Part shown: positions 1 to 64,000 of the stretch, piece after piece | Layout of the letters: the number at the start of each line of letters is the position of its first letter | Position numbering within the stretch: the first letter of the stretch is position 1 | Source of the DNA: Aquimarina sp. MMG016 | GTDB lineage: Bacteria > Bacteroidota > Bacteroidia > Flavobacteriales > Flavobacteriaceae | Length of the DNA: 64,000 nt | Direction of reading: 5' to 3' | Assembly (NCBI RefSeq): GCF_018100805.1 | Contig: NZ_JAGJEA010000005.1 | Location: 186,001-250,000 of the forward strand | Notes under the pieces: generated by a model | What the model was told of the DNA's origin: nothing | Seen by the model: only the letters and a program-made list of their open reading frames with translations | Database searches by the model: none | Position numbers and translations under genes: made by a program

Positions 1-1064
1 CTTTTCAATTTATTATTCCCTGAAGCAATAAAAGGTATTTCTATCCACCATCTTTGTGTTTTCACACTCTTATAAAAGGATAAAATCTCATCTTCAACAG
101 GAACATTATAATGAAGTGTGCCTTTAGCATTTTTGATATTCAATTCATCAGACCTGTAATTGAATCCTTCAATAAAATACCAAATAATCTGAGCTATTAA
201 TAACGCTGGTGTTTCTTCTTGTTTAAAATTTTTGAATTCATATATCCCAAAACTTTTTACCTTATCACTAATTCCTGCATACCTGGATATCGCACAAATC
301 TCTCTGCCATCAAATCCATTGGGTGAAGCATACATATTATTAATACAATTAGCATTCATTGCCCCCATATCTACTGTTACTATATCAGCATCCCGCATAA
401 TAGGCTCAACAACGGTTACATCTGAGATTACCTCTCCTAAACGATACGCATCAAAATAAAGTTTCTCTATAAGATCAATCTCCTCCTGAGCATTAAAATA
501 CGTTTGATACCCTATATTACTATAATTAAATAGGTTATATGGTTGCTCTACAATAATTTTACCTATAAAAGATTTATTGGTTATCGGCTGAGAAGAGTTA
601 CCCAGATCGAATCGACTATCTACATTAGCCAGATTTACCATTCGCTCTAAGACATCAAAAGATCTATATTGAGCATATACTAAATCCTGACTCCCTCCTA
701 ATATTATCGGTAAGATATCTTTTTTTAATAAAGAAGATAATACTTCCTGAACCAAGTAATAGGTGTCACTAACTTCATTTCCTGGAGCAATATCCCCTAA
801 ATCCACGATTTTAGCATCCCAATTACCTGGAAAAAGATCATAAAATGATTTACGAATAGTATCAAAATTCAATTGCTCTCCAAGATAATTTTCATCATTT
901 CTATTCTCCTGCACTCCTATAATAGCAATATCAACCTCATCTAGATCCGGAACCCCAGACTCGGCAGTATGAATTTTGATATGTTTTCCTAAAGCATAAT
1001 CCGAAACTAATGCGGTATGTGCGGCTACTAAATCACTAACAGGTGACAAAAATTCGAAAGACAT
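1..1064 (-). CDS. Arginase/formimidoylglutamase-fold protein, 3' end outside window
   Basis: Reading from the ATG at 1064 towards base 1, the frame is open for about 354 codons and runs off the window, so the C-terminus is missing. The protein has the overall layout of the ureohydrolase (arginase, agmatinase, formimidoylglutamase) fold, and Bacteroidota homologues are usually labelled formimidoylglutamase. The metal-binding motifs are not canonical: GGSQD stands where GGDHS/GGGHE is expected (about residue 120), DSRFD where DAHxD is expected, and VDMGAMN where SxDxDxxDP is expected, while the later GRE glutamate is kept. A binuclear manganese hydrolase therefore looks unlikely from sequence, and the real function is unknown. 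No histidine-degradation (hut) genes are in view. The start is three bases from the stop of topA on the same strand, so topA and this gene probably share a transcript. Confidence 0.75.
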   Translation of the reverse strand, partial: MSFEFLSPVSDLVAAHTALVSDYALGKHIKIHTAESGVPDLDEVDIAIIGVQENRNDENYLGEQLNFDTIRKSFYDLFPGNWDAKIVDLGDIAPGNEVSDTYYLVQEVLSSLLKKDILPIILGGSQDLVYAQYRSFDVLERMVNLANVDSRFDLGNSSQPITNKSFIGKIIVEQPYNLFNYSNIGYQTYFNAQEEIDLIEKLYFDAYRLGEVISDVTVVEPIMRDADIVTVDMGAMNANCINNMYASPNGFDGREICAISRYAGISDKVKSFGIYEFKNFKQEETPALLIAQIIWYFIEGFNYRSDELNIKNAKGTLHYNVPVEDEILSFYKSVKTQRWWIEIPFIASGNNKLK

Positions 1065-1067
1065 ATT

Positions 1068-3569
1068 TTATTTCTTTTTTGCAGAAGTCTTTTTAGTAGT
1101 TTTCTTTTTGGTTGTTTTCTTCTTAGGAGCGTTTTTCTCGATTAGGTCTTTTACTTTTTCTAAAGTTAATTTAGAAGCATCTACAGTTTTAGGTAACTCG
1201 ATTTTAATTTTACCTTTTATAATATTACTTCTGCCCCATCTGGCTTTTTCTACACGAATACCTTCTTCCTCCCAATTATGGATTACCTTATCAATCTCCT
1301 TTTGTTTCTTTTCCTCGATCAATTGTACAATATCCTCATCAGAAAGGTTATCAAAATCGTATTTTTTATTTACATTGATAAACATCCCGTTCCATTTAAT
1401 AAATGGACCAAATCGACCTTTACCTTTTTGCACAGGAAGATTCTCATACGTATATATTGGAGCATCTGCTTTTTCTTTAGCATCGATCAATTCAATTGCT
1501 CTTTCTAAAGAAGTATTTAATGGATCTTCTCCTTTATCTAGCGAAACAAATTTTTCGCCAAAACGCACATAGGGGCCAAAACGACCATTATTAACCACAA
1601 GAGTTTCTCCTTTATATGTTCCGATCTCCTTTGGTAACTGAAATAAATCCATTGCTTCTTCAAAGGTAATACTGCTTAATGTCTGACCAGGAGGTAAACT
1701 TGCAAACCTAGGTTTATCCTCATCCTCTGCAGTACCAATCTGAACCATTGGACCAAATTTACCTAAACGCACACTTACAGGCTTTCCTGTTGCAGGATCT
1801 TCTCCTAGTATTCTCTCCCCGACTTCTCGATCAGCATTCTGAGCTACATCTTCTACTCGCGGATGGAATTCATCATAAAACTCTTTCATGACGTGAGTCC
1901 AGTCTTCCTGACCTTCTGCTATCTCATCAAAATCCTGCTCTACCTTTGCGGTAAAATTATAATCAAGGATTGAAGAAAAATGATTCACCAAAAAGTCATT
2001 TACTACCATCCCAACATCAGTAGGGATTAATTTCCCTTTATCACTACCTACTTTTTCAGACAGGTTCTTTTGACTTATATCATCGCCACTAAGTGTCATC
2101 TGAACATATGAACGAAGCTCCCCTTCTTTAGCGCCTTTCTCAATATATTTTCTATTCTGAATAGTAGAAATAGTTGGAGCATAAGTGGACGGACGCCCTA
2201 TACCTAACTCTTCTAGTTTTTTAACTAAAGCAGCTTCAGAAAATCTACTTGGCGGTCTGGTAAATCGTTCTGTGGCAGAGATGTATTTATTAAATAAGGT
2301 TTCGTTTACCTTCATTGCAGGAAGAATTCCTTCTTGCTCCTCATCTTCATCATCGTTGCCTTCAAGATATACTTTTAAGAAACCTTCAAATTTGATTACT
2401 TCTCCGTTAGCAGTAAACTGCTCTTTGTGTTGATTAGCTTCAATTCTAACGTTTGTTCTTTCTAACCTAGCGTCACTCATTTGTGAGGCGATAGCTCGTT
2501 TCCAAATCAATTCGTATAATCGCTGCTGATCGTAATCCACATTTACACTATGCCTTGAAAAATCTGTAGGACGTATTGCTTCGTGAGCTTCTTGAGCTCC
2601 TTTTGACTTACCTTTATACTGCCTTGGATTACTATAATCCTTACCATATGCAGAAATAATTTCTGCTTTTGCGCTATTTTGAGCTTCAACTGATAAATTC
2701 ACACTATCAGTTCTCATATATGTAATCAACCCTGCTTCGTACAATCGCTGCGCCATAGTCATAGTCTTACTTACAGAAAAATATAATTTTCTAGAAGCTT
2801 CCTGCTGCAATGTAGAAGTTGTAAATGGTGGTGCAGGCGACTTTTTAGCTGGTTTGGTAGTAAGGTCTGCGACATTAAAAGAAGCTCCTATATTTTTTTT
2901 CAAAAATGCTTCTGCTTCCTCTTTAGTTTTAAAGTTTTTAGGAAGTTTTGCTTTAAATGATTTTCCAGACTCATTAGAGAATTCTGCATCAATTCTATAA
3001 GATGCCTCAGGTTTAAAACCAATAATATCACGTTCACGTTCAACTATCAACCTTACAGACACAGACTGCACCCGACCAGCTGACAATCCTCCTTTAACCT
3101 TTCTCCATAATACCGGAGATAACTCATAACCTACCAAACGATCCAATACACGTCGGGCTTGTTGCGCATTAACAAGGTTATAATCTATACTACGCGGATT
3201 TTCTATTGCCTTAAGAATAGCATTTTTAGTTATTTCATGAAAAACAATCCTACGAGTTCTTGTCTTATCCAACTTAAGTGTTTCTGCAAGATGCCACGCA
3301 ATTGCTTCTCCCTCTCGATCTTCATCACTTGCCAACCATACCATTTCTGCTTTCTTAGAAAGATCTTTAAGTTTTTTAACCACATCCTTCTTGTCTTTAG
3401 AAACGATATATTTAGGTTTAAAATCTCCTTCTACATCGACTCCAAGTTCTTTTGCAGGTAAATCTGCAATATGCCCAAAACTAGATGCTACTGTATAATC
3501 TTTTCCAAGAAATTTCTCTATTGTTTTGGCCTTTGCCGGCGACTCCACAATCACTAAATTCTTAGCCAT
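1068..3569 (-). CDS. topA: DNA topoisomerase I (type IA)
   Basis: Relaxes negatively supercoiled DNA through a transient 5'-phosphotyrosine bond. The N-terminal TOPRIM domain is clear (VIVESPAKAKTIEKFLG, then DEDREGEAIAWHLAE with the acidic metal residues). SAGRVQSVSVRLIVERE and the active-site region LITYMRTDSVNLS with the catalytic tyrosine follow. Instead of zinc fingers, the C-terminus carries repeated G(R/K)FGP modules (TopoI C-terminal repeats), then a lysine-rich tail of KKKTTKKKTTKK type, usual in Bacteroidota. The frame is open up to 3593, but I chose the ATG at 3569 (MAKNLVIVESP): the TAnnTTTG promoter box at 3591-3598 would put the transcription start downstream of the earlier codon. 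It lies directly upstream of the arginase-fold gene. Confidence 0.97.
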   Translation of the reverse strand: MAKNLVIVESPAKAKTIEKFLGKDYTVASSFGHIADLPAKELGVDVEGDFKPKYIVSKDKKDVVKKLKDLSKKAEMVWLASDEDREGEAIAWHLAETLKLDKTRTRRIVFHEITKNAILKAIENPRSIDYNLVNAQQARRVLDRLVGYELSPVLWRKVKGGLSAGRVQSVSVRLIVERERDIIGFKPEASYRIDAEFSNESGKSFKAKLPKNFKTKEEAEAFLKKNIGASFNVADLTTKPAKKSPAPPFTTSTLQQEASRKLYFSVSKTMTMAQRLYEAGLITYMRTDSVNLSVEAQNSAKAEIISAYGKDYSNPRQYKGKSKGAQEAHEAIRPTDFSRHSVNVDYDQQRLYELIWKRAIASQMSDARLERTNVRIEANQHKEQFTANGEVIKFEGFLKVYLEGNDDEDEEQEGILPAMKVNETLFNKYISATERFTRPPSRFSEAALVKKLEELGIGRPSTYAPTISTIQNRKYIEKGAKEGELRSYVQMTLSGDDISQKNLSEKVGSDKGKLIPTDVGMVVNDFLVNHFSSILDYNFTAKVEQDFDEIAEGQEDWTHVMKEFYDEFHPRVEDVAQNADREVGERILGEDPATGKPVSVRLGKFGPMVQIGTAEDEDKPRFASLPPGQTLSSITFEEAMDLFQLPKEIGTYKGETLVVNNGRFGPYVRFGEKFVSLDKGEDPLNTSLERAIELIDAKEKADAPIYTYENLPVQKGKGRFGPFIKWNGMFINVNKKYDFDNLSDEDIVQLIEEKKQKEIDKVIHNWEEEGIRVEKARWGRSNIIKGKIKIELPKTVDASKLTLEKVKDLIEKNAPKKKTTKKKTTKKTSAKKK

Positions 3570-3590
3570 AATCCATTTTTTTTGTGACAA

Positions 3591-3598
3591 CAAAAGTA
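3591..3598 (-). promoter_or_regulatory. -7 box of the topA promoter (TACTTTTG)
   Basis: On the minus strand the bases read TACTTTTG, a perfect match to the Bacteroidota TAnnTTTG element, about 20 bases before the topA ATG at 3569. I see no TTG at the expected -33 distance, so this is a half-supported promoter. It argues against the longer start at 3593. Confidence 0.5.
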
Positions 3599-3647
3599 TA
3601 TCAATTTTTTGATATCGAGATTCTTTATCAAAAAATTAGTTTAAAAA

Positions 3648-3669
3648 AAACCTGCTGAATAGCAGGTTT
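3648..3669 (-). terminator. Rho-independent terminator of the 3.7 kb membrane protein gene
   Basis: Nine-base stem (AAACCTGCT pairing with AGCAGGTTT) with a four-base loop. On the minus strand it is followed by a run of eight T, the classic form. It lies ten bases beyond the stop codon at 3679 and insulates topA from the upstream gene. Confidence 0.88.
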
Positions 3670-3678
3670 ATAAAGATT

Positions 3679-4461
3679 TTAGTTTACTAATAACGTATCT
3701 TCTTCCTGAGATTCTTCCTCATCAAACCCTACTGTATCCTTATACATATAATATATAACGATATAAGAAAAAAACATTGTAGCAATTATTCCTATATAAC
3801 AAACGATTAAACCAAGAGCCGAAAATATACTAGAAACTAATATTAGCCCAAAAAAGACCAACCAATATTTATTCCCTAATTTAAAAGCTGCTTTAATAAT
3901 ATCCCCAACACTCATTTCTTGATTAAAAATAAAAATTGGAATTACTAATTGAAGTGGAACCATCACATAGAAAACAGGAAAATAACAAGCCAAGGCTGCC
4001 ACCAAGGCTATCCCCATATTAGCTAAAGAAATTAGTATAATTTTACCGAAATGATTTTTGGCAATAGTAAAGTAACCGCCTGTTTCTTCTGTTAGTCCTA
4101 AATCTTCGTTCTTTAAAACTTTAAGAAAGTGACCATAAATAGAAATATTAAATACTTGCAACACAAAAGACAATACAAACACCAATAATATCCATACAAT
4201 AATCATAATAACAGAAAAGCCTTCTAAAAATTCAGGTTGGTAATATGGATCTCCCGAATTCTGAATCATATCTATATAAAAAGGTAAAAGAGGGATGTAA
4301 ATAATTAAGATAAAAGGAATGGCCAAAGCCAAGCTTATCAATACATGGACCAAACCAATCGAAAATGTTTTTTTGTACATCTCAAAACTTTTGGATAAAA
4401 CATCACCAAAATCTGGTTTTTTCGAATTTTCTATTTTTTCAAAAAGTTGATTAGAATTCAT
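3679..4461 (-). CDS. Multi-pass membrane protein of unknown function
   Basis: A 260-residue protein with a cytoplasmic N-terminus (about 35 residues) and roughly five to six hydrophobic segments, including ones near residues 36-60, 85-110, 140-165 and 190-235, then an acidic tail (DEEESQEEDT). I do not recognise a catalytic motif. Similar Flavobacteriia proteins exist beside miaB and are sometimes mislabelled as beta-carotene monooxygenase; nothing in this sequence supports that. It is divergent from miaB, its promoter box TATATTTG lies at 4494-4501, and a terminator follows the stop, so it is a single-gene unit. Function not assigned. Confidence 0.8.
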   Translation of the reverse strand: MNSNQLFEKIENSKKPDFGDVLSKSFEMYKKTFSIGLVHVLISLALAIPFILIIYIPLLPFYIDMIQNSGDPYYQPEFLEGFSVIMIIVWILLVFVLSFVLQVFNISIYGHFLKVLKNEDLGLTEETGGYFTIAKNHFGKIILISLANMGIALVAALACYFPVFYVMVPLQLVIPIFIFNQEMSVGDIIKAAFKLGNKYWLVFFGLILVSSIFSALGLIVCYIGIIATMFFSYIVIYYMYKDTVGFDEEESQEEDTLLVN

Positions 4462-4493
4462 AGCAAAGGTTGATTTAGTTGATTTATTTGCCT

Positions 4494-4501
4494 CAAATAT
4501 A
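4494..4501 (-). promoter_or_regulatory. -7 box for the membrane protein gene (TATATTTG)
   Basis: The minus strand reads TATATTTG, a perfect TAnnTTTG match, 33 bases before the ATG at 4461. No convincing TTG is seen upstream at the right distance. Confidence 0.45.
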
Positions 4502-4530
4502 TATTTTTTAAAAAATAAAATCCTGACACT

Positions 4531-4561
4531 TTGTCATAAATCGTTTTAAAAAGTATCTTTG
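4531..4561 (+). promoter_or_regulatory. Bacteroidota-type promoter of the miaB operon
   Basis: TTG at 4531-4533, a 20-base spacer, then TATCTTTG at 4554-4561. Both elements match the Bacteroidota consensus (TTG, 17-23 bases, TAnnTTTG). The predicted start is near 4565, giving a leader of about 34 bases before the ATG of miaB. Confidence 0.75.
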
Positions 4562-4598
4562 CACACTATTTGTCCCGAATTGATAAGTAATTATTTTT

Positions 4599-6044
4599 AT
4601 GGAGAAGATTATTGATGAAAGTGTACAAGGACAACCTCTTGTTCTTGACCAAAAGAAAGAAAACCAACGTAAGCTTTTTATAGAAAGTTATGGTTGCCAA
4701 ATGAATTTTAGTGATAGTGAAATTGTAGCATCAATTCTTGCTAAAGAAGGTTTTAATACTACTCAAAATCTAGAAGATGCAGATTTGGTTTTGGTAAACA
4801 CTTGTTCTATTAGAGAAAAAGCTGAACAAACCGTTAGAAAACGTCTTGAGAAATATAATGCTGTAAAAAAAATCAATCCGGGAATGAAGGTTGGTGTTCT
4901 GGGTTGTATGGCAGAACGACTGAAAAGTAAATTTCTGGAAGAAGAAAAAATAGTTGACCTTGTTGTAGGCCCTGATGCATATAAAGATCTTCCTAACCTT
5001 ATCGAGGAAGTAGATGCCGGTCGTAATGCAGTAAATGTAATTTTATCAAAAGAAGAAACCTATGGAGACATCTCTCCAGTTCGTCTACAAAGCAATGGTG
5101 TATCTGCCTTTGTATCTATTACAAGAGGTTGTGATAATATGTGTACATTCTGTGTGGTTCCTTTTACCAGAGGAAGAGAACGTAGTCGTGATCCCCAGAG
5201 TATATTAGAAGAAATTGATGATTTAGCTGCTAAAAATTTCAAAGAAGTTACTTTGTTAGGCCAAAACGTGGATAGCTTTTTATGGTATGGTGGTGGCCTG
5301 AAAAAAGATTTTGATAAAGCTAGTGATTTCCAAAAAGCAACAGCAGTTAATTTTGCAAAGCTATTAGATATGGTTGCAGAAAAGCATCCTAAGCTAAGAC
5401 TAAGATTTACAACATCTAATCCTCAGGACATGACCCTGGATGTAATCGAAGTTATGGCTAAACATAAAAATATCTGCAAATACATTCACTTACCTATCCA
5501 AAGCGGAAGTGATCGTATTCTTAAGGAAATGAATCGTCTGCATACTCGCCAGCAATACTTTGAACTTATAGACAATATCAAACGAATTATTCCAGAGTGT
5601 GCAATTTCTCAGGATATTATATCAGGTTTTCCAACAGAAACCGAAGAGGATCACCAAGATACTCTATCATTGATGGAGTATGTAAAATATGATTATGGAT
5701 TTATGTTTGCATATTCAGAAAGACCGGGAACACTTGCTGAGCGCAAAATGGAAGATGATGTTCCTGAAGAGGTTAAAAAACGAAGGCTTTCTGAAATCAA
5801 TGAATTGCAGAGAAGTCATAGCAAATACAGATTAGATGCTCTTGTAGGCAAAACTGTAGAAATATTGATCGAAAAAGCTTCTAAAAAATCTGACGAGCAC
5901 TGGAGCGGAAGAACTACACAAAACTCTGTTGCTGTTTTCCCAAAAGAAAACTATAAGGTTGGAGATTTTGTAATGGTACGTATTGATGATTGTACCAGTG
6001 CTACGCTAATTGGTGAAGCTGTTGGATATTCTGAAAACAATTAA
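4599..6044 (+). CDS. miaB: tRNA-2-methylthio-N6-dimethylallyladenosine synthase
   Basis: Radical SAM methylthiotransferase that adds the 2-methylthio group to i6A37 of tRNAs reading UNN codons. The N-terminal UPF0004 domain carries three cluster cysteines (C33 in YGCQMN, C69 in NTCSIRE, C103 in GCMAE). The radical SAM motif is [10 protein letters not shown] (C178, C182, C185), followed by FTRGRERSR. The C-terminal region from about residue 410 ([11 protein letters not shown]) is the TRAM domain. Length (481) is normal apart from a short insertion near residues 230-250. It is the first gene of an apparent operon; the sigma-54 activator begins 29 bases downstream. Confidence 0.97.
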
Positions 6045-6073
6045 ATAAGTAAAAAAAACAATAGCTCATCATA

Positions 6074-7345
6074 ATGGAATCAGTTCAAGCTACAAAACAA
6101 CGATTCGGAATCATAGGAAATGATCCTAAACTAAATCGAGCCGTCGAGAAAGCAATCCAGGTTGCACCGACTGACATCTCAGTTTTAGTTACCGGAGAGA
6201 GTGGTGTAGGTAAAGAAAGTATTCCTAAAATCATACACTCTTTATCGCATCGCAAACATGGTAAATACATTGCTGTTAACTGTGGTGCAATTCCAGAAGG
6301 AACTATAGATAGTGAACTTTTTGGACACGAAAAAGGAGCATTTACGGGAGCAACTCAAACGCGTAATGGCTATTTCGAAGTTGCTAATGGAGGAACCATA
6401 TTTTTGGATGAAGTTGGAGAGCTTCCGTTAACCACTCAGGTACGATTGCTTAGAGTTTTGGAGAACGGTGAATTTATTAAAGTAGGCTCCTCTAAAGTTC
6501 AAAAAACTGACGTCCGTATCGTTGCAGCTACCAATGTCAATATGTTTGAGGCGATCAAAAAAGAAAAATTCAGAGAAGACCTATATTATCGATTAAGTAC
6601 CGTAGAAATTTTTCTACCACCTTTAAGAGATCGAGAAAGTGATATTCACTTATTATTTAGAAAATTTGCTTCAGATTTTGCCAACAAATACCAAATGCCA
6701 ACCATTAGATTAGATGAAGATGCAGTTAGTCTACTCGAAAAATATCATTGGAGTGGTAATATTAGGCAACTACGCAACATTGCAGAACAAATTTCAGTCC
6801 TTGAACAAAACAGGGCGATAAATCCAGAAACGCTTCGTAGTTACCTCCCAGACATGGGAAGCAATTTACCAGCTGTGATTTCATCTAACAAAAAAGAAAG
6901 TGACTTCAGTAATGAACGTGAGATCCTGTATAAAGTTCTTTTTGACATGAAAAGTGATCTAAATGATCTCAAAAAATTAACCATGGAGTTGATGCAAAGC
7001 GGAAACTCTTCACAAGTACAAAAAGAAAATGAAGGTTTAATCAGGAAGATATATGGTGATGAAGAAACACCACCTGAAGTTAATTTTGAAGAACCAGTTC
7101 AACCAACAACAACGGAGTTAATCCAAATACCTTCTCCTCAGCCTGCTTTAGAGCAAAAAGAAGAAGATAAATATCATTTCGCTGAAGAGATCGAAGAAGA
7201 AGAAACTTTATCGTTACACGACAAAGAATTAGAATTAATCAAAAAATCTCTGGAGCGACACCGTGGTAAACGTAAAGCTGCAGCAGAAGAACTAGGAATA
7301 AGCGAACGAACTCTGTATAGAAAAATTAAACAATACGATTTATAA
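6074..7345 (+). CDS. Sigma-54-interacting transcriptional activator without receiver domain
   Basis: AAA+ enhancer-binding protein that would drive RpoN promoters. Walker A is GESGVGKE (residues 41-48), the sigma-54 contact loop GAFTGA is intact (88-93), and Walker B is FLDEVGE (110-116). Arginine-finger and sensor regions follow (REDLYYRL, WSGNIRQLRN). The AAA+ domain begins almost at residue 10, so there is no receiver, GAF or PAS input domain. Between about residues 270 and 375 lies a low-complexity linker rich in Glu and Pro, and the C-terminus is a Fis-type helix-turn-helix (RKAAAEELGISERTLYRKIKQ). It sits between miaB and lptE in one transcription unit, an order common in Flavobacteriia. 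Its target genes are not evident here. Confidence 0.93.
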   Translation: MESVQATKQRFGIIGNDPKLNRAVEKAIQVAPTDISVLVTGESGVGKESIPKIIHSLSHRKHGKYIAVNCGAIPEGTIDSELFGHEKGAFTGATQTRNGYFEVANGGTIFLDEVGELPLTTQVRLLRVLENGEFIKVGSSKVQKTDVRIVAATNVNMFEAIKKEKFREDLYYRLSTVEIFLPPLRDRESDIHLLFRKFASDFANKYQMPTIRLDEDAVSLLEKYHWSGNIRQLRNIAEQISVLEQNRAINPETLRSYLPDMGSNLPAVISSNKKESDFSNEREILYKVLFDMKSDLNDLKKLTMELMQSGNSSQVQKENEGLIRKIYGDEETPPEVNFEEPVQPTTTELIQIPSPQPALEQKEEDKYHFAEEIEEEETLSLHDKELELIKKSLERHRGKRKAAAEELGISERTLYRKIKQYDL

Positions 7346-7351
7346 AAGTTG

Positions 7352-7852
7352 ATGAGAAAATTAAAATATATCATAGCTGCATTAGCAGGAGTTTTTATTC
7401 TACAAGGTTGCGGAGCATATTCTTTTAGCGGAATAAACACTTCAGCCACAACATTCCAAGTTAATTTTTTTCAAAACCAAGCTTCAAGAGTTAACCCGGG
7501 AATAGATCAGGATTTCACCAATCAATTACAAGATTTAATCCTTAACCAGACCAACCTTGACCTGGTAACTTCTAATGCAGATGTTATATACGAAGGTGAA
7601 ATTGTCCAGGATTATGTTGCGCCAAATAATGCAACTGCTGATAATACTGCTGCACAAAACCGCCTTACAATTGCAGTTAATTTAAGGTTTTATGACACCA
7701 AAGACCCTAATCAGGATTTAGAACAAAGATTTTCATTTTTCTCAGACTTTTCTGCGGCGCAATCAGAAACAGTAGCAAGAGATGCTGCTGTACAAGAGAT
7801 TTTTGAGCGGATTACCCAGGATATCCTTAATGCCACTTTAGCTAAATGGTAA
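7352..7852 (+). CDS. lptE: LptE-family LPS-assembly lipoprotein
   Basis: A 166-residue lipoprotein. The signal peptide ends in a lipobox (FILQGC, acylated cysteine about residue 20), and the mature part has the layout of the Bacteroidota LptE family (YSFSG near the start, repeated beta-strand segments, VARDAAVQEIFERITQDI near the end). LptE plugs the LptD barrel and helps deliver lipopolysaccharide to the outer leaflet. An in-frame TTG exists at 7349, but the ATG at 7352 is the more natural start. Only six bases separate it from the sigma-54 activator and ten from the next gene, so it is co-transcribed. Confidence 0.87.
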   Translation: MRKLKYIIAALAGVFILQGCGAYSFSGINTSATTFQVNFFQNQASRVNPGIDQDFTNQLQDLILNQTNLDLVTSNADVIYEGEIVQDYVAPNNATADNTAAQNRLTIAVNLRFYDTKDPNQDLEQRFSFFSDFSAAQSETVARDAAVQEIFERITQDILNATLAKW

Positions 7853-7862
7853 AACAATAAAT

Positions 7863-8792
7863 TTGAACATTAAAGAGCTTACATATTTACTTCAAAATCC
7901 TTCGGAATTAAAAAAGGAACACACCCATACTATTGAAAAATTGGTACGAGAGTTCCCTTATTTTCAATCTGCAAGATCATTGGCTCTAAAAGGTTTAAAG
8001 GACCAGGAAAGCTTTCGTTATAATCAAGAACTTAAAACAACTGCAGCATACACAACCGACAGAAGTGTTTTATTCGATTTTATAACATCACCTCTTTTCC
8101 TTAAAGATTTTGATCAAAAAGAGGTCAAAAAGAAAAAGAAAATTGATATTGAGGTAGTTGATGCTAAAGAAATAAAAACTTTACCTAGAATGTCAATGGA
8201 CGATGCCGTAACCATGAAAATGGAAGAAGCAGAAGACGTTCTTGATCCTTCACTATTCTCAACCAGAGAAGAAGAAAATATACACAGACAGGTTAGTGTT
8301 TCAGAATCTTTATCACGACAAACTGAAGAAGAAAAAACCAATCCAGAAGAATCCACTGAAGAAAATTTACAAATCGATAAACCTCTGGTTTTTAACAAAA
8401 AAGAGTCACATTCTTTTACAGAATGGATGAAACTAACTTCGTTAAAACCTATTGATCGAGAAGATAGTTCAGACTCTGAAACCAAAACAAATACATCAGA
8501 AGAAAAATCCTTCCCTCAAAAACATAAATTTGATTTGATTGATCAATTTATTGCCAACAATCCAAAAATTAAACCAGCGTCTAAAAATGCACCTTCTCGT
8601 AATCTTGCAAAGGAAAATCAAACGACTCCGGATGAATTAATGACAGAAACTTTGGCAAGAGTTTACTTAGCCCAAAAAAACTATAAAAAAGCAATTCAGG
8701 CTTATAAAATATTAATTTTGAAAAATCCCGAAAAAAGTGGTTTCTTTGCAGACCAAATTCGGGCAATCAAGAATTTACAAGAAAATAAATAA
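7863..8792 (+). CDS. Hypothetical protein with C-terminal TPR motif
   Basis: A 309-residue acidic protein that appears to start at a TTG codon (7863), because no in-frame ATG lies near the 5' end. The N-terminal 80 residues look helical (IEKLVREFPYFQSARSLALKGLKDQESFRYNQEL). The middle (about 120-250) is Glu/Ser/Thr-rich and probably disordered. The last 45 residues form a tetratricopeptide-like helix pair (ETLARVYLAQKNYKKAIQAYKILILKNPEKSGFF). There is no signal peptide or membrane segment, so it is probably cytoplasmic. Flavobacteriia keep a gene of this type between lptE and secG; its role is not known to me. The spacing (10 bases before, 9 after) supports the operon. Confidence 0.75.
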   Translation: MNIKELTYLLQNPSELKKEHTHTIEKLVREFPYFQSARSLALKGLKDQESFRYNQELKTTAAYTTDRSVLFDFITSPLFLKDFDQKEVKKKKKIDIEVVDAKEIKTLPRMSMDDAVTMKMEEAEDVLDPSLFSTREEENIHRQVSVSESLSRQTEEEKTNPEESTEENLQIDKPLVFNKKESHSFTEWMKLTSLKPIDREDSSDSETKTNTSEEKSFPQKHKFDLIDQFIANNPKIKPASKNAPSRNLAKENQTTPDELMTETLARVYLAQKNYKKAIQAYKILILKNPEKSGFFADQIRAIKNLQENK

Positions 8793-8801
8793 TACAATAT
8801 A

Positions 8802-9125
8802 ATGACAACTTTTTCAATTTTTTTAGGTTTAATCATTTTGGTGTCATTTTTACTAGTTGTAGTAATTATGGTTCAGAATCCTAAAGGTGGCGGATTATCG
8901 TCTTCTTTTGGTGGCGGTGGAACACAACAGTTAGGCGGAGTAAAGAAGACTACAGACTTTTTAGACAAAAGTACATGGGCATTAGCCACTTTATTGTTAG
9001 TTCTTATTTTATTATCTAATGTTGGATTAATGAATGAAGGTACTACCCAAGAATCACAAGTTGACACACAAGAAGTTCCTGTAGATGTCCCAGCGACCAC
9101 TACAGATGACACTAATCCAGAATAA
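8802..9125 (+). CDS. secG: Preprotein translocase subunit SecG
   Basis: A 107-residue inner-membrane protein with two hydrophobic helices (about residues 4-24 and 53-73) joined by the characteristic glycine-rich loop (NPKGGGLSSSFGGGG) that marks SecG. It assists SecYEG in membrane insertion cycles during protein export. The C-terminal tail is acidic and Thr-rich, as is usual in Bacteroidota. It is the last gene of the miaB operon and is followed within 25 bases by a strong hairpin terminator. Confidence 0.94.
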   Translation: MTTFSIFLGLIILVSFLLVVVIMVQNPKGGGLSSSFGGGGTQQLGGVKKTTDFLDKSTWALATLLLVLILLSNVGLMNEGTTQESQVDTQEVPVDVPATTTDDTNPE

Positions 9126-9146
9126 CATCTTCTGAAAAACAATAAT

Positions 9147-9180
9147 AAAATGTCGACTTGTCATACAGTCGACATTTTTT
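9147..9180 (+). terminator. Terminator after secG
   Basis: A 12-base perfect stem (AAAATGTCGACT, 9147-9158, with AGTCGACATTTT, 9167-9178), an eight-base loop, and T residues in and after the right arm. It separates the miaB operon from groESL. Confidence 0.88.
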
Positions 9181-9188
9181 GTTTCAAT

Positions 9189-9219
9189 TTGTCAGTATCA
9201 CAGTACTGGCATAATTTCT
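9189..9219 (+). promoter_or_regulatory. Probable groESL promoter with inverted repeat in the spacer
   Basis: TTG at 9189-9191, a 20-base spacer, then TAATTTCT at 9212-9219, a partial match to TAnnTTTG. The spacer holds an imperfect inverted repeat, GTCAGTA (9191-9197) and TACTGGC (9204-9210), with six bases between. No CIRCE element is present. The repeat could be an operator for heat-shock control, but this is inference. Confidence 0.4.
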
Positions 9220-9274
9220 GAAATAACGCTTTAGAACATTTCATTTTTAATTTTAAATATAAAAAATAATCATA

Positions 9275-9550
9275 ATGGGAGTAAATATCAAACCTCTTTC
9301 AGATCGTGTGGTTGTAGAACCACTTCCAGCAGAGACACAAACTGCATCAGGACTATTCATTCCTGACTCTGCTCAGGAAAAACAACAAAAAGGTAAAGTA
9401 GTTGCTGTTGGTAGCGGTAAAAAAGATCACGAAATGACTGTTAAAGTTGGTGACACCGTTCTTTATGCAAAATACGGCCCTGACGAACTTAGAATAGATG
9501 GCAAAGATTATCTGATTATGCGTGAAGAAACAATTCTAGCTATAGTTTAA
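9275..9550 (+). CDS. groES: Co-chaperonin GroES (Cpn10)
   Basis: A 91-residue protein with the Cpn10 signature: the N-terminal IKPLSDRVVVEPLPAE, the mobile loop that docks onto GroEL (ETQTASGLFIPDSAQEKQQKGKVVAVG), and the closing segment GKDYLIMREETILAIV. It caps the GroEL cage and forms the folding chamber in the cytoplasm. It is followed after 88 bases by groEL, with no terminator between, so the two are co-transcribed. Confidence 0.98.
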   Translation: MGVNIKPLSDRVVVEPLPAETQTASGLFIPDSAQEKQQKGKVVAVGSGKKDHEMTVKVGDTVLYAKYGPDELRIDGKDYLIMREETILAIV

Positions 9551-9603
9551 GCTTAATTCAACTTCAAAAAATAAATCAATTTAAACACTAATCCAAAAGA
9601 TTT

Positions 9604-9619
9604 TCGCTTTCGCGAAAGC
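9604..9619. repeat. GCTTTCGCGAAAGC palindrome between groES and groEL
   Basis: A perfect 14-base palindrome at about 9606-9619, in the groES-groEL gap about 20 bases before the groEL ATG. A near-identical core (GCTTTCGCGAAA) recurs inside the cusA gene near 23222. In RNA it would form a short hairpin; its role is unknown. Confidence 0.6.
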
Positions 9620-9629
9620 AACAAAATAA

Positions 9630-11279
<1,650 letters not shown>

Positions 11280-11343
11280 TGGCGAATCGCCATAGATAAA
11301 ATTTCAGCAAGTTTGTGAATATCAAATATTGCTAAAATTATAA

Positions 11344-11376
11344 AAAACCCGTTTTGAAAATTTCAAAACGGGTTTT
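11344..11376. terminator. Bidirectional terminator between groEL and the ScfR-type regulator
   Basis: A 16-base perfect stem (11344-11359 with 11361-11376) around a single central base. It has A-runs on one side and T-runs on the other, so it works for both convergent transcripts. It ends 31 bases before the stop codon of the minus-strand gene. Confidence 0.85.
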
Positions 11377-11406
11377 GATTTTCTACCATGAATTTCAATA
11401 AATCAA

Positions 11407-12888
11407 TTAAGAATACTGCTTAACAATATCTTCAACTAACTTTGAAGTTTTCTTGTACTTTTCTTTTGCAATCAATCGTTTTGGAGGAGCCATTCTTACC
11501 TCACAATCAGTTAAAGAACAAGTTTCACAAGTTACACCTACTTTAACCTTAGGAATTTTAGAATCATTAACAAAACTGATCTTTTTCTCCAAAGCAGAAG
11601 AAATTAAAAACCCAATTCCGATACTACGATAGTAATCTTTTCTAAAAGGGTCTTTTGTTGCAGAAGTAAATACTAAATATTGCTGATTGGTATCCGCATA
11701 ATCCGAAATCTGAATATCAAATGCATAATTCAGATCTTCACTAGCGGTTCGTTGTAACGTTTTTATAGCCATCCAACGTCTACAATAGTGTTCGTTAACC
11801 TCATTTGCATGTGGTTGCTGCTGATGGGTAATATGTAACTCTTTCACCAAATTAAATTTCTCAACGCCTAACTTATGTGTAAACCTTAGGAAAAATACAT
11901 TTTGCATCCCAAAATCCTTTGGTAAAACATTGGTTAACCGCTGATAAAATGATTCTGGAGAAGCATTATATAATTTCATGATTTTATGAAAAGCCTTCTC
12001 AGAAAAACGTTTCATATCGAATAGTTCTTTGAGATGATCCCTAAGATGGTTTTTAGGAATAATTAATGCTCCTGCAAAATATGAAGCATAAAAATTATGC
12101 AGTACTTCTTCAAAATTATCATAACGTATCCAAGAAAAAGTATAAGGCCGTTCTTTAATTTCCAGATATTGATATCCTAATTCCTTGGCATAAATAAATG
12201 TTTTTTGCGGCTCATCAACCCTATCTGATAACAACAAAGTCTTTGTAGAAGGCACGAAAACCGATCTCAGGTTATCTAATTCTTCTTCTTCAGGAATACC
12301 TGATGAATTTATAGTATACCCATATTCCTCTTTTAGAATTTCTTCTAATTCGGCTGAAGTTATTTTTCCTGTCAGGTCCAGTTGATATGAGTTCGCAAAT
12401 TTTATCGCTTTATCTTCTAAATCCTTAAAAAAGTTATTGTGCGCTTCTTGATAAGATCGTAAAGAAGCTAGATAAAAACCTTCTCGACTCATATTATAGT
12501 GCTGAGCGATTTCTATAATTGTACTTATAAAAGCATTGACCTTAGAAGGAGCATTGGCTATGATATCTATAAGATCACTTTGTTGAATCCCGAAAAGTTC
12601 TAATGGAATCTCATCCAATATTCCAGACTGTAGAATTTCACCAATTGGTGCTAGGTTTTTATCTAATTTTAAAGACACCAACTGATCATAAGGCACCTCT
12701 AGTGTCTCTGCCAGCTTAATGATTTTATCTGTTTTTGGATATTTTTTTCCTTTTTCTATTTCATTAAGATAGGATTTGGAGAGTCCGCTTAACTTGGATA
12801 ACCCAAAAAGGGATAAATCCTTTTCTGTACGTATCTGTTTGATTTTCAACCCGAAAATCAATCTAATATATTCTTCTGCTATTGCCAT
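11407..12888 (-). CDS. XRE-family regulator of ScfR/RamB type (short-chain fatty acid/glyoxylate control)
   Basis: About 493 residues. The N-terminal helix-turn-helix is clear (LKIKQIRTEKDLSLFGLSKLSGLSKSYLNEIEKG). The middle has an IrrE/ImmA-like region without the HExxH zinc motif. The C-terminal domain carries the cysteine cluster CETCSLTDCEVRMAPPKRL, as in short-chain fatty acyl regulators. In Corynebacterium the relative RamB controls aceA and aceB; here the gene is divergent from malate synthase, which supports the same job. The frame is open to a TTG at 12924, and an in-frame ATG lies at 12906. I prefer the ATG at 12888 (MAIAEEYIRLIFG), because the TTG at 12922-12924 fits a -33 promoter element and the -7 box lies at 12894-12901. 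That would leave almost no leader, so the start is uncertain. Confidence 0.87.
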   Translation of the reverse strand: MAIAEEYIRLIFGLKIKQIRTEKDLSLFGLSKLSGLSKSYLNEIEKGKKYPKTDKIIKLAETLEVPYDQLVSLKLDKNLAPIGEILQSGILDEIPLELFGIQQSDLIDIIANAPSKVNAFISTIIEIAQHYNMSREGFYLASLRSYQEAHNNFFKDLEDKAIKFANSYQLDLTGKITSAELEEILKEEYGYTINSSGIPEEEELDNLRSVFVPSTKTLLLSDRVDEPQKTFIYAKELGYQYLEIKERPYTFSWIRYDNFEEVLHNFYASYFAGALIIPKNHLRDHLKELFDMKRFSEKAFHKIMKLYNASPESFYQRLTNVLPKDFGMQNVFFLRFTHKLGVEKFNLVKELHITHQQQPHANEVNEHYCRRWMAIKTLQRTASEDLNYAFDIQISDYADTNQQYLVFTSATKDPFRKDYYRSIGIGFLISSALEKKISFVNDSKIPKVKVGVTCETCSLTDCEVRMAPPKRLIAKEKYKKTSKLVEDIVKQYS

Positions 12889-12893
12889 AGAAT

Positions 12894-12924
12894 CAAAAGT
12901 AACCATTTTTGCGTAATTGCTCAA
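12894..12924 (-). promoter_or_regulatory. Promoter of the ScfR-type regulator
   Basis: On the minus strand, TTG at 12924-12922, a 20-base spacer, and TACTTTTG at 12901-12894: a full match to the Bacteroidota consensus. The predicted start lies at about 12890, giving a near-leaderless mRNA if translation begins at 12888. Confidence 0.6.
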
Positions 12925-12944
12925 AAAATAAAATATTCACATTT

Positions 12945-12958
12945 AGCGAACGTTCGCT
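12945..12958. promoter_or_regulatory. Perfect palindrome AGCGAACGTTCGCT, probable operator
   Basis: A 14-base perfect inverted repeat in the divergent gap between the ScfR-type regulator and malate synthase. Its right edge touches the -33 TTG of the aceB promoter, a position suited to repression. The regulator next door is the natural candidate to bind it, but this is inferred from position only. Confidence 0.65.
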
Positions 12959-12988
12959 TGTTTTATAAAAAACTTTTTTTTAATATTG
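12958..12988 (+). promoter_or_regulatory. Promoter of malate synthase
   Basis: TTG at 12958-12960, a 20-base spacer, and TAATATTG at 12981-12988 (one mismatch to TAnnTTTG). The predicted start near 12992 lies downstream of the first possible start codon at 12986 and so supports the ATG at 13010. The TTG overlaps the last base of the palindrome. Confidence 0.6.
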
Positions 12989-13009
12989 TTCACTCAAAAC
13001 GATATAGTT

Positions 13010-14608
13010 ATGGAAACACAGACAAACCTTAGTCAAAAAATTAGCTTCACGAAAGAAGTTAAAAACTACCATCCTGAAATTTTAACCGATGGTGCATTGA
13101 CCTTTTTAGAAGCTTTGCAAGATCGTTTTAACGAAAGACGATCAGTCCTTTTAAGAAATCGTGAGTGCCAACAGCAGTTGTTTGATCTGGGAACGTATCC
13201 TTCTTTTCCAGAAAACACTAAAGAAATTCGTAATAGCGAATGGTCTGCTGCTCCGATTCCGGAAGACCTACAGGACCGTAGAGTTGAAATCACCGGTCCG
13301 GTTGACAGAAAGATGGTCATTAATGCATTAAACTCTGGAGCCAAAACTTTTATGGCAGATTTTGAAGACAGTAATGCTCCTCTATGGGAAAACTGTTTAC
13401 AAGGGCAAAAGAATCTTATGGATGCCGTCAATAAAACTATTTCGTTCTATAATCCAAAAAAAGAGAAAACCTATCAGTTAAAAGAGAAAATCGCTACACT
13501 AATTGTACGTCCCAGAGGGTTACATCTTAATGAAAAACACCTTTTGATTAAAGATGAGGAAATGAGCGCTTCTCTATTTGACTTCGCATTATATCTTTTC
13601 CATAATAATGAACAATTAAAAGAAAATGGTTCAGGAGCCTACTATTACCTACCAAAACTGGAACACTTTACAGAAGCTATCTGGTGGAATGATGTAATTG
13701 ATTTTTCTGAAGAGTACTTAGGAATGGAACAAGGAAGTGTAAAAGTAACTGTTCTTGTAGAAACAATAACAGCGAGTTTTCAACTTGATGAAATCATTTA
13801 TGCTTTAAAAGACCATATCGTTGGATTAAATTGTGGAAGATGGGATTATATCTTTAGCTACATCAAAAAGTTAAGAAACCATAAAGATTTTGTAGTACCC
13901 GATCGTGCTCAGGTAACAATGACCAGTCCTTTTATGGATGCATATAGCAAACTTGTAATCCAGAGATGCCACAAAAGAAATATTCTTGCAATTGGTGGTA
14001 TGGCGGCTCAGGTTCCTATCAAGGAAGATGAAGAACGTAATGCTATCGCTTTTGCAAAAGTAAAAGCCGATAAAGAGCGTGAAGTGCAAAATGGTCACGA
14101 TGGTACTTGGGTAGCACATCCTGGTCTGGTAAAATTAGCATTACAGGTATTTGATAAAGAGATGTCAACTCCTAACCAAATGCATGTTAAAAGAAATGAT
14201 ATCAAGATTACTGAAGAAGATCTTTTAGCAATCCCACAAGGAACTATTACCGAAAAAGGAATCCGAGAGAATATTAATGTTGGAATCCATTATATCGCTA
14301 CCTGGTTAGGTGGAAACGGAGCTGTGGCATTATACAACCTTATGGAAGATGCTGCTACGGCAGAAATTAGCCGAACTCAGATATGGCAATGGTTAAAGAA
14401 TGAAGTTAAACTTGAAAATGGATTACAATTAAACGCCTCCATGTTTCACATACTTTTTGAAGATGAATTAAAAACTATTGAAAATCAGGCAGGAAAGTCA
14501 TTATTTGAAAGTAAAAATTATCAAAATGCTATCCAGATCTTTTATGAACTGGTAACAGCAGGGGAATTTGAAGAATTCCTTACCACTAAAGCATATAAAT
14601 ATTTATAA
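13010..14608 (+). CDS. aceB: Malate synthase A
   Basis: Condenses glyoxylate with acetyl-CoA to malate, the second step of the glyoxylate shunt used for growth on acetate and fatty acids. The protein (532 residues from the ATG at 13010) shows MFMADFEDSNAP-type signature text (TFMADFEDSNAPLWEN), the RPRGLHLNEKH segment with the active-site arginine, VLVETITASFQLDEIIYAL, LNCGRWDYIFSYIK and DGTWVAHPGLV, all typical of the A isoform. The start was chosen over the upstream in-frame codon at 12986 because of the promoter position. Isocitrate lyase, commonly the next gene in Flavobacteriia, is not here. Confidence 0.97.
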   Translation: METQTNLSQKISFTKEVKNYHPEILTDGALTFLEALQDRFNERRSVLLRNRECQQQLFDLGTYPSFPENTKEIRNSEWSAAPIPEDLQDRRVEITGPVDRKMVINALNSGAKTFMADFEDSNAPLWENCLQGQKNLMDAVNKTISFYNPKKEKTYQLKEKIATLIVRPRGLHLNEKHLLIKDEEMSASLFDFALYLFHNNEQLKENGSGAYYYLPKLEHFTEAIWWNDVIDFSEEYLGMEQGSVKVTVLVETITASFQLDEIIYALKDHIVGLNCGRWDYIFSYIKKLRNHKDFVVPDRAQVTMTSPFMDAYSKLVIQRCHKRNILAIGGMAAQVPIKEDEERNAIAFAKVKADKEREVQNGHDGTWVAHPGLVKLALQVFDKEMSTPNQMHVKRNDIKITEEDLLAIPQGTITEKGIRENINVGIHYIATWLGGNGAVALYNLMEDAATAEISRTQIWQWLKNEVKLENGLQLNASMFHILFEDELKTIENQAGKSLFESKNYQNAIQIFYELVTAGEFEEFLTTKAYKYL

Positions 14609-15089
14609 TAGCTATTCTTAATTAAAAGAAAAAGAGTTTGGATTCTGTGCCATAAAGCACCAAGAATTCTAAGTAACTACCTACATCAATACTTTACAAA
14701 ATATAGTAAGGATCATTATTGTTAAATCATCTACTATAATAATGAAAGGTAGTACAGAAGTTAAACAATTTTAATTTTTTCCGATTTTATTATTGTGCTC
14801 TTAACGGCACTCACAATTGTGAGTGCTGTTTCTTGTTATAAAAATAGTATCAATCTTTTCTTTTCTGATAAATACAAAGTCATAAACATGGTAACAAATT
14901 CCAATCTCAATACATTAACATCATAACAAATCAATTAAAGAAAAACACCTGTACCTTGGCTTATTTATACGAATTTAGCAACATAAACAACAGTTTCAGA
15001 AAGCAAGTCAGTTGTTTCAACAGTTTATATACCATAATACAAAAACTTATAAAGAATTTCGTATATCATTATTTATCTAATTTATCAGT
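14609..15089. other. 481-base gap after malate synthase, no gene found
   Basis: No reading frame of believable coding character is present on either strand, and I find no remnant of isocitrate lyase. The one clear structure is the palindrome at 14803-14830. A/T-rich sequence follows up to the DoxX-like gene, presumably including its promoter, but I see no convincing TAnnTTTG box. Confidence 0.6.
14803..14830. repeat. 28-base near-perfect palindrome, possible terminator
   Basis: The core GCACTCACAATTGTGAGTGC is a perfect 20-base palindrome and the arms extend to 14 bases with one G-T pair. It is followed by TGTTTCTTGTT on the plus strand. It could end the aceB transcript, although it lies almost 200 bases beyond the stop codon, or be a protein-binding site. 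Confidence 0.5.
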
Positions 15090-16388
15090 ATGACCGTACT
15101 TCAAGACATTTCTAAAAACAACAGCTGGAATCTACCAACACTTTTAACTTTCAGGTTCTTTTTTGCCTATCTCTTTCTTAATATTTTTCCTTTTCCTTTA
15201 TACTACATAGGCACTATTCTCGGGATAGATGACTTATTTTCTTTTTACACGGACTGGATGCAACAACTTTCGGTATGGGTAGGAAAAAATATACTCAGAA
15301 TTGAATACGAAATACGAATAGGTCCTAATGGAAGTGGTGACACCACTGCTGACTACATCTTTCAATTTATTACTATAACCGTAGCTATAATAGCAACAGT
15401 AGTTTGGAGTGCTTTGGATTTTAGAAGAAAAAATTATGGTACATTATTCCTCTATTCAAGAACCGTAGTAAGGTATTATGTTATAGCCACAATGTTTTCT
15501 TATGGTTTTTCTAAGGCTTTTACTCTACAATTTTCTGAGTTAAGTAATTTTGATTTAATTAAAACTTTCGGAAATCAATCTCCCATGGGGTTAATGTGGA
15601 ACTTTATGGAATATAGCGACACATACACTCGGTTCTCGGGATACGCAGAAATCATAGCAGGAATATTGTTACTTTTTAGAAAAACTACTGTATTTGGTGC
15701 TTTAATGGTCGTAGCAGTTATGTTTAATGTATTTATGATGAATATGAGTTATGATATTCCTGTCAAACTATATAGCGGATTGTTAACCATAATGGGATTA
15801 TTTCTTCTTGCTCCAGACCTGAAGCGCACTTTGAATTTTCTCATCCTAAACAAACCTGTAGAACCTAAAGAACTTACCTCTTATTTCAAGAAACATAAAC
15901 TAAAGATCACTACAATTGTTTTAAAGGTATTAGTTGTTCTTTTTTTATTTTATACTAATATCGATAGGGTTATTGAAGGGGAAAAGAAATGGGGAAAAAA
16001 GGCTCCTAAATCTGCTTTGTATGGAATTTATGAAATTGAGAATTTTATCAAAAATAATGATACTCTATCCCCATTAACCACAGACACTATTCGATGGAAA
16101 CGTTTAATTATTGAAAAAAGATATAGTGGGATTCAAACGATGAATGAAAAAATTCAATATAGAAAAGAAGAAACTGACACTATTTCCAGCACATTACGAC
16201 TTATATCATATAGGGATAGTACAGACGTGCAAAGTCTTTCTTACAAATTAAAAGATAGTTTATATTTTTTTGAAAGTATTTACAAAGGTGATACCTTAAA
16301 AATTAAAGCCAAAAAGAAAGAGCGAGAAGAGTTTTTATTAATAAACAGAGGATTTAATTGGATCAATGAATATCCATTTAATCGATAA
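15090..16388 (+). CDS. DoxX-like multi-pass membrane protein
   Basis: A 432-residue protein. The first 270 residues hold about six to seven hydrophobic helices (for example FRFFFAYLFLNIFPFPLYYIG, FITITVAIIATVVWSA, VAVMFNVFMMNMS and LLTIMGLFLLAPDL), and the pattern GYAEIIAGILLLFRKTTVFGAL resembles the DoxX/SURF4 fold. A seventh or eighth helix near residue 285 is followed by a charged region of about 140 residues that is predicted to be soluble. No catalytic motif is recognised. It stands alone: a long empty gap lies upstream and a bidirectional terminator downstream. The role is unknown; DoxX relatives have been linked to redox and membrane stress functions. Confidence 0.72.
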   Translation: MTVLQDISKNNSWNLPTLLTFRFFFAYLFLNIFPFPLYYIGTILGIDDLFSFYTDWMQQLSVWVGKNILRIEYEIRIGPNGSGDTTADYIFQFITITVAIIATVVWSALDFRRKNYGTLFLYSRTVVRYYVIATMFSYGFSKAFTLQFSELSNFDLIKTFGNQSPMGLMWNFMEYSDTYTRFSGYAEIIAGILLLFRKTTVFGALMVVAVMFNVFMMNMSYDIPVKLYSGLLTIMGLFLLAPDLKRTLNFLILNKPVEPKELTSYFKKHKLKITTIVLKVLVVLFLFYTNIDRVIEGEKKWGKKAPKSALYGIYEIENFIKNNDTLSPLTTDTIRWKRLIIEKRYSGIQTMNEKIQYRKEETDTISSTLRLISYRDSTDVQSLSYKLKDSLYFFESIYKGDTLKIKAKKKEREEFLLINRGFNWINEYPFNR

Positions 16389-16389
16389 T

Positions 16390-16428
16390 ATTAATATGGC
16401 TTTGTCTTTATAGCAAAGCCATATTAAT
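16390..16428. terminator. Bidirectional terminator between DoxX-like gene and dipeptidase gene
   Basis: A 15-base perfect stem (16390-16404 with 16414-16428) and a nine-base loop, lying between two convergent genes whose stops are at 16388 and 16436. Confidence 0.8.
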
Positions 16429-16435
16429 ACCAGAT

Positions 16436-17194
16436 CTAATCACACTTCCATTTGAAGTCTGATATCTTAAACTTTTTACCACCTTCGAAGTTATAATGCC
16501 ACCATTCTGTTCTAATGGTTGAGAAACCATGTTTCTCCATAGTACCTCTTAGTAGTTTACGATTCGTTTTTACTTCATCAGATAAGTCTGCATAAGCGTG
16601 AGCTGCTTCTTTTCCAAAATGATCAAATGCAGTACCCATATCCAATTCATTTCCTTTTAAATCCGTTAAGGTAATATCTAGTGCCGCCCCTCTGTTATGT
16701 ACAGATCCTCCTTTGGGGTTTGCAACGTATCCAGGATCAGGGACTAATTTCCACATTTTTTTCTGAACACTATGTGGGCGATAACAATCGAATAACTTGA
16801 TTCGATATCCTTGCTTCATAAAATCCTTGTTTGCACTCATTAAAGCTTTAGCAACAGCCCCTCGCACATAGCATTTTGCACAAGAATACACCGCTTCCTT
16901 CAGAAAATTATCTGAAGTAGCGTATTTCATGTCCAAAACAAAATAATTAGATAGTTCTTCGATGTTTATAAACTCGTTATCTTGTATAGAATTAATAACT
17001 TCTTGCCTATCCAAAACCGCACTCAGTTCTTCTTGTCTGTTGAGCATGTTTTGCTCTACTTTTTTGGCTCTCAACTGTATAGCCTTAGACCTTTCTAAAA
17101 GAGCTAAAGTTTTTTCGTTAGGAGTAATCGTAGTAGTTTCAATACAAGAAAAAGTACTTGTAAGAACTACTAATAAGAGTAGTTTTTTTACCAT
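16436..17194 (-). CDS. VanX-type D-alanyl-D-alanine dipeptidase (M15D), lipoprotein
   Basis: A 252-residue zinc peptidase. The zinc motif SVHNRGAALD (SxHxxGxAxD, about residues 155-165) and the second motif EWWHYNFE (ExxWH, about 227-234) are both intact, with YDCYRP-like FDCYRPHSVQ upstream, as in VanX/DdpX. The N-terminus is a lipoprotein signal (LLLLVVLTSTFSC), so the enzyme is periplasmic rather than cytoplasmic as in VanX. That points to D-Ala-D-Ala recycling or peptidoglycan turnover rather than vancomycin resistance. No vanH, vanA or ligase neighbours are present. It is a single gene facing the DoxX-like gene. Confidence 0.88.
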   Translation of the reverse strand: MVKKLLLLVVLTSTFSCIETTTITPNEKTLALLERSKAIQLRAKKVEQNMLNRQEELSAVLDRQEVINSIQDNEFINIEELSNYFVLDMKYATSDNFLKEAVYSCAKCYVRGAVAKALMSANKDFMKQGYRIKLFDCYRPHSVQKKMWKLVPDPGYVANPKGGSVHNRGAALDITLTDLKGNELDMGTAFDHFGKEAAHAYADLSDEVKTNRKLLRGTMEKHGFSTIRTEWWHYNFEGGKKFKISDFKWKCD

Positions 17195-17406
17195 AATATC
17201 CCCGGTTTTAGTTTGTTTAGGGCAATCTCTAGTATCTTAATAAAGCCTAAAAAAAACACAAATACTGCTTTTAAAAGAGCTATTTGTCTACAAAAGATAA
17301 TTAACAAAATTTATATTCCAAAATATTTCCCAAATACAAAGATAGCTTCTTTTTATATATTTTTCCCAAAATTGTTAAGCCTCTAAAAATTAAATAGTTG
17401 TAAAAA

Positions 17407-18630
17407 TTAATTTATATCTTTATTCATCATAGACTTTTTACCTTGTAACTGGGCTGAAGCATCCACAGTAAAAGTACCATTTATAACGACTTCATCTCCA
17501 AATTTTAGACCTTCAAGTATTTCATAATAATCTCCAAAAGTTTTTCCGAGTAGAATATCTCGCATCTCAAATACAGAAAGAGTAGAGTCCGGTTTAACAT
17601 ATACTATAGATCGTTTTCCTGTCCATAGTACAGCACTTTTAGGTATCTTAATAGTTTTATTTTTGGAAATTATAGGAATACCTAACTCTCCACTTATAAA
17701 CATTCCAGGTTTAAACCCTTCATTATTCCTCAAAACCGCCTTAACATCTATTGTTCTCGTTTTTTCATTCATTACGGGGTCAATAATAGAAATAGTTGCT
17801 TTAAACTTTTTACCTGGAAATGCTTTAGCCGTAATAGTTATATTCTGACCTTTTCTGAGAGTAGAAATCATGTTTTCATAAACATCAAAAGATGCCCAAA
17901 CAGAATTCAAATTGGCAATCTTAAACATTGGCTGCCCTTCACGAAGATGATTCCCGACTTCAACCATTTTCTCAATTACCACACCCGACACATTTGCATA
18001 CACCGGAAAATTAGCCCTTATCTTTCGTGATGACTCTATCTCTTTAATTTGATTCTCTGAAAGTTTCCATTGCAAGAGTTTTTTCTTTACAGCTTCATAT
18101 AAATCTGGTTGGGATTTTTTAAGCTTGGACGCTGTTATTAGCTCTTGCTGTGCTGCAACAAGTTCTGGTGAATATACTAAAGCCAAAAGCTGTCCTTTGT
18201 TCACCTTTTCTCCTGTGTAATTAACATATAATTTTTCTATTCTACCCGAAAAATGCGAAGTCTGTATAGATCTTGATTCTTCGTTTTCTGTAATCTTTCC
18301 TGACAACATCACTGTATTTTCTCTTAATGATGTTTTACCTACGATAACTGTTTGTATATCTGCCAATGCAATTGCATTTTTTGTCATTTGAAATTGATTA
18401 GGAGTAAGCTCACTTTCTTTCTGTACAGCAGGTATAAGATCCATACCACAAATTGGGCAATCTCCAGGTTCAGGTAACATTACTTGAGGATCCATAGAAC
18501 AGGTCCACATTTGACCGGTTTCTAAGGTGTGATCGTGGTCTTTTTCTACCCTCGTGGTTTTTCCGAAGAAAAAATAGCCCAGTAGTAATCCTAAAGCTAA
18601 AAACCCAATATATATACTATACTTTTTCAT
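17407..18630 (-). CDS. cusB: CusB-type periplasmic adaptor of metal RND efflux pump
   Basis: A 407-residue membrane-fusion protein linking the RND pump and the TolC channel. It has an N-terminal membrane anchor (residues 5-23), then a heavy-metal-binding domain with cysteines in MWTCSMDP (C44) and CPICGMDL (C58, C61), as expected for copper or silver. The lipoyl/hairpin region follows (SHFSGRIEKLYVNYTGEKVNKGQLLALVYSPELVAAQQEL) and then the beta-barrel region (GMFISGELGIP). Its start overlaps the stop of the HMA-MauE gene by four bases (ATGA), so the genes are translationally coupled. It is the last gene of the efflux operon. Confidence 0.93.
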   Translation of the reverse strand: MKKYSIYIGFLALGLLLGYFFFGKTTRVEKDHDHTLETGQMWTCSMDPQVMLPEPGDCPICGMDLIPAVQKESELTPNQFQMTKNAIALADIQTVIVGKTSLRENTVMLSGKITENEESRSIQTSHFSGRIEKLYVNYTGEKVNKGQLLALVYSPELVAAQQELITASKLKKSQPDLYEAVKKKLLQWKLSENQIKEIESSRKIRANFPVYANVSGVVIEKMVEVGNHLREGQPMFKIANLNSVWASFDVYENMISTLRKGQNITITAKAFPGKKFKATISIIDPVMNEKTRTIDVKAVLRNNEGFKPGMFISGELGIPIISKNKTIKIPKSAVLWTGKRSIVYVKPDSTLSVFEMRDILLGKTFGDYYEILEGLKFGDEVVINGTFTVDASAQLQGKKSMMNKDIN

Positions 18631-19343
18631 AATCCCATATTATTGATTAACATGATTATAGCCATCACCAGCATAATAGTATTTTCTATAAAGGTAGCTT
18701 TAGTCATTGGGAGCTTTAAAGCTGTACCCAAGCAAGCACATTGAATACTTTTTTTACTCAAAAGCACCCTGGTAACACCAATGGTTGTGATTCCTAAAAT
18801 GACTATGGTGACTATTAAAGCTATTTCTATTTCAAAACGCATTAAAAATAGTAGTGCCAACACAGTTTCTATAAACGGATATATCCATCCATAAACTGGA
18901 ATTGCCTTTGCTAAAGGATCATACATCCTGAACGATTGTGGAAAACCCTTTAGGTCTAGCATTTTGAAAAAACTAAATACCACATAGAACAATCCCATAA
19001 AGTCGAGCATAAAACCTTGCCAAGAATCTTGATTCAGCAAAACCGAAGCTACCGTGATATATCCAAATATTAGAAATAATGGAGTTAATTGTCTCCATTC
19101 GCTTTTTTGTTCTTCTACAGTATTAGATATGTTTTTCTGAGTCACTTCTGTAATAGAATATTTAGCAGGTAACACCTCCTGAAATGTTTTTATATTAACC
19201 GGCTCACTAGTCTCTACAACTGCCTGAGCTTTTTCTAAATCTACAGCTACAGATGTGACTCTTTCAACTTCTGTCAGCAATTGTTCTACTTTGCTTCGAC
19301 AGCCATTACAAGTCATCCCTTGTATGTGATAGGTATGTTTCAT
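18627..19343 (-). CDS. HMA domain fused to MauE/DoxX-like membrane domain
   Basis: A 238-residue protein with a copper-chaperone-like heavy-metal-associated domain (residues 1-70; GMTCNGC with C12 and C15) joined to a membrane domain of about four helices (from residue 90), with the MauE/DoxX-like pattern YDPLAKAIPVYGWIYPFIETVLALLFLMRFE. A cysteine pair in QCACLG lies near residue 203. It sits between the DUF3347 lipoprotein gene and cusB, overlapping each by four bases. It probably binds Cu(I)/Ag(I) at the inner membrane and hands it to the pump, or repairs thiols; either role is inference. The arrangement is common in Flavobacteriia copper operons. Confidence 0.82.
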   Translation of the reverse strand: MKHTYHIQGMTCNGCRSKVEQLLTEVERVTSVAVDLEKAQAVVETSEPVNIKTFQEVLPAKYSITEVTQKNISNTVEEQKSEWRQLTPLFLIFGYITVASVLLNQDSWQGFMLDFMGLFYVVFSFFKMLDLKGFPQSFRMYDPLAKAIPVYGWIYPFIETVLALLFLMRFEIEIALIVTIVILGITTIGVTRVLLSKKSIQCACLGTALKLPMTKATFIENTIMLVMAIIMLINNMGL

Positions 19344-19903
19344 TGTATTGTTGCTTTCACGCTACCACATTTCAGCATTTTATTCCCAAAATATGGATTA
19401 CGAACTTCTTTAGAGTCTGATAACCAATACCCTCCTTCTCCTTCAAATGCCATAGGGCAAAATTGTTTATGTACTTCGCCAGAGGTTATTTCAGCATTGG
19501 TTATGAGTTTTTCTACTTCGCTAGTTAGTGTTACTAGAAAATCTCTTTGCTTTTTTAGATCCTTGGTAAGTGATACCAGTTTGGCAGTAGCTTTTAGTTG
19601 TTTATTACTTTCCTCTTCAGAAATACTTTCTGCTAATGATTTTGCTGCTGTACGCGCCATCTCGTTATTTGCATTGACTAAAGCTTTTTTTATGTTCAGG
19701 TATTGATGATATATTTTAGTTACTGACGTATCAGCAAAAACCACATCACTTCTAGAATCTGTATGATTAAGATCTACTTTTGATACCTCTTCAACCTCAT
19801 TATCGTCACTAACCACTTCTGGTGTTTTTTTATCTTTTCCGCAGGAAAAAACAACAGTTGATATCACAGTTAGTATTATCGTTTTTATTATTACTTTTTT
19901 CAT
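19340..19903 (-). CDS. DUF3347 lipoprotein of the copper efflux operon
   Basis: A 187-residue lipoprotein (lipobox VVFSC, C21). The DUF3347 domain covers about residues 60-187 (YHQYLNIKKALVNANNEMARTAAKSLAESI) and ends in a cysteine/methionine segment, HKQFCPMAFEGEGGYWLSDSKEV then NPYFGNKMLKCG. This pattern is regularly seen with CusB-type adaptors and is a plausible metal site. The gene overlaps the HMA-MauE gene by four bases and follows the TolC gene by 13. It is probably a periplasmic copper/silver-binding accessory; no direct function is known to me. Confidence 0.85.
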   Translation of the reverse strand: MKKVIIKTIILTVISTVVFSCGKDKKTPEVVSDDNEVEEVSKVDLNHTDSRSDVVFADTSVTKIYHQYLNIKKALVNANNEMARTAAKSLAESISEEESNKQLKATAKLVSLTKDLKKQRDFLVTLTSEVEKLITNAEITSGEVHKQFCPMAFEGEGGYWLSDSKEVRNPYFGNKMLKCGSVKATIQ

Positions 19904-19916
19904 CTTTTATATTCTT

Positions 19917-21179
19917 TTATTCTAAATAATTAATAATTGCTGTTTGTATAAAATAATCCTTAATGGATGTAATCTTTTTTAGTTCAAAACCCAATATCAT
20001 CTCCTGAATCTCCAGAAGCTCATTAAAGTCTAATTGATTTGTTTGATACATTGATAATGCAACTTGCTCTGCCTGATTAGCTTGTTCTATATTTTTGACC
20101 TGAGTTGTATAATTGATCCTCGCAGTAATTCTGTTATTAATTGCTTTTTCTAAAATTTCTTCCAATTTATTTTGCTCTGCTTCTCGTTGCTGTGAATATC
20201 CTTCTTGCTTTAGCTCGAATTGTTTGTCTTTAGATTTGAATTTTTTAGAAAACAATGGAATCGAAAGTGACAACATAGGCATTACGATATCCTTTCCATT
20301 ATCACTAAAGGTTTGATCAGGGCGTTCTTCTACAACAACATAATCCAGTCCCACACTTAGTCCTGGTAAACGTTCTTTATCATTTACTTTTTGTTGTGCA
20401 ATAACCATATCACTGAGATTATCATATTTCAGTAACTCTGGATGATATGTAACATCATCAATAGACATTGTAGGTTCTTCATCAGGAATGATGAGATTAT
20501 CCGGGACAATTAAATCTTCAAAACCATCACGATCTAATATTTTATTAAAACTGGTTTCTGCGTTCAGAATATTTCCTTTTATAATCTCGATCTTATTGTC
20601 TAATTCATTTTGAGCAATATTAATCTTAAGCACATCTACTGCCGAAGCTTTATTATTAGCAACTTCAGAGATCGTAATTTCTTTATAATCGGATAACAAC
20701 TCCTTTTGTTGTTTTAATATTTTCTCTTTTGCCTTCCAGCTATACAACTCATAATAACGCCGCTTTACATCTAGTCCAATTTTACGTCGTAAGATCTCTA
20801 CATCATTTTTAAACACTTCACTGGTAGAAGTCTCTTTGTTCTTTTTAGCTTTTAAGGTCCCAAACCACGGCAAAGATTGTTTTGCTGTAAATTTTGCTTT
20901 CTGTGCTCCTGTTCTGGTTTCTGGTTCACTTACAAAATACCCGGCTCCAATAGAAGTATTAGGTAAACTTCCCGCTTCGTTTACTTTTTCTAAAGCTGCT
21001 TCATAAGTATACTGCATTGCCTTAAGTTGGGGATTATTTTGCTCTGCTTCTCTAATATAATCCTGAAGTGTTTGACTGTTACCGGAAAAATAAAAGAACA
21101 AAGAAAATAGAAGAAAGACTATTCTATTTTCTTTTCTATAATTTCTTTCCTCATTATATTTCAACTTGACCATAATCAC
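19917..21179 (-). CDS. cusC: TolC-family outer-membrane channel of the efflux pump
   Basis: A 420-residue outer-membrane factor with a signal peptide (VFLLFSLFFYFSGNSQ) and two similar long helical repeats typical of OEP proteins (LQDYIREAEQNNPQLKAMQYTYEAALEKVNEAGSLP near the start, ARINYTTQVKNIEQANQAEQVALSMYQ near the end). It forms the exit duct for the CusBA complex. The annotated start is preceded by a run of charged residues (MIMVKLKYNEERNYRKENR), and the true start may be the second or third methionine. It is shorter than E. coli CusC, which is normal for Bacteroidota. Confidence 0.88.
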   Translation of the reverse strand: MIMVKLKYNEERNYRKENRIVFLLFSLFFYFSGNSQTLQDYIREAEQNNPQLKAMQYTYEAALEKVNEAGSLPNTSIGAGYFVSEPETRTGAQKAKFTAKQSLPWFGTLKAKKNKETSTSEVFKNDVEILRRKIGLDVKRRYYELYSWKAKEKILKQQKELLSDYKEITISEVANNKASAVDVLKINIAQNELDNKIEIIKGNILNAETSFNKILDRDGFEDLIVPDNLIIPDEEPTMSIDDVTYHPELLKYDNLSDMVIAQQKVNDKERLPGLSVGLDYVVVEERPDQTFSDNGKDIVMPMLSLSIPLFSKKFKSKDKQFELKQEGYSQQREAEQNKLEEILEKAINNRITARINYTTQVKNIEQANQAEQVALSMYQTNQLDFNELLEIQEMILGFELKKITSIKDYFIQTAIINYLE

Positions 21180-21224
21180 TATAGTTCTTAATATTATAAA
21201 TTTTACACTTTTATCTTTTTACTT

Positions 21225-24200
21225 TTAATTTTTCACTCTCATTTCTTCTTTCCAACTATACAATACAGGTACCACAAATAAAGTGATTAATGCAATTAAC
21301 ATTCCTCCAAAACTTGGAATCGCCATGGGTATCATAATATCGCTTCCTCGACCTGTAGATGTTAATATGGGTAACAATGCCAGTATTGTAGTTGCAGTGG
21401 TCATTAAACAAGGCCTTATCCTTTTTTCACCAGCTTCTATAACAGATGCTACAATTTCTTCTTTGGTTTTAGGAACATTACGATCAAACGTTTGGGTCAG
21501 ATAAGTAGCCATAACAACTCCATCATCTGTAGCAATTCCAAAAAGAGCAATAAACCCTACCCAAACTGCAACACTTAAATTAATCGTGTGCATCTGGAAT
21601 AAGTCTCTTACATTTTCACTCAAGAAGTTAAAGTTTAAAAACCAATCTTGCCCATATAACCAAATCATCAAAAAACCACCTGCAAAAGCCACCGAAATCC
21701 CTGTAAAAATTATTAATGACGTTGCCACAGAACGAAACTGAAAATAGAGAATCAAGAAGATAATTATCAAAACTAATGGAACTATAATTGACAATGTCTT
21801 TTCTGCTCTTAGTTGATTTTCGTAGGTTCCTGTAAACTGATAACTGACTCCAGTAGGAATAACTAAATCTCCGGCATCGATATGATCTTTAATAAGCTGT
21901 TGAGCGCTCTTCACCACATCCACTTCTGCATAACCATCTAGCTTATCAAAAAGCACATAACCTATTAAGAAAGTATCTTCACCTTTAATCACCTGAGGAC
22001 CTTTTTCATATCTGATTTCAACTAATTCACTTAATGGTACAGGATTGTTTTTATCTACCGGGATATAAATCTCTTTAAGATCTTCAGGGCTATCACGCAG
22101 CTCTCGAGGATAACGAACTCGTACTCCATATCGTTCGCGTCCTTCAACAGTTTGTGTAAGTTGTTTACCTCCAACTGCTACTTGTAGAGTTTCTTGCACA
22201 TCTGCTATAGAGATTCCATAGCGAGCAAGCTGTTCTCTTTTGATATCAATAAGTAAATAAGGCTTACCTACGATACGATCTGCAAAAACTGCTTGTGCTT
22301 TCACCCCTTTGGCACGCTTTAAAATATCCTCAAGTTTTAACCCAAAGGATTCAATCTTCTTTAAATCCTGTCCCTTGATCTTAATCCCCATTGGAGCGCG
22401 CATACCCGTTTGAAGCATTACCAATCGTGTTTCGATAGGTTGAAGTTTAGGCGCAGAAGTCACTCCTGGTAATTTAGTAACTTTCACTATTTCTTTCCAA
22501 ATATCGTCGGGTGATTTAATTTTTGGTCGCCAGTTTCTATAATACTCTCCATTATCATCCGGAATCAAGTCATTATTAGTCACACTAACCGCCAATTCTA
22601 AGGTTTTATATGGATCAACGTTATCTTCCTGATTATTTGGATTTGTGATAGATGTCCCATTCTTTAATTTGAACAACCCCTGTTCATCAACCTCATATTT
22701 TTGTCGTTCTCCATCCTCATTCCGCATATATTCAGATTTATACAAAATCATATTCTCATACATCGAGAGTGGTGCCGGATCTAATGCAGACTCCGCTCGA
22801 CCTGCCTTGCCAACTACAGTTTCAATTTCAGGAATACCTGCTACTGCCATATCTAACTGTTGTAACACTCTCTTATTTTCTTCAGCTCCTGCATGTGGTA
22901 GTGAAGTGGGCATCAATAGAAAAGACCCTTCATTAAGTGATGGCATAAACTCTTTACCTGTATTTCGCATAATTAATACACCAAATATTATAATAGTAGC
23001 CGGAATAGAAAGAAAAAGAATTTTATTGTGTAACGCCCATCTTAATAAACGTGTATAATAATAACGAAATATCCAAAGAGCGCCTAATAAACCAAAACAA
23101 ATAACACTTACAAATATCAAGTTTATTCCAATACTTCGATCAAAACCTAAAGGGCGCCAATGTTCTGCTAATAGAAATACTATTACTAATGATGAAATTG
23201 CTAAATCAATTAAATTTTTGCGCTTTCGCGAAAACACCCCATATAGAGTTATTAATGAGGTTGTTCCAAACCCTATCAAAATCAACCCTAACCATAAGCC
23301 ATAAACAACAGCGATGATTCCGGTTATAATTAAAGATAGATTCAGAATATATTTAAAAGATTTTTTTAAATTTTTCTTACGGAACAAAAAGGCTGCAAAA
23401 GGAGGTATTAAAAACAAAGCAATAATAATTGAAGCTATAAGTGCCATTGTCTTAGTAAATGCTAAAGGACGGAACAATTTACCCTCTGCTCCGATCATCA
23501 AAAAAACAGGAATAAAGCTAATAATCGTAGTTAGCACTGCAGTCAAAATAGCTCCTGAAACTTCTGATGTGGCATTATAAACTACTAAATTAACAGGTAA
23601 ATTACTTTGGTTCTCATCTAAATGCCTTATAATGTTCTCTGAAAGTATTACTCCAACATCCACCATAGTACCAATAGCAATAGCAATACCAGAAAGCGCG
23701 ACAATATTAGCATCTACACTAAAAGCTTTCATCCCAATAAAAACCATTAAGACGGCGACAGGTAATAATCCCGAAATTAATATAGATGCCCTTATATTAA
23801 ACACCATAACAATAATCACCAAAATGGTAATGAGCACCTCTAGCATCAGTGCTTCATTTAAAGTTTCTAATGTTTCGTGAATAAGCTCTGTACGATCATA
23901 AAATGGAACTATAGTCAATTGAGAAACTCTACCATCAGAAAGAACCTTTGAGGGCAATCCTGTACTTAGTTTTTTAATTTTTTCTTTTACATTATTGATA
24001 ACCTCTAACGGATTAGCTCCATACCTGGAAGCAATCACACCACCAACTACCTCTGCTCCTTCTTTGTCCAAAATCCCTCTACGAGTTTGTGGCCCCAGAT
24101 GAACTTTTGCAATATCTTTTATACGTAAAGATGTAAAACCTTCTGAAGTAACGACCGCATTTTCAATATCATCTATAGATTTTATATACCCTAAACCACG

Positions 24201-24947
24201 AACTAAATACTCAGCTCGATTAATTTCGAGTGTTTGAGCTCCTATATCCTGATTACTCTCTTTAACAGCTTTTACAACATCTTGCAAACCAATGTCATAT
24301 TGTCGCATTAATTCAGGATTTACATTTACCTGATATTCTTTCACATAACCTCCTATAGAAGCTACTTCAGAAACTCCACTAGCAGATGAAAGCGCATGTT
24401 TCACATAGTAATCCTGAATGCTTCGCAATTCCTGTAAATCCCAACCTCCAGTCACATTACCTTCTTCATCACGACCTTCGAGAGTGTACCAAAAAATTTG
24501 ACCTAAACCAGTTGCATCCGGCCCCAAGGAAGGATTAACATTATTCGGCAATAAACCAACCGGTAATGAATTAAGTTTTTCTAAAATTCGACTTCGTGAC
24601 CAATAGAATTCAATATCTTCTTCAAAAATGATATAGATATTTGATACACCAAACATTGAAGAACTACGAATAGTTTTGACTCCAGGTATTCCTAACAATG
24701 AGGCTGTAAGTGGATAAGTGATCTGATCTTCTATATCCTTTGGTGATCGTCCTTCCCATTTGGTAAAAACTATTTGTTGGTTTTCACCTATATCAGGAAT
24801 AGCATCCACTGCCACAGGATCATTTGGAAAAAAATGTGTAGTCCAGTCAAACGGTGCATTTACAACACCCCAACACACAAAAAGGGTGACCATTAGTACT
24901 GCAACTAATTTATTCTCTATTAAAAATTTGATGCTTTTATGGAGCAT
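21225..24947 (-). CDS. cusA: CusA/CzcA-family heavy-metal RND efflux pump with extra membrane insertion
   Basis: Inner-membrane proton-driven pump that extrudes Cu(I)/Ag(I). Landmarks include the N-terminal PFDWTT/GENQQIVFTKWEGRSPKDIEDQITYPL, the TM4 acidic residue in TMVDVGVILSENIIRHLDE, and the late GIATDDGVVMATYL and CLMTTATTILALLPI segments. At 1240 residues it is about 200 longer than E. coli CusA. About 105 extra residues with several hydrophobic helices lie between TM6 and TM7 (about 525-630), and a further acidic insertion lies around residues 735-800. The part GVFSRKRKN lies on the GCTTTCGCGAAA palindrome. It is the second gene of the operon. Metal specificity is inferred from the accessory proteins. 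Confidence 0.93.
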   Translation of the reverse strand: MLHKSIKFLIENKLVAVLMVTLFVCWGVVNAPFDWTTHFFPNDPVAVDAIPDIGENQQIVFTKWEGRSPKDIEDQITYPLTASLLGIPGVKTIRSSSMFGVSNIYIIFEEDIEFYWSRSRILEKLNSLPVGLLPNNVNPSLGPDATGLGQIFWYTLEGRDEEGNVTGGWDLQELRSIQDYYVKHALSSASGVSEVASIGGYVKEYQVNVNPELMRQYDIGLQDVVKAVKESNQDIGAQTLEINRAEYLVRGLGYIKSIDDIENAVVTSEGFTSLRIKDIAKVHLGPQTRRGILDKEGAEVVGGVIASRYGANPLEVINNVKEKIKKLSTGLPSKVLSDGRVSQLTIVPFYDRTELIHETLETLNEALMLEVLITILVIIVMVFNIRASILISGLLPVAVLMVFIGMKAFSVDANIVALSGIAIAIGTMVDVGVILSENIIRHLDENQSNLPVNLVVYNATSEVSGAILTAVLTTIISFIPVFLMIGAEGKLFRPLAFTKTMALIASIIIALFLIPPFAAFLFRKKNLKKSFKYILNLSLIITGIIAVVYGLWLGLILIGFGTTSLITLYGVFSRKRKNLIDLAISSLVIVFLLAEHWRPLGFDRSIGINLIFVSVICFGLLGALWIFRYYYTRLLRWALHNKILFLSIPATIIIFGVLIMRNTGKEFMPSLNEGSFLLMPTSLPHAGAEENKRVLQQLDMAVAGIPEIETVVGKAGRAESALDPAPLSMYENMILYKSEYMRNEDGERQKYEVDEQGLFKLKNGTSITNPNNQEDNVDPYKTLELAVSVTNNDLIPDDNGEYYRNWRPKIKSPDDIWKEIVKVTKLPGVTSAPKLQPIETRLVMLQTGMRAPMGIKIKGQDLKKIESFGLKLEDILKRAKGVKAQAVFADRIVGKPYLLIDIKREQLARYGISIADVQETLQVAVGGKQLTQTVEGRERYGVRVRYPRELRDSPEDLKEIYIPVDKNNPVPLSELVEIRYEKGPQVIKGEDTFLIGYVLFDKLDGYAEVDVVKSAQQLIKDHIDAGDLVIPTGVSYQFTGTYENQLRAEKTLSIIVPLVLIIIFLILYFQFRSVATSLIIFTGISVAFAGGFLMIWLYGQDWFLNFNFLSENVRDLFQMHTINLSVAVWVGFIALFGIATDDGVVMATYLTQTFDRNVPKTKEEIVASVIEAGEKRIRPCLMTTATTILALLPILTSTGRGSDIMIPMAIPSFGGMLIALITLFVVPVLYSWKEEMRVKN

Positions 24948-25050
24948 TGTATTGATTTTTAGCTTTTGACAGAAAAGTCAGTTATCTAAATATTGACAAA
25001 AAGGTTACAACTATGATCTTAAAGATCAAAGTATATTCATCAACTAAAAA

Positions 25051-25464
25051 TCAAATTAAAAAGACTTCATGAAGGACATGGAAATCAACAACCAGATCAG
25101 GTGGTGAGTATTTTTTAAAAATTACATTATTTTTATCCGGAAGATTAAAAAAGTCAAAATAAGAACTAACAAAGGCAACAAGAAATACCTGTTGAGGGAC
25201 ATCTATCTTGTCTAGTGAAATTTTAAGATCATCTTGCCCTTCGACTACTATAATTTCATCTTTACAGCAAGATTTTTTTATCATTTCATTTTGATCAGAA
25301 TTATGATCCATTGTCTCCATCCCGCAACCTTTGGCTTCAGAAAAAATAGCTATATCTACCAAAATTCTTCCGCAATAATGTTTTTCTACAGTAAACGATA
25401 CCGTAGAGAGTAATACCAAACCAGCTAGTATAAAAGAGGATATTTTCTGAAAACTTTTGTTCAT
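25051..25464 (-). CDS. HYC_CC_PP family protein, first gene of the copper operon
   Basis: A small protein of about 137 residues with a signal peptide (SFILAGLVLLSTVSFTVE) and the three motifs that name this family: EKHYCGR, KSCCKDE and KYSPPDL. Two further cysteine or histidine features (GCGMETMDHN) lie between them. Such proteins precede cusA in Flavobacteriia metal operons and may bind copper in the periplasm, but the role is unproven. The frame is open to 25485, but the promoter box TAACTTTG at 25473-25480 favours the ATG at 25464 (MNKSFQKISS). A gap of 103 bases separates it from cusA. Confidence 0.8.
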   Translation of the reverse strand: MNKSFQKISSFILAGLVLLSTVSFTVEKHYCGRILVDIAIFSEAKGCGMETMDHNSDQNEMIKKSCCKDEIIVVEGQDDLKISLDKIDVPQQVFLVAFVSSYFDFFNLPDKNNVIFKKYSPPDLVVDFHVLHEVFLI

Positions 25465-25472
25465 TTGCATTA

Positions 25473-25480
25473 CAAAGTTA
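25473..25480 (-). promoter_or_regulatory. -7 box of the copper efflux operon (TAACTTTG)
   Basis: Perfect TAnnTTTG match on the minus strand, ending nine bases before the ATG at 25464, so the mRNA leader would be only a few bases. A short inverted repeat AAATC/GATTT lies just upstream (25495-25508). No clear -33 TTG. Confidence 0.45.
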
Positions 25481-25579
25481 CACAATATTAAAGAAATCTT
25501 TAGATTTTAGGTTATTACTGCTATTATTTTTAACAAAACTATACCATAACAAATAATCAACCGTTCTAAATATTTTGAA

Positions 25580-25587
25580 TACTTTTG
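25580..25587 (+). promoter_or_regulatory. -7 box upstream of the GAF/fRMsr gene (TACTTTTG)
   Basis: Perfect TAnnTTTG match, 18 bases before the ATG at 25606. It overlaps the earlier TTG codon at 25585 and so rules that out as the start. Confidence 0.5.
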
Positions 25588-25605
25588 CCGGAAAAAATTG
25601 TAAGA

Positions 25606-26061
25606 ATGCCATTCGAAAACTTAAAGCTAAAAGTTACCGATATACTTAAAAAAGAAAATCAACCGGTTACAGATAAACTAAAAATGATTTGTCAACTGCT
25701 TAAAGACAATATTGATCATTATGACTGGGTTGGTTTTTATTTTAGGAATGGGGATAAAGAAGAATTAATATTACGAACTTATGTTGGAGCTAAGACCGAT
25801 CATGAGGTCATCCCCTTTGGAAAAGGGATTTGTGGTCAGGTTGCAATCTCTAACGAAAATTTTGTTGTCCCTGATGTACAGGCACAGGATAATTATATCG
25901 CTTGTAGTATTAATGTAAAATCTGAAATTGTAGTTCCTTTATTTAAAGATGGAGAAAACATTGGTCAGATCGATATTGATTCTGACACTCCTGACCCATT
26001 TACAGAAAAAGACGAACGTTTCTTGGAGTTTGTAAACCAAGAGGTTGCTAAAATCCTCTAA
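25606..26061 (+). CDS. msrC: Free methionine-(R)-sulfoxide reductase (GAF domain)
   Basis: A 151-residue single GAF domain that reduces free L-methionine-(R)-sulfoxide. The family landmarks are present: DWVGFYFRNG near residue 40, the cysteine in GKGICGQVA, and VVPDVQAQDNYIACSINVKSEIVVPL with the IAC cysteine and SEIVVP. The third cysteine pattern matches fRMsr of the YebR type. The ATG at 25606 (MPFENLKLKV) is chosen because the promoter box covers the earlier possible start. It precedes galE by 43 bases on the same strand. I name it by similarity to YebR/MsrC. Confidence 0.85.
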   Translation: MPFENLKLKVTDILKKENQPVTDKLKMICQLLKDNIDHYDWVGFYFRNGDKEELILRTYVGAKTDHEVIPFGKGICGQVAISNENFVVPDVQAQDNYIACSINVKSEIVVPLFKDGENIGQIDIDSDTPDPFTEKDERFLEFVNQEVAKIL

Positions 26062-26104
26062 TTGTTGTTCCTTAGTGGTTTATTAATTACATAATAATAA
26101 TCAC

Positions 26105-27121
26105 ATGAAGATCTTAGTCACTGGAGGATTGGGGTTTATAGGTTCGCACACTGTAGTTGAGTTACAAAACGAAGGTTTTGAGGTAGTCATTATTGACAAT
26201 TGCTCTAATTCATCTAAAGATGTTTTAAAAGGTATTACTTCGATTACTGGAAAACAACCTATTTTTGAAGAATTCGATTTACGGGAAAAAGGTGAAGTTC
26301 AGGAATTCTTTAAAAGACACCAGGATATTGAAGGTATCATTCATTTTGCAGCATCAAAAGCTGTTGGTGAAAGTGTTGAAAAACCCTTACTATATTACGA
26401 AAACAATATTTCCACACTGGTATACTTATTACAAGAATTACAAAAAAAGAAAGACAGTAGTTTTATATTTAGCTCTTCTTGTACTGTATATGGCCAAGCA
26501 GACGAACTTCCTATTACAGAAACTGCTCCAGTAAAAGCTGCAGAATCTCCTTATGGAAACACCAAACAAATGGGGGAAGAAATCATTAGAGATACTTGCA
26601 AAGTAAAACCGAACCTGAAAGCTATTGCTTTACGATATTTTAACCCAATAGGCGCACACCCAACTGCAGAAATTGGTGAGTTACCTATTGGCGTGCCACA
26701 GAATTTAGTACCATTCATTACGCAAACCGCAATTGGATTACGTGAACAATTATCCGTATTTGGTGATGACTACCCCACAAATGACGGAACTGCAGTTAGG
26801 GACTACATACATGTTGTTGACTTAGCAAAAGCTCACGTAGTAGCATTACAGAGGTTATTAGAAAACAAAAACAAGAGTAATTATGAGGTATTTAATGTTG
26901 GAACAGGAACTGGAAGTTCTGTTCTAGAAATTATACATTCTTTTGAAAAAGTTTCTAACCAACGTTTAAATTATAAAATTGTAGGGCGAAGAGAAGGTGA
27001 TATAACAGCTGCCTATGCTGACACAACAAAAGCTAATCAAGAATTAGGTTGGAAAGCAAAAAGCAGTCTTGATGAAGCGCTTGCTTCTGCGTGGAAGTGG
27101 GAACAAAAGGTGAGAAGCTAG
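26105..27121 (+). CDS. galE: UDP-glucose 4-epimerase
   Basis: Interconverts UDP-glucose and UDP-galactose using tightly bound NAD. The 338-residue SDR-type Rossmann protein has GGLGFIGSHT near the start, the catalytic serine/tyrosine/lysine set (SSSCTVYG, then SPYGNTKQ, YxxxK), the RYFNPIGAH segment and DYIHVVDLAKAH, all diagnostic of GalE. Length is normal. Neighbouring genes do not form a sugar-nucleotide cluster, so it may serve general metabolism or surface polysaccharide synthesis. A strong terminator follows. Confidence 0.95.
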   Translation: MKILVTGGLGFIGSHTVVELQNEGFEVVIIDNCSNSSKDVLKGITSITGKQPIFEEFDLREKGEVQEFFKRHQDIEGIIHFAASKAVGESVEKPLLYYENNISTLVYLLQELQKKKDSSFIFSSSCTVYGQADELPITETAPVKAAESPYGNTKQMGEEIIRDTCKVKPNLKAIALRYFNPIGAHPTAEIGELPIGVPQNLVPFITQTAIGLREQLSVFGDDYPTNDGTAVRDYIHVVDLAKAHVVALQRLLENKNKSNYEVFNVGTGTGSSVLEIIHSFEKVSNQRLNYKIVGRREGDITAAYADTTKANQELGWKAKSSLDEALASAWKWEQKVRS

Positions 27122-27146
27122 ACAAAAAACACATTATCTAACAATA

Positions 27147-27179
27147 AAAAAATCCTGAAGAGCTTCTTCAGGATTTTTT
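27147..27179. terminator. Bidirectional terminator between galE and ppiD
   Basis: A 15-base perfect stem (27147-27161 with 27165-27179) around a three-base loop, with six A on the left and six T on the right. It serves the two convergent genes. Confidence 0.9.
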
Positions 27180-27202
27180 ATGAACTTATATTTAATAAAA
27201 GT

Positions 27203-29314
27203 CTAGTAAAACTTAGCTCTTTTATCTTCTATTTCTGCAGCTTCTTTAAGCGCATTAAACACTCTATAACTAACTGCACCAACTTGTGTTGTTGTCGTTT
27301 GTGATGCATAGCTTAAGTATGTATCCAAACCTGCAGCAGGAGTCTTCTTGGTTACCTCGACAACATACACTCCATTATTACCAATAATCGGCTCAGAAAC
27401 TTTACCTTCTTCTAGTGCAAAAGCTGCACCTACAACTTTTGGTTCTGTTCCAGCTCCGCTTATTGTAGGAGTTTTCATATTTAGAGCAGAAGCAGTTTTT
27501 ACAGTTTGTGAATTAGCACTTGCAATAGCATCTAAAGAAGTTCCAGACACTTTATTTTTTAGAATTTCTGCTTTCTTCTCTTTGATTAAGATTGGTTTTA
27601 CTGTTGGACTAGCATCCTCAGCTTTCATAAGCCCTTTTGCAGCTTTAGCCGTCAATTGTACAACAGCATAACCATCAGTAACATCAAAACGTTTTACTTC
27701 TCCTATTTTAGATTCTTCATTAAAAGCCCATTGCACTATAGATCTTTGAGCGCCTAATCCTGGAATATTTTCATCCAATTCCTTTATTTTATTTACAGGG
27801 CGAACATCTCTTTCTTCAGTTTTAGCAACCTCTGCATAGTCACCCTCTTTTGTTGCCATTTGAAATTTAGTTGTTTTAACGAATATATCGTTAATAGTTT
27901 TTTCGCTTGGTTCAATTTTTCGGGCAATGGTAGCAACCTTTACAGCTTTTTGCTCGTTCTTTTGATCATTAATTTTGATAACATGAAATCCAAATGCAGT
28001 TTCTACTACACCTTGATCTCCTGTCTTATTATCAAAACAAAAATCATTAAATGCAGGAACCATTCTTCCCGGAGTGAAATATCCTAAATCCCCTCCCTTA
28101 TCTTTATTAGAGTTATCTGCAGAAAACTGACTTGCTAGAGCTTCAAATTTACTACCATCTAATTTTATAACGCTAGCTATACTATCTGCTAGGGTTTTTG
28201 CTTCTTCTTTAGTTCTTTTTGTTTCTCCAGCAGTACTAAGCCCTTCCCAAGAAACAAGAACATGACTTGCTTTTACAGAATCTGGCATTTGCTTGTGCGC
28301 AACAATTCTTGATACTTTAATAAATTCACCATCCTTATATGGTCCGAAAACCTCTCCTACCGGAATATTATATAATGTATCCGCTACAGTAGCTGGTAAA
28401 TCTTTTTTAAACACAAAACGATCATCATACTGTAATGCAGAATTTTGACTTACGTACCCTTCAACATCTTTTGTGTTTTTAAACCCTAAAATAGAATCAT
28501 TAGAATTCGTAGCAGAATTAAAATCAATCCTATCATCTAACAACTTCGTCACTTCAGTCATAATCGCATCTTCATCCTCTTTACTAGCTTCTTCTTTAAA
28601 AAACACGTAACGAATACTTCTAGTTGCTTCAGCTTCATAGCTATCTGGGTTTTTAGCTATATAAGCTTCGATCTCTGCATCAGAAACTTTTACATCTGCA
28701 TCAGGAATACTTGAAAACGGAAGCTGAACATATTTAATATCTACATTATCATTCTCCATTTTATAAGCTATCTCACCCTCTTTTAGTGTAGCCCCAACTC
28801 CTGCTTTAATCATAGTAAGATATGTCTGCTCTTTTGCTGACTCTCCAAGCGTATTTTCATAATTCAACCATTGTTGATACCCAGCGGTTCCCTTAACGCT
28901 TGCTACATATTCACTCATTTTACCTTTATCAAAAACTCCTGCATCATTTTGGAATGTAGGATTGTTAGCCAGCGCTTCTTCTAAAGCTTCGTTTAACTGA
29001 TCTTTTCCTACAGTAATCCCCAGCTCTTCGAACTGTTCTGCATACACTGCTTTTTTCACAAACTGATTCCACACACTATTTACTACTTGGATTGTAGACC
29101 CTCCTCTGTAATTAGCAGAAGCTGCCTCTACCTCTTTTGCAAATTCTGTTCTATCAATATCATCACCATTGATTGTTGCAATCGTGTTTTGAGCCTTCTG
29201 AGAAATAAATCCTCCATTACGAATCACGTCTGCTAATACAAATGAGAATAAAGCTAATGCGATAATCACGATTAGAAAAACGGAACGTTGTCTGATTTTA
29301 TTTAAAACTGCCAT
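27203..29314 (-). CDS. ppiD: PpiD-type peptidylprolyl isomerase/periplasmic chaperone
   Basis: A 703-residue membrane-anchored folding factor with a single N-terminal transmembrane helix (VFLIVIIALALFSFVLADVI, residues 12-31), a SurA-like N-terminal chaperone region, and a central parvulin domain at about residues 345-455 (KASHVLVSWEG, then GGDLGYFTPGRMVPAFNDFCFD and ETAFGFHVIKI). A second, degenerate region follows to the C-terminus. It helps outer-membrane and secreted proteins fold as they leave the Sec channel. It has its own -7 box at 29331-29338 and a 243-base gap upstream. Confidence 0.9.
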   Translation of the reverse strand: MAVLNKIRQRSVFLIVIIALALFSFVLADVIRNGGFISQKAQNTIATINGDDIDRTEFAKEVEAASANYRGGSTIQVVNSVWNQFVKKAVYAEQFEELGITVGKDQLNEALEEALANNPTFQNDAGVFDKGKMSEYVASVKGTAGYQQWLNYENTLGESAKEQTYLTMIKAGVGATLKEGEIAYKMENDNVDIKYVQLPFSSIPDADVKVSDAEIEAYIAKNPDSYEAEATRSIRYVFFKEEASKEDEDAIMTEVTKLLDDRIDFNSATNSNDSILGFKNTKDVEGYVSQNSALQYDDRFVFKKDLPATVADTLYNIPVGEVFGPYKDGEFIKVSRIVAHKQMPDSVKASHVLVSWEGLSTAGETKRTKEEAKTLADSIASVIKLDGSKFEALASQFSADNSNKDKGGDLGYFTPGRMVPAFNDFCFDNKTGDQGVVETAFGFHVIKINDQKNEQKAVKVATIARKIEPSEKTINDIFVKTTKFQMATKEGDYAEVAKTEERDVRPVNKIKELDENIPGLGAQRSIVQWAFNEESKIGEVKRFDVTDGYAVVQLTAKAAKGLMKAEDASPTVKPILIKEKKAEILKNKVSGTSLDAIASANSQTVKTASALNMKTPTISGAGTEPKVVGAAFALEEGKVSEPIIGNNGVYVVEVTKKTPAAGLDTYLSYASQTTTTQVGAVSYRVFNALKEAAEIEDKRAKFY

Positions 29315-29330
29315 TGTAAGTTAATTTATT

Positions 29331-29338
29331 CAAATATA
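29331..29338 (-). promoter_or_regulatory. -7 box of ppiD (TATATTTG)
   Basis: Perfect TAnnTTTG match on the minus strand, 17 bases before the ATG of ppiD. The rest of the gap (29339-29557) shows a 14-base direct repeat TTTTATCAAAAAAA at 29451 and 29474 and nothing else. Confidence 0.5.
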
Positions 29339-29557
29339 GTGGGCGAAAATACCATTTTATTAGAATAATACCAATTAAAAATATGAAAGTCTTTTGAAGT
29401 TTTTTTGCTTTATAAATTAGATAGTTTTAAGCATCAATCCTAAAAGGACATTTTATCAAAAAAATGAATACTTTTTTATCAAAAAAACCTTTTAAACAAT
29501 TAAAGAAATTAAACTAGCAAAGGATTACAAAACACTGAGTCGCAATTATGAAGAAGG

Positions 29558-30847
29558 TCAATCTTCTGGAATTACTTTTAATTCTACTATTTCAATTTTA
29601 GTATTAGAAGTCTCGACAATATTAATATTAAAGGAATTTATATTAACTCTATCTCCTTTTTCAGGAATTTCTTCAGTATGATTAACAATCATACCTCCTA
29701 AGGTTTCATAGTTTTCACTCTCGGGTAAATTCAATTTATAAGCTTCATTGATATAGTCCACTTCCATTCTTGCAGAAAAACGATAATGATTTTCCGCTAA
29801 CTGTTCCTCAATCAGTGCTATCGAATCATGTTCATCTTCAATTTCGCCAAAAAGCTCTTCGACAATATCTTCTACAGTGATAATACCACTGGTACCACCA
29901 TACTCATCGATAACCACTGCCATACTTTTATGTTTCTTAGTCAGAAGATTAAGAACGTCTTTTACATACATTGTTTCAGGCACAAAAACTACTGGTATTA
30001 AGATTGACCTTAATGATTTTGGCTTCTTAAATAACTCAAATGAATGTACATATCCTATAATATCATCGACTGTAACATCAAACACCAATATTTTTGACAA
30101 CCCTGTGTCAATAAAAAGTTTACTAGCCTCTTCTATGGACTGTGATTTATCAATAGCCACAATCTCTGTACGGGGTATCATAACCTCTCTGGATTTTACA
30201 TCTGAAAACTCCAAGGCATTCTGAAAAATTTGAATTTCACTATCAATTTCATCATGCTCTTCTACGGTTTCCATCTGCTCCGTAATATAATCCCCTAATT
30301 CTGTTTTACTAAATGCAAGCTGAACTTCATCTCCATTAGTTTTTAGAAATTTTCTCAATACAAAATCCGAAATCCAAATCACAAACGATGATATCGGAGA
30401 AAAAAGCCAATAAAAGATATAGGCTGGAAAAGAAAATACCTTTAATAAGGTATTAGAATATATTTGGAAGAAGACTTTAGGCAAAAATTCTGCTGTTAGC
30501 AGTATAATAACTGTAGATATTACTGTTTGTGTTAACAGGCTAAGGTCTGCGAATAAATAGTCTAAAACCCAAAGGCCTGTTGGCATTAAAGACTGAAACG
30601 AATTCATTAATAATTCACCCATATAATACCCATATACGACTAGAGCAATATTATTACCCACTAACATTGTCGCAATAAATTTAGAAGGCTTTTTAGTTAA
30701 TCGTTTGAGTATACCAGCAAGAAAACCACCTTGTTTTTTTTCAATCTCAATATGGATTTTATTAGAAGAAACATAAGCTATTTCCATCCCTGAAAAAAAA
30801 GCAGAAAGAATAAGGGAAAGAATAATGACCGTAATCTGCAGTTCCAT
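29558..30847 (-). CDS. CNNM/CBS/CorC_HlyC protein (hemolysin family, putative metal or gliding-related transporter)
   Basis: A 429-residue protein with an N-terminal CNNM membrane domain (about residues 1-195, four hydrophobic segments including VIILSLILSAFFSGMEIAYVSS), two CBS motifs (REVMIPRTEIVAIDKSQ and VPETMYVKDVLNLLTKKHKSMAVVIDEYGGTSGIITVEDIVEELFGEIEDEHD), and the CorC_HlyC domain at the end. Relatives are linked to magnesium or cobalt efflux; the name hemolysin is historical. Its start shares one base with the stop of the 65-residue membrane protein (TAATG), so it is the last gene of the coaX operon. Confidence 0.9.
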   Translation of the reverse strand: MELQITVIILSLILSAFFSGMEIAYVSSNKIHIEIEKKQGGFLAGILKRLTKKPSKFIATMLVGNNIALVVYGYYMGELLMNSFQSLMPTGLWVLDYLFADLSLLTQTVISTVIILLTAEFLPKVFFQIYSNTLLKVFSFPAYIFYWLFSPISSFVIWISDFVLRKFLKTNGDEVQLAFSKTELGDYITEQMETVEEHDEIDSEIQIFQNALEFSDVKSREVMIPRTEIVAIDKSQSIEEASKLFIDTGLSKILVFDVTVDDIIGYVHSFELFKKPKSLRSILIPVVFVPETMYVKDVLNLLTKKHKSMAVVIDEYGGTSGIITVEDIVEELFGEIEDEHDSIALIEEQLAENHYRFSARMEVDYINEAYKLNLPESENYETLGGMIVNHTEEIPEKGDRVNINSFNINIVETSNTKIEIVELKVIPED

Positions 30848-31044
30848 TATCGGTCTTTGTTGTTTGCTTCGAATCGTTTACGAAAGCTTCTTTTGAAGAA
30901 ATACATAAATATTGCTACTCCTGCAAAACAAAGGTATAATATGCTTCTACCACCTTCTTGACCCCATTCTGCATATGCCTGGTAAAGAAATAACACCATT
31001 ACCGCCAGATATGCAAATTCAAAAAATCTAGATACTTTTTTCAT
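30847..31044 (-). CDS. Small two-helix membrane protein
   Basis: A 65-residue protein with two hydrophobic helices (FAYLAVMVLFLYQAYAEW and ILYLCFAGVAIFMYFF) and a basic tail (KRSFRKRFEANNKDR). It lies between lptC and the CNNM protein, sharing one base with the latter (TAATG) and eight bases away from lptC. Genes of this size are kept in this position in Flavobacteriia. No function is known. Confidence 0.75.
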   Translation of the reverse strand: MKKVSRFFEFAYLAVMVLFLYQAYAEWGQEGGRSILYLCFAGVAIFMYFFKRSFRKRFEANNKDR

Positions 31045-31052
31045 ATTATTTT

Positions 31053-31610
31053 TTATTCCTCTATAAACATCACTCCTTCATTGATGCGCGAATTCAAGAT
31101 AGTAAAATCTTGATTAGCATCAAAACCATCTGCTTCATTTGTAGCGCCATCCGGCAATCTACTTTTATAAGGGAGATCGGTAAAAACCCAATTAATATTT
31201 TGATCCCAATATAGTTGTTGAGCTTGTAGATGCGTACTATCTGCAGTTTTAATATCTACATTGCCACGCATATCAATAAGTCCCGTTTTTTCATAAGAAA
31301 CAGCATAGTCTGAAGTCACTACACTTACTCCACCATCTTTATCAATCATATCCAAGACAATTCCATCAGGAAACTCCCAATACCCAAAATCGCTATTGGT
31401 AAAATCTAAAATCCTTGGAGCTTTAAGAATTGCTGTTAATCTTCCTGAGTCCGTATACTTCAGGTTAATTTCAAAACCTTCAGCAATAGGCGCATCTTCA
31501 GAAATCAGGTTCTTTTTAGTTTTTTTCTCTTTCGATTGACATGAAAAAAACAATGTCACAGCAAGCACTGTGACAAAGTTTAATATGATATTCAACCTGT
31601 TGTTTCGCAT
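31053..31610 (-). CDS. lptC: LPS export periplasmic protein LptC
   Basis: A 185-residue lipoprotein-like protein (lipobox TLFFSC) with the LptC beta-jellyroll pattern (YTDSGRLTAILKAPRILDF, DMIDKDGGVSVVTSDYAVSYEKTGLIDMRGNVDIKTADSTHLQAQQLYWDQNINWVFTD). LptC bridges the inner-membrane LptBFG exporter and periplasmic LptA. E. coli LptC has a membrane helix, while Bacteroidota forms often have a lipobox. Its start overlaps the stop of the upstream TPR gene by one base (TAATG). Confidence 0.87.
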   Translation of the reverse strand: MRNNRLNIILNFVTVLAVTLFFSCQSKEKKTKKNLISEDAPIAEGFEINLKYTDSGRLTAILKAPRILDFTNSDFGYWEFPDGIVLDMIDKDGGVSVVTSDYAVSYEKTGLIDMRGNVDIKTADSTHLQAQQLYWDQNINWVFTDLPYKSRLPDGATNEADGFDANQDFTILNSRINEGVMFIEE

Positions 31611-32980
31611 TATAGTTTAGGAACTCTTACAGTTTCTCCTATCCAACATCCGATTTTTACAGTTTTTATTTCCGGATTATTAAAGATATCTGTCTTAGAA
31701 GGAGCCTTAGCTTTATAATTAGCTGCCGTTTTAGAAGCAGTAGATTTTAAACTTGGATCCACTTTTCCTGCTCTTCTTGCATAGTTCTCAGCTAACCAAT
31801 ACACTGCTCTTTTGCTAAATACATCATCTCCACAACTATTAGCACTACTGGCAATCATACTTGCGATTCTAAGGTAACAAACACCCATAGAAGGCTTTTG
31901 TTTCAATGCTTTTCTATAGTATGATCTTGCTTTTCCTTTGCTTCCTTGCTTCTTCATTACCTCTCCAATCTTAAAGTATACTTTAGCTTTATCACTAGCT
32001 TTAGTTTCTAACTCAGCAGACTGGTTAAAATATTTTAAAGCTACAGAAGTCTTTTTATCCTTTAATGCTAATATCCCAAGATAGTATGCAGTTTTAGCTG
32101 AAGGCTCTAGATTATGCTGAGACTCTACTAACTTAAAGAATAATGGATCGTCAGTACATTCTTTTGAATACATTCTTCTAGAGGCACTTTTTACCCAATT
32201 GATATCACTTTTCTTAGCATCGAACTGAGTATTATACAAAGGAATCAAGTTTTTACAGTCTGCCAATTCTCCTAGCTTCTGATTAACCCCAGCTTTTACT
32301 TTACTATAGTTAGATAAAATTATACCAGATCTTTTAAGTTTCTTTTTTTCTTTGTTGCTTAATTGAGTCCCTGATTCTTCTTTTTCAGTTAATTCAGAAA
32401 TAGTTTTTGCTTTTTCACTTTCTTCGTTTTCGATTTTTTCGATAACATCATCATAAAGGTCAAAAACATCCTGAATTCCCTTTTTACCCTCGCCGTGAAG
32501 ATCTACTAATAAAGAGAAATATGTATAAACATTTTTTGGGTTACTTACATTAGCTTTATCTTCTGTCCAGGCTTTATGAAACTCAGCATACTGAGTCTCT
32601 TTTGTACCGATCTTATTATCATGCATCAACTGACCAATACTTGCGTGCATATCACCAATCTTAGTTTTTGCAGGAAAATATTGCTTACGTTCTTTCCAAA
32701 GTGCGATCATATCATTTGCTAAAGCATTTTTCTGACCAGCTTCTGCTTTTTTATATTTAGCAGCTAATAATTTTTGACCAAACTGAAAAGTTGCCACACT
32801 ATACGTAGGACATTCTTTTCTTACTTTCCATAAAGGCGCTTCCGCCGCTTCATAGTTCTTTACTTTTGCATGTTCATAGGCTATAGATGCAGTAGTTGCA
32901 CAGTCAGTAGCCTGAGCAGTAATAGTTGCTGTACTTAAAACCAATCCCGCCGCTATCGTATATAAAACTTTAGTATTCAT
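31610..32980 (-). CDS. Secreted tetratricopeptide-repeat protein
   Basis: A 456-residue protein with a cleavable signal peptide (VLYTIAAGLVLSTATITAQA) and TPR-like helix pairs, clearest near residues 305-375 (AKTAYYLGILALKDKKTSVALKYFNQSAELE, then KVYFKIGEVMKKQGSKGKARSYYRKALKQKPSMGVCYLRIA). A charged helical stretch lies near residues 175-225. It is periplasmic and probably a scaffold. It sits between an outer-membrane protein and lptC, which suggests envelope biogenesis, but the exact partner is unknown. Confidence 0.82.
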   Translation of the reverse strand: MNTKVLYTIAAGLVLSTATITAQATDCATTASIAYEHAKVKNYEAAEAPLWKVRKECPTYSVATFQFGQKLLAAKYKKAEAGQKNALANDMIALWKERKQYFPAKTKIGDMHASIGQLMHDNKIGTKETQYAEFHKAWTEDKANVSNPKNVYTYFSLLVDLHGEGKKGIQDVFDLYDDVIEKIENEESEKAKTISELTEKEESGTQLSNKEKKKLKRSGIILSNYSKVKAGVNQKLGELADCKNLIPLYNTQFDAKKSDINWVKSASRRMYSKECTDDPLFFKLVESQHNLEPSAKTAYYLGILALKDKKTSVALKYFNQSAELETKASDKAKVYFKIGEVMKKQGSKGKARSYYRKALKQKPSMGVCYLRIASMIASSANSCGDDVFSKRAVYWLAENYARRAGKVDPSLKSTASKTAANYKAKAPSKTDIFNNPEIKTVKIGCWIGETVRVPKL

Positions 32981-32998
32981 AGCTGTATTAAATTGTAG

Positions 32999-34243
32999 TT
33001 AATTAAATTTTATTTTTCTAAACCATTGGTCATTTAAAGACAAACTTATTGAAAAATTGAAAAAATCTTCTCTTACTAATCCAAAATCTGTTTTTCCTCG
33101 TTGTCCGTATTCAAAACCTAGATTGGCATTAGAAAACAAGTTGCCGACCGGTAAGCCTACTCCAAAAGATATGCCAAACTCATCAATAGACTGTCCGTTG
33201 ATGTTTAAACCTGTTTCTTCATATCGAAAACCTGCTCGATATACCACTCTTTTAAAATAACTGGTTAGTGAATTATATTTAGGTAAATAATATCCCCCTA
33301 ATTTAAATTCTGATGCGTTTTTATAAGATACATTATCATTGGTAAACGACCTATTTGTAAAATCCCCATTATCCTTATACACATATTCTGCTCCAACAAA
33401 CCATTTTTTTGGATCACCGATTCCACTACCAAATTTAAGTTCTGCAGGCAAATCAAGGTTACGATCCGCAATTTCTATTTCTTGTCGATCAATAACAGCT
33501 TCCTGACCATTAGACCCAATCGTTATAGTGGCTAATTCTCTAGAATTAGCTGACGACAAGTTAAAAGATGGAGTAGATACAAGAGAGGCAATCAGCTCCA
33601 ACTTGTTATTAAGCATTTTTTTATAATTCAATCCAAATGACATGCTCACCCCTGATAAATTAGAGTCCGTTATCTCTCTAGTATCAAATTGTGAATTTGG
33701 ATCTCTAAAAATTGCTTTGTTTTCAATATTACCAAAGTTATAATTAAAATCCAGACCAACACTAAAATTCTCGTTAACTTTAAAGCCTGCAGCTACGAAA
33801 ACTTTATTCAGCCCTCCATTACCAGAGAACCTTCTTTCAGCACCATTTTCATCAAAGGAATTTAAATCATACCCTACAGAGGTAAAAGGAATAACCCCAA
33901 AGCCAAAACCAAATTTTCCTGCCGGGATTCCTATGGCTAAATAATCTAATGTAGCATTATCCGTATATGATTTAGATGCTTCATTATTTATGGCAATACT
34001 ACTATAACTTACACCAACAGTATACGTGGTAAGTCTTAATTCTCCGTAAGCAGATGGGTTTTGAAGATTTAGATGAATACTATCTGATAAAATACTCAGC
34101 CCTCCCATCGATCTGTTTTCTATCGTTCCTTTAAACTTCTGCAATCCGATTCCATAAAAAGAATAAGGCGAAGTTGTTCCTTCCTGAGCATAAGATATGC
34201 TGGTAACTATTACCAGAATGACTACTAAAATCTTCTTTATCAT
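32999..34243 (-). CDS. Outer-membrane beta-barrel protein, flavobacterial conserved
   Basis: A 414-residue protein with a signal peptide (KKILVVILVIVTSISYAQ) and alternating strand patterns typical of a barrel (YKKMLNNKLELIASLVSTPSF, YKNASEFKLGGYYLPKYN, FSNANLGFEYGQRGKTDFGLV, and a C-terminal SLNDQWFRKIKFN ending in an aromatic/polar segment). It resembles the FadL-like or OmpP1-like proteins placed next to coaX in Flavobacteriia, but a FadL signature is not clear. Its first codon overlaps the stop of coaX by four bases. Confidence 0.78.
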   Translation of the reverse strand: MIKKILVVILVIVTSISYAQEGTTSPYSFYGIGLQKFKGTIENRSMGGLSILSDSIHLNLQNPSAYGELRLTTYTVGVSYSSIAINNEASKSYTDNATLDYLAIGIPAGKFGFGFGVIPFTSVGYDLNSFDENGAERRFSGNGGLNKVFVAAGFKVNENFSVGLDFNYNFGNIENKAIFRDPNSQFDTREITDSNLSGVSMSFGLNYKKMLNNKLELIASLVSTPSFNLSSANSRELATITIGSNGQEAVIDRQEIEIADRNLDLPAELKFGSGIGDPKKWFVGAEYVYKDNGDFTNRSFTNDNVSYKNASEFKLGGYYLPKYNSLTSYFKRVVYRAGFRYEETGLNINGQSIDEFGISFGVGLPVGNLFSNANLGFEYGQRGKTDFGLVREDFFNFSISLSLNDQWFRKIKFN

Positions 34244-34971
34244 TGACTATTATTAAAAGCTAAAATGTAATTTAGTCCCTCCAATAAAAAATTAGAGGTG
34301 GCAAATATGCTATTTTTTAATCTATTAGACAAAAAATGAGCATCCCCACCGGTTAAAATAACTGTTAAATCATTATAAGTGTTGCAATATTGAGCAATTA
34401 CTCCATCTATTTCGCATAAAATTCCATTTACTACTCCAGAATGAATAGACTTTTCTGTACTATCACCAATATAATTTTCAGGTATTTTTGTTTCCAATAA
34501 GGGCAAATTTGCGGTATAATTATTTAGACTGGCATATCGCAATCGAATTCCTGGAGCAATAGCTCCTCCTAAATATTGTTCCTTGTTATTTTTAAAATCG
34601 TACGTAATACAAGTTCCTGCATCAATTATCAAAGTATTCTTCTTAGGATATTGATCTACTGCTGCTGCAACTAATGCAATTCTATCCACTCCTAAAGTGG
34701 TCGGAGTAGTATATAAATTTTCAAAAGGTATTTTTAAGGTATGATCAAGAATTAAGGTGTTAAAAAAACTACTAATTTTATTTACATCTTCTTTACTAAT
34801 GTTAGACACAGAAGATAATATAGCATTCTTGATTGCAGGATAGTCTTCCTTGACCTTATCTATAAAACCAGAAAAACCTTGTGGTTCAATGGTCTCTTTA
34901 TATACCATAGAAGATGTATCAAAAACCCCTATTTTTATATAAGTATTACCAACATCTATAACAAGATTCAT
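34240..34971 (-). CDS. coaX: Type III pantothenate kinase
   Basis: Phosphorylates pantothenate, the first step of coenzyme A synthesis. The 243-residue ASKHA-fold protein has the phosphate loop DVGNTYIKIGVF at the start, the catalytic DAGTCITYDF segment near residue 120, the GVDRIALVAAA segment and GGAIAPGIRLRYASL. Type III kinases are CoA-insensitive and need a monovalent cation. It is the first gene of the operon that continues to the CNNM protein. The upstream gap (34972-35156) contains the tRNA-Phe promoter on the other strand. Confidence 0.95.
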   Translation of the reverse strand: MNLVIDVGNTYIKIGVFDTSSMVYKETIEPQGFSGFIDKVKEDYPAIKNAILSSVSNISKEDVNKISSFFNTLILDHTLKIPFENLYTTPTTLGVDRIALVAAAVDQYPKKNTLIIDAGTCITYDFKNNKEQYLGGAIAPGIRLRYASLNNYTANLPLLETKIPENYIGDSTEKSIHSGVVNGILCEIDGVIAQYCNTYNDLTVILTGGDAHFLSNRLKNSIFATSNFLLEGLNYILAFNNSQ

Positions 34972-35110
34972 CTGTTTGCGTTTATTTCTTTAGAAGTCAG
35001 ATGAAATTAATCCATAATCGTTTTGGTTGCTATTAACCTAAATTATAGCTTATTTCATGTGATTATTCGTAAGTCGCAAAAGTACAAAACGATTTTTTTA
35101 ATTTTTTCTT

Positions 35111-35140
35111 TTGATGATTAAAAAAAGCGTTCTATATTTG
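35111..35140 (+). promoter_or_regulatory. Promoter of tRNA-Phe
   Basis: TTG at 35111-35113, a 19-base spacer, and TATATTTG at 35133-35140, a perfect Bacteroidota promoter. The tRNA begins 16 bases after the box. Confidence 0.8.
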
Positions 35141-35156
35141 CATCCGCTTACAACAA

Positions 35157-35229
35157 GGTGCCTTAGCTCAGTTGGTAGAGCAAAGGACTGAAAATCCTTG
35201 TGTCCCTGGTTCGATTCCTGGAGGCACCA
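35157..35229 (+). tRNA. tRNA-Phe (anticodon GAA)
   Basis: A 73-base cloverleaf. The acceptor arms GGTGCCT and AGGCACC pair fully. The D arm is GCTC/GAGC with loop AGTTGGTA, the anticodon arm is AAGGA CTGAAAA TCCTT with GAA at its centre, and the T arm is CCTGG TTCGATT CCTGG. The discriminator base is A and the CCA end is not encoded. A hairpin terminator follows directly. Confidence 0.98.
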
Positions 35230-35233
35230 CCTT

Positions 35234-35264
35234 AAAAACCCGAACAAATTGTTCGGGTTTTTTT
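35234..35264 (+). terminator. Terminator after tRNA-Phe
   Basis: A 12-base stem (AAAAACCCGAAC with GTTCGGGTTTTT), a five-base loop, and a run of T. It starts five bases after the tRNA end. Confidence 0.9.
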
Positions 35265-35384
35265 AATGAAATTCGACCTATACATCGTTTTATTACGAAG
35301 ATGCTGGTTTCCTAAATATAGATCGAAATCAAAATCAGGGTAATCATGAGAAAACAAGTCAAATTTATTTTTGCAAAAATTATA

Positions 35385-35681
35385 TTATTGATATAGTTTT
35401 TCTTTTCGTTTCTTTAACTGATCTTTGAGATCATCTATGGTTTCATTAATAGCATTACCAAAACTTCTTTCATCAGAAGATGCATAAATTCTCGGTCCAG
35501 GAGCGCTTAATCGAATTCCGCATATATGACCTGAATCATCATTTTTGCTTTCTCTTTTAAAGAACACATCTCCTCTGATCACAAAAGGATATTGATTATA
35601 AAGCTTGTCCATTTTCTTATTTACATATGACTCCAAAGAGTCGCTAGCTTTAACATTCACGTATTCAAAGATTGTTTTCAT
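35385..35681 (-). CDS. Ribosome hibernation-promoting factor, short form
   Basis: A 98-residue HPF/RaiA (YfiA) family protein. The beta-alpha-beta-beta-beta-alpha layout is visible (EYVNVKASDSLESYVNKKMDKLYNQYPFVIRGDVFFKRE, then HICGIRLSAPGPRIYASSDERSFGNAINETIDDLKDQLKKRKEKL). It binds the 30S subunit in the decoding channel in stationary phase. It lacks the C-terminal dimerisation domain of long HPF. It faces the tRNA and has a 55-base gap from the small upstream gene. Confidence 0.87.
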   Translation of the reverse strand: MKTIFEYVNVKASDSLESYVNKKMDKLYNQYPFVIRGDVFFKRESKNDDSGHICGIRLSAPGPRIYASSDERSFGNAINETIDDLKDQLKKRKEKLYQ

Positions 35682-35736
35682 TTACATTCATTCGTTAGGC
35701 AATTCATTTAAAGAATCAATTAGGTTATTTAAAAAA

Positions 35737-35970
35737 CTAAATACTACTTCTTACAATTCCTTTTAGACGTTTTTCAATTTTTCGTTTCTTAACAGTCACC
35801 AATTTCATTACTTCCATTAGTTTAGGATCTTTGGTCTTTTTATAAATCTCATTAATTTTCAGAACTAATATTTTTGCTTCTCTTGATGCAGAAATCCTAT
35901 CACTAAAAGTCATATGAGCCATTTTTCTTTTTTCGAATTCCAATGCTTTTTCCACTAACTCCATAATCAA
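35737..35970 (-). CDS. Small basic helical protein of unknown function
   Basis: A 77-residue protein, highly charged and predicted helical (KALEFEKRKMAHMTFSDRISASREAKILVLKINEIYKKTKDPKLMEVM, ending KKRKIEKRLKGIVRSSI). No cysteine, signal peptide or membrane segment. The start may be the first methionine or the third codon (MELVEKALE). It lies between the hibernation factor and the prohibitin-like gene; a nucleic-acid-binding role would fit the charge but is not supported by a motif. Confidence 0.65.
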   Translation of the reverse strand: MIMELVEKALEFEKRKMAHMTFSDRISASREAKILVLKINEIYKKTKDPKLMEVMKLVTVKKRKIEKRLKGIVRSSI

Positions 35971-36015
35971 GTTTTTAAAAATTTATTTAACAATAATTAT
36001 TACTACTATTTTTTA

Positions 36016-36795
36016 TTAATCATCTGCTTCTATTAATAAAGGTGTCTTTCCATCGGTGACAATGATCTTACTGTTAGGAGACTGAGATAATTTATTAAAA
36101 GCCTCTATACTTCGTATTTTAATAATCTCCTTAGTTAACCCTTCAGCTAATATTTTTTGTGCATCACGTTCTCCTTGTGCATCAATTATTTTTCTATCTG
36201 CTTCTAACTTAGCTTGCTGAATCACAAATTCCATTCTCATCGCATCTTGTTCTGCTTGCAATTTTTGTTCTATTGAATTTGCCAACCCTCTTGGTAATTG
36301 AATACTTTTCATCAATACGGCTATTAATTCTATACCATCAGCCTGTTTTTCGAGATTTACTTTCATCTTCATCATAATCTCATCCTCTATTTTGGCTCGC
36401 ATACCGGAATGCATATCCTTGGCAAAAAATTGTGCACATACATCAGAAGAAGCTGATCTAAACACACTAGTAATAATAGACTCATATCCTTCTCCTAAAT
36501 TTTCTAATACGTCAGGAATTTTATTTTGTTCTAACCGATATAAAATCGAAATTTCTGAATTGACACTCAATCCCTCTTTACTAGGTAGACTTAAAATCAA
36601 TTTTATATTACTAGTCTGAGTAGATTCTTTTACTATTTTACTTACCAGTGGATTATAAAATACAGTCCCCTGAGTAGAAACTTTATTAGAAAACTTCCCC
36701 AAAGTTTGTTTTACACCAGCCTCTCCAGGCCTAATTACCGCACAACTGGAAAATACAATAAGTACTCCCATCAAAAGAAAAAAATTAGTTTTCAT
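36016..36795 (-). CDS. Prohibitin/SPFH-domain lipoprotein
   Basis: A 259-residue SPFH (band 7) protein. The N-terminus is a lipoprotein-like signal ending FSSC (about C18), rather than the usual membrane hairpin. Then come the band-7 core (AVIRPGEAGVKQTLGKFSNKVSTQGTVFYNPLVSKIV, ILYRLEQ, NLGEGYESIITSVFRSASSDVCAQF) and the helical coiled region (LANSIEQKLQAEQDAMRMEFVIQQAKLEADRKIIDAQGERDAQKI). Such proteins form large ring assemblies on membranes and influence membrane protein turnover. In this form the ring would sit in the periplasm. A 45-base gap separates it from the small basic gene. Confidence 0.85.
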   Translation of the reverse strand: MKTNFFLLMGVLIVFSSCAVIRPGEAGVKQTLGKFSNKVSTQGTVFYNPLVSKIVKESTQTSNIKLILSLPSKEGLSVNSEISILYRLEQNKIPDVLENLGEGYESIITSVFRSASSDVCAQFFAKDMHSGMRAKIEDEIMMKMKVNLEKQADGIELIAVLMKSIQLPRGLANSIEQKLQAEQDAMRMEFVIQQAKLEADRKIIDAQGERDAQKILAEGLTKEIIKIRSIEAFNKLSQSPNSKIIVTDGKTPLLIEADD

Positions 36796-36882
36796 ACACG
36801 CTTACTTTTTTTGTTCAACATTCATTATTAAAATAATATCACACCTAAGGTTCATTTTATCATAGCATATATTATGCTCTAC

Positions 36883-37374
36883 TTAAATCCGTAATCTAAT
36901 TCCAAAACCTTCAAGTCTCAGCTCATAAAATGGATGTTGATTAGAATTTATATCAACAGACCGGAGATTCGTATTAAAGATATATTCTTGAAATATTATT
37001 GATGGATTCACTTTAGGCAATAAACCTCTAGAACGATGCTCGCCATTAGTGTTTCTTATTTTGGATTCTAATGATTTTGTTTTGATATCAGAATAATTTT
37101 CTGAGTGCAAATACAGTAGTGATAAAGGAGCTAATCTTTCGGTATTAAGGAACAAGGTTTCATTATTAACCATCATTTTATTTTTTAAACTATTTGGGGC
37201 TTCCAAAACACTCCCCGAAACTGAATAATTAGTATCACCATAAAGGCAAAACCAGCTCAATTTATCTACACATCTATCAGACATAAAAACATCTTTGTCC
37301 ATAAAACTTCCATTTCCAAAAAAAGAAAAGCTACTGAATAAGAAAAATGCAATTATGTATGATGTTTTTTTCAT
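36883..37374 (-). CDS. Hypothetical secreted protein
   Basis: A 163-residue protein with a signal peptide (SYIIAFFLFSSFSFFGNGS). The mature part has three cysteines close together (DRCVDKLSWFCLYG), then alternating polar and hydrophobic stretches, and ends ELRLEGFGIRLRI, an amphipathic strand-like end. I do not recognise a family. A TAnnTTTG-type box (TAAATTTG) lies at 37422-37429 on the minus strand. It is divergent from the LysR regulator gene and might be a target of it. Confidence 0.6.
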   Translation of the reverse strand: MKKTSYIIAFFLFSSFSFFGNGSFMDKDVFMSDRCVDKLSWFCLYGDTNYSVSGSVLEAPNSLKNKMMVNNETLFLNTERLAPLSLLYLHSENYSDIKTKSLESKIRNTNGEHRSRGLLPKVNPSIIFQEYIFNTNLRSVDINSNQHPFYELRLEGFGIRLRI

Positions 37375-37487
37375 TTTGATAATATTATTTAATCATTATT
37401 GTTAATTTTTTATTAATTATTCAAATTTACTGAATTACTTCCATATATTTTTATTTATATTTATTATGATTTACATAAATACTAATT

Positions 37488-38402
37488 ATGCATTATACAC
37501 TTCATCAATTACAGATTTTCTTAAAAATCACTGAAAAAGAAAGTATTACAAAAGCTTCTGAAGAATTATATCTAACCCAACCTGCAGTTTCTATACAATT
37601 GAAGAAGTTTCAAGATCAATTTCCTATTCCGCTTACAGAAGTGATTGGCAGAAAACTATATATAACTGATTTTGGAAAAGAAATAGCGGCAGCAGCAGAA
37701 AAAATATTAGAAGAAGTAGAGGAGATCAATTATAAAACAATGTCTTATAGTGGTCAACTTACAGGTAAGTTAAAAATTTCGATTGTATCAACGGGTAAAT
37801 ATGTGATGCCATATTTTCTTTCAGACTTTATTAATCAACATGAAGGTATCGATCTCGTATTAGATGTAACCAATAAGGCACAAGTTATAGAAAGCCTTAA
37901 ACGAAATACTGTTGATTTTTCACTGGTTTCCGTACTTCCTGATCATCTTCAAATAGATAAGATTCAATTGATGGAAAATCAATTATATCTAGTAGGCAAT
38001 ACAGAGCAAAAATTTGATAAAAAAATGTACAGTACTTCCATCCTGGCCGAACTTCCTCTCATATATAGAGAACAAGGCTCCGGAACCCGACATACTATGG
38101 AAAGGTTTATTCAGAAAAATGATCTGAAAGTTAGAAAAAACATGGAACTCACCTCTAATGAGGCTGTAAAACAAGCTGTACTTGCAGGGTTAGGATATTC
38201 TATTATGCCTTTGATTGGCATCAGAAATGAGTTAAAAACTGGCCGTTTGCAGATCATACCTGTAAAAGGTTTTCCTATTAAATCAAACTGGCATCTAATC
38301 TGGTTGAAAAACAAAAAATTCTCATTGGTTGCCGATGCTTTTTTAAAATATCTGGAAAGTGAGAAGGATACAGTCATTAAACAGAAATTTGAAAATATAT
38401 AA
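37488..38402 (+). CDS. LysR-family transcriptional regulator
   Basis: A 304-residue regulator with an N-terminal winged helix-turn-helix (LHQLQIFLKITEKESITKASEELYLTQPAVSIQLKKFQDQF, residues 4-44) and a LysR effector-binding domain (GKLKISIVSTGKYVMPYFLSDFINQHEGIDL, then YREQGSGTRHTMERF and EAVKQAVLAGLGYSIMPL). The ligand is not predictable, although the CysB/Cbl-like text YREQGSGTR is notable. It lies divergent from the orphan secreted protein gene and upstream of the PAP2 gene, which has its own -7 box. Confidence 0.9.
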   Translation: MHYTLHQLQIFLKITEKESITKASEELYLTQPAVSIQLKKFQDQFPIPLTEVIGRKLYITDFGKEIAAAAEKILEEVEEINYKTMSYSGQLTGKLKISIVSTGKYVMPYFLSDFINQHEGIDLVLDVTNKAQVIESLKRNTVDFSLVSVLPDHLQIDKIQLMENQLYLVGNTEQKFDKKMYSTSILAELPLIYREQGSGTRHTMERFIQKNDLKVRKNMELTSNEAVKQAVLAGLGYSIMPLIGIRNELKTGRLQIIPVKGFPIKSNWHLIWLKNKKFSLVADAFLKYLESEKDTVIKQKFENI

Positions 38403-38444
38403 AAAACAGATTTACCTCAACTATTACTATTCATCATAAGTTAC

Positions 38445-38452
38445 TATTTTTG
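38445..38452 (+). promoter_or_regulatory. -7 box of the PAP2 gene (TATTTTTG)
   Basis: Perfect TAnnTTTG match, 17 bases before the ATG at 38470. No clear -33 TTG. Confidence 0.45.
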
Positions 38453-38469
38453 TAAAGCAAAATTTTGAT

Positions 38470-39336
38470 ATGAACACACCCAAATATTTACTTGTACTTT
38501 CCATATTCATATTTTCTACATTTCAGTTACATTCTCAAAATTTACAAGAACCTATTGATTCATTAGGTTTAAAAAAAGAATTGACTACCTGGCAAATGCT
38601 AAAATACGATGGCGCATCTGTTTTTGGCGGTGTAAAACACGCTTACACACAACCTGCACGATGGAAAGGAAAAGATTGGATAACTTTTGGAAGTGTTATT
38701 GCCGGTAGTGCAATTTTATTGGCTGTTGACGAACCCGTTAATGATTATTTCACCAATCAAAGAGAAGGAATTCCTCATATTATAAGAGAAACAGGTTTTC
38801 GCTTTGGTAAACCTTTGGTCAATTATGGGCTTACTACCGGAGTTTATGCTTTTGGTTTATTCACCAAAAACGAAAAAGTGAGAAAAACAGGTGTTTTACT
38901 GATTGCTTCTGCAACAGCAGGAGGGATTATTCAGACCTTTAGTAAAACCCTGGCTGGTCGTGCAAGACCTACAACAAATGAAGGTAATCTTAGCTTTCAA
39001 CTTTGGTCAAACGAGGCGGCTTATCATTCATTTCCTTCCGGACATGCCATTCTTTCGTTTACCACCGCTTATGCAATTGCTAAGCAGTTTGAAAACCCTT
39101 ATGTAAAAGGTGGAATAATTGCATTAGGTCTATTATCACCTGTATCCCGTTTATGGGAAGGCGCACATTGGTTAAGTGATACCGCTTTGAGCATAGCCCT
39201 CAGTATAGCTATTGTTGACGGAATTGACAATTTTTTAAATAATAATAAAAGGTATGTATATAACCCTAAAAAGTTTAAAATCAAATGGGATCTTAAGCTA
39301 GGAGCAGGGCAACTAGGAGTTGTTGGTACATTTTAA
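38470..39336 (+). CDS. PAP2-family phosphatase, membrane-associated
   Basis: A 288-residue protein with a signal peptide (YLLVLSIFIFSTFQLHSQ) and the full PAP2 phosphatase triad: KTLAGRARP (about residue 159), SFPSGHAIL (about 186) and SRLWEGAHWLSD (about 225). Several hydrophobic helices surround these. It probably hydrolyses lipid phosphates such as undecaprenyl pyrophosphate or phosphatidic acid at the periplasmic face. The stop is only three bases from the stop of the convergent glycerol kinase fusion gene, so the two transcripts probably overlap. Confidence 0.88.
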   Translation: MNTPKYLLVLSIFIFSTFQLHSQNLQEPIDSLGLKKELTTWQMLKYDGASVFGGVKHAYTQPARWKGKDWITFGSVIAGSAILLAVDEPVNDYFTNQREGIPHIIRETGFRFGKPLVNYGLTTGVYAFGLFTKNEKVRKTGVLLIASATAGGIIQTFSKTLAGRARPTTNEGNLSFQLWSNEAAYHSFPSGHAILSFTTAYAIAKQFENPYVKGGIIALGLLSPVSRLWEGAHWLSDTALSIALSIAIVDGIDNFLNNNKRYVYNPKKFKIKWDLKLGAGQLGVVGTF

Positions 39337-39339
39337 AAT

Positions 39340-42300
39340 TTATTCAAATTCTTTCTCATAATACGTAGCGGCATCCTGTAGCAGCATATCCAAATATTTA
39401 TTTTCGTTTTTAAGACGGTTTTCATTCCAATTAAGATATTTTATTAAATCTTCCTCTATAATTGATCTATATCTATGTACGCTATTAATATCAAAATATA
39501 ACCTTCCAGTTCTTCTAACAAAGAAATCTACTAAACTATTCACCATCTCATGATGCACACAATACCATAACTCTGACCGTATTAATCTTTCTTCTACTTC
39601 ATCATTCAGAAAATAATTCACTTTATCAATAATAATATCTGCTTGTTTACCATAGGTAGAAACCAAATACCATCCATAATGCAAATCTTCAACCTTCAAA
39701 TCAATCAGTTGCTGAGCAATCTGATCTAAATAAGCATCTACTTCCTTACTATTTTTAAGAGGATCACTGGTTAACGGTATTTGTTTAGTATGGGATTTAG
39801 AAAATCGCTCTCTTCTTTTACTCCCCATGGTTTTAAGAACCTCGTCGATAACCCGCTGCGCCATTTTACGATACCCTGTTAGTTTTCCTCCGGCAATAGA
39901 GATCAATCCTGTTTCGGATATAAAAATCTCATCTTTTCTGGATAATTCAGACGGATCTTTTCCTTCCTCATGAATTAATGGTCGCAGTCCTGCCCAGTTA
40001 GATTCTATATCTTCTACTGTTAATGCCTCACTAGGAAACATATTATTTACCGCTTTAAGAAGATATGAAGCATCATCTTGCGTAGCTACGACCCGATTTA
40101 AATTAGCATTATAATTTGTATCCGTGGTTCCTACATAAGTGGCTCTTCCTCTTGGAATGGCAAAAATCATTCTTCCATCAGGTACATCAAAATAGATAGA
40201 TTGTGTAAGCGGAAAACGTTCTCTGGAAAAAACCAAATGTACACCTTTAGTAAGATGGAGATACTTATTATTCAAGGAGTCGTCTTTTTCTCTTAAAAGA
40301 TCTACCCACGGGCCAGCTGCAGAAACATAACTCCTAGATTTAATTGTAAATACTTCTTTGGTATTATGATCCAAACATTGTAAGCTTTTAATTTTACCTT
40401 CGTCATCATAATTAAAAGAAGTCATTTCACAATAATTAATACTATTTGAGCCATAGGAAGCTGCTTTTTTAAGTAATTCAATTGTAAGCCTTGCATCATC
40501 AGTTCTATATTCTGCATAATACCCTCCTCCGGTAAGGCCTTCTTTGTTTAATAAAGGTTCTTTGTTCATAGTTTCCTTTGCGCTAAGCATCTTGCGTTTA
40601 TCATCTCCTTCTACATTAGCCAAAAAATCATAAACTTTTAATCCAATTGAAGCCATAACTTTACCATAGGTACCGCCTTCAATAAGAGGAAGCAACATTT
40701 TCTCCGGAACCACCAAATGAGGAGCTATTTTATGTACGGTAGCTCTTTCACTTCCTGATTCTGCAACTAATCCAATTTCTAATTGCTTTAGATATCGTAA
40801 TCCTCCGTGGATAAGTTTGGTGGATTTATTACTAGTCCCCGAAGCAAAATCATTTTTTTCAATCAGACACACTCTTAACCCTCTGGAGGCTGCATCTAAA
40901 GCAATTCCTGCCCCTGTAACTCCTCCGCCTATAATAGTAAGGTCATATTTTGTGTTTTTAGCCCTTTGGAGTTGTGTTTGACGATCTAGTACCGAAAACC
41001 GTATTGGCCCTTCTTCCTTTACAGCCAACATATTTTTGTTTACTGTTAGTGTTCTAGATACTGCTTCTTGCCACCCGATATATTTTCGGCTTCGCTCGTG
41101 TTCTGTAATTTTTGGTTTAAATATGGTATCGACAGCTCTGATCTTGGTGATATCTTTTTTAGTCCAAATTCCTGCTTTAATTCCTGCAAGAAAAGCTGCA
41201 CCCAATGCAGTAACTTCTAACATCTTAGGGCGATCCACTTCTACATTAAGAATATCTGACTGAAATTGCATTAGATAATTGTTTGCAGATGCTCCTCCAT
41301 CAACTTTTAGTGATGCCATTTGTTTACCACTATCTTCTATCATGGCCTCCAGTACATCCCGGGTTTGATAAGCTAACGCTTCTACAGTGCCTTTTACAAT
41401 CTCATTTTTACCAGAATCCAATGTAAGTCCATAAATCGCTCCTTTGGCATTCATATCCCAATGCGGAGCTCCAAGTCCTGCAAATGCCGGAACAACATAT
41501 AAATCTTCTGAAGATTTGGTTGTTTTACAAATTTCTTCGGTTTCAGAAGCTTTTTCAATTACCTGGAGTTTATCTCTGAGCCATTGTATAGAAGCTCCTG
41601 CCACAAAAACACTTCCTTCTAACGCATATTTTATATTGTCTTCGGGTATACTACAGCACAATGTAGTTAATAATCCATTCTGAGATTTATAAGGTTTCTT
41701 TCCTGTATTGAGTAACATAAAACAACCCGTCCCATAGGTATTTTTGGCAATTCCGGATTTATACCCTCCTTGCCCAAACAAAGAAGCCTGTTGATCACCG
41801 GCTACACCATAAATAGGGATGTTGTGACCATCATAATCAATGTTTCCAAAATCAGAAGAGGAATATTGAACTTTAGGAAGTACCGTCTTAGGAATACTCA
41901 TAGCAGATAATAGTTTTTCATCCCAATCCAGATTAATGATATTATACAACATTGTTCTGGAAGCATTAGAATGATCCGTGACATGACTTGTTCCGTTGGT
42001 GAATTTCCAAATCAGCCAAGTATCTATAGTTCCAAATAATAGTTCTCCTTTCTCAGCTTTTTCTCTTGCTCCATCTACATTATCTAAAATCCACTTTAAT
42101 TTAGTTCCAGAAAAATAAGAATCAATGATCAACCCGGTATTCTTTGATACATAATCGCTTAATCCTTCGGCTTTTAAATATTCACAAATCTTTGTAGTTC
42201 TTTTATCTAACCAAACAATGGCATTATAAACAGGTAATCCGGTATTTTTATCCCAAACCACTGTCGTTTCACGTTGATTTGTGATTCCAACAGCGGCCAC

Positions 42301-42519
42301 ATCTTCGATAGATATATTTGATTTTTCAATTACTTCTATAAATACTTCTTGTTGGTGTCTAAAAATTTCTAAAGGATCATGCTCAACCCATCCAGGTTTT
42401 GGATACTGCTGAGTGAGTTCTTGTTGCGCAATTCCACAAATCTCCCCAAGGTTATTAAAAATAATTGCACGTGTGCTGGTAGTACCCTGATCAAATGCGA
42501 TTACATATTTCTTGACCAT
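39340..42519 (-). CDS. Glycerol kinase fused to glycerol-3-phosphate dehydrogenase
   Basis: One continuous 1059-residue frame. Residues 1 to about 496 are a complete glycerol kinase (DQGTTSTRAIIF at the start, GVAGDQQASLFGQGG, NTYGTGCFMLLNTG, and the usual end KYIGWQEAVSRTL). From about residue 505 begins a complete FAD-dependent aerobic glycerol-3-phosphate dehydrogenase (FSVLDRQTQLQRA, IIGGGVTGAGIALDAASRG, STKLIHGGLRYLK, ISIAGGKLTGYRKMA). Met497 lies in the linker and could be the relic of a separate glpD start. The fusion would channel glycerol-3-phosphate directly to oxidation to dihydroxyacetone phosphate. No glpF transporter is near. Confidence 0.92.
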   Translation of the reverse strand: MVKKYVIAFDQGTTSTRAIIFNNLGEICGIAQQELTQQYPKPGWVEHDPLEIFRHQQEVFIEVIEKSNISIEDVAAVGITNQRETTVVWDKNTGLPVYNAIVWLDKRTTKICEYLKAEGLSDYVSKNTGLIIDSYFSGTKLKWILDNVDGAREKAEKGELLFGTIDTWLIWKFTNGTSHVTDHSNASRTMLYNIINLDWDEKLLSAMSIPKTVLPKVQYSSSDFGNIDYDGHNIPIYGVAGDQQASLFGQGGYKSGIAKNTYGTGCFMLLNTGKKPYKSQNGLLTTLCCSIPEDNIKYALEGSVFVAGASIQWLRDKLQVIEKASETEEICKTTKSSEDLYVVPAFAGLGAPHWDMNAKGAIYGLTLDSGKNEIVKGTVEALAYQTRDVLEAMIEDSGKQMASLKVDGGASANNYLMQFQSDILNVEVDRPKMLEVTALGAAFLAGIKAGIWTKKDITKIRAVDTIFKPKITEHERSRKYIGWQEAVSRTLTVNKNMLAVKEEGPIRFSVLDRQTQLQRAKNTKYDLTIIGGGVTGAGIALDAASRGLRVCLIEKNDFASGTSNKSTKLIHGGLRYLKQLEIGLVAESGSERATVHKIAPHLVVPEKMLLPLIEGGTYGKVMASIGLKVYDFLANVEGDDKRKMLSAKETMNKEPLLNKEGLTGGGYYAEYRTDDARLTIELLKKAASYGSNSINYCEMTSFNYDDEGKIKSLQCLDHNTKEVFTIKSRSYVSAAGPWVDLLREKDDSLNNKYLHLTKGVHLVFSRERFPLTQSIYFDVPDGRMIFAIPRGRATYVGTTDTNYNANLNRVVATQDDASYLLKAVNNMFPSEALTVEDIESNWAGLRPLIHEEGKDPSELSRKDEIFISETGLISIAGGKLTGYRKMAQRVIDEVLKTMGSKRRERFSKSHTKQIPLTSDPLKNSKEVDAYLDQIAQQLIDLKVEDLHYGWYLVSTYGKQADIIIDKVNYFLNDEVEERLIRSELWYCVHHEMVNSLVDFFVRRTGRLYFDINSVHRYRSIIEEDLIKYLNWNENRLKNENKYLDMLLQDAATYYEKEFE

Positions 42520-42701
42520 ATCAGAATTTTATTTGAAGTGTTATATTGAATATCCTTATTTCAAAATAACCATTAAACAATCTTTCACATTACTTTGTAA
42601 TTGAAATCACTATGTAAAATAGTATCTTTTTGACCAATAGAAAAGAGAATCTAAGTATAAAAAAAATGTAATCGTTTGTATTATATTTTCTTTAAAGAAA
42701 A

Positions 42702-43616
42702 CTACTTGTCTTTAATCGGCAAGAAAATTTCTGCTTTCCAGCTGGATGCATTATCATCTTGCATAGGGTTATTGTAGAAAATCTCTAATGGTTTTTTTTC
42801 TACTAAAATACTTCTTCGTTTAGCATATTCTAATAATGCAAACCAGGCCTGATCACTATTCCTATAATTACCATAGAAAATAGCCTTTAGTGCTTTACGA
42901 GAAGGACGTTTATTATATTTTATTTTAGAACTTGTAGGGAGCGAATCCTTATATTCTATTGGAAAACCAAAATCAAACCAGATATCATCAGTTCTTATAT
43001 CCCATTCTCTAATTTTCACAAATGGATACCCGTTTTGCTCAATTTTATTCTCAATTATTTTAGGATATAAATCCGCATTAGCTCTTAACATCGCACCTGC
43101 CTTCATAAAACGTTTAGTTTTTGAGGATAAATACAAATATTCAACTTCAGGAATTTCGGATTCTCCTTCTATTTTTATTCTAAAATTATGTGAAAAATTA
43201 TTGACCCCTTTACCAAAACCAGTTAGCTCTTTTTTAACCGATCTAATGAATTTTGTTTCTCCGGACAACACCCCTAGTCTATTGATAATAGAATGTTCTT
43301 TTGAAGTAATTCCAACTTTAATTTCTGTAACAGAATCATTAACGCTTTGTAAACTCCAGTATAGATTAAGTGTAGTATCTTTTAGTTTAACCTGCTGCCG
43401 TACTGTTTCGAACAGACTAGCATTCAAAGTATTGATGTTCAACGATTTTGAATCATTCCCCCAAGATTCCCAACTCAATATTTGATGATATATACTTCCA
43501 GGAGCACCTTTTGCTCTAAAAGTAATCTGATAATCATATGTTTTAATAAACAAATACCAAATTGTTATCCCCAAAAACAAAATTGTGGTGATTGAAAAAA
43601 CTTTTGTTCTCTTCAC
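42702..43616 (-). CDS. GyrI-like effector-binding domain protein
   Basis: A 304-residue protein with a single N-terminal hydrophobic helix (VFSITTILFLGITIWYLFI), so probably membrane-anchored, and a long extracytoplasmic part. The C-terminal 150 residues follow the GyrI/effector-binding pattern (YPKIIENKIEQNGYPFVKIREWD then DQAWFALLEYAKRRSILVEKKPLEIFYNNPMQDDNASSWKAEIFLPIK). Small-molecule binding is plausible. It lies 22 bases downstream of the haloperoxidase-fold gene and may belong to the same transcript. A 182-base gap separates it from the fusion gene. Confidence 0.72.
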   Translation of the reverse strand: MKRTKVFSITTILFLGITIWYLFIKTYDYQITFRAKGAPGSIYHQILSWESWGNDSKSLNINTLNASLFETVRQQVKLKDTTLNLYWSLQSVNDSVTEIKVGITSKEHSIINRLGVLSGETKFIRSVKKELTGFGKGVNNFSHNFRIKIEGESEIPEVEYLYLSSKTKRFMKAGAMLRANADLYPKIIENKIEQNGYPFVKIREWDIRTDDIWFDFGFPIEYKDSLPTSSKIKYNKRPSRKALKAIFYGNYRNSDQAWFALLEYAKRRSILVEKKPLEIFYNNPMQDDNASSWKAEIFLPIKDK

Positions 43617-43638
43617 TCTTTTATACTTTAATACAGTT

Positions 43639-45048
43639 TTACTTCGTAACTACAGAAGCTTCTTTGTTCATTTTCAATTTTTTATTCACAAAACTTCCCA
43701 ACGACCGTCCTTGTTCTAACCCTAAATCTATAGCAGCTCTATAATGTATTCCTCCGTATAATCTACTTATGGCCGCTTCATCTGCAGCCTGATTAAATGA
43801 GTTAAAAGAACGTATTGGCAACCCATATTGCACCTCTGTATTATCATTAAATGCAAAGTTATCTCCAAATATCTTTGTCAAAACTGTAGAAGCTGCTCCA
43901 GATACTACAGAGTGTCCGCTAGTGTACTCCGGGAAAGGTGGTGTTTGTAAAACCGGCACCCAGTTCTCATCGATATGCTGATTGATCAACGTTTCCGGGC
44001 GGATCAAATTACTTCTGTATTTCTCATCCCAACAGCTAATAAACGCATCAGCAATAGCAATAGAAGTTTTTGTGTATGCATAAATGGTTTTTGCAAAATC
44101 AGCATTGGTTTTTTTACTAGCAATCTTGCATATTCCGATCCAATGTGCTCCCGGGGTTATTTTTTTGGTAGCAAACATCAGATGCCCTTTATGCGTTGAA
44201 ACATAGGGGTTACAATCCCAGAACTGGGCAATTTCGAGTTTTTCAGAAGTCTCTCCTTCTTTTTTAATTGTTTCACCAACTTCATAGGTCTCCATTACTT
44301 CTTTATAAAAAGGACTATCTTTTTCCATAGAAAAATCTGGATATCTGGCAGGTTTAAACTGTGCTGCAGAATCTATGATTGACGGCCTTATTTTAGACCA
44401 ATGAGGTTCAATCCCATCCATATAATCCGGAGGTGTAGGTTGCCAGCGAGAAGGATCTTCTGTATTTACTGAAAACTTTGGCATTGTTCGAGTCTGAGCA
44501 TAATTATCAGAGGCATACCAGTTTTTTATATGTTCGGCAACTTCATCTCCGTACGCCTTAGAATTATTAAAGGTAGTTTTATCTATATCTTTCCAGGAGT
44601 TGTATAAACTATCTTGGTAGACTACTACTCGATCTTCAGAGAAAATAAGGTTTTTCCCTACTTCGAGATATGCTACTAATGCCGCTACTTTATAGTTTAT
44701 CTTTTTTTCTGCATTTGCAATAGGTATAGATTTTAAATCATGTAACTGATTAACTAATGAAATATATTTATCTTCTTCTTGACGAATTATTTCGTAGGCT
44801 GCAATATTGGAATAGTTATATATTCTACTAGCCACCGGTGGCGAAAAAATGTCATGAACCATTACTTCTGTGATCTTATCCACCGCTGCGTGATAATCAT
44901 CTGCTGTGATTATGATTTCCTGGGGTTCCTTTTGACAGGAAGTCAAAACTACTATTAGTAAAGCTAATGAAAACACCTTTCTTACCACCTTCAAAGAGGA
45001 AATAGTGCATAATTTATTTAGAAAATTCATATATCTCTGCTTTTTCAT
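43639..45048 (-). CDS. Vanadium-dependent haloperoxidase-fold (PAP2-like) lipoprotein
   Basis: A 469-residue protein with a lipobox (SLALLIVVLTSC) after a long charged start. The vanadate-pocket residues of the family are kept: the KYRSNLIRPETLI stretch with Lys and Arg, FPEYTSGHSVVSGAAS with the Ser-Gly-His core (about residue 376), and ISRLYGGIHYRAAIDLG with Arg and His (about 429). It could oxidise halides or act as a phosphatase; sequence does not decide. The gene starts inside the last codons of the upstream VCBS gene (overlap up to 35 bases; an alternative start at 45030 overlaps by 17), so translation is coupled. Confidence 0.87.
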   Translation of the reverse strand: MKKQRYMNFLNKLCTISSLKVVRKVFSLALLIVVLTSCQKEPQEIIITADDYHAAVDKITEVMVHDIFSPPVASRIYNYSNIAAYEIIRQEEDKYISLVNQLHDLKSIPIANAEKKINYKVAALVAYLEVGKNLIFSEDRVVVYQDSLYNSWKDIDKTTFNNSKAYGDEVAEHIKNWYASDNYAQTRTMPKFSVNTEDPSRWQPTPPDYMDGIEPHWSKIRPSIIDSAAQFKPARYPDFSMEKDSPFYKEVMETYEVGETIKKEGETSEKLEIAQFWDCNPYVSTHKGHLMFATKKITPGAHWIGICKIASKKTNADFAKTIYAYTKTSIAIADAFISCWDEKYRSNLIRPETLINQHIDENWVPVLQTPPFPEYTSGHSVVSGAASTVLTKIFGDNFAFNDNTEVQYGLPIRSFNSFNQAADEAAISRLYGGIHYRAAIDLGLEQGRSLGSFVNKKLKMNKEASVVTK

Positions 45049-48000
45049 TGTGTACTGTAATTAATAAATAGTCCTTACTATCAAAATTAATAATATTTAA
45101 ACCTCTAATTAATTTTTGAGATAGATTAACATTCAGTTCCGGAGCCTCAATTATACTATTTCTATCTTTTAATATTGCTCCTCCAAAACCATCAAATCTT
45201 CCGTGATATGGGATTACTCCAAAATAGTTTCCTGCCAAGAATACTTCTTGTTTACCGTCTTTATCAAAATCGTGTTTTAGCATTGATGTAATAGGAGAAA
45301 CCTGAAGCTCATTTACAAAAGGAATAAAAGAAAATTTACCATTTTGGTTTTCTAAATATCCCGATGCTAATTCATGTACTTCTAAAATAGTAGCTTCTTT
45401 CAAAATATCATTACCGAAAACTTCTTCTACCGTTTTCCCGGCAAAATCTTTATAGGTTGTAAATTTTTTGCGTAAATAATTTAACTGACCAGATAATTCA
45501 TCTAATCCCAAAGCTGTATAATATTTTCCATCTTTAGGAAGTGCCAAAATAGTTTCTGTTTTTTTATTATTATCAAAATCAGAATAATATAATCGCATTG
45601 GATAATCTGATGATGCATTAAATTTAGTATTCAATCCAAAATTACCTAATAAATAATCCTGATCACCATCATTATCGATATCGAACTCTTGTATGGACTG
45701 CCATAATCCATTGAGTCTCTTTGAAGCAATAGTTTCAGTCACATCTACTAATTCTCCTTTGTCATTTTTAAAAAAATGTGGAGACATCCATTCTCCGATA
45801 ACTATTAGATCTTTAATTCCATCATTATCAAAATCACTCCAAGTGGCATTAGTTACCATTCCAATTTGTTGAAGTTCTTTGTTTTCTTTTATTCTAAACC
45901 TTCCTTGCTCATTTATCAACACATAAGATTCAGGAATATTACCAAAATCATCAGCTACCGCATAACTACCTACAAATAAATCTAGATCTCCGTCACCATC
46001 TATATCATTTGCTTTTATAGTAGAAGTATGTTCATAAATTTCCGGAAAATCACTTTTTATCAATACTGAACCTGAGTTAATGTATAACCGATCTAATAAT
46101 GTTTTGGACGAACCCGAGATTTCTCCTCCAGCCGATGCTACAATAAGATCCTTTTTACCATCCCTATTAAAATCTTTGATCAAAGCAACTATATCTTCGC
46201 TTTGTTTGTCGGCTTCAAGCACATCAATCTGTTGTGATTCAAAACCATTTGCATTTTGAAAAAATAGTATAGAAGATTTGTTTTTTGAACTTCCGAAAAA
46301 AATATCATCTTTTCCATCTCCATTCAAATCTCCGACAGCTGTTGCAGGACCTTTATCCGAGATTTTATAGGGTATCAATTTCTGTCGGTTAAAATCTATA
46401 TAGCTATTTTCTTTATGGACATATTGTAATCCGGGAATGTTATCGACTTTTCTAAACCATCCTTTAGAATTTGGAAATATATCATCATAATCCACTGATT
46501 TTCTTTTATGTAGTAATTTGATATTCAGGGTTTGATTGGTTTTTATGTTTTCTGCTATCTGAATAGTACTATCAGGCCAAATAATTTTTAATGAATCTAT
46601 TACCTCAACATCTCCATAACCAAAATGAATAACTGGCTCTGAAGAGGACTGAAACCCCTTAGAGGTATATAATTGTTTACATTGAGCAACTCCCTGATGA
46701 TAAGATATAACCTTGGCTCCTATGCCAAATTTATTAGATGCTTTAAAACTTAACTTCAGTTTTAAAAACCTTGCTTTTTCATTAGTTTTGTTTTTATAAA
46801 AAGCAACCGGAGTATTGATATTATTAGTCACAATATCCAGATCTCCATCATTATCAAAATCAGCATAAGCGCTACCAGTAGAAATCACTTTTTCATTTGG
46901 TAACCAATTTGCAGTTTTATCTTCAAAAACTATACTTCTATTGCCTTTAAATATATAATTCTGCACAGATCCTGATGGCATAATATTAAGTGCTTCGTTA
47001 TCTACTAGTTTGGTAGTATTAAGTTTTTCTTTAATCTTATCGTTTGAAATGTATTTGATATAATCTAAATCATTTGGCCGCTTTGGTATTCCGTTAGATA
47101 TAAATATATCTTGCTCACCATCTTGATCGTAATCTGCAAATAACACTGACCAACTCCAATCTGTGGAAGCTATATCACTCATCAATGCTGTTTCTGTAAA
47201 GTATTGGCCTTTTTGGTTTATCTGAATCATATTACGAGCATACTGGTAATGATATCCCAATCTGTTGACTCTCATATTCAGCATATCAATCGTTTCATCC
47301 CCTGCAGATGCCTTAAGCACTTTTTCATCTTCGGGAGTCATATCCAGGGTTAATATATCTGTATATCCATCGTGATTGATATCTGTAACATCACTACCCA
47401 TAGAAAATCGACTGGTATGCCCAAATTTTTCTTTGAGTGCTTCTCTGAATGTGCCATCTCCATTGTTTATATAGTAATAATCATCTTCATGAAAATCATT
47501 ACTTACGTAAATATCCGTATATCCATCATTATTAAAATCTGCTGTAGCAACCCCTAATCCATATCCATTTACCCCTCCATAAATGCCTGCTTCTTCGCTT
47601 ACATCAGTATACTTATTTCCATCATTACGAAGTAACTTATCTCCGCTTTTTTTATGGCGGTTGTTTCTAATTGCTGCTTTACCAAATGAATTTTGTGTAT
47701 GTATTGCGTGATTTAAGAGATACATATCAAGGTCTCCATCATTATCATAATCAAAAAAACTGGCTGAAGTAGAATAATTCTGAAAATCTAATTCGTAGAC
47801 TGATGCTTTCTCAGTAAATGTTCCATTACCATTATTGATAAACAACTCATTTTGCCCTTGCAGGCCCTGAATTCCGGTTACGGCACAAACATAAATATCG
47901 AGATACCCATCTCCATTTACGTCAGCCATAGTTGTTCCCGTATTCCAATCTGATTTTCCTGCTACTCCAGCTTTTTTGGTAATATCTTCAAATTGAAAAT

Positions 48001-48337
48001 CTCCTTTATTGAGATATAGCTTGTTTTCACCTTGATTGGAAGTAAAAAACACATCTACCAGATCGTCATTATTAATATCTCCTACCGCTACACCAGCACC
48101 ATTATAAAAATACAGATAGTCCAGAATATTTAATTCTTCTGTAGGATTAAGTTCATTCTGAAAGGTTACCTTAGTTATTGCTGAAGGCATTTTTTCAAAC
48201 AAGGCTCCTTGCTGTAATTTTTGTTTGGAACAAGAAACTATTAACAGAGTGATTATAAAAAAAATTACTCTACGGATACCTAATAGATTCTGCACTCTTA
48301 CCCAGCAATCGTATACTATTTTTACAACCCTACTCAT
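45014..48337 (-). CDS. FG-GAP/VCBS and ASPIC/UnbV lipoprotein (third of three)
   Basis: An 1107-residue protein. After a lipoprotein signal (LIVSC, about residue 36, following an unusually long charged start) come FG-GAP/VCBS repeats with calcium-binding DxNxDG-type motifs (VGDINNDDLVDVFF, ADVNGDGYLDIYV, FDYDNDGDLDMYL and more). An ASPIC/UnbV domain follows at about residues 510-610 (FGIGAKVISYHQGVAQCKQLYTSKGFQSSSEPVIHFGYG), then a second set of FG-GAP repeats. The beta-propeller build suggests a surface binding protein. The start ATGAGTAG overlaps the upstream gene's stop by eight bases. Closest neighbour in text is the first of the three. Confidence 0.88.
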   Translation of the reverse strand: MSRVVKIVYDCWVRVQNLLGIRRVIFFIITLLIVSCSKQKLQQGALFEKMPSAITKVTFQNELNPTEELNILDYLYFYNGAGVAVGDINNDDLVDVFFTSNQGENKLYLNKGDFQFEDITKKAGVAGKSDWNTGTTMADVNGDGYLDIYVCAVTGIQGLQGQNELFINNGNGTFTEKASVYELDFQNYSTSASFFDYDNDGDLDMYLLNHAIHTQNSFGKAAIRNNRHKKSGDKLLRNDGNKYTDVSEEAGIYGGVNGYGLGVATADFNNDGYTDIYVSNDFHEDDYYYINNGDGTFREALKEKFGHTSRFSMGSDVTDINHDGYTDILTLDMTPEDEKVLKASAGDETIDMLNMRVNRLGYHYQYARNMIQINQKGQYFTETALMSDIASTDWSWSVLFADYDQDGEQDIFISNGIPKRPNDLDYIKYISNDKIKEKLNTTKLVDNEALNIMPSGSVQNYIFKGNRSIVFEDKTANWLPNEKVISTGSAYADFDNDGDLDIVTNNINTPVAFYKNKTNEKARFLKLKLSFKASNKFGIGAKVISYHQGVAQCKQLYTSKGFQSSSEPVIHFGYGDVEVIDSLKIIWPDSTIQIAENIKTNQTLNIKLLHKRKSVDYDDIFPNSKGWFRKVDNIPGLQYVHKENSYIDFNRQKLIPYKISDKGPATAVGDLNGDGKDDIFFGSSKNKSSILFFQNANGFESQQIDVLEADKQSEDIVALIKDFNRDGKKDLIVASAGGEISGSSKTLLDRLYINSGSVLIKSDFPEIYEHTSTIKANDIDGDGDLDLFVGSYAVADDFGNIPESYVLINEQGRFRIKENKELQQIGMVTNATWSDFDNDGIKDLIVIGEWMSPHFFKNDKGELVDVTETIASKRLNGLWQSIQEFDIDNDGDQDYLLGNFGLNTKFNASSDYPMRLYYSDFDNNKKTETILALPKDGKYYTALGLDELSGQLNYLRKKFTTYKDFAGKTVEEVFGNDILKEATILEVHELASGYLENQNGKFSFIPFVNELQVSPITSMLKHDFDKDGKQEVFLAGNYFGVIPYHGRFDGFGGAILKDRNSIIEAPELNVNLSQKLIRGLNIINFDSKDYLLITVHNEKAEIYEFSK

Positions 48338-51300
48338 TAAGTTTAAAGATCTTTGGTTCTTGATTATTAATAACAGTCACCAGATATCTATCGCCAGACT
48401 TATTTGTCATCCATCGCATGGCTTTTACTTCCCCTTCTACCTGAAATCCTGAAGATTTTTGATCTATAAACCCACCCTTTCCATCGTTAAGTAATACATT
48501 ACCTCTGCTAGCATCCAATCTGGAAAACTGAGGTTTAAAATTGTAGTTATTTCCTCCTAAAATGAGATCTATAAATCCATCGTTGTTAAGATCTATGGTT
48601 TCGATATCGCACACACAGGATAATTGTACTTCTTTTGGTAATTGTTTAATCCTAAAATTTCCTTCCCCATTATTGTAAGCAACCATACTCGAAAAATTGT
48701 TCACTGTTCTTACTGTGGCTTTATCTAAAGTTTCTTTAGAGAATAATTCATCAATAGCTTTTGTAGCATATTCCGAATATTTCAGGTTTTGCTTTTTTAG
48801 TGAGTTAATTTGTCCTGTGATTTCGTTTTTAAGATGTATAGGAACATCTCTACCATTTATGGTCTGGGTAACTATTTGCTCCATAGTTCCGTTATTGTCG
48901 AAATCACTAATATACATTTTTGATGGTCTGGATTCATCTACCTGATAAATCGCATTTAACCCTCTATTGCCCAACACCAGGTCAATATCCCCGTCATTAT
49001 CAAGATCTTTGGCTTCTATGGTATTAAACCATCCGGAAATACTCTCCATATTGGTACTCAGCTGAGTTAATGTATTTCCATCATTGGTAAATATTTTTGG
49101 AGCCATCCAATCTCCTACCAGAAGCAGGTCTTTTTTACGATCTTCATTAACATCCTCCCAAACAGCATCCGTTACCATACCAACTTCTTTTAAACCTGGA
49201 GCTTTTATAGCAGTTATGTCCCTAAAATTTCCTTTCCCATCATTTTCTATTAAATAATTCTGAGGAGAAGTTCCATACATCCCAACAACACTCTGACTAC
49301 CAATAAATAAATCTATATCTCCATCCTGATCATAATCATAAGCTGCCATGGTAGATATATTTGTATTTGTGGCCTTGATGATTCCCCCTCTGGAAAAATT
49401 TCCTTTACCATCATTAACATAATATCTAACTCCTGTTCTAGCTCCTTTATAATTACCGCCAGATCCTATAATGAGATCCAAGTCTTTATCTCCATCAACG
49501 TCTTCTAATACTGCTACTGTATCTTCAAAAGCTTCCTCGGTTTCGAATGTTCCCGGTATTAGTTTACCAGAAGTGTTTTGTAGATATAGCTTCCCTTTTT
49601 GTTTAAATGCCCCTCCTATAAAAACATCATCATTACCATCATTATTAACATCTCCTATTGCCAGGGCTGGTCCTTCTCTGGATTGCATTTTATAAATTAA
49701 CCCTTCATAATCAAAATCAACATATGGATCTTCTTTATGCGATTCTATGGAATGTGTTACTGTTTCAAAATAAGCAGTTTTAGACTTAGGATTATTTTTA
49801 TAAACCTCTATTGCATCTTTTTCATTCAACTCGATTAAGGTATTTAAAGAAATATCAGTCAACACTTGAGTTTTACCAGTTGGATATATTATTCGTAAAG
49901 AATCTGTTTTTTTAGTTTTACCTAAACCAATGGTCATTGTATATTCTACTGAAGACTGAAAGCCTCTGGTAGGTATTAATTCTTGCCTTAAGATTTCTTC
50001 TTCAGAATACACTTCCACAACACTTCCTATCCCAAAAGTATTTTTGCCTTTCCCTTTTACCTTTATCTTAAGGTAATTATTCTCTTTGCCTTCGCTATTA
50101 TTTTTATAAATGGAAACAGGCATATTAAAATTATTGATAATCAAATCAAGGTCGCCGTCATTGTCTAAATCTCCATACGCTGATCCATTAGAAAATGTGG
50201 GTTCATCAAAACCCCAGTCACTTGTGGTATTATTGAAAGTAAGGTCTCCATTATTCCTAAATGCATAGTTAGGAATTGGCGTAGATGGCATCTTATTAAT
50301 AATTGAATCCACTTCCTCTTTTTTACCTGTTAATGTCATTTTCTGTATGATATCGTTAGCAAAAAAATTCATAAAATCTTGATTGGTTAAGTCATGATAA
50401 ATACCATTACTCACATAAATATCTCTATATCCATCATTATCCATATCAAAAAGTAGGGCTCCCCAGCTCCAATCTGTTTTTGCCACACCACTATACAGTG
50501 CTATTTCTGAAAAGGTATTATCTCCATTATTAAATTGCAAAGAGTTTTGCATATACTGATTATAGAAATCTCTGCTTTTTTTTAATTGATACACATCATA
50601 GGTTTCGAAAGCTGTAGTCTCTTTTAGTCGTTGATCATCTTCCGGAAGCATGTCGGTTACAAAAATCTCAGGATATCCATCATTATTAATATCTGCCATA
50701 TCAGCCCCCATAGATGAAATACTCAAATGTTTTACCCAGTCTTTTATTTCTTCATCAAAAGTTCCGTCTCCTTTGTTGATGTATAGGTAATCTCTTTCAT
50801 AGAAATCATTAGACACATATATATCCGGAAGTAAATCTTTATTAACATCTCCAATGGTAACTCCTAATCCGAATCCAATAAGACTACCATATATACCTGC
50901 TTCTACACTAACATCTGTAAATACTCCATTATCATTTCTAAGCAATTTATCTCCACCTCCTTTAAGGATATCGGGAATATCCCAGTCCTCTGCTCTCAGA
51001 TTACGTTTGTTCACAAATCCAAGACTACTCACTGGTATAAAACTATTGTTGAGAATATATACGTCTAGATCGCCATCGAGATCATAATCAAAAAAGGCAG
51101 CATGCGTGGTAAACCCACTATCCGCTAAATTAAAATCAGTTGCTTTTTCAGTAAAGGTTAAATCTCCATTATTAATGAATAATTCGTTTTTTTGATCATC
51201 TCCTTCTGCATTACCAGCATTGCACACATAGATATCCAAAAAACCATCTGCGTTAATATCAACCATTACCACTCCTGTTGACCAAGAATTCTTGCCTAGG

Positions 51301-51635
51301 GTTCCAGAGCCGGAAGATATATCTTCGAATATGAAATTTCCTTTATTCAGATATAACTTGTTATCTCCTCTATTAGCCGTTAGATATACATCCGGTAACC
51401 CATCATTATTGATATCTCCAATTGCAACCCCACCACCATTATAGAAGTTCCTATATTTGAATATATTAAAATCCCTCTCGTTATGTACCGTATTTGTAAA
51501 ATTAACTCCTGTAGTTTCAGGAGATAACTTTGTGAATAAAGTTTCTTTATCTACAATAACTTCTACCTCATTATTTTTCTTATCACAAGAGATTAGAAGT
51601 AATAGTATGAAACAACCATATATTAATTTGTTCAT
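48330..51635 (-). CDS. FG-GAP/VCBS and ASPIC/UnbV lipoprotein (second of three)
   Basis: An 1101-residue protein with a short lipoprotein signal (LIYGCFILLLLISC) and the same architecture as its neighbours: N-terminal FG-GAP repeats (IGDINNDGLPDVYL, VDINADGFLDIYV, FDYDLDGDLDVYI), an ASPIC/UnbV domain near residues 510-590 (FGIGSVVEVYSEEEILRQELIPTRGFQSSVEYTMTIGLG), and C-terminal repeats (VEDVDGDKDLDLIIGSGGN, KDLDNDGDIDLVLGNRG). The text in the first 200 residues differs more from the other two than they do from each other, so the copies are not recent duplicates. Its start lies one base after the stop of the upstream gene. Confidence 0.88.
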   Translation of the reverse strand: MNKLIYGCFILLLLISCDKKNNEVEVIVDKETLFTKLSPETTGVNFTNTVHNERDFNIFKYRNFYNGGGVAIGDINNDGLPDVYLTANRGDNKLYLNKGNFIFEDISSGSGTLGKNSWSTGVVMVDINADGFLDIYVCNAGNAEGDDQKNELFINNGDLTFTEKATDFNLADSGFTTHAAFFDYDLDGDLDVYILNNSFIPVSSLGFVNKRNLRAEDWDIPDILKGGGDKLLRNDNGVFTDVSVEAGIYGSLIGFGLGVTIGDVNKDLLPDIYVSNDFYERDYLYINKGDGTFDEEIKDWVKHLSISSMGADMADINNDGYPEIFVTDMLPEDDQRLKETTAFETYDVYQLKKSRDFYNQYMQNSLQFNNGDNTFSEIALYSGVAKTDWSWGALLFDMDNDGYRDIYVSNGIYHDLTNQDFMNFFANDIIQKMTLTGKKEEVDSIINKMPSTPIPNYAFRNNGDLTFNNTTSDWGFDEPTFSNGSAYGDLDNDGDLDLIINNFNMPVSIYKNNSEGKENNYLKIKVKGKGKNTFGIGSVVEVYSEEEILRQELIPTRGFQSSVEYTMTIGLGKTKKTDSLRIIYPTGKTQVLTDISLNTLIELNEKDAIEVYKNNPKSKTAYFETVTHSIESHKEDPYVDFDYEGLIYKMQSREGPALAIGDVNNDGNDDVFIGGAFKQKGKLYLQNTSGKLIPGTFETEEAFEDTVAVLEDVDGDKDLDLIIGSGGNYKGARTGVRYYVNDGKGNFSRGGIIKATNTNISTMAAYDYDQDGDIDLFIGSQSVVGMYGTSPQNYLIENDGKGNFRDITAIKAPGLKEVGMVTDAVWEDVNEDRKKDLLLVGDWMAPKIFTNDGNTLTQLSTNMESISGWFNTIEAKDLDNDGDIDLVLGNRGLNAIYQVDESRPSKMYISDFDNNGTMEQIVTQTINGRDVPIHLKNEITGQINSLKKQNLKYSEYATKAIDELFSKETLDKATVRTVNNFSSMVAYNNGEGNFRIKQLPKEVQLSCVCDIETIDLNNDGFIDLILGGNNYNFKPQFSRLDASRGNVLLNDGKGGFIDQKSSGFQVEGEVKAMRWMTNKSGDRYLVTVINNQEPKIFKLNE

Positions 51636-51636
51636 T

Positions 51637-54600
51637 TTATTCTTTGATTTTTTTTACCACTTGAAGGCTATCATTATTCACTCCAAATAAAAAATATTCT
51701 TGTTCATTAACTTTTATCTTTTTTATTGTCCTAACGGCTCCCTGAACACTAAACCCGCTATTAATATTACTTTTGAAATTTCCTTTTTGATCATTTATCA
51801 ATAATGTGCCGTAAGAGGCATCCAATCTACTTAATTGTGTATTAATCTCATAAGTATTACCTCCAAGAAGAATATCCTGATGTCCATCATTATTTACATC
51901 ATTAATCAAAATACTATGTACCGATGATAGCTGAGCATCCCAAGGGAGTGTGTGAGCAACAAAATTGAGATCGCCTTTGTTTTCGAAATATGTCGTTTGT
52001 AAGGTGAAAACCTCTTTTTTACGTGCATTATCTATTTTTGATTTGAGAAAATAATCATTGAAATCTGCTTTCGCAAAAGCATTATAGGAAAGAAACTGTT
52101 TGTTAAGTGCTGGTATTTGTTTAGACAATTCATCTTTGGTAGCAATAGGAGTTTCTTTTCCCTCATAAAAATAAGTTACAATAGGATCAACTCTCCCATT
52201 ATCATCAAAATCATTTAGATACAACTGTATAGGCTTTTCTATTGATGCCGATAGGCGGCTATTCAATCCCCAATTACCGGCAATAATATCTAGGTCTCCA
52301 TCATTATCCATATCTTTAATTTCGATACAATTCCACCAACCATTGGTGTTCTGTAACGATAGATTATCATCTTTCTTAAAATTACTATTACCATTATTGA
52401 TTAGTATTGTGATTGGCATATAATGTCCTGCTAATATTAGGTCCTGGTAATTATCATTATTAACATCTACAAATTTAGCGTCGTATACTTGTCCAATTAA
52501 AGATAAATCAGGTGCGGTATCAGAGGTAACCTCTCTAAAATTACCATTACCGTCATTATTATAAAGATAGTTTTTTGGTGTTACCCCATATTTTCCAGGC
52601 ACACTATTACTACCTATAAAAACATCTTGATCACCATCGTTATCTATATCTGATGCAATAACTACTGAAGCATTTATTTCTATATCTGGAAAAGCTTTTT
52701 CTTTTTTAGTAAATATCCCATCGTCATTTATGAATAGTTTGGGAGAAGTTTGATATCCAGAATAGTTTTCGTTACCTCCATAACCAATAAGAACATCCAA
52801 ATCCCCATCTCCATCTGTATCAAAGAAACATTGATCTACATCTTCATAACGTTTATTTGATTCAAAATTTGGTTGATCACTCTTTATAAAATCACCAGAA
52901 GGTTGTTGTAAAAACATTCTTGGAGTTTTAAACCTCCCTCCTGGGATATATACATCTTCAAATCCATCATTATTTATATCTTCCACCGAGAGATGAGGCC
53001 CTTCATTTGAACTGGCGTATGGAGCTAAAGGTTCTACACTAAAATCTTTAGTTTCATAATCTTGGTGTTTGAATTTAATAGTTAGCGAATCGTTTCTTAA
53101 AAAAGTAAGAGATTCCTCAACTGAACCAGCATAAAGTGAACCTATATCCTTACTCAGGGAAATAGTAGAGTTTATCTGGATGTCTTTATGTATAGATATA
53201 TCACCACCTGGCCAATCTATTACTATCGAATCTACAACAGCAGTATTATTCAATCCGAAATGTAAAATTGGGGGAACTGATGATAAATATCCTCGGGTAG
53301 TATACATTTCTGAAACTTGAAGACCCTTTTTTGTATAAACAGTTGCTTTCGCTCCTATTGCGTTAAGGTTATTTTTGGTTCCTTTTAATTTTATTTTTAT
53401 ATAATTACTATTTCCTATTCGTTTGTCGGATTCGTTTTCATATATGAATGCTCTCTCATTAATATTATTAACAACAAGGTCTAAATCTCCATCATTATCT
53501 AAATCTGAATACACAGCACCATTGCTATAAGATGGTATCTCTTCTGACCAATTACCAAACATATTCTTAAAAGTTAAATCCCCTTGGTTCCTATAAAAAT
53601 AGTTACTTGTCTTTTTACTAGGTAGTTCATTAATCAATGCCATATCTTCATTGGTCATTCCTTGATTTATTCGCTTTTGGATATTATCATTGGCTATAAA
53701 GCTTATAAAATCCATATCATTAGTTGCCCCCTTAATTCCGTTAGAAATAAAAATATCCTTGAACCCATCGTTATCATAATCTGCCATTAATGGAGTCCAG
53801 CTCCATTCTGTAGCTGCTATACCTGAAAACAATGCAATTTCACTAAAAGTGGAGTTACCCCTATTCAACTGTAATGCATTTTGCATATATTGTGGTTGAT
53901 ATCCATTTTTTAGATACTGATTATAAATTGAATAGGTATACTCAGTACCAGACGATTTATAGGTTGACAAGTCTTCCGGTAGCATATCCAAGGATAGAAT
54001 ATCACTAAATCCATCATTATTTATATCCGCAATATCTACTCCCATGGTATAATGAGAGGTGTGTTGTATATTCTGTAGGGTATTGCTAATTAGTTCTTTA
54101 AATGTGCCGTCTTTTTGGTTGATATATAAATAATCATTTTCAAAAAAGTCATTCCCTACATATATATCAGGATATGTATCATTATTAATATCACTGATTG
54201 CTATACCCAGTCCATATCCTATAGCGCCTTGAAATATTCCTGATTCTACAGAAATATCTTTATATAATCCGTTATCATTTTCATATAGCCGATCTCCAGA
54301 AAGTGAATCTATTTGTTTTCGTTTAGCTCCTCTTCCATAAGTCCGATTAGGATGAACAGAATGATTTAACAAATACATATCCAAATCTCCATCTTTATCA
54401 TAATCAAAAAAAACAGCTTGAGTTGAAAAACTAATAATATCTAAATTATATTTTAATGCTTCTTCTTTAAAAACTGGAAGACCATCGTTATCAATTCCTT
54501 GATTTACAAACAACTTGTTTTTACCTTTTATACCTCTATAATTACCTACTTTACAAACATAAATATCCAGTAAACCATCATTATTGATATCAACGGTAGT

Positions 54601-54954
54601 AACACCAGTAGACCAACCGTTATTATCTTTTAATATTTCCGGAGTTACCTCTTTGAATCGAAAATTCTTTTGATTTATGTATAACTGATTTTCATTTTGG
54701 TTGGACACAAAATAAAGGTCCTGCCAACCATCACCATTAAAATCCCCTGCTGCTATACCTGAGCCATTATAATAATATAAATAGGTAAGAATATTAAGTT
54801 CCGGGGTATCTTTTAACTCATTAACAAAAGATATACCTGTTTCAGATTCTGATAAGAGGTTAAAAAGATATGTTTTCTTTTCTCTTTTACACGATATCAG
54901 GAGCGTAAAACAAAAGACTATTATTATACTGATATTTTTAAAAGGGGTATTCAA
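51637..54954 (-). CDS. FG-GAP/VCBS and ASPIC/UnbV lipoprotein (first of three)
   Basis: An 1105-residue protein with a lipoprotein signal (IIVFCFTLLISC), N-terminal FG-GAP/VCBS repeats (AGDFNGDGWQDLYF, VDINNDGLLDIYV, FDYDKDGDLDMYLL), an ASPIC/UnbV domain about residues 510-590 (NAIGAKATVYTKKGLQVSEMYTTRGYLSSVPPILHFGLN), and a second repeat region (DTDGDGDLDVLIGYGGN, DMDNDGDLDIIAGNWG). It follows the SusD gene after 99 bases that hold a strong hairpin. Surface-exposed lipoprotein is the likely location. The ligand is unknown; carbohydrate or protein binding are both possible. Confidence 0.88.
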   Translation of the reverse strand: MNTPFKNISIIIVFCFTLLISCKREKKTYLFNLLSESETGISFVNELKDTPELNILTYLYYYNGSGIAAGDFNGDGWQDLYFVSNQNENQLYINQKNFRFKEVTPEILKDNNGWSTGVTTVDINNDGLLDIYVCKVGNYRGIKGKNKLFVNQGIDNDGLPVFKEEALKYNLDIISFSTQAVFFDYDKDGDLDMYLLNHSVHPNRTYGRGAKRKQIDSLSGDRLYENDNGLYKDISVESGIFQGAIGYGLGIAISDINNDTYPDIYVGNDFFENDYLYINQKDGTFKELISNTLQNIQHTSHYTMGVDIADINNDGFSDILSLDMLPEDLSTYKSSGTEYTYSIYNQYLKNGYQPQYMQNALQLNRGNSTFSEIALFSGIAATEWSWTPLMADYDNDGFKDIFISNGIKGATNDMDFISFIANDNIQKRINQGMTNEDMALINELPSKKTSNYFYRNQGDLTFKNMFGNWSEEIPSYSNGAVYSDLDNDGDLDLVVNNINERAFIYENESDKRIGNSNYIKIKLKGTKNNLNAIGAKATVYTKKGLQVSEMYTTRGYLSSVPPILHFGLNNTAVVDSIVIDWPGGDISIHKDIQINSTISLSKDIGSLYAGSVEESLTFLRNDSLTIKFKHQDYETKDFSVEPLAPYASSNEGPHLSVEDINNDGFEDVYIPGGRFKTPRMFLQQPSGDFIKSDQPNFESNKRYEDVDQCFFDTDGDGDLDVLIGYGGNENYSGYQTSPKLFINDDGIFTKKEKAFPDIEINASVVIASDIDNDGDQDVFIGSNSVPGKYGVTPKNYLYNNDGNGNFREVTSDTAPDLSLIGQVYDAKFVDVNNDNYQDLILAGHYMPITILINNGNSNFKKDDNLSLQNTNGWWNCIEIKDMDNDGDLDIIAGNWGLNSRLSASIEKPIQLYLNDFDDNGRVDPIVTYFYEGKETPIATKDELSKQIPALNKQFLSYNAFAKADFNDYFLKSKIDNARKKEVFTLQTTYFENKGDLNFVAHTLPWDAQLSSVHSILINDVNNDGHQDILLGGNTYEINTQLSRLDASYGTLLINDQKGNFKSNINSGFSVQGAVRTIKKIKVNEQEYFLFGVNNDSLQVVKKIKE

Positions 54955-54996
54955 TCTAATCTTTTAAATAAATAATTAAATCTAGTAAATTAATTA

Positions 54997-55026
54997 GTAG
55001 AGCCCCTCAATACTGAAGGGCTCTAC
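54997..55026 (-). other. RNA hairpin between susD and the VCBS genes
   Basis: Outer stem GTAGAGCCC (54997-55005) with GGGCTCTAC (55018-55026), one intermediate pair, then three further pairs and a four-base loop. In the minus-strand RNA the odd pair is G-U, giving a 13-pair stem; on the plus strand it would be a C-A mismatch. This favours function in the transcript of these genes, as an attenuator or mRNA-stability element. No long U-run follows. Confidence 0.7.
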
Positions 55027-55053
55027 CAAAAAACACTTATTCAAATTAAATCT

Positions 55054-56655
55054 CTAATATCCAGGGTTTTGTACTAAGTTTGAATTTGTTAACAATGCTG
55101 AAGCTGGTATTGGGAATAATACCCTAAAATCATCATTATTAATTTTAAGCTCCCATGGTTCTGCAAACTTGCCAAATCGAATTAAGTCATTACGCCTCCA
55201 GAATTCTTTATATAATTCTCTTCCTCTTTCATCAAGTATATCCTGTTCAATTAGTGCCCCAAGATTTCCTGCATTACGGATACCTCTTAAGTCATTTATC
55301 ATAGTCAATGGGTCACCCGAACCTGTACCTCCTCTAAAAATAGCTTCTGCTTTCATTAGATGTGCGTCTGCATATCTAAATAAGATTTGATGACCTTCAA
55401 ATGCACCATTTTCAGGATGATATTTTATGGTACGAATACCTGTTCGCTCTGTATTACCTGACAAAGCAGGGAATTGTTTTTCAAAAATTAATGGGTTTCC
55501 TGTACGATCAGTAAGAGGGTTCCCAGCTTCGTCATATTGCTGTCCAATTAAAAACCCAAAACCAATGCTTGAACCATCCAAAAAGCCATCTCTATTATTA
55601 TCAAAATCGTCAGGATCTAATCCTACTGGTAGGGGTACACCTGTTGTTCTAACAAATCCTCTTCTCTCCTCTTGACCACTACCCATTACATTTGTGTTAG
55701 GGTCTCCTTCAAACAAATCATAAAACTCCGCTAGTGTAGACCAGCCATTCCATCCACCTCCACTATTACCAGGTCCATTCTGGTTATAATGTAATCCATT
55801 CCACATTCTATTCCCTACACTTGATATACTGAAGAAGATTGTTTCAGTATCCACATCAGATTTAAAAATATCAAAATAACCAGATTGCAGCGCATATCCG
55901 TCTGCTGCAATCGCATCTACCAGCTCTACAACTTTGGTCATATCTGATGCTGCGGGAGTTCCTGATCCCAGATAAATATGTTTATTCAGATATAGTTTTG
56001 CCAATAGAAAATTCGCCGCTGCTTTTGTTGGCCTCAAATTATCTACACTCGGCCCTCTAGTTGGCAAATCAGGCAATGCAGTATTCAAATCTTCTAAAAT
56101 AAAATCAAAAGCTTCTGGACGTGTCATTACCATAGGAGTGATACTTGGTCCATCACCAGGGTTTCTGAATGGCGCTATACCATACATATCCATTACCCAA
56201 AACATAGCATATGCTCTAATGAACCTTGCACTAGCTCTTTCTGTGTCTTCTGCATTAACAGTTCTGGGATCAATGATTTGAGATGCTCTAAATACTAACT
56301 GATTTAGATTGTTCCAGTTATTTAAAACATAGGGGTGTTGAGCATCCCACGTATGTTCATGTAATTTCCTCCATATTCCATTATCCCCCCAATCAGTACC
56401 TCTCGTTGGTACCAATAATTCATCTGTGGTAACTTCATTTAATGCGTATAGATCTTGTTGATTTTCTATAATTCCTTTTAAATCCCCAGTATAAAGATTT
56501 TCTATAAAAGGTTCAGGGTTCTCTATCCCTGTAAATTCAGTCTCAGAATCCGCAATCAAAGAATCACTTTCTTCAATCTCCAGATCCGTACATGATACTA
56601 CAAGTAGTACCGACAATGCTATCAATATTCTTGATGTTAAACGTTCTTTTTTCAT
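55054..56655 (-). CDS. SusD/RagB-family nutrient-binding outer-membrane lipoprotein
   Basis: A 533-residue lipoprotein (SVLLVVSC, C about 22) with the SusD signature text: RFIRAYAMFWVMDMYGIAPF in the helical TPR-like core, KAAANFLLAKLYLNKHIYLG, the late GHQILFRYADAHLMKAEAIFRGG and DLRGIRNAGNLG with DERGRELYKEFWRRNDLIRFGKF at the end. SusD lids the SusC channel and captures oligosaccharides or peptides at the surface. It follows the SusC gene by 12 bases. The bound ligand cannot be read from sequence. Confidence 0.95.
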   Translation of the reverse strand: MKKERLTSRILIALSVLLVVSCTDLEIEESDSLIADSETEFTGIENPEPFIENLYTGDLKGIIENQQDLYALNEVTTDELLVPTRGTDWGDNGIWRKLHEHTWDAQHPYVLNNWNNLNQLVFRASQIIDPRTVNAEDTERASARFIRAYAMFWVMDMYGIAPFRNPGDGPSITPMVMTRPEAFDFILEDLNTALPDLPTRGPSVDNLRPTKAAANFLLAKLYLNKHIYLGSGTPAASDMTKVVELVDAIAADGYALQSGYFDIFKSDVDTETIFFSISSVGNRMWNGLHYNQNGPGNSGGGWNGWSTLAEFYDLFEGDPNTNVMGSGQEERRGFVRTTGVPLPVGLDPDDFDNNRDGFLDGSSIGFGFLIGQQYDEAGNPLTDRTGNPLIFEKQFPALSGNTERTGIRTIKYHPENGAFEGHQILFRYADAHLMKAEAIFRGGTGSGDPLTMINDLRGIRNAGNLGALIEQDILDERGRELYKEFWRRNDLIRFGKFAEPWELKINNDDFRVLFPIPASALLTNSNLVQNPGY

Positions 56656-56667
56656 AATTATATTTTT

Positions 56668-59600
56668 TTAAAATGTAGCATTTAATCCAAATGTATAAGT
56701 TCTTGGCCTTGGAAAGGCTGTATAATCAATTCCAGCAGTAGGAAGGTTGTTTAACAAGTTGTTACTATCATCTGTTGGAGTGGTACTAACCTCAGGATCT
56801 AAACCACTATAATCCGTAATTACAAATAAATTTTGACCAGTGGCAAATAACCTTAATGTCTTGAATACTCCATCTCCTTTAAGAGGTACATTATATCCAA
56901 TAGTTGCATTTTGAAGTCTTAAAAAATCTCCTTTTTCTAAGAAACGGGTAGAAACATCTGCAGCATTTGTGCCTGCTTCACCATTTCCTATAACATCTGT
57001 TGTTACATTACGCCCACCTTGTATACTTCCTGCTGTAAAGAATGCATTTTGAGTATTATTATATATATAATGTCCAAATTGCCCCGCAAAAAAGACCGAT
57101 GCATCCCAGTTCTTGTAATCAAAACTTGTAGAAATACCTACATTAAAATCCGGTAATGCACTTTTTCCTACTAAAACCTGTAAATCGTTATTTGCAGTAA
57201 TTGATTGTCCATTTTCATCAAAACCCTGAAACTCCCTTAAAAAATACGAAAATAATGGCTCTCCTTCTGTTAAAATCTGAGAAAATGCCCCCGTAAGTCC
57301 TTGTCCAAATATAGTACCTGCTTCAAATTGACCTTCGAAATCTTGTAACTCATTTTTGTTATAAGCTATATTAAAACCAAAATTCCAATTCAAGTCTTCT
57401 TGCTGAATAATATCATAATCAATTGCAAATTCAACACCCTGGTTGATTACATTACCATCCACATTTGAAAATGTAAAAGGTTGTGCCGCAGGTTGTGCTG
57501 AACGAACTCGTAATAATAAATCTTTAGTGTCTTTTCTATACACATCAATAGTACCTTGTAAACGGTCATTCATAAACCCAAAGTCAATACCAACATTCAA
57601 TTGACTAGTTTCTTCCCATTTTAAATCAGGATTCTCAAAAGATACATCACTTGTTCCAGGAACAACAACCTCTCCTCCATTTTCTATCCAATTTACAGGA
57701 GCAACAAACCGTTCTCTACGAACAAAATTACCAAAACCTAAGCCATCCTGATTACCAGTTATACCATATCCTAACCTCAACTTGAGCGTAGAAAAAGCAT
57801 CGGGAGAGAAATCTTCTTGGTCAATTTTCCAGGCAACCGCACCAGAGGGGAAATATCCATATTTATTATTCTCTCCAAACCTTGAGGAACCATCTGCACG
57901 CATTGTTGCAGTAAAAATATATTTATCAGCTATAGTATAATTAGCTCTAACAAAATAAGATTGTAACTCATCTTTATTATCAAATGTATCTGCCGTAATT
58001 GTGCTTGCTATTAAACCTCCAGGAGCTGTAAAAGGTACACGTCCTTCAACGACAGGTACAATTCTGTTAATAAAAGCTCCGGCAATAGTACCATCACCAT
58101 CCCTTATCTTATCTGATACTATATATTGCTGATATGGTCCTTGTATATTATTTTCTATAGCATTGGCAGAGGCTTCCAGGCCATCAATCATACCATCTAA
58201 ACTTGTGGTATTAAAGCCAAACCCTCCAATATTTCTTCCTGATCTCTCAAAGTCTTGGAAGGAATACCCCCCAAGTATAGAAAATGTAGAATTCTCAAAT
58301 TGCTTTTCATAATTTATAGTAAATTCTAATAATCTATTAGTTACATCTATATCGTTTACTGTAGCCCTACCATTACCAGGTGTTCCATTTTGAAGCCCTA
58401 TAACATCACCGGAAATTGCACTTCCTCTAGTAGATTCTGAATCATCATATCCTAAATTAAGTTTTGCAGATAACCCCTCTATGATCTCATACTCAATAGA
58501 TCCATTTAATAGTATTCTATTTGTTTTTGTTTCACTTTGGCTATTTCTTAATAAGTTCAGGGGATTTACAAAAGAGCCCCCCGGATCAAAACCAGGATCT
58601 GCAGGCCAAGTTGGATTTGCTATATAAGCCGTACCCAATAAATCTCCCTGAAAACCTGCATCAGCACCAATTGGTGGAGCTTCATCATTTACTCTTGAAA
58701 TAGTACCTTGAACATTTACCTTAAGTTTCTCATTAAAAAAACGATGCGCAGCATTAATTCGGCCTGTTATTCTTTCTAAGGAACTTTTTTCTACTACCCC
58801 AAATTGCTTACCATACCCAAAGGATGCGCGTATATTACCATTCTTGTAACTTTGAGAGTATGATAAATTCTGATTTTGTGAAGCTGTTTTTCTTGTAATT
58901 ACATCTTGCCAGTCCGTATTATTTCCAAAATCCTGTGCTGCTACATCTCCTCCAAAGGATTGAATTGCCGACAAATACTGATCCCTGTCTAATAGATCAA
59001 ATTCTTCAGCCGGTGAAGCAATACTAAGATTAGAAGAGAACTCAAATTTTGGCTTTGCTGATCCTCTTCCACTTTTTGTAGTAATTATTACTACTCCATT
59101 TGCTCCTCTAGAACCATAAATTGCAGTAGCTGAAGCATCTTTTAATATACTTACACTCTCTATATCATTAGGACTAATAAAATTTAATGGATTCCTGGAT
59201 GCACTAGATCCTACACCGATATTACTTCCACTAGACCCTGTTTCATCTCCTGCTAAAGGAATTCCATCAACTACAAACAGCGGATTGTTATTAGATCGAA
59301 CTGAGCTTGTTCCTCGAATTCTTAAGTTAATCCCTGCACCAGGTTCACCACTTGTTTGTGTTATCTGAACCCCAGCCGTTTTACCTTGAATCAATTGTTC
59401 TGGCGATGCTATAACACCCTGATTAAAATCTTCAGTACTCACAACTGCAACTGCCCCTGTTGCATCTTTTACTGATTGTGTTCCGTACCCGATTACTACA
59501 ACAGCTTCAAGTTCTGCCGCATCTTCAACCATGGTTACATTTATTGTGGTACGACCATTAACAGCTACTTCCTGAGTTTGAAAACCAACATAACTAAAGA

Positions 59601-59814
59601 CTAATATAGCATCTTCTGCAACATTATCAATAGTGTATTGTCCATCAAAATCAGTACTTGCCCCATTAGTTGTACCCTTGACAATAACATTTATCCCCGG
59701 AACGGGACCATTAGCATCGGAAGCCACCCCGGTAACTGTGATCTGTGCAAACATCATACTTCCGGATAGGAATACCAGCAGGAATATGAGTTTTTTAAGT
59801 ATCATACTTTTCAT
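56668..59814 (-). CDS. SusC/RagA-family TonB-dependent outer-membrane transporter
   Basis: A 1048-residue TonB-dependent transporter. It has a signal peptide (LIFLLVFLSGSMMFAQ), a carboxypeptidase-regulatory-like domain (GPVPGINVIVKGTTNGASTDFDGQYTI, residues 30-110), a TonB-box-like VVVIGYGTQ, the plug (QGKTAGVQITQTSGEPGAGINLRIRGTSS, SVSILKDASATAIYGSRGANGV) and a barrel that ends in TYTFGLNATF. With SusD it imports a glycan or similar ligand. The start may be the first or the fourth codon (MILKK). The upstream gap carries nested inverted repeats. Confidence 0.96.
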   Translation of the reverse strand: MKSMILKKLIFLLVFLSGSMMFAQITVTGVASDANGPVPGINVIVKGTTNGASTDFDGQYTIDNVAEDAILVFSYVGFQTQEVAVNGRTTINVTMVEDAAELEAVVVIGYGTQSVKDATGAVAVVSTEDFNQGVIASPEQLIQGKTAGVQITQTSGEPGAGINLRIRGTSSVRSNNNPLFVVDGIPLAGDETGSSGSNIGVGSSASRNPLNFISPNDIESVSILKDASATAIYGSRGANGVVIITTKSGRGSAKPKFEFSSNLSIASPAEEFDLLDRDQYLSAIQSFGGDVAAQDFGNNTDWQDVITRKTASQNQNLSYSQSYKNGNIRASFGYGKQFGVVEKSSLERITGRINAAHRFFNEKLKVNVQGTISRVNDEAPPIGADAGFQGDLLGTAYIANPTWPADPGFDPGGSFVNPLNLLRNSQSETKTNRILLNGSIEYEIIEGLSAKLNLGYDDSESTRGSAISGDVIGLQNGTPGNGRATVNDIDVTNRLLEFTINYEKQFENSTFSILGGYSFQDFERSGRNIGGFGFNTTSLDGMIDGLEASANAIENNIQGPYQQYIVSDKIRDGDGTIAGAFINRIVPVVEGRVPFTAPGGLIASTITADTFDNKDELQSYFVRANYTIADKYIFTATMRADGSSRFGENNKYGYFPSGAVAWKIDQEDFSPDAFSTLKLRLGYGITGNQDGLGFGNFVRRERFVAPVNWIENGGEVVVPGTSDVSFENPDLKWEETSQLNVGIDFGFMNDRLQGTIDVYRKDTKDLLLRVRSAQPAAQPFTFSNVDGNVINQGVEFAIDYDIIQQEDLNWNFGFNIAYNKNELQDFEGQFEAGTIFGQGLTGAFSQILTEGEPLFSYFLREFQGFDENGQSITANNDLQVLVGKSALPDFNVGISTSFDYKNWDASVFFAGQFGHYIYNNTQNAFFTAGSIQGGRNVTTDVIGNGEAGTNAADVSTRFLEKGDFLRLQNATIGYNVPLKGDGVFKTLRLFATGQNLFVITDYSGLDPEVSTTPTDDSNNLLNNLPTAGIDYTAFPRPRTYTFGLNATF

Positions 59815-60098
59815 AATATAGAGTTTGATTTAAAATTTGAATTATTTTAGTTGTTTACTTATTTAAAGCTATTTTTACATTCATGTTAAACATAAGTAAC
59901 TATGGGTGCATCCTTATCATTCAAGCCCAATTGACTGATTTGTAACTATAAACCAATATTTTAAAACAAAAAGTTACTTTAATGGATGCCCCCATATGTT
60001 ACCATTGTAAAGGAGTTCTACTATCTATAAAACTCCTTTGCTAACAAACAAAAACTAATTTTCACTTTCTAACTGGCTAATATTTTATTGTTATCTAA
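59815..60098. promoter_or_regulatory. Leader region of susC with nested inverted repeats
   Basis: The gap holds a long imperfect inverted repeat (59895-59912 with 59983-60001; 17 paired bases, one bulge, one mismatch) enclosing a second pair GTAACT/AGTTAC at 59941 and 59971. Four GTAAC-type half-sites are arranged two direct and two inverted. Nearer the GH13 gene is a nine-base hairpin at 60009-60039. The promoter itself is not clear; TATGTTTA near 59883 (minus strand) is a weak -7 candidate. Confidence 0.55.
60009..60039 (-). terminator. Hairpin downstream of the GH13 gene, weak terminator
   Basis: A nine-base perfect stem (AAAGGAGTT with AACTCCTTT) and a 13-base loop, 60 bases after the GH13 stop codon on the minus strand. 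Only a short T stretch follows, so termination may be partial. Confidence 0.4.
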
Positions 60099-61772
60099 TT
60101 ATATCTTAAAAATTACTCCTTGATATGGTTTCAGGTTCATGACATTATTGTTCATCTCTAAAACCTCATAATTATTTAGTAAAGGCTCAACATCACTTAA
60201 ATTATAAGGGATTTTGAAATCAAGCGTAACATTTTTAAAATTTAAAATAACTATGATTTCTTCTTCCTTAAATTTCTTTTTATATGCATAGATTTCAGGA
60301 TTATTAAACTCTAATTCTTCAAAATCACCATAAACGAAAACATCGTGTTGTTTTCTCGTTTTTAGCAGGTTTCTATAAAAATTCAATATAGAAACCGGAT
60401 CATCATCCTGTTTTTTTACATTAATGGTATTATAATTTGGATTCACCTTAATCCAAGGTTCTTTTTTTATTGTAGTAAACCCCCCATTTATCTCATCGTT
60501 CCATTGAATAGGAGTTCTGGCATTGTCTCTCCCTTCATTATTAATCATTTTCAATGCTAATTCTTTGGAATACCTTTTAGTCTTCAAATTTTCATTATAA
60601 AAATTAAGTGATTGTATATCTCTAACTTCATCAATAGATTCTAATTCTATATTAGTCATACCTATTTCATCACCTTGATAAATATTCAAAGTCCCATTCT
60701 GGGTAGCCTGCATAATAAATAACATCTTGGCCGATGCTGCCCAATGTTCTTTATCTTCTCCAAACCTAGATACCATTCGTGCAAAGTCATGATTTCCCAT
60801 AGCATTAGCTATCCATCCTTTTTTATGCACTGCATCTCTCCATTTCTTAAAAATTCCTTTCATATTTACTAAATCAAAAGGCGATACTTCTTCAAATTTT
60901 CCATTAACAATAGTACATTCAAGAATATCAAAATGGTAGAGCATATTTAATTCCTTTCGATCATTATCAATATATAATCCTGCATTTTCGTGATTAATTC
61001 CCACTCCTTCTGCAAGTGAAAATGCATCATATTGACTAACAACTTTTTCTGTCATTTCCTTAAGATACTCATGAACTCTTGGTCCATTAGCATACACTTC
61101 TTCAATAACTTTTCTAAAACCAAAACCTGGTGCGTCAGGGTAACCTTCTCTTTTAGATATTAAAGGAATTACATCCATTCTAAAACCATCTACCCCCTTA
61201 TCCAACCAAAACCGCATTGCATCGTACATCTCTTCTCTGACTTTTGGATTTTCCCAATTAAGATCTGGTTGTTTTTTTGTAAAAAGATGTAAATAATACT
61301 CTCCAGATGTTTCATCATATTCCCAGGCACTGCCTCCAAAAAAAGATTTCCAATTATTTGGTGGACCTCCATTTGAGGATGGTTTTCTCCAATGAAAATA
61401 ATCTCTGTAAGGATTATCTTTTGATTTTTTTGCTTCTTTAAACCAGATATGTTCATCAGAACAATGATTTGCTACTAAATCAAGAATTAATCGCATACCT
61501 CTTTCATGAGTTTTTTTTAGCAACTCATCAAAATCTTTCATAGTACCAAATTCTGGCATTATAGCACAATAATCACTTATATCATAACCATTATCGTCAT
61601 TTGGTGAGCTAAAAATTGGGCTCAACCACAGTATATCAACATGTAAACTTTGTAAATAATCCAGTTTCTCTATAATTCCTCTTAAGTCTCCTATTCCATC
61701 ACCATTACTATCATTAAAACTTCTTGGATATATCTGATAAATAGTTCCTTTTTTGAACCATGATAGCTCCAT
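60099..61772 (-). CDS. GH13 alpha-glucosidase, oligo-1,6-glucosidase-like
   Basis: A 557-residue cytoplasmic enzyme without signal peptide. Conserved GH13 regions are all present: DLVANHCSDEH (about 98-108), GFRMDVI with nucleophile D200, FSLAEGVG with acid/base E255, and MGNHDFARM with N327, H328 and D329. The first residues (YQIYPRSFNDSNGDGIGDLRGI) mark the alpha-glucosidase/oligo-1,6-glucosidase group. The residue after the nucleophile is valine (V201); in this group Val is associated with alpha-1,6 and Ala with alpha-1,4 preference, so isomaltose-type substrates are likely. It lies upstream of the SusC gene on the same strand and is divergent from the LacI gene. Confidence 0.92.
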   Translation of the reverse strand: MELSWFKKGTIYQIYPRSFNDSNGDGIGDLRGIIEKLDYLQSLHVDILWLSPIFSSPNDDNGYDISDYCAIMPEFGTMKDFDELLKKTHERGMRLILDLVANHCSDEHIWFKEAKKSKDNPYRDYFHWRKPSSNGGPPNNWKSFFGGSAWEYDETSGEYYLHLFTKKQPDLNWENPKVREEMYDAMRFWLDKGVDGFRMDVIPLISKREGYPDAPGFGFRKVIEEVYANGPRVHEYLKEMTEKVVSQYDAFSLAEGVGINHENAGLYIDNDRKELNMLYHFDILECTIVNGKFEEVSPFDLVNMKGIFKKWRDAVHKKGWIANAMGNHDFARMVSRFGEDKEHWAASAKMLFIMQATQNGTLNIYQGDEIGMTNIELESIDEVRDIQSLNFYNENLKTKRYSKELALKMINNEGRDNARTPIQWNDEINGGFTTIKKEPWIKVNPNYNTINVKKQDDDPVSILNFYRNLLKTRKQHDVFVYGDFEELEFNNPEIYAYKKKFKEEEIIVILNFKNVTLDFKIPYNLSDVEPLLNNYEVLEMNNNVMNLKPYQGVIFKI

Positions 61773-62111
61773 GCAATTCAGGTTTTTAAAATTAAATAAT
61801 CACAAAAAATTTAATCCTTCTGCATTTTAAACAATGTTTACTATATTTATTAAACATTGTTTATCCTAAAATTGAAGAGCCGTACTAATCTTGAACGAAG
61901 GATATGAATTGGGGTACTGAAAGTTTGATTCTTTTATGTAGGTATTTTTGTCAAATGTTCAATTATCAATTACGACTATTACAAATTACTAAACAATTTA
62001 GAAAACTGAAAAACAAACCTTTGATTTAAAATAATACAAACGTTTGTATTATTATATTTTTAGTGAAATTGATGTTTTAATGACAATTTTTTAACGAAAT
62101 AATAAAAAAGT
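61773..62111. promoter_or_regulatory. Divergent control region between GH13 and lacI-type gene
   Basis: This 339-base gap has no gene. It holds two tandem palindromes TAAACAATGTTTA (61828-61840) and TAAACATTGTTTA (61851-61863), 23 bases apart centre to centre and 56-91 bases upstream of the GH13 start. On the plus side it holds a TATTTTTG box at 61943-61950 and the perfect operator at 62030-62053. Confidence 0.6.
62030..62053. promoter_or_regulatory. 24-base perfect palindrome, LacI-type operator
   Basis: A perfect inverted repeat of 24 bases, with the core ACAAACGTTTGT and a central CG typical of LacI-family operators. It ends 58 bases before the start codon of the LacI gene, suggesting autoregulation and perhaps control of the divergent GH13 gene. 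Confidence 0.75.
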
Positions 62112-63164
62112 TTGAAAAAAAGAAGGGTAAAACTTGAGGATATAGCCAGAAAACTAAATATCTCTATTGCAACAGTTTCTAGAGCATTGGATAAAAACCC
62201 AAGAGTAAAACTCGCTACTAGAGAAAAGGTTTTAAAAATGGCACAGGCAATGGGTTATATGCCCAATCAAATTGCCAAGAGTCTTAGTTCTGGAAAAACT
62301 AATATCATTGGGGTAATTATACCTAGATATGACGAGCCTTTCTTTATTGAGGCATGCCGTGGTATTGATCACTATGCAAGAAGTCATAATTATAAAATTC
62401 TAATCAGTTCATCTAGAAATTCTTTTGATTTTGAAAGAGAGAATCTAATTTCTTTTGAGAGAGGATTAGTAGACGGCATAATTTTATGCCCGTCGCACGA
62501 TACCGAAACCTTTGCGCATATCAGAAGTATAATTGACAAAGAAATCCCAGTAGTGTTATTTGATAATATTAGAGAAATGGTAAAAGGAGCGGATCATGTT
62601 TTGATCAATGATGATAAAGCTTCATTCTCTGCTGTAGAATTCTTTATAAAAAACGGAAGAAAAAATATTGCATTTATAGGAGGGATCAAAGAGAAAAAAG
62701 TATTTCAAGATCGATATAAAGGATACTTAGAGGCTTTAAAAAAACACAATATCCCTATTGATAAAGAAATGATATTTCATTGTAACTCTATTGATCGTGA
62801 ATTCGAAGATGATGAGATTAGTGGTTTTCTTAAAAAATTATCTAAAAAACCTGACGCTGTTTTTACGTGTACCGATAATTATGGGCTACTTGCAATGAAA
62901 ACACTTATCAAAATGGGATATAAAATTCCTGAAGACATTGCTATCATAGGTTTTGGTGATCTAGGTTTAGGAGATGTGTTTGTACCATCATTGAGCTGTG
63001 TCGCTCAGCCTAGTTTTGAGATGGGAAAAAAAGCAGCAGAGTTACTTATTGATCAACTTAATAAATCTGAGGAAGAGACTCTTCCTAAAAAAGTTATTAA
63101 GCTTAAAACCCATCTTGTTCATAGAGATAGTACTAGATTTAAAAAAGTTAACTTTCATATCTGA
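62112..63164 (+). CDS. LacI-family transcriptional regulator
   Basis: A 350-residue regulator with an N-terminal LacI helix-turn-helix and hinge (VKLEDIARKLNISIATVSRALDKN, then GYMPNQIAKSLSSGKTN, residues 7-66) and a periplasmic-binding-protein-like sugar-sensing domain (IIGVIIPRYDEPFF, GIILCPSH, VLINDDKASFSAVEFFIKNGRKNIAFIGG, PDAVFTCTDNYGLLAMKTLIKMGYKIPEDIAIIGFGD). The frame begins at a TTG codon with no ATG near; the start is therefore inferred. It sits between the GH13 and GH65 genes, so an alpha-glucoside is the likely inducer. Confidence 0.92.
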   Translation: MKKRRVKLEDIARKLNISIATVSRALDKNPRVKLATREKVLKMAQAMGYMPNQIAKSLSSGKTNIIGVIIPRYDEPFFIEACRGIDHYARSHNYKILISSSRNSFDFERENLISFERGLVDGIILCPSHDTETFAHIRSIIDKEIPVVLFDNIREMVKGADHVLINDDKASFSAVEFFIKNGRKNIAFIGGIKEKKVFQDRYKGYLEALKKHNIPIDKEMIFHCNSIDREFEDDEISGFLKKLSKKPDAVFTCTDNYGLLAMKTLIKMGYKIPEDIAIIGFGDLGLGDVFVPSLSCVAQPSFEMGKKAAELLIDQLNKSEEETLPKKVIKLKTHLVHRDSTRFKKVNFHI

Positions 63165-63269
63165 CCTTGCCATTTCTTGCATTCTAAAAAATGATTATAT
63201 TTAATACTACTCAAAACCTTTGTTATTGAGACAGTTATTGCATTCATATTACAAATCATCTTTTTAGCC

Positions 63270-64000
63270 ATGTTTACAAAATCCTTAAAAGTAATTTTTC
63301 TTTTTGTTTCCCTCCTAACCTTTACCGCTTCTCCAAGTATTGCTCAGCAAAAAAGTTGGGAAATCTCAGTAAAAGATTATGAAAAGTATACCGGAGTTGT
63401 TGCTGCGAATGGAAGAATTGGAATTCTACCCTCTTCCCAAATATTGCAAACTGATAAAATAATACTTAACAATGTATATGATAAGGAATCTCCTTTGGGA
63501 GTTAGCAGAGTGCTTTTAGGAATGAACTTTGGTAACCTAGATATCTTCATCAATGGAGAACAATTAGACAATACCAAAATCCGCAATTGGAAACAAACTA
63601 TTCATATGAAAGAAGCAAGATTTACTACTTCTTTTAATTACAAAAATTTAGCAGAAATCTCATACAGTATTTACGCTCTAAGAAATGTTCAATATACCGC
63701 TTATATTGATTTTGAAATAAAAACATCTGAAAATATAGATCTAGAAGTTATTGGAAAAATTCAGGCTTCAAAAGAATACAATGACCCTATAAGTACTTTT
63801 AGAATATTAAAAGATGCAGAAACTACGATGCCCATTCTACAAACCGTAGCCAAAAGTCAATTCGGTAGACATACTGTAGCCACGTCTGCAACATTCATAT
63901 GGCACGATATCAATTCAACCAAAGAAGGTCAAAGGCCTGAATTAAACCATAAAAAAGTTTCTGATTATAACAATCAGCTTTCATTTAGAAAAAGAGTAAT
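63270..64000 (+). CDS. Secreted glycoside hydrolase family 65 enzyme, 5' part
   Basis: An open frame starts at the ATG at 63270 and runs off the window (243 codons seen, no stop). It has a cleavable signal peptide (VIFLFVSLLTFTASPSIAQ). The following text (ISVKDYEKYTGVVAANGRIGILPS, then YDKESPLGVSRVLLGMNF and the beta-sandwich strands to ISTFRILKDAET) matches the N-terminal beta-sandwich of Bacteroidota GH65 proteins. The catalytic barrel lies outside the window. A related GH65 from Flavobacterium johnsoniae is a kojibiose hydrolase; phosphorylase activity is also possible in this family. It follows the LacI gene by 105 bases. Confidence 0.75.
   Translation, partial: MFTKSLKVIFLFVSLLTFTASPSIAQQKSWEISVKDYEKYTGVVAANGRIGILPSSQILQTDKIILNNVYDKESPLGVSRVLLGMNFGNLDIFINGEQLDNTKIRNWKQTIHMKEARFTTSFNYKNLAEISYSIYALRNVQYTAYIDFEIKTSENIDLEVIGKIQASKEYNDPISTFRILKDAETTMPILQTVAKSQFGRHTVATSATFIWHDINSTKEGQRPELNHKKVSDYNNQLSFRKRV

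Follow-up and report, generated by a model that had tools for sequence, protein, structure and literature searches.

The intergenic region between a regulator gene and a divergently transcribed malate synthase gene holds a short palindrome, which raises the question of what protein binds there and whether that protein turns its neighbours off or on. In the window (the whole 64-kb stretch of Aquimarina sp. MMG016 DNA analysed here), the RamB/PrpR-like regulator of the ScfR family (493 aa) occupies positions 11407-12888 on the minus strand, starting at the ATG at 12888 and not at the TTG at 12924, and aceB (malate synthase A; TIGR01344 above cut-off) runs from its ATG at 13010 to 14608 on the plus strand. 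The perfect 14-base inverted repeat that an earlier note on this DNA had claimed between the two genes is real: AGCGAACGTTCGCT lies at 12945-12958, and it does touch the aceB -33 box, with which it shares one base, its final T opening the TTG at 12958-12960 (plus strand). The aceB -7 box TAATATTG (12981-12988, plus strand) follows 20 bases past this TTG. On the opposite side, the -7 box of the regulator, TACTTTTG (12894-12901, minus strand), ends five bases ahead of its ATG and stands at N20 from a TTG (12922-12924, minus strand), and a half-site, GCGTA (12911-12915, plus strand), is placed 35 bp before the GCGAA of the palindrome, within the spacer of the regulator promoter. The 64 kb contain 13 palindromes of 14 bases or longer, with approximately 8 expected from base composition. 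A 14-base palindrome is therefore unremarkable per se, and the case presented here is built on position and conservation.

Among 80 named Flavobacteriaceae loci carrying the regulator, a perfect 12-base core of the palindrome is found beside the regulator gene in 78 and the entire 14-mer is perfect in 74, with the adjoining bases varying. The divergent neighbour of the regulator is aceB at 76 of these loci, isocitrate lyase at one, another gene at two, and unreadable at one. Neither of the two loci that have no perfect core, from Xanthomarina spongicola and Flavobacterium gillisiae, has aceB as neighbour, and the F. gillisiae locus carries the 14-mer with one mismatch approximately 150 bp upstream. 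In Aquimarina, where 35 genomes encode a full-length regulator, all 30 loci read have a perfect core, at 56-58 bp from the start of the regulator. This conserved adjacency (78/80 loci) supports the assignment of the site to a RamB/ScfR-type regulator together with aceB. Promoter elements on the aceB side are retained as well, with a TTG at the palindrome edge in 71 of 78 relatives and a TAnnnTTG -7 box 20 bases past the edge triplet in 74 of 78 loci (16 or 19 bases in the other four). The matching geometry that had been described for the two divergent promoters (TTG, 20 bases, box) holds in the window, but across the family it breaks down on the regulator side, where the TAnnTTTG box is kept in 76/78 relatives and its N20 TTG in 17/78. 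For comparison, in Flavobacterium johnsoniae the -7 consensus has been confirmed and a -33 motif was not identified, according to the accessible text of PMC7366714.

The palindrome is accompanied by further half-sites. GCG[AT]A occurs 34-36 bp upstream of the palindrome's GCGAA in 62/78 loci (21 + 26 + 15 over these distances), and GCGAA occurs 17-18 bp upstream of it in 30/78. The half-site TTTGCGAA, present in several regulator loci, resembles TTTGC(A/G)AA, the motif given in the accessible text of PMC6765138 as mapped for PrpR and RamB of Mycobacterium tuberculosis.

Within the 5.35-Mb genome, the perfect 12-base core occurs twice, ahead of aceB and ahead of aceA (isocitrate lyase). The aceA copy, which the earlier note had proposed to look for, lies 59 kb from the aceB copy and 280 bp upstream of an isocitrate lyase open reading frame with a PF00463 match. 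The single copy with one mismatch is in the promoter of pyc (pyruvate carboxylase), 29 bp before the ATG, this gene being named from the sequence of its N terminus and its open frame of 1159 aa, not from a family scan; the earlier note had missed this site. No place other than aceB, aceA and pyc matches the core with one mismatch or fewer, so acs and the fatty-acid genes, where the earlier note had also proposed to look, have no such site. The number of copies is ordinary, because a reversed-pattern control gives a similar number (three places for the core with at most one mismatch versus two for the control); what counts is which places carry them. The idea of further regulon members was rejected: with up to three mismatches, the 14-mer is no more frequent in the genome than its reversed control (38 versus 39 places), and the sole place with two mismatches lies inside an open reading frame.

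The aceA promoters were compared in all 24 Aquimarina genomes that have the 540-aa type of isocitrate lyase. Every one of them has a GCG half-site at 35 or 36 bp and a -7 box at N20, and in 18/24 the TTG at -33 is missing, with site and spacing retained. By coordinates, the regulator gene is located elsewhere in the genome for 20 of the 24, so the aceA half-site is not serving the regulator's own promoter.

Regulator, core and isocitrate lyase also occur together across genomes. In a family sample of 199 genomes, the regulator was found in 31, the perfect core in 32 and PF00463 in 32. Three PF00463 matches with open frames of approximately 310 aa (G022, G095 and G185) were taken as methylisocitrate-lyase-like, by length alone, and dropped, leaving 29. 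Three genomes with a core and no regulator (G112, G172 and G173) were left out of the count, the surroundings of the core having been judged coding by eye. The regulator without a perfect core occurs in G013, in which the N-terminal half of the regulator is lost, and in G038, which has no isocitrate lyase and carries the variant ACGAACGTTCGCA ahead of its regulator gene. An identical set of 29/199 genomes combines the regulator with the perfect core and an isocitrate lyase of full size, the core being at most approximately 80 bp from the regulator in each of them; the reversed 12-mer is present in 10/199 genomes versus 32 for the true 12-mer. Likewise, in a genus sample of 52 Aquimarina genomes, a full-length regulator is present in 35 and isocitrate lyase in the same 35, comprising the 540-aa type (24 genomes) and a 426-aa type (11 genomes) that is encoded approximately 2 kb past the palindrome, with aceB expected in between. 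Taken alone, the aceA and aceB sites do not tell whether the regulator is involved or some different factor that accompanies isocitrate lyase.

The pyc promoter helps to tell the two apart. With up to two mismatches allowed, 33 of the 35 Aquimarina genomes with the regulator have the pyc site, as against 0/4 without the regulator (p = 2e-4, uncorrected for genome relatedness). The mismatch is single and falls in the central pair in 32 of these sites, and G225 has two mismatches; a single base separates the site from the preceding TATCTTCG, and the ATG follows at 28-42 bp. The pyc promoter of G177 keeps an intact -7 box but has lost the operator, and the site is absent in G209 and G247, both Aquimarina with the regulator. 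Among other genera in the family sample, the site was found in one of 10 genomes with the regulator and pyc (G038) and in none of 32 readable genomes without the regulator, which makes pyc a lineage-limited target. Over all genomes sampled, the site is present in 34/45 with the regulator and 0/36 readable without it, one genome (G153), in which the match falls within pyc itself and close to a contig start, having been dropped. Of the four named genomes outside Aquimarina with pyc, Xanthomarina spongicola and Bizionia arctica carry the site after TACATTTG plus one base, and Xanthomarina F2636L and F1114 do not carry it. X. spongicola has no PF00463 match, though both regulator and pyc site are kept. 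The retention of the pyc site in X. spongicola and G038, in which the regulator is present and isocitrate lyase absent, ties the site to the regulator and not to isocitrate lyase, and it favours the regulator as the protein that binds there. It should be noted that G038 has gene neighbours in common with X. spongicola and the two may be close kin, so these cases are not safely independent.

Judged from sequence, the palindrome AGCGAACGTTCGCT very probably serves the divergent RamB/ScfR-type regulator as an operator, through which this protein probably shifts cells from one route of refilling central metabolism to the other. We propose that the regulator, presumably a multimer, would sense an acyl-CoA and bind the palindrome as its main operator, together with direct GCGAA-type half-sites approximately 18 and 36 bp upstream. 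On the aceB and aceA promoters, the regulator would cover the -33 region, always equally far from the -7 box and with the operator centre predicted near -40, where it most likely aids RNA polymerase, and abundant acetyl-CoA or short-chain acyl-CoA would turn the glyoxylate shunt on. At pyc, the operator copy, mismatched once in its middle, is placed immediately next to the -7 box on the likely start point, with its centre predicted near +1, and here the regulator most likely represses pyruvate carboxylase. The half-site in the promoter spacer of the regulator gene would add self-control.

The signs of control in this proposal follow from where the sites are placed. An activator that replaces the -33 contact fits the aceA and aceB promoters, because the site is positioned over -33 at fixed spacing and the TTG is missing from 18 of 24 aceA promoters; together with the activating relatives (Paracoccus RamB and PrpR), these features make us lean towards activation. 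Repression at pyc is suggested by an operator that extends from the edge of the -7 box across the likely start point, and self-control of the regulator gene is probable because its promoter spacer contains the far half-site. Hence, the idea that the regulator acts on its own gene appears likely, and the companion idea that it represses aceB is not established, as the -33 placement, the missing TTG and the activating relatives all lean otherwise. A protein bound over -33 can also repress, and the fixed spacing would be equally expected if the TTG were a plain -33 element overlapping a repressor site. With an activator-like site at aceA and aceB and a repressor-like site at pyc, a reciprocal switch is favoured over plain repression of aceB, and we rank the two in that order. 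The entire scheme, in which the regulator would act on the operator to turn aceA and aceB on and pyc off and would control itself, with its binding, effector and signs predicted, appears to us somewhat more probable than not. The chances are about even that, in Aquimarina and some other Flavobacteriaceae, one acyl-CoA-sensing, iron-sulfur regulator serves as a reciprocal switch of anaplerosis by means of a repositioned operator.

Other explanations were weighed against the same evidence. The glyoxylate shunt and pyruvate carboxylase serve opposite carbon sources, and a regulator that represses aceA, aceB and pyc alike at the same site until an acyl-CoA releases it, which would extend the view of the earlier note, would make little metabolic sense; the missing TTG in most aceA promoters also suggests a promoter that needs help. 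Contact of the operator with the -33 element at aceB and with the -7 box at pyc would nevertheless suit common repression, as would the description of M. tuberculosis RamB as more likely a repressor in the accessible text of PMC6765138, and on balance we consider this arrangement rather unlikely, at roughly one chance in four. Much less probable is that the palindrome is bound by a different transcription factor, such as a TetR-type protein, with the adjoining regulator a bystander. TetR-type proteins commonly bind short perfect palindromes like this one, and the site tracks isocitrate lyase in both the family and genus samples, but site and regulator stay together even where isocitrate lyase is missing (G038 and X. 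spongicola), the pyc site is absent in all four Aquimarina genomes without the regulator, and G013, with the N-terminal half of its regulator lost, has no site left at pyc.

We attach almost no weight to the palindrome being a transcription terminator, another hairpin, or a product of chance. A simple scan does give a terminator-like stem at the palindrome (one found, 0.1 expected), and 14-base palindromes arise by chance about as often as they are seen here, but the 14-mer is unchanged at 74/80 loci amid varying neighbours and has copies at aceA and pyc. The terminator or hairpin reading was rejected on the grounds that the palindrome lies upstream of both start codons and both -7 boxes at a fixed promoter spacing and not where a gene ends. 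The reciprocal switch is our preferred reading. If it is true, an operator shifted from the -33 region to just past the -7 box flips the outcome, with the shunt on and pyc off. The Flavobacteriaceae glyoxylate shunt would gain a small defined regulon with an exact operator, linked to pyruvate carboxylase as the competing anaplerotic route, and the Bacteroidota promoter (a -7 TAnnTTTG box with a weak or absent -33 element) would gain a clear natural case of control by the same site at two positions. The regulator family and the gene arrangement are already known from Paracoccus; a search, by title, of open-licence literature on regulation of the glyoxylate shunt and pyc in Bacteroidetes returned no account of the operator, its array of half-sites, pyc as a target or the distribution in Flavobacteriaceae.

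The regulator protein carries a helix-turn-helix of the XRE type and an IrrE-like domain, and the ScfRs C-terminal family matches it weakly; its closest named relatives (85-94% identity) are from Aquimarina. Of 27 aligned relatives, all match PF01381, 25 match PF06114 and 24 match the ScfRs C-terminal family at E ≤ 0.01, the window protein scoring 19.6 bits, below the gathering threshold of 24. It scores 52.6 bits against the NCBIfam equivalog for class 1 RamB (NF038139), for which the cut-off is 700, and is therefore not a RamB equivalog; divergence from malate synthase, which characterizes class 2 RamB, is seen with aceB in 76/80 loci. A search of PDB sequences with the family profile reached significance only for helix-turn-helix domains (PrpR had E = 3), and for this reason folds were compared. 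The AlphaFold2 model (mean pLDDT 78, pTM 0.71; weak at approximately residues 75-132 and 356-367) has as its best Foldseek matches four entries for PrpR of Mycobacterium tuberculosis (E 7e-11 at best), which align over 258-305 residues with Z 23.2-23.5 and rmsd 3.2-4.9; the next fold, PprI, has Z 13.7.

PrpR (PDB 6CYY, 6CYJ, 6CZ6 and 6D2S), a regulator of the acyl-CoA/4Fe-4S type, is thus the closest solved fold, at 16-18% identity across the aligned part. As far as the accessible text of PMC6765138 describes it, PrpR holds a 4Fe-4S cluster through a CX2CX4C motif and one further cysteine and binds CoA as a tetramer. The regulator has the same motif (C454, C457 and C462), which is invariant together with C369 in 27/27 aligned relatives, and we infer that C369 is the counterpart of PrpR C363. 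The site proposed for PrpR contains TTTGCAAA and TTTGCgAA, near the half-site TTTGCGAA found here, and its described targets are the methylcitrate genes prpC and prpD, the same 17 bp being present ahead of icl1 as well (PMC6765138, accessible text); unlike that site, the main site here is a palindrome whose two halves meet head to head with no gap. The class 1 RamB of Corynebacterium glutamicum is likewise a regulator of acetate metabolism, and its site AA/GAACTTTGCAAA shares the TTTGC core with the present site although the layout differs, in the accessible text of PMC4448153. A close parallel in gene arrangement is RamB of Paracoccus denitrificans, a class 2 member of the ScfR family, for which the following is taken from the accessible text of PMC10370305. 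The main text does not contain the term 'pyruvate carboxylase', the 80-bp binding oligonucleotide has no GCGAA, and the two boxes, unlike those here, are separated by an 18-bp spacer. Like the regulator studied here, Paracoccus RamB is divergent from malate synthase and isocitrate lyase; it recognizes two-box sites, binds CoA esters, activates ms-icl on acetate and apparently represses it on succinate. By analogy with these systems, an acyl-CoA ligand and multi-box binding may reasonably be inferred for the Aquimarina regulator.

Whereas the aceA and aceB operators are perfect palindromes, the central pair is altered, to read AATGTT or AACATT, in every operator found upstream of pyc, as exemplified by the pyc locus of this genome (L003) and by loci L284, L331 and L333. 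The pyc operator of G225, another Aquimarina genome, carries one further change besides that of the central pair. The altered central pair may perhaps make the pyc operator a deliberately weaker site.

Across 35 genomes of the genus (G000 and 34 others), two types of isocitrate lyase substitute for one another while the operator is retained. The 540 aa type, present in 24 of these genomes, has its own palindrome promoter, and the 426 aa type, present in the other 11, is located beyond aceB. In four genomes (G213, G220, G245 and G248), isocitrate lyase is the divergent neighbour of the regulator. At the regulator locus of Flavobacterium gillisiae (L105, 6797-9475), aceB does not adjoin the regulator, which is followed by genes reading as succinate dehydrogenase subunits.

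Other palindromes were observed in the window. About 200 bp past aceB lies a perfect 20-base palindrome, GCACTCACAATTGTGAGTGC (14807-14826), followed by a T-rich stretch, which together look like a terminator. A perfect 14-base palindrome, GCTTTCGCGAAAGC (9606-9619), precedes groEL (9639) by 20 bases. Finally, a perfect 24-base palindrome, AATAATACAAACGTTTGTATTATT (62030-62053), separates genes that read as an alpha-glucosidase-like gene (60099-61772, minus strand) and a LacI-type regulator (62112-63164, plus strand), and is probably an ordinary LacI-family operator.
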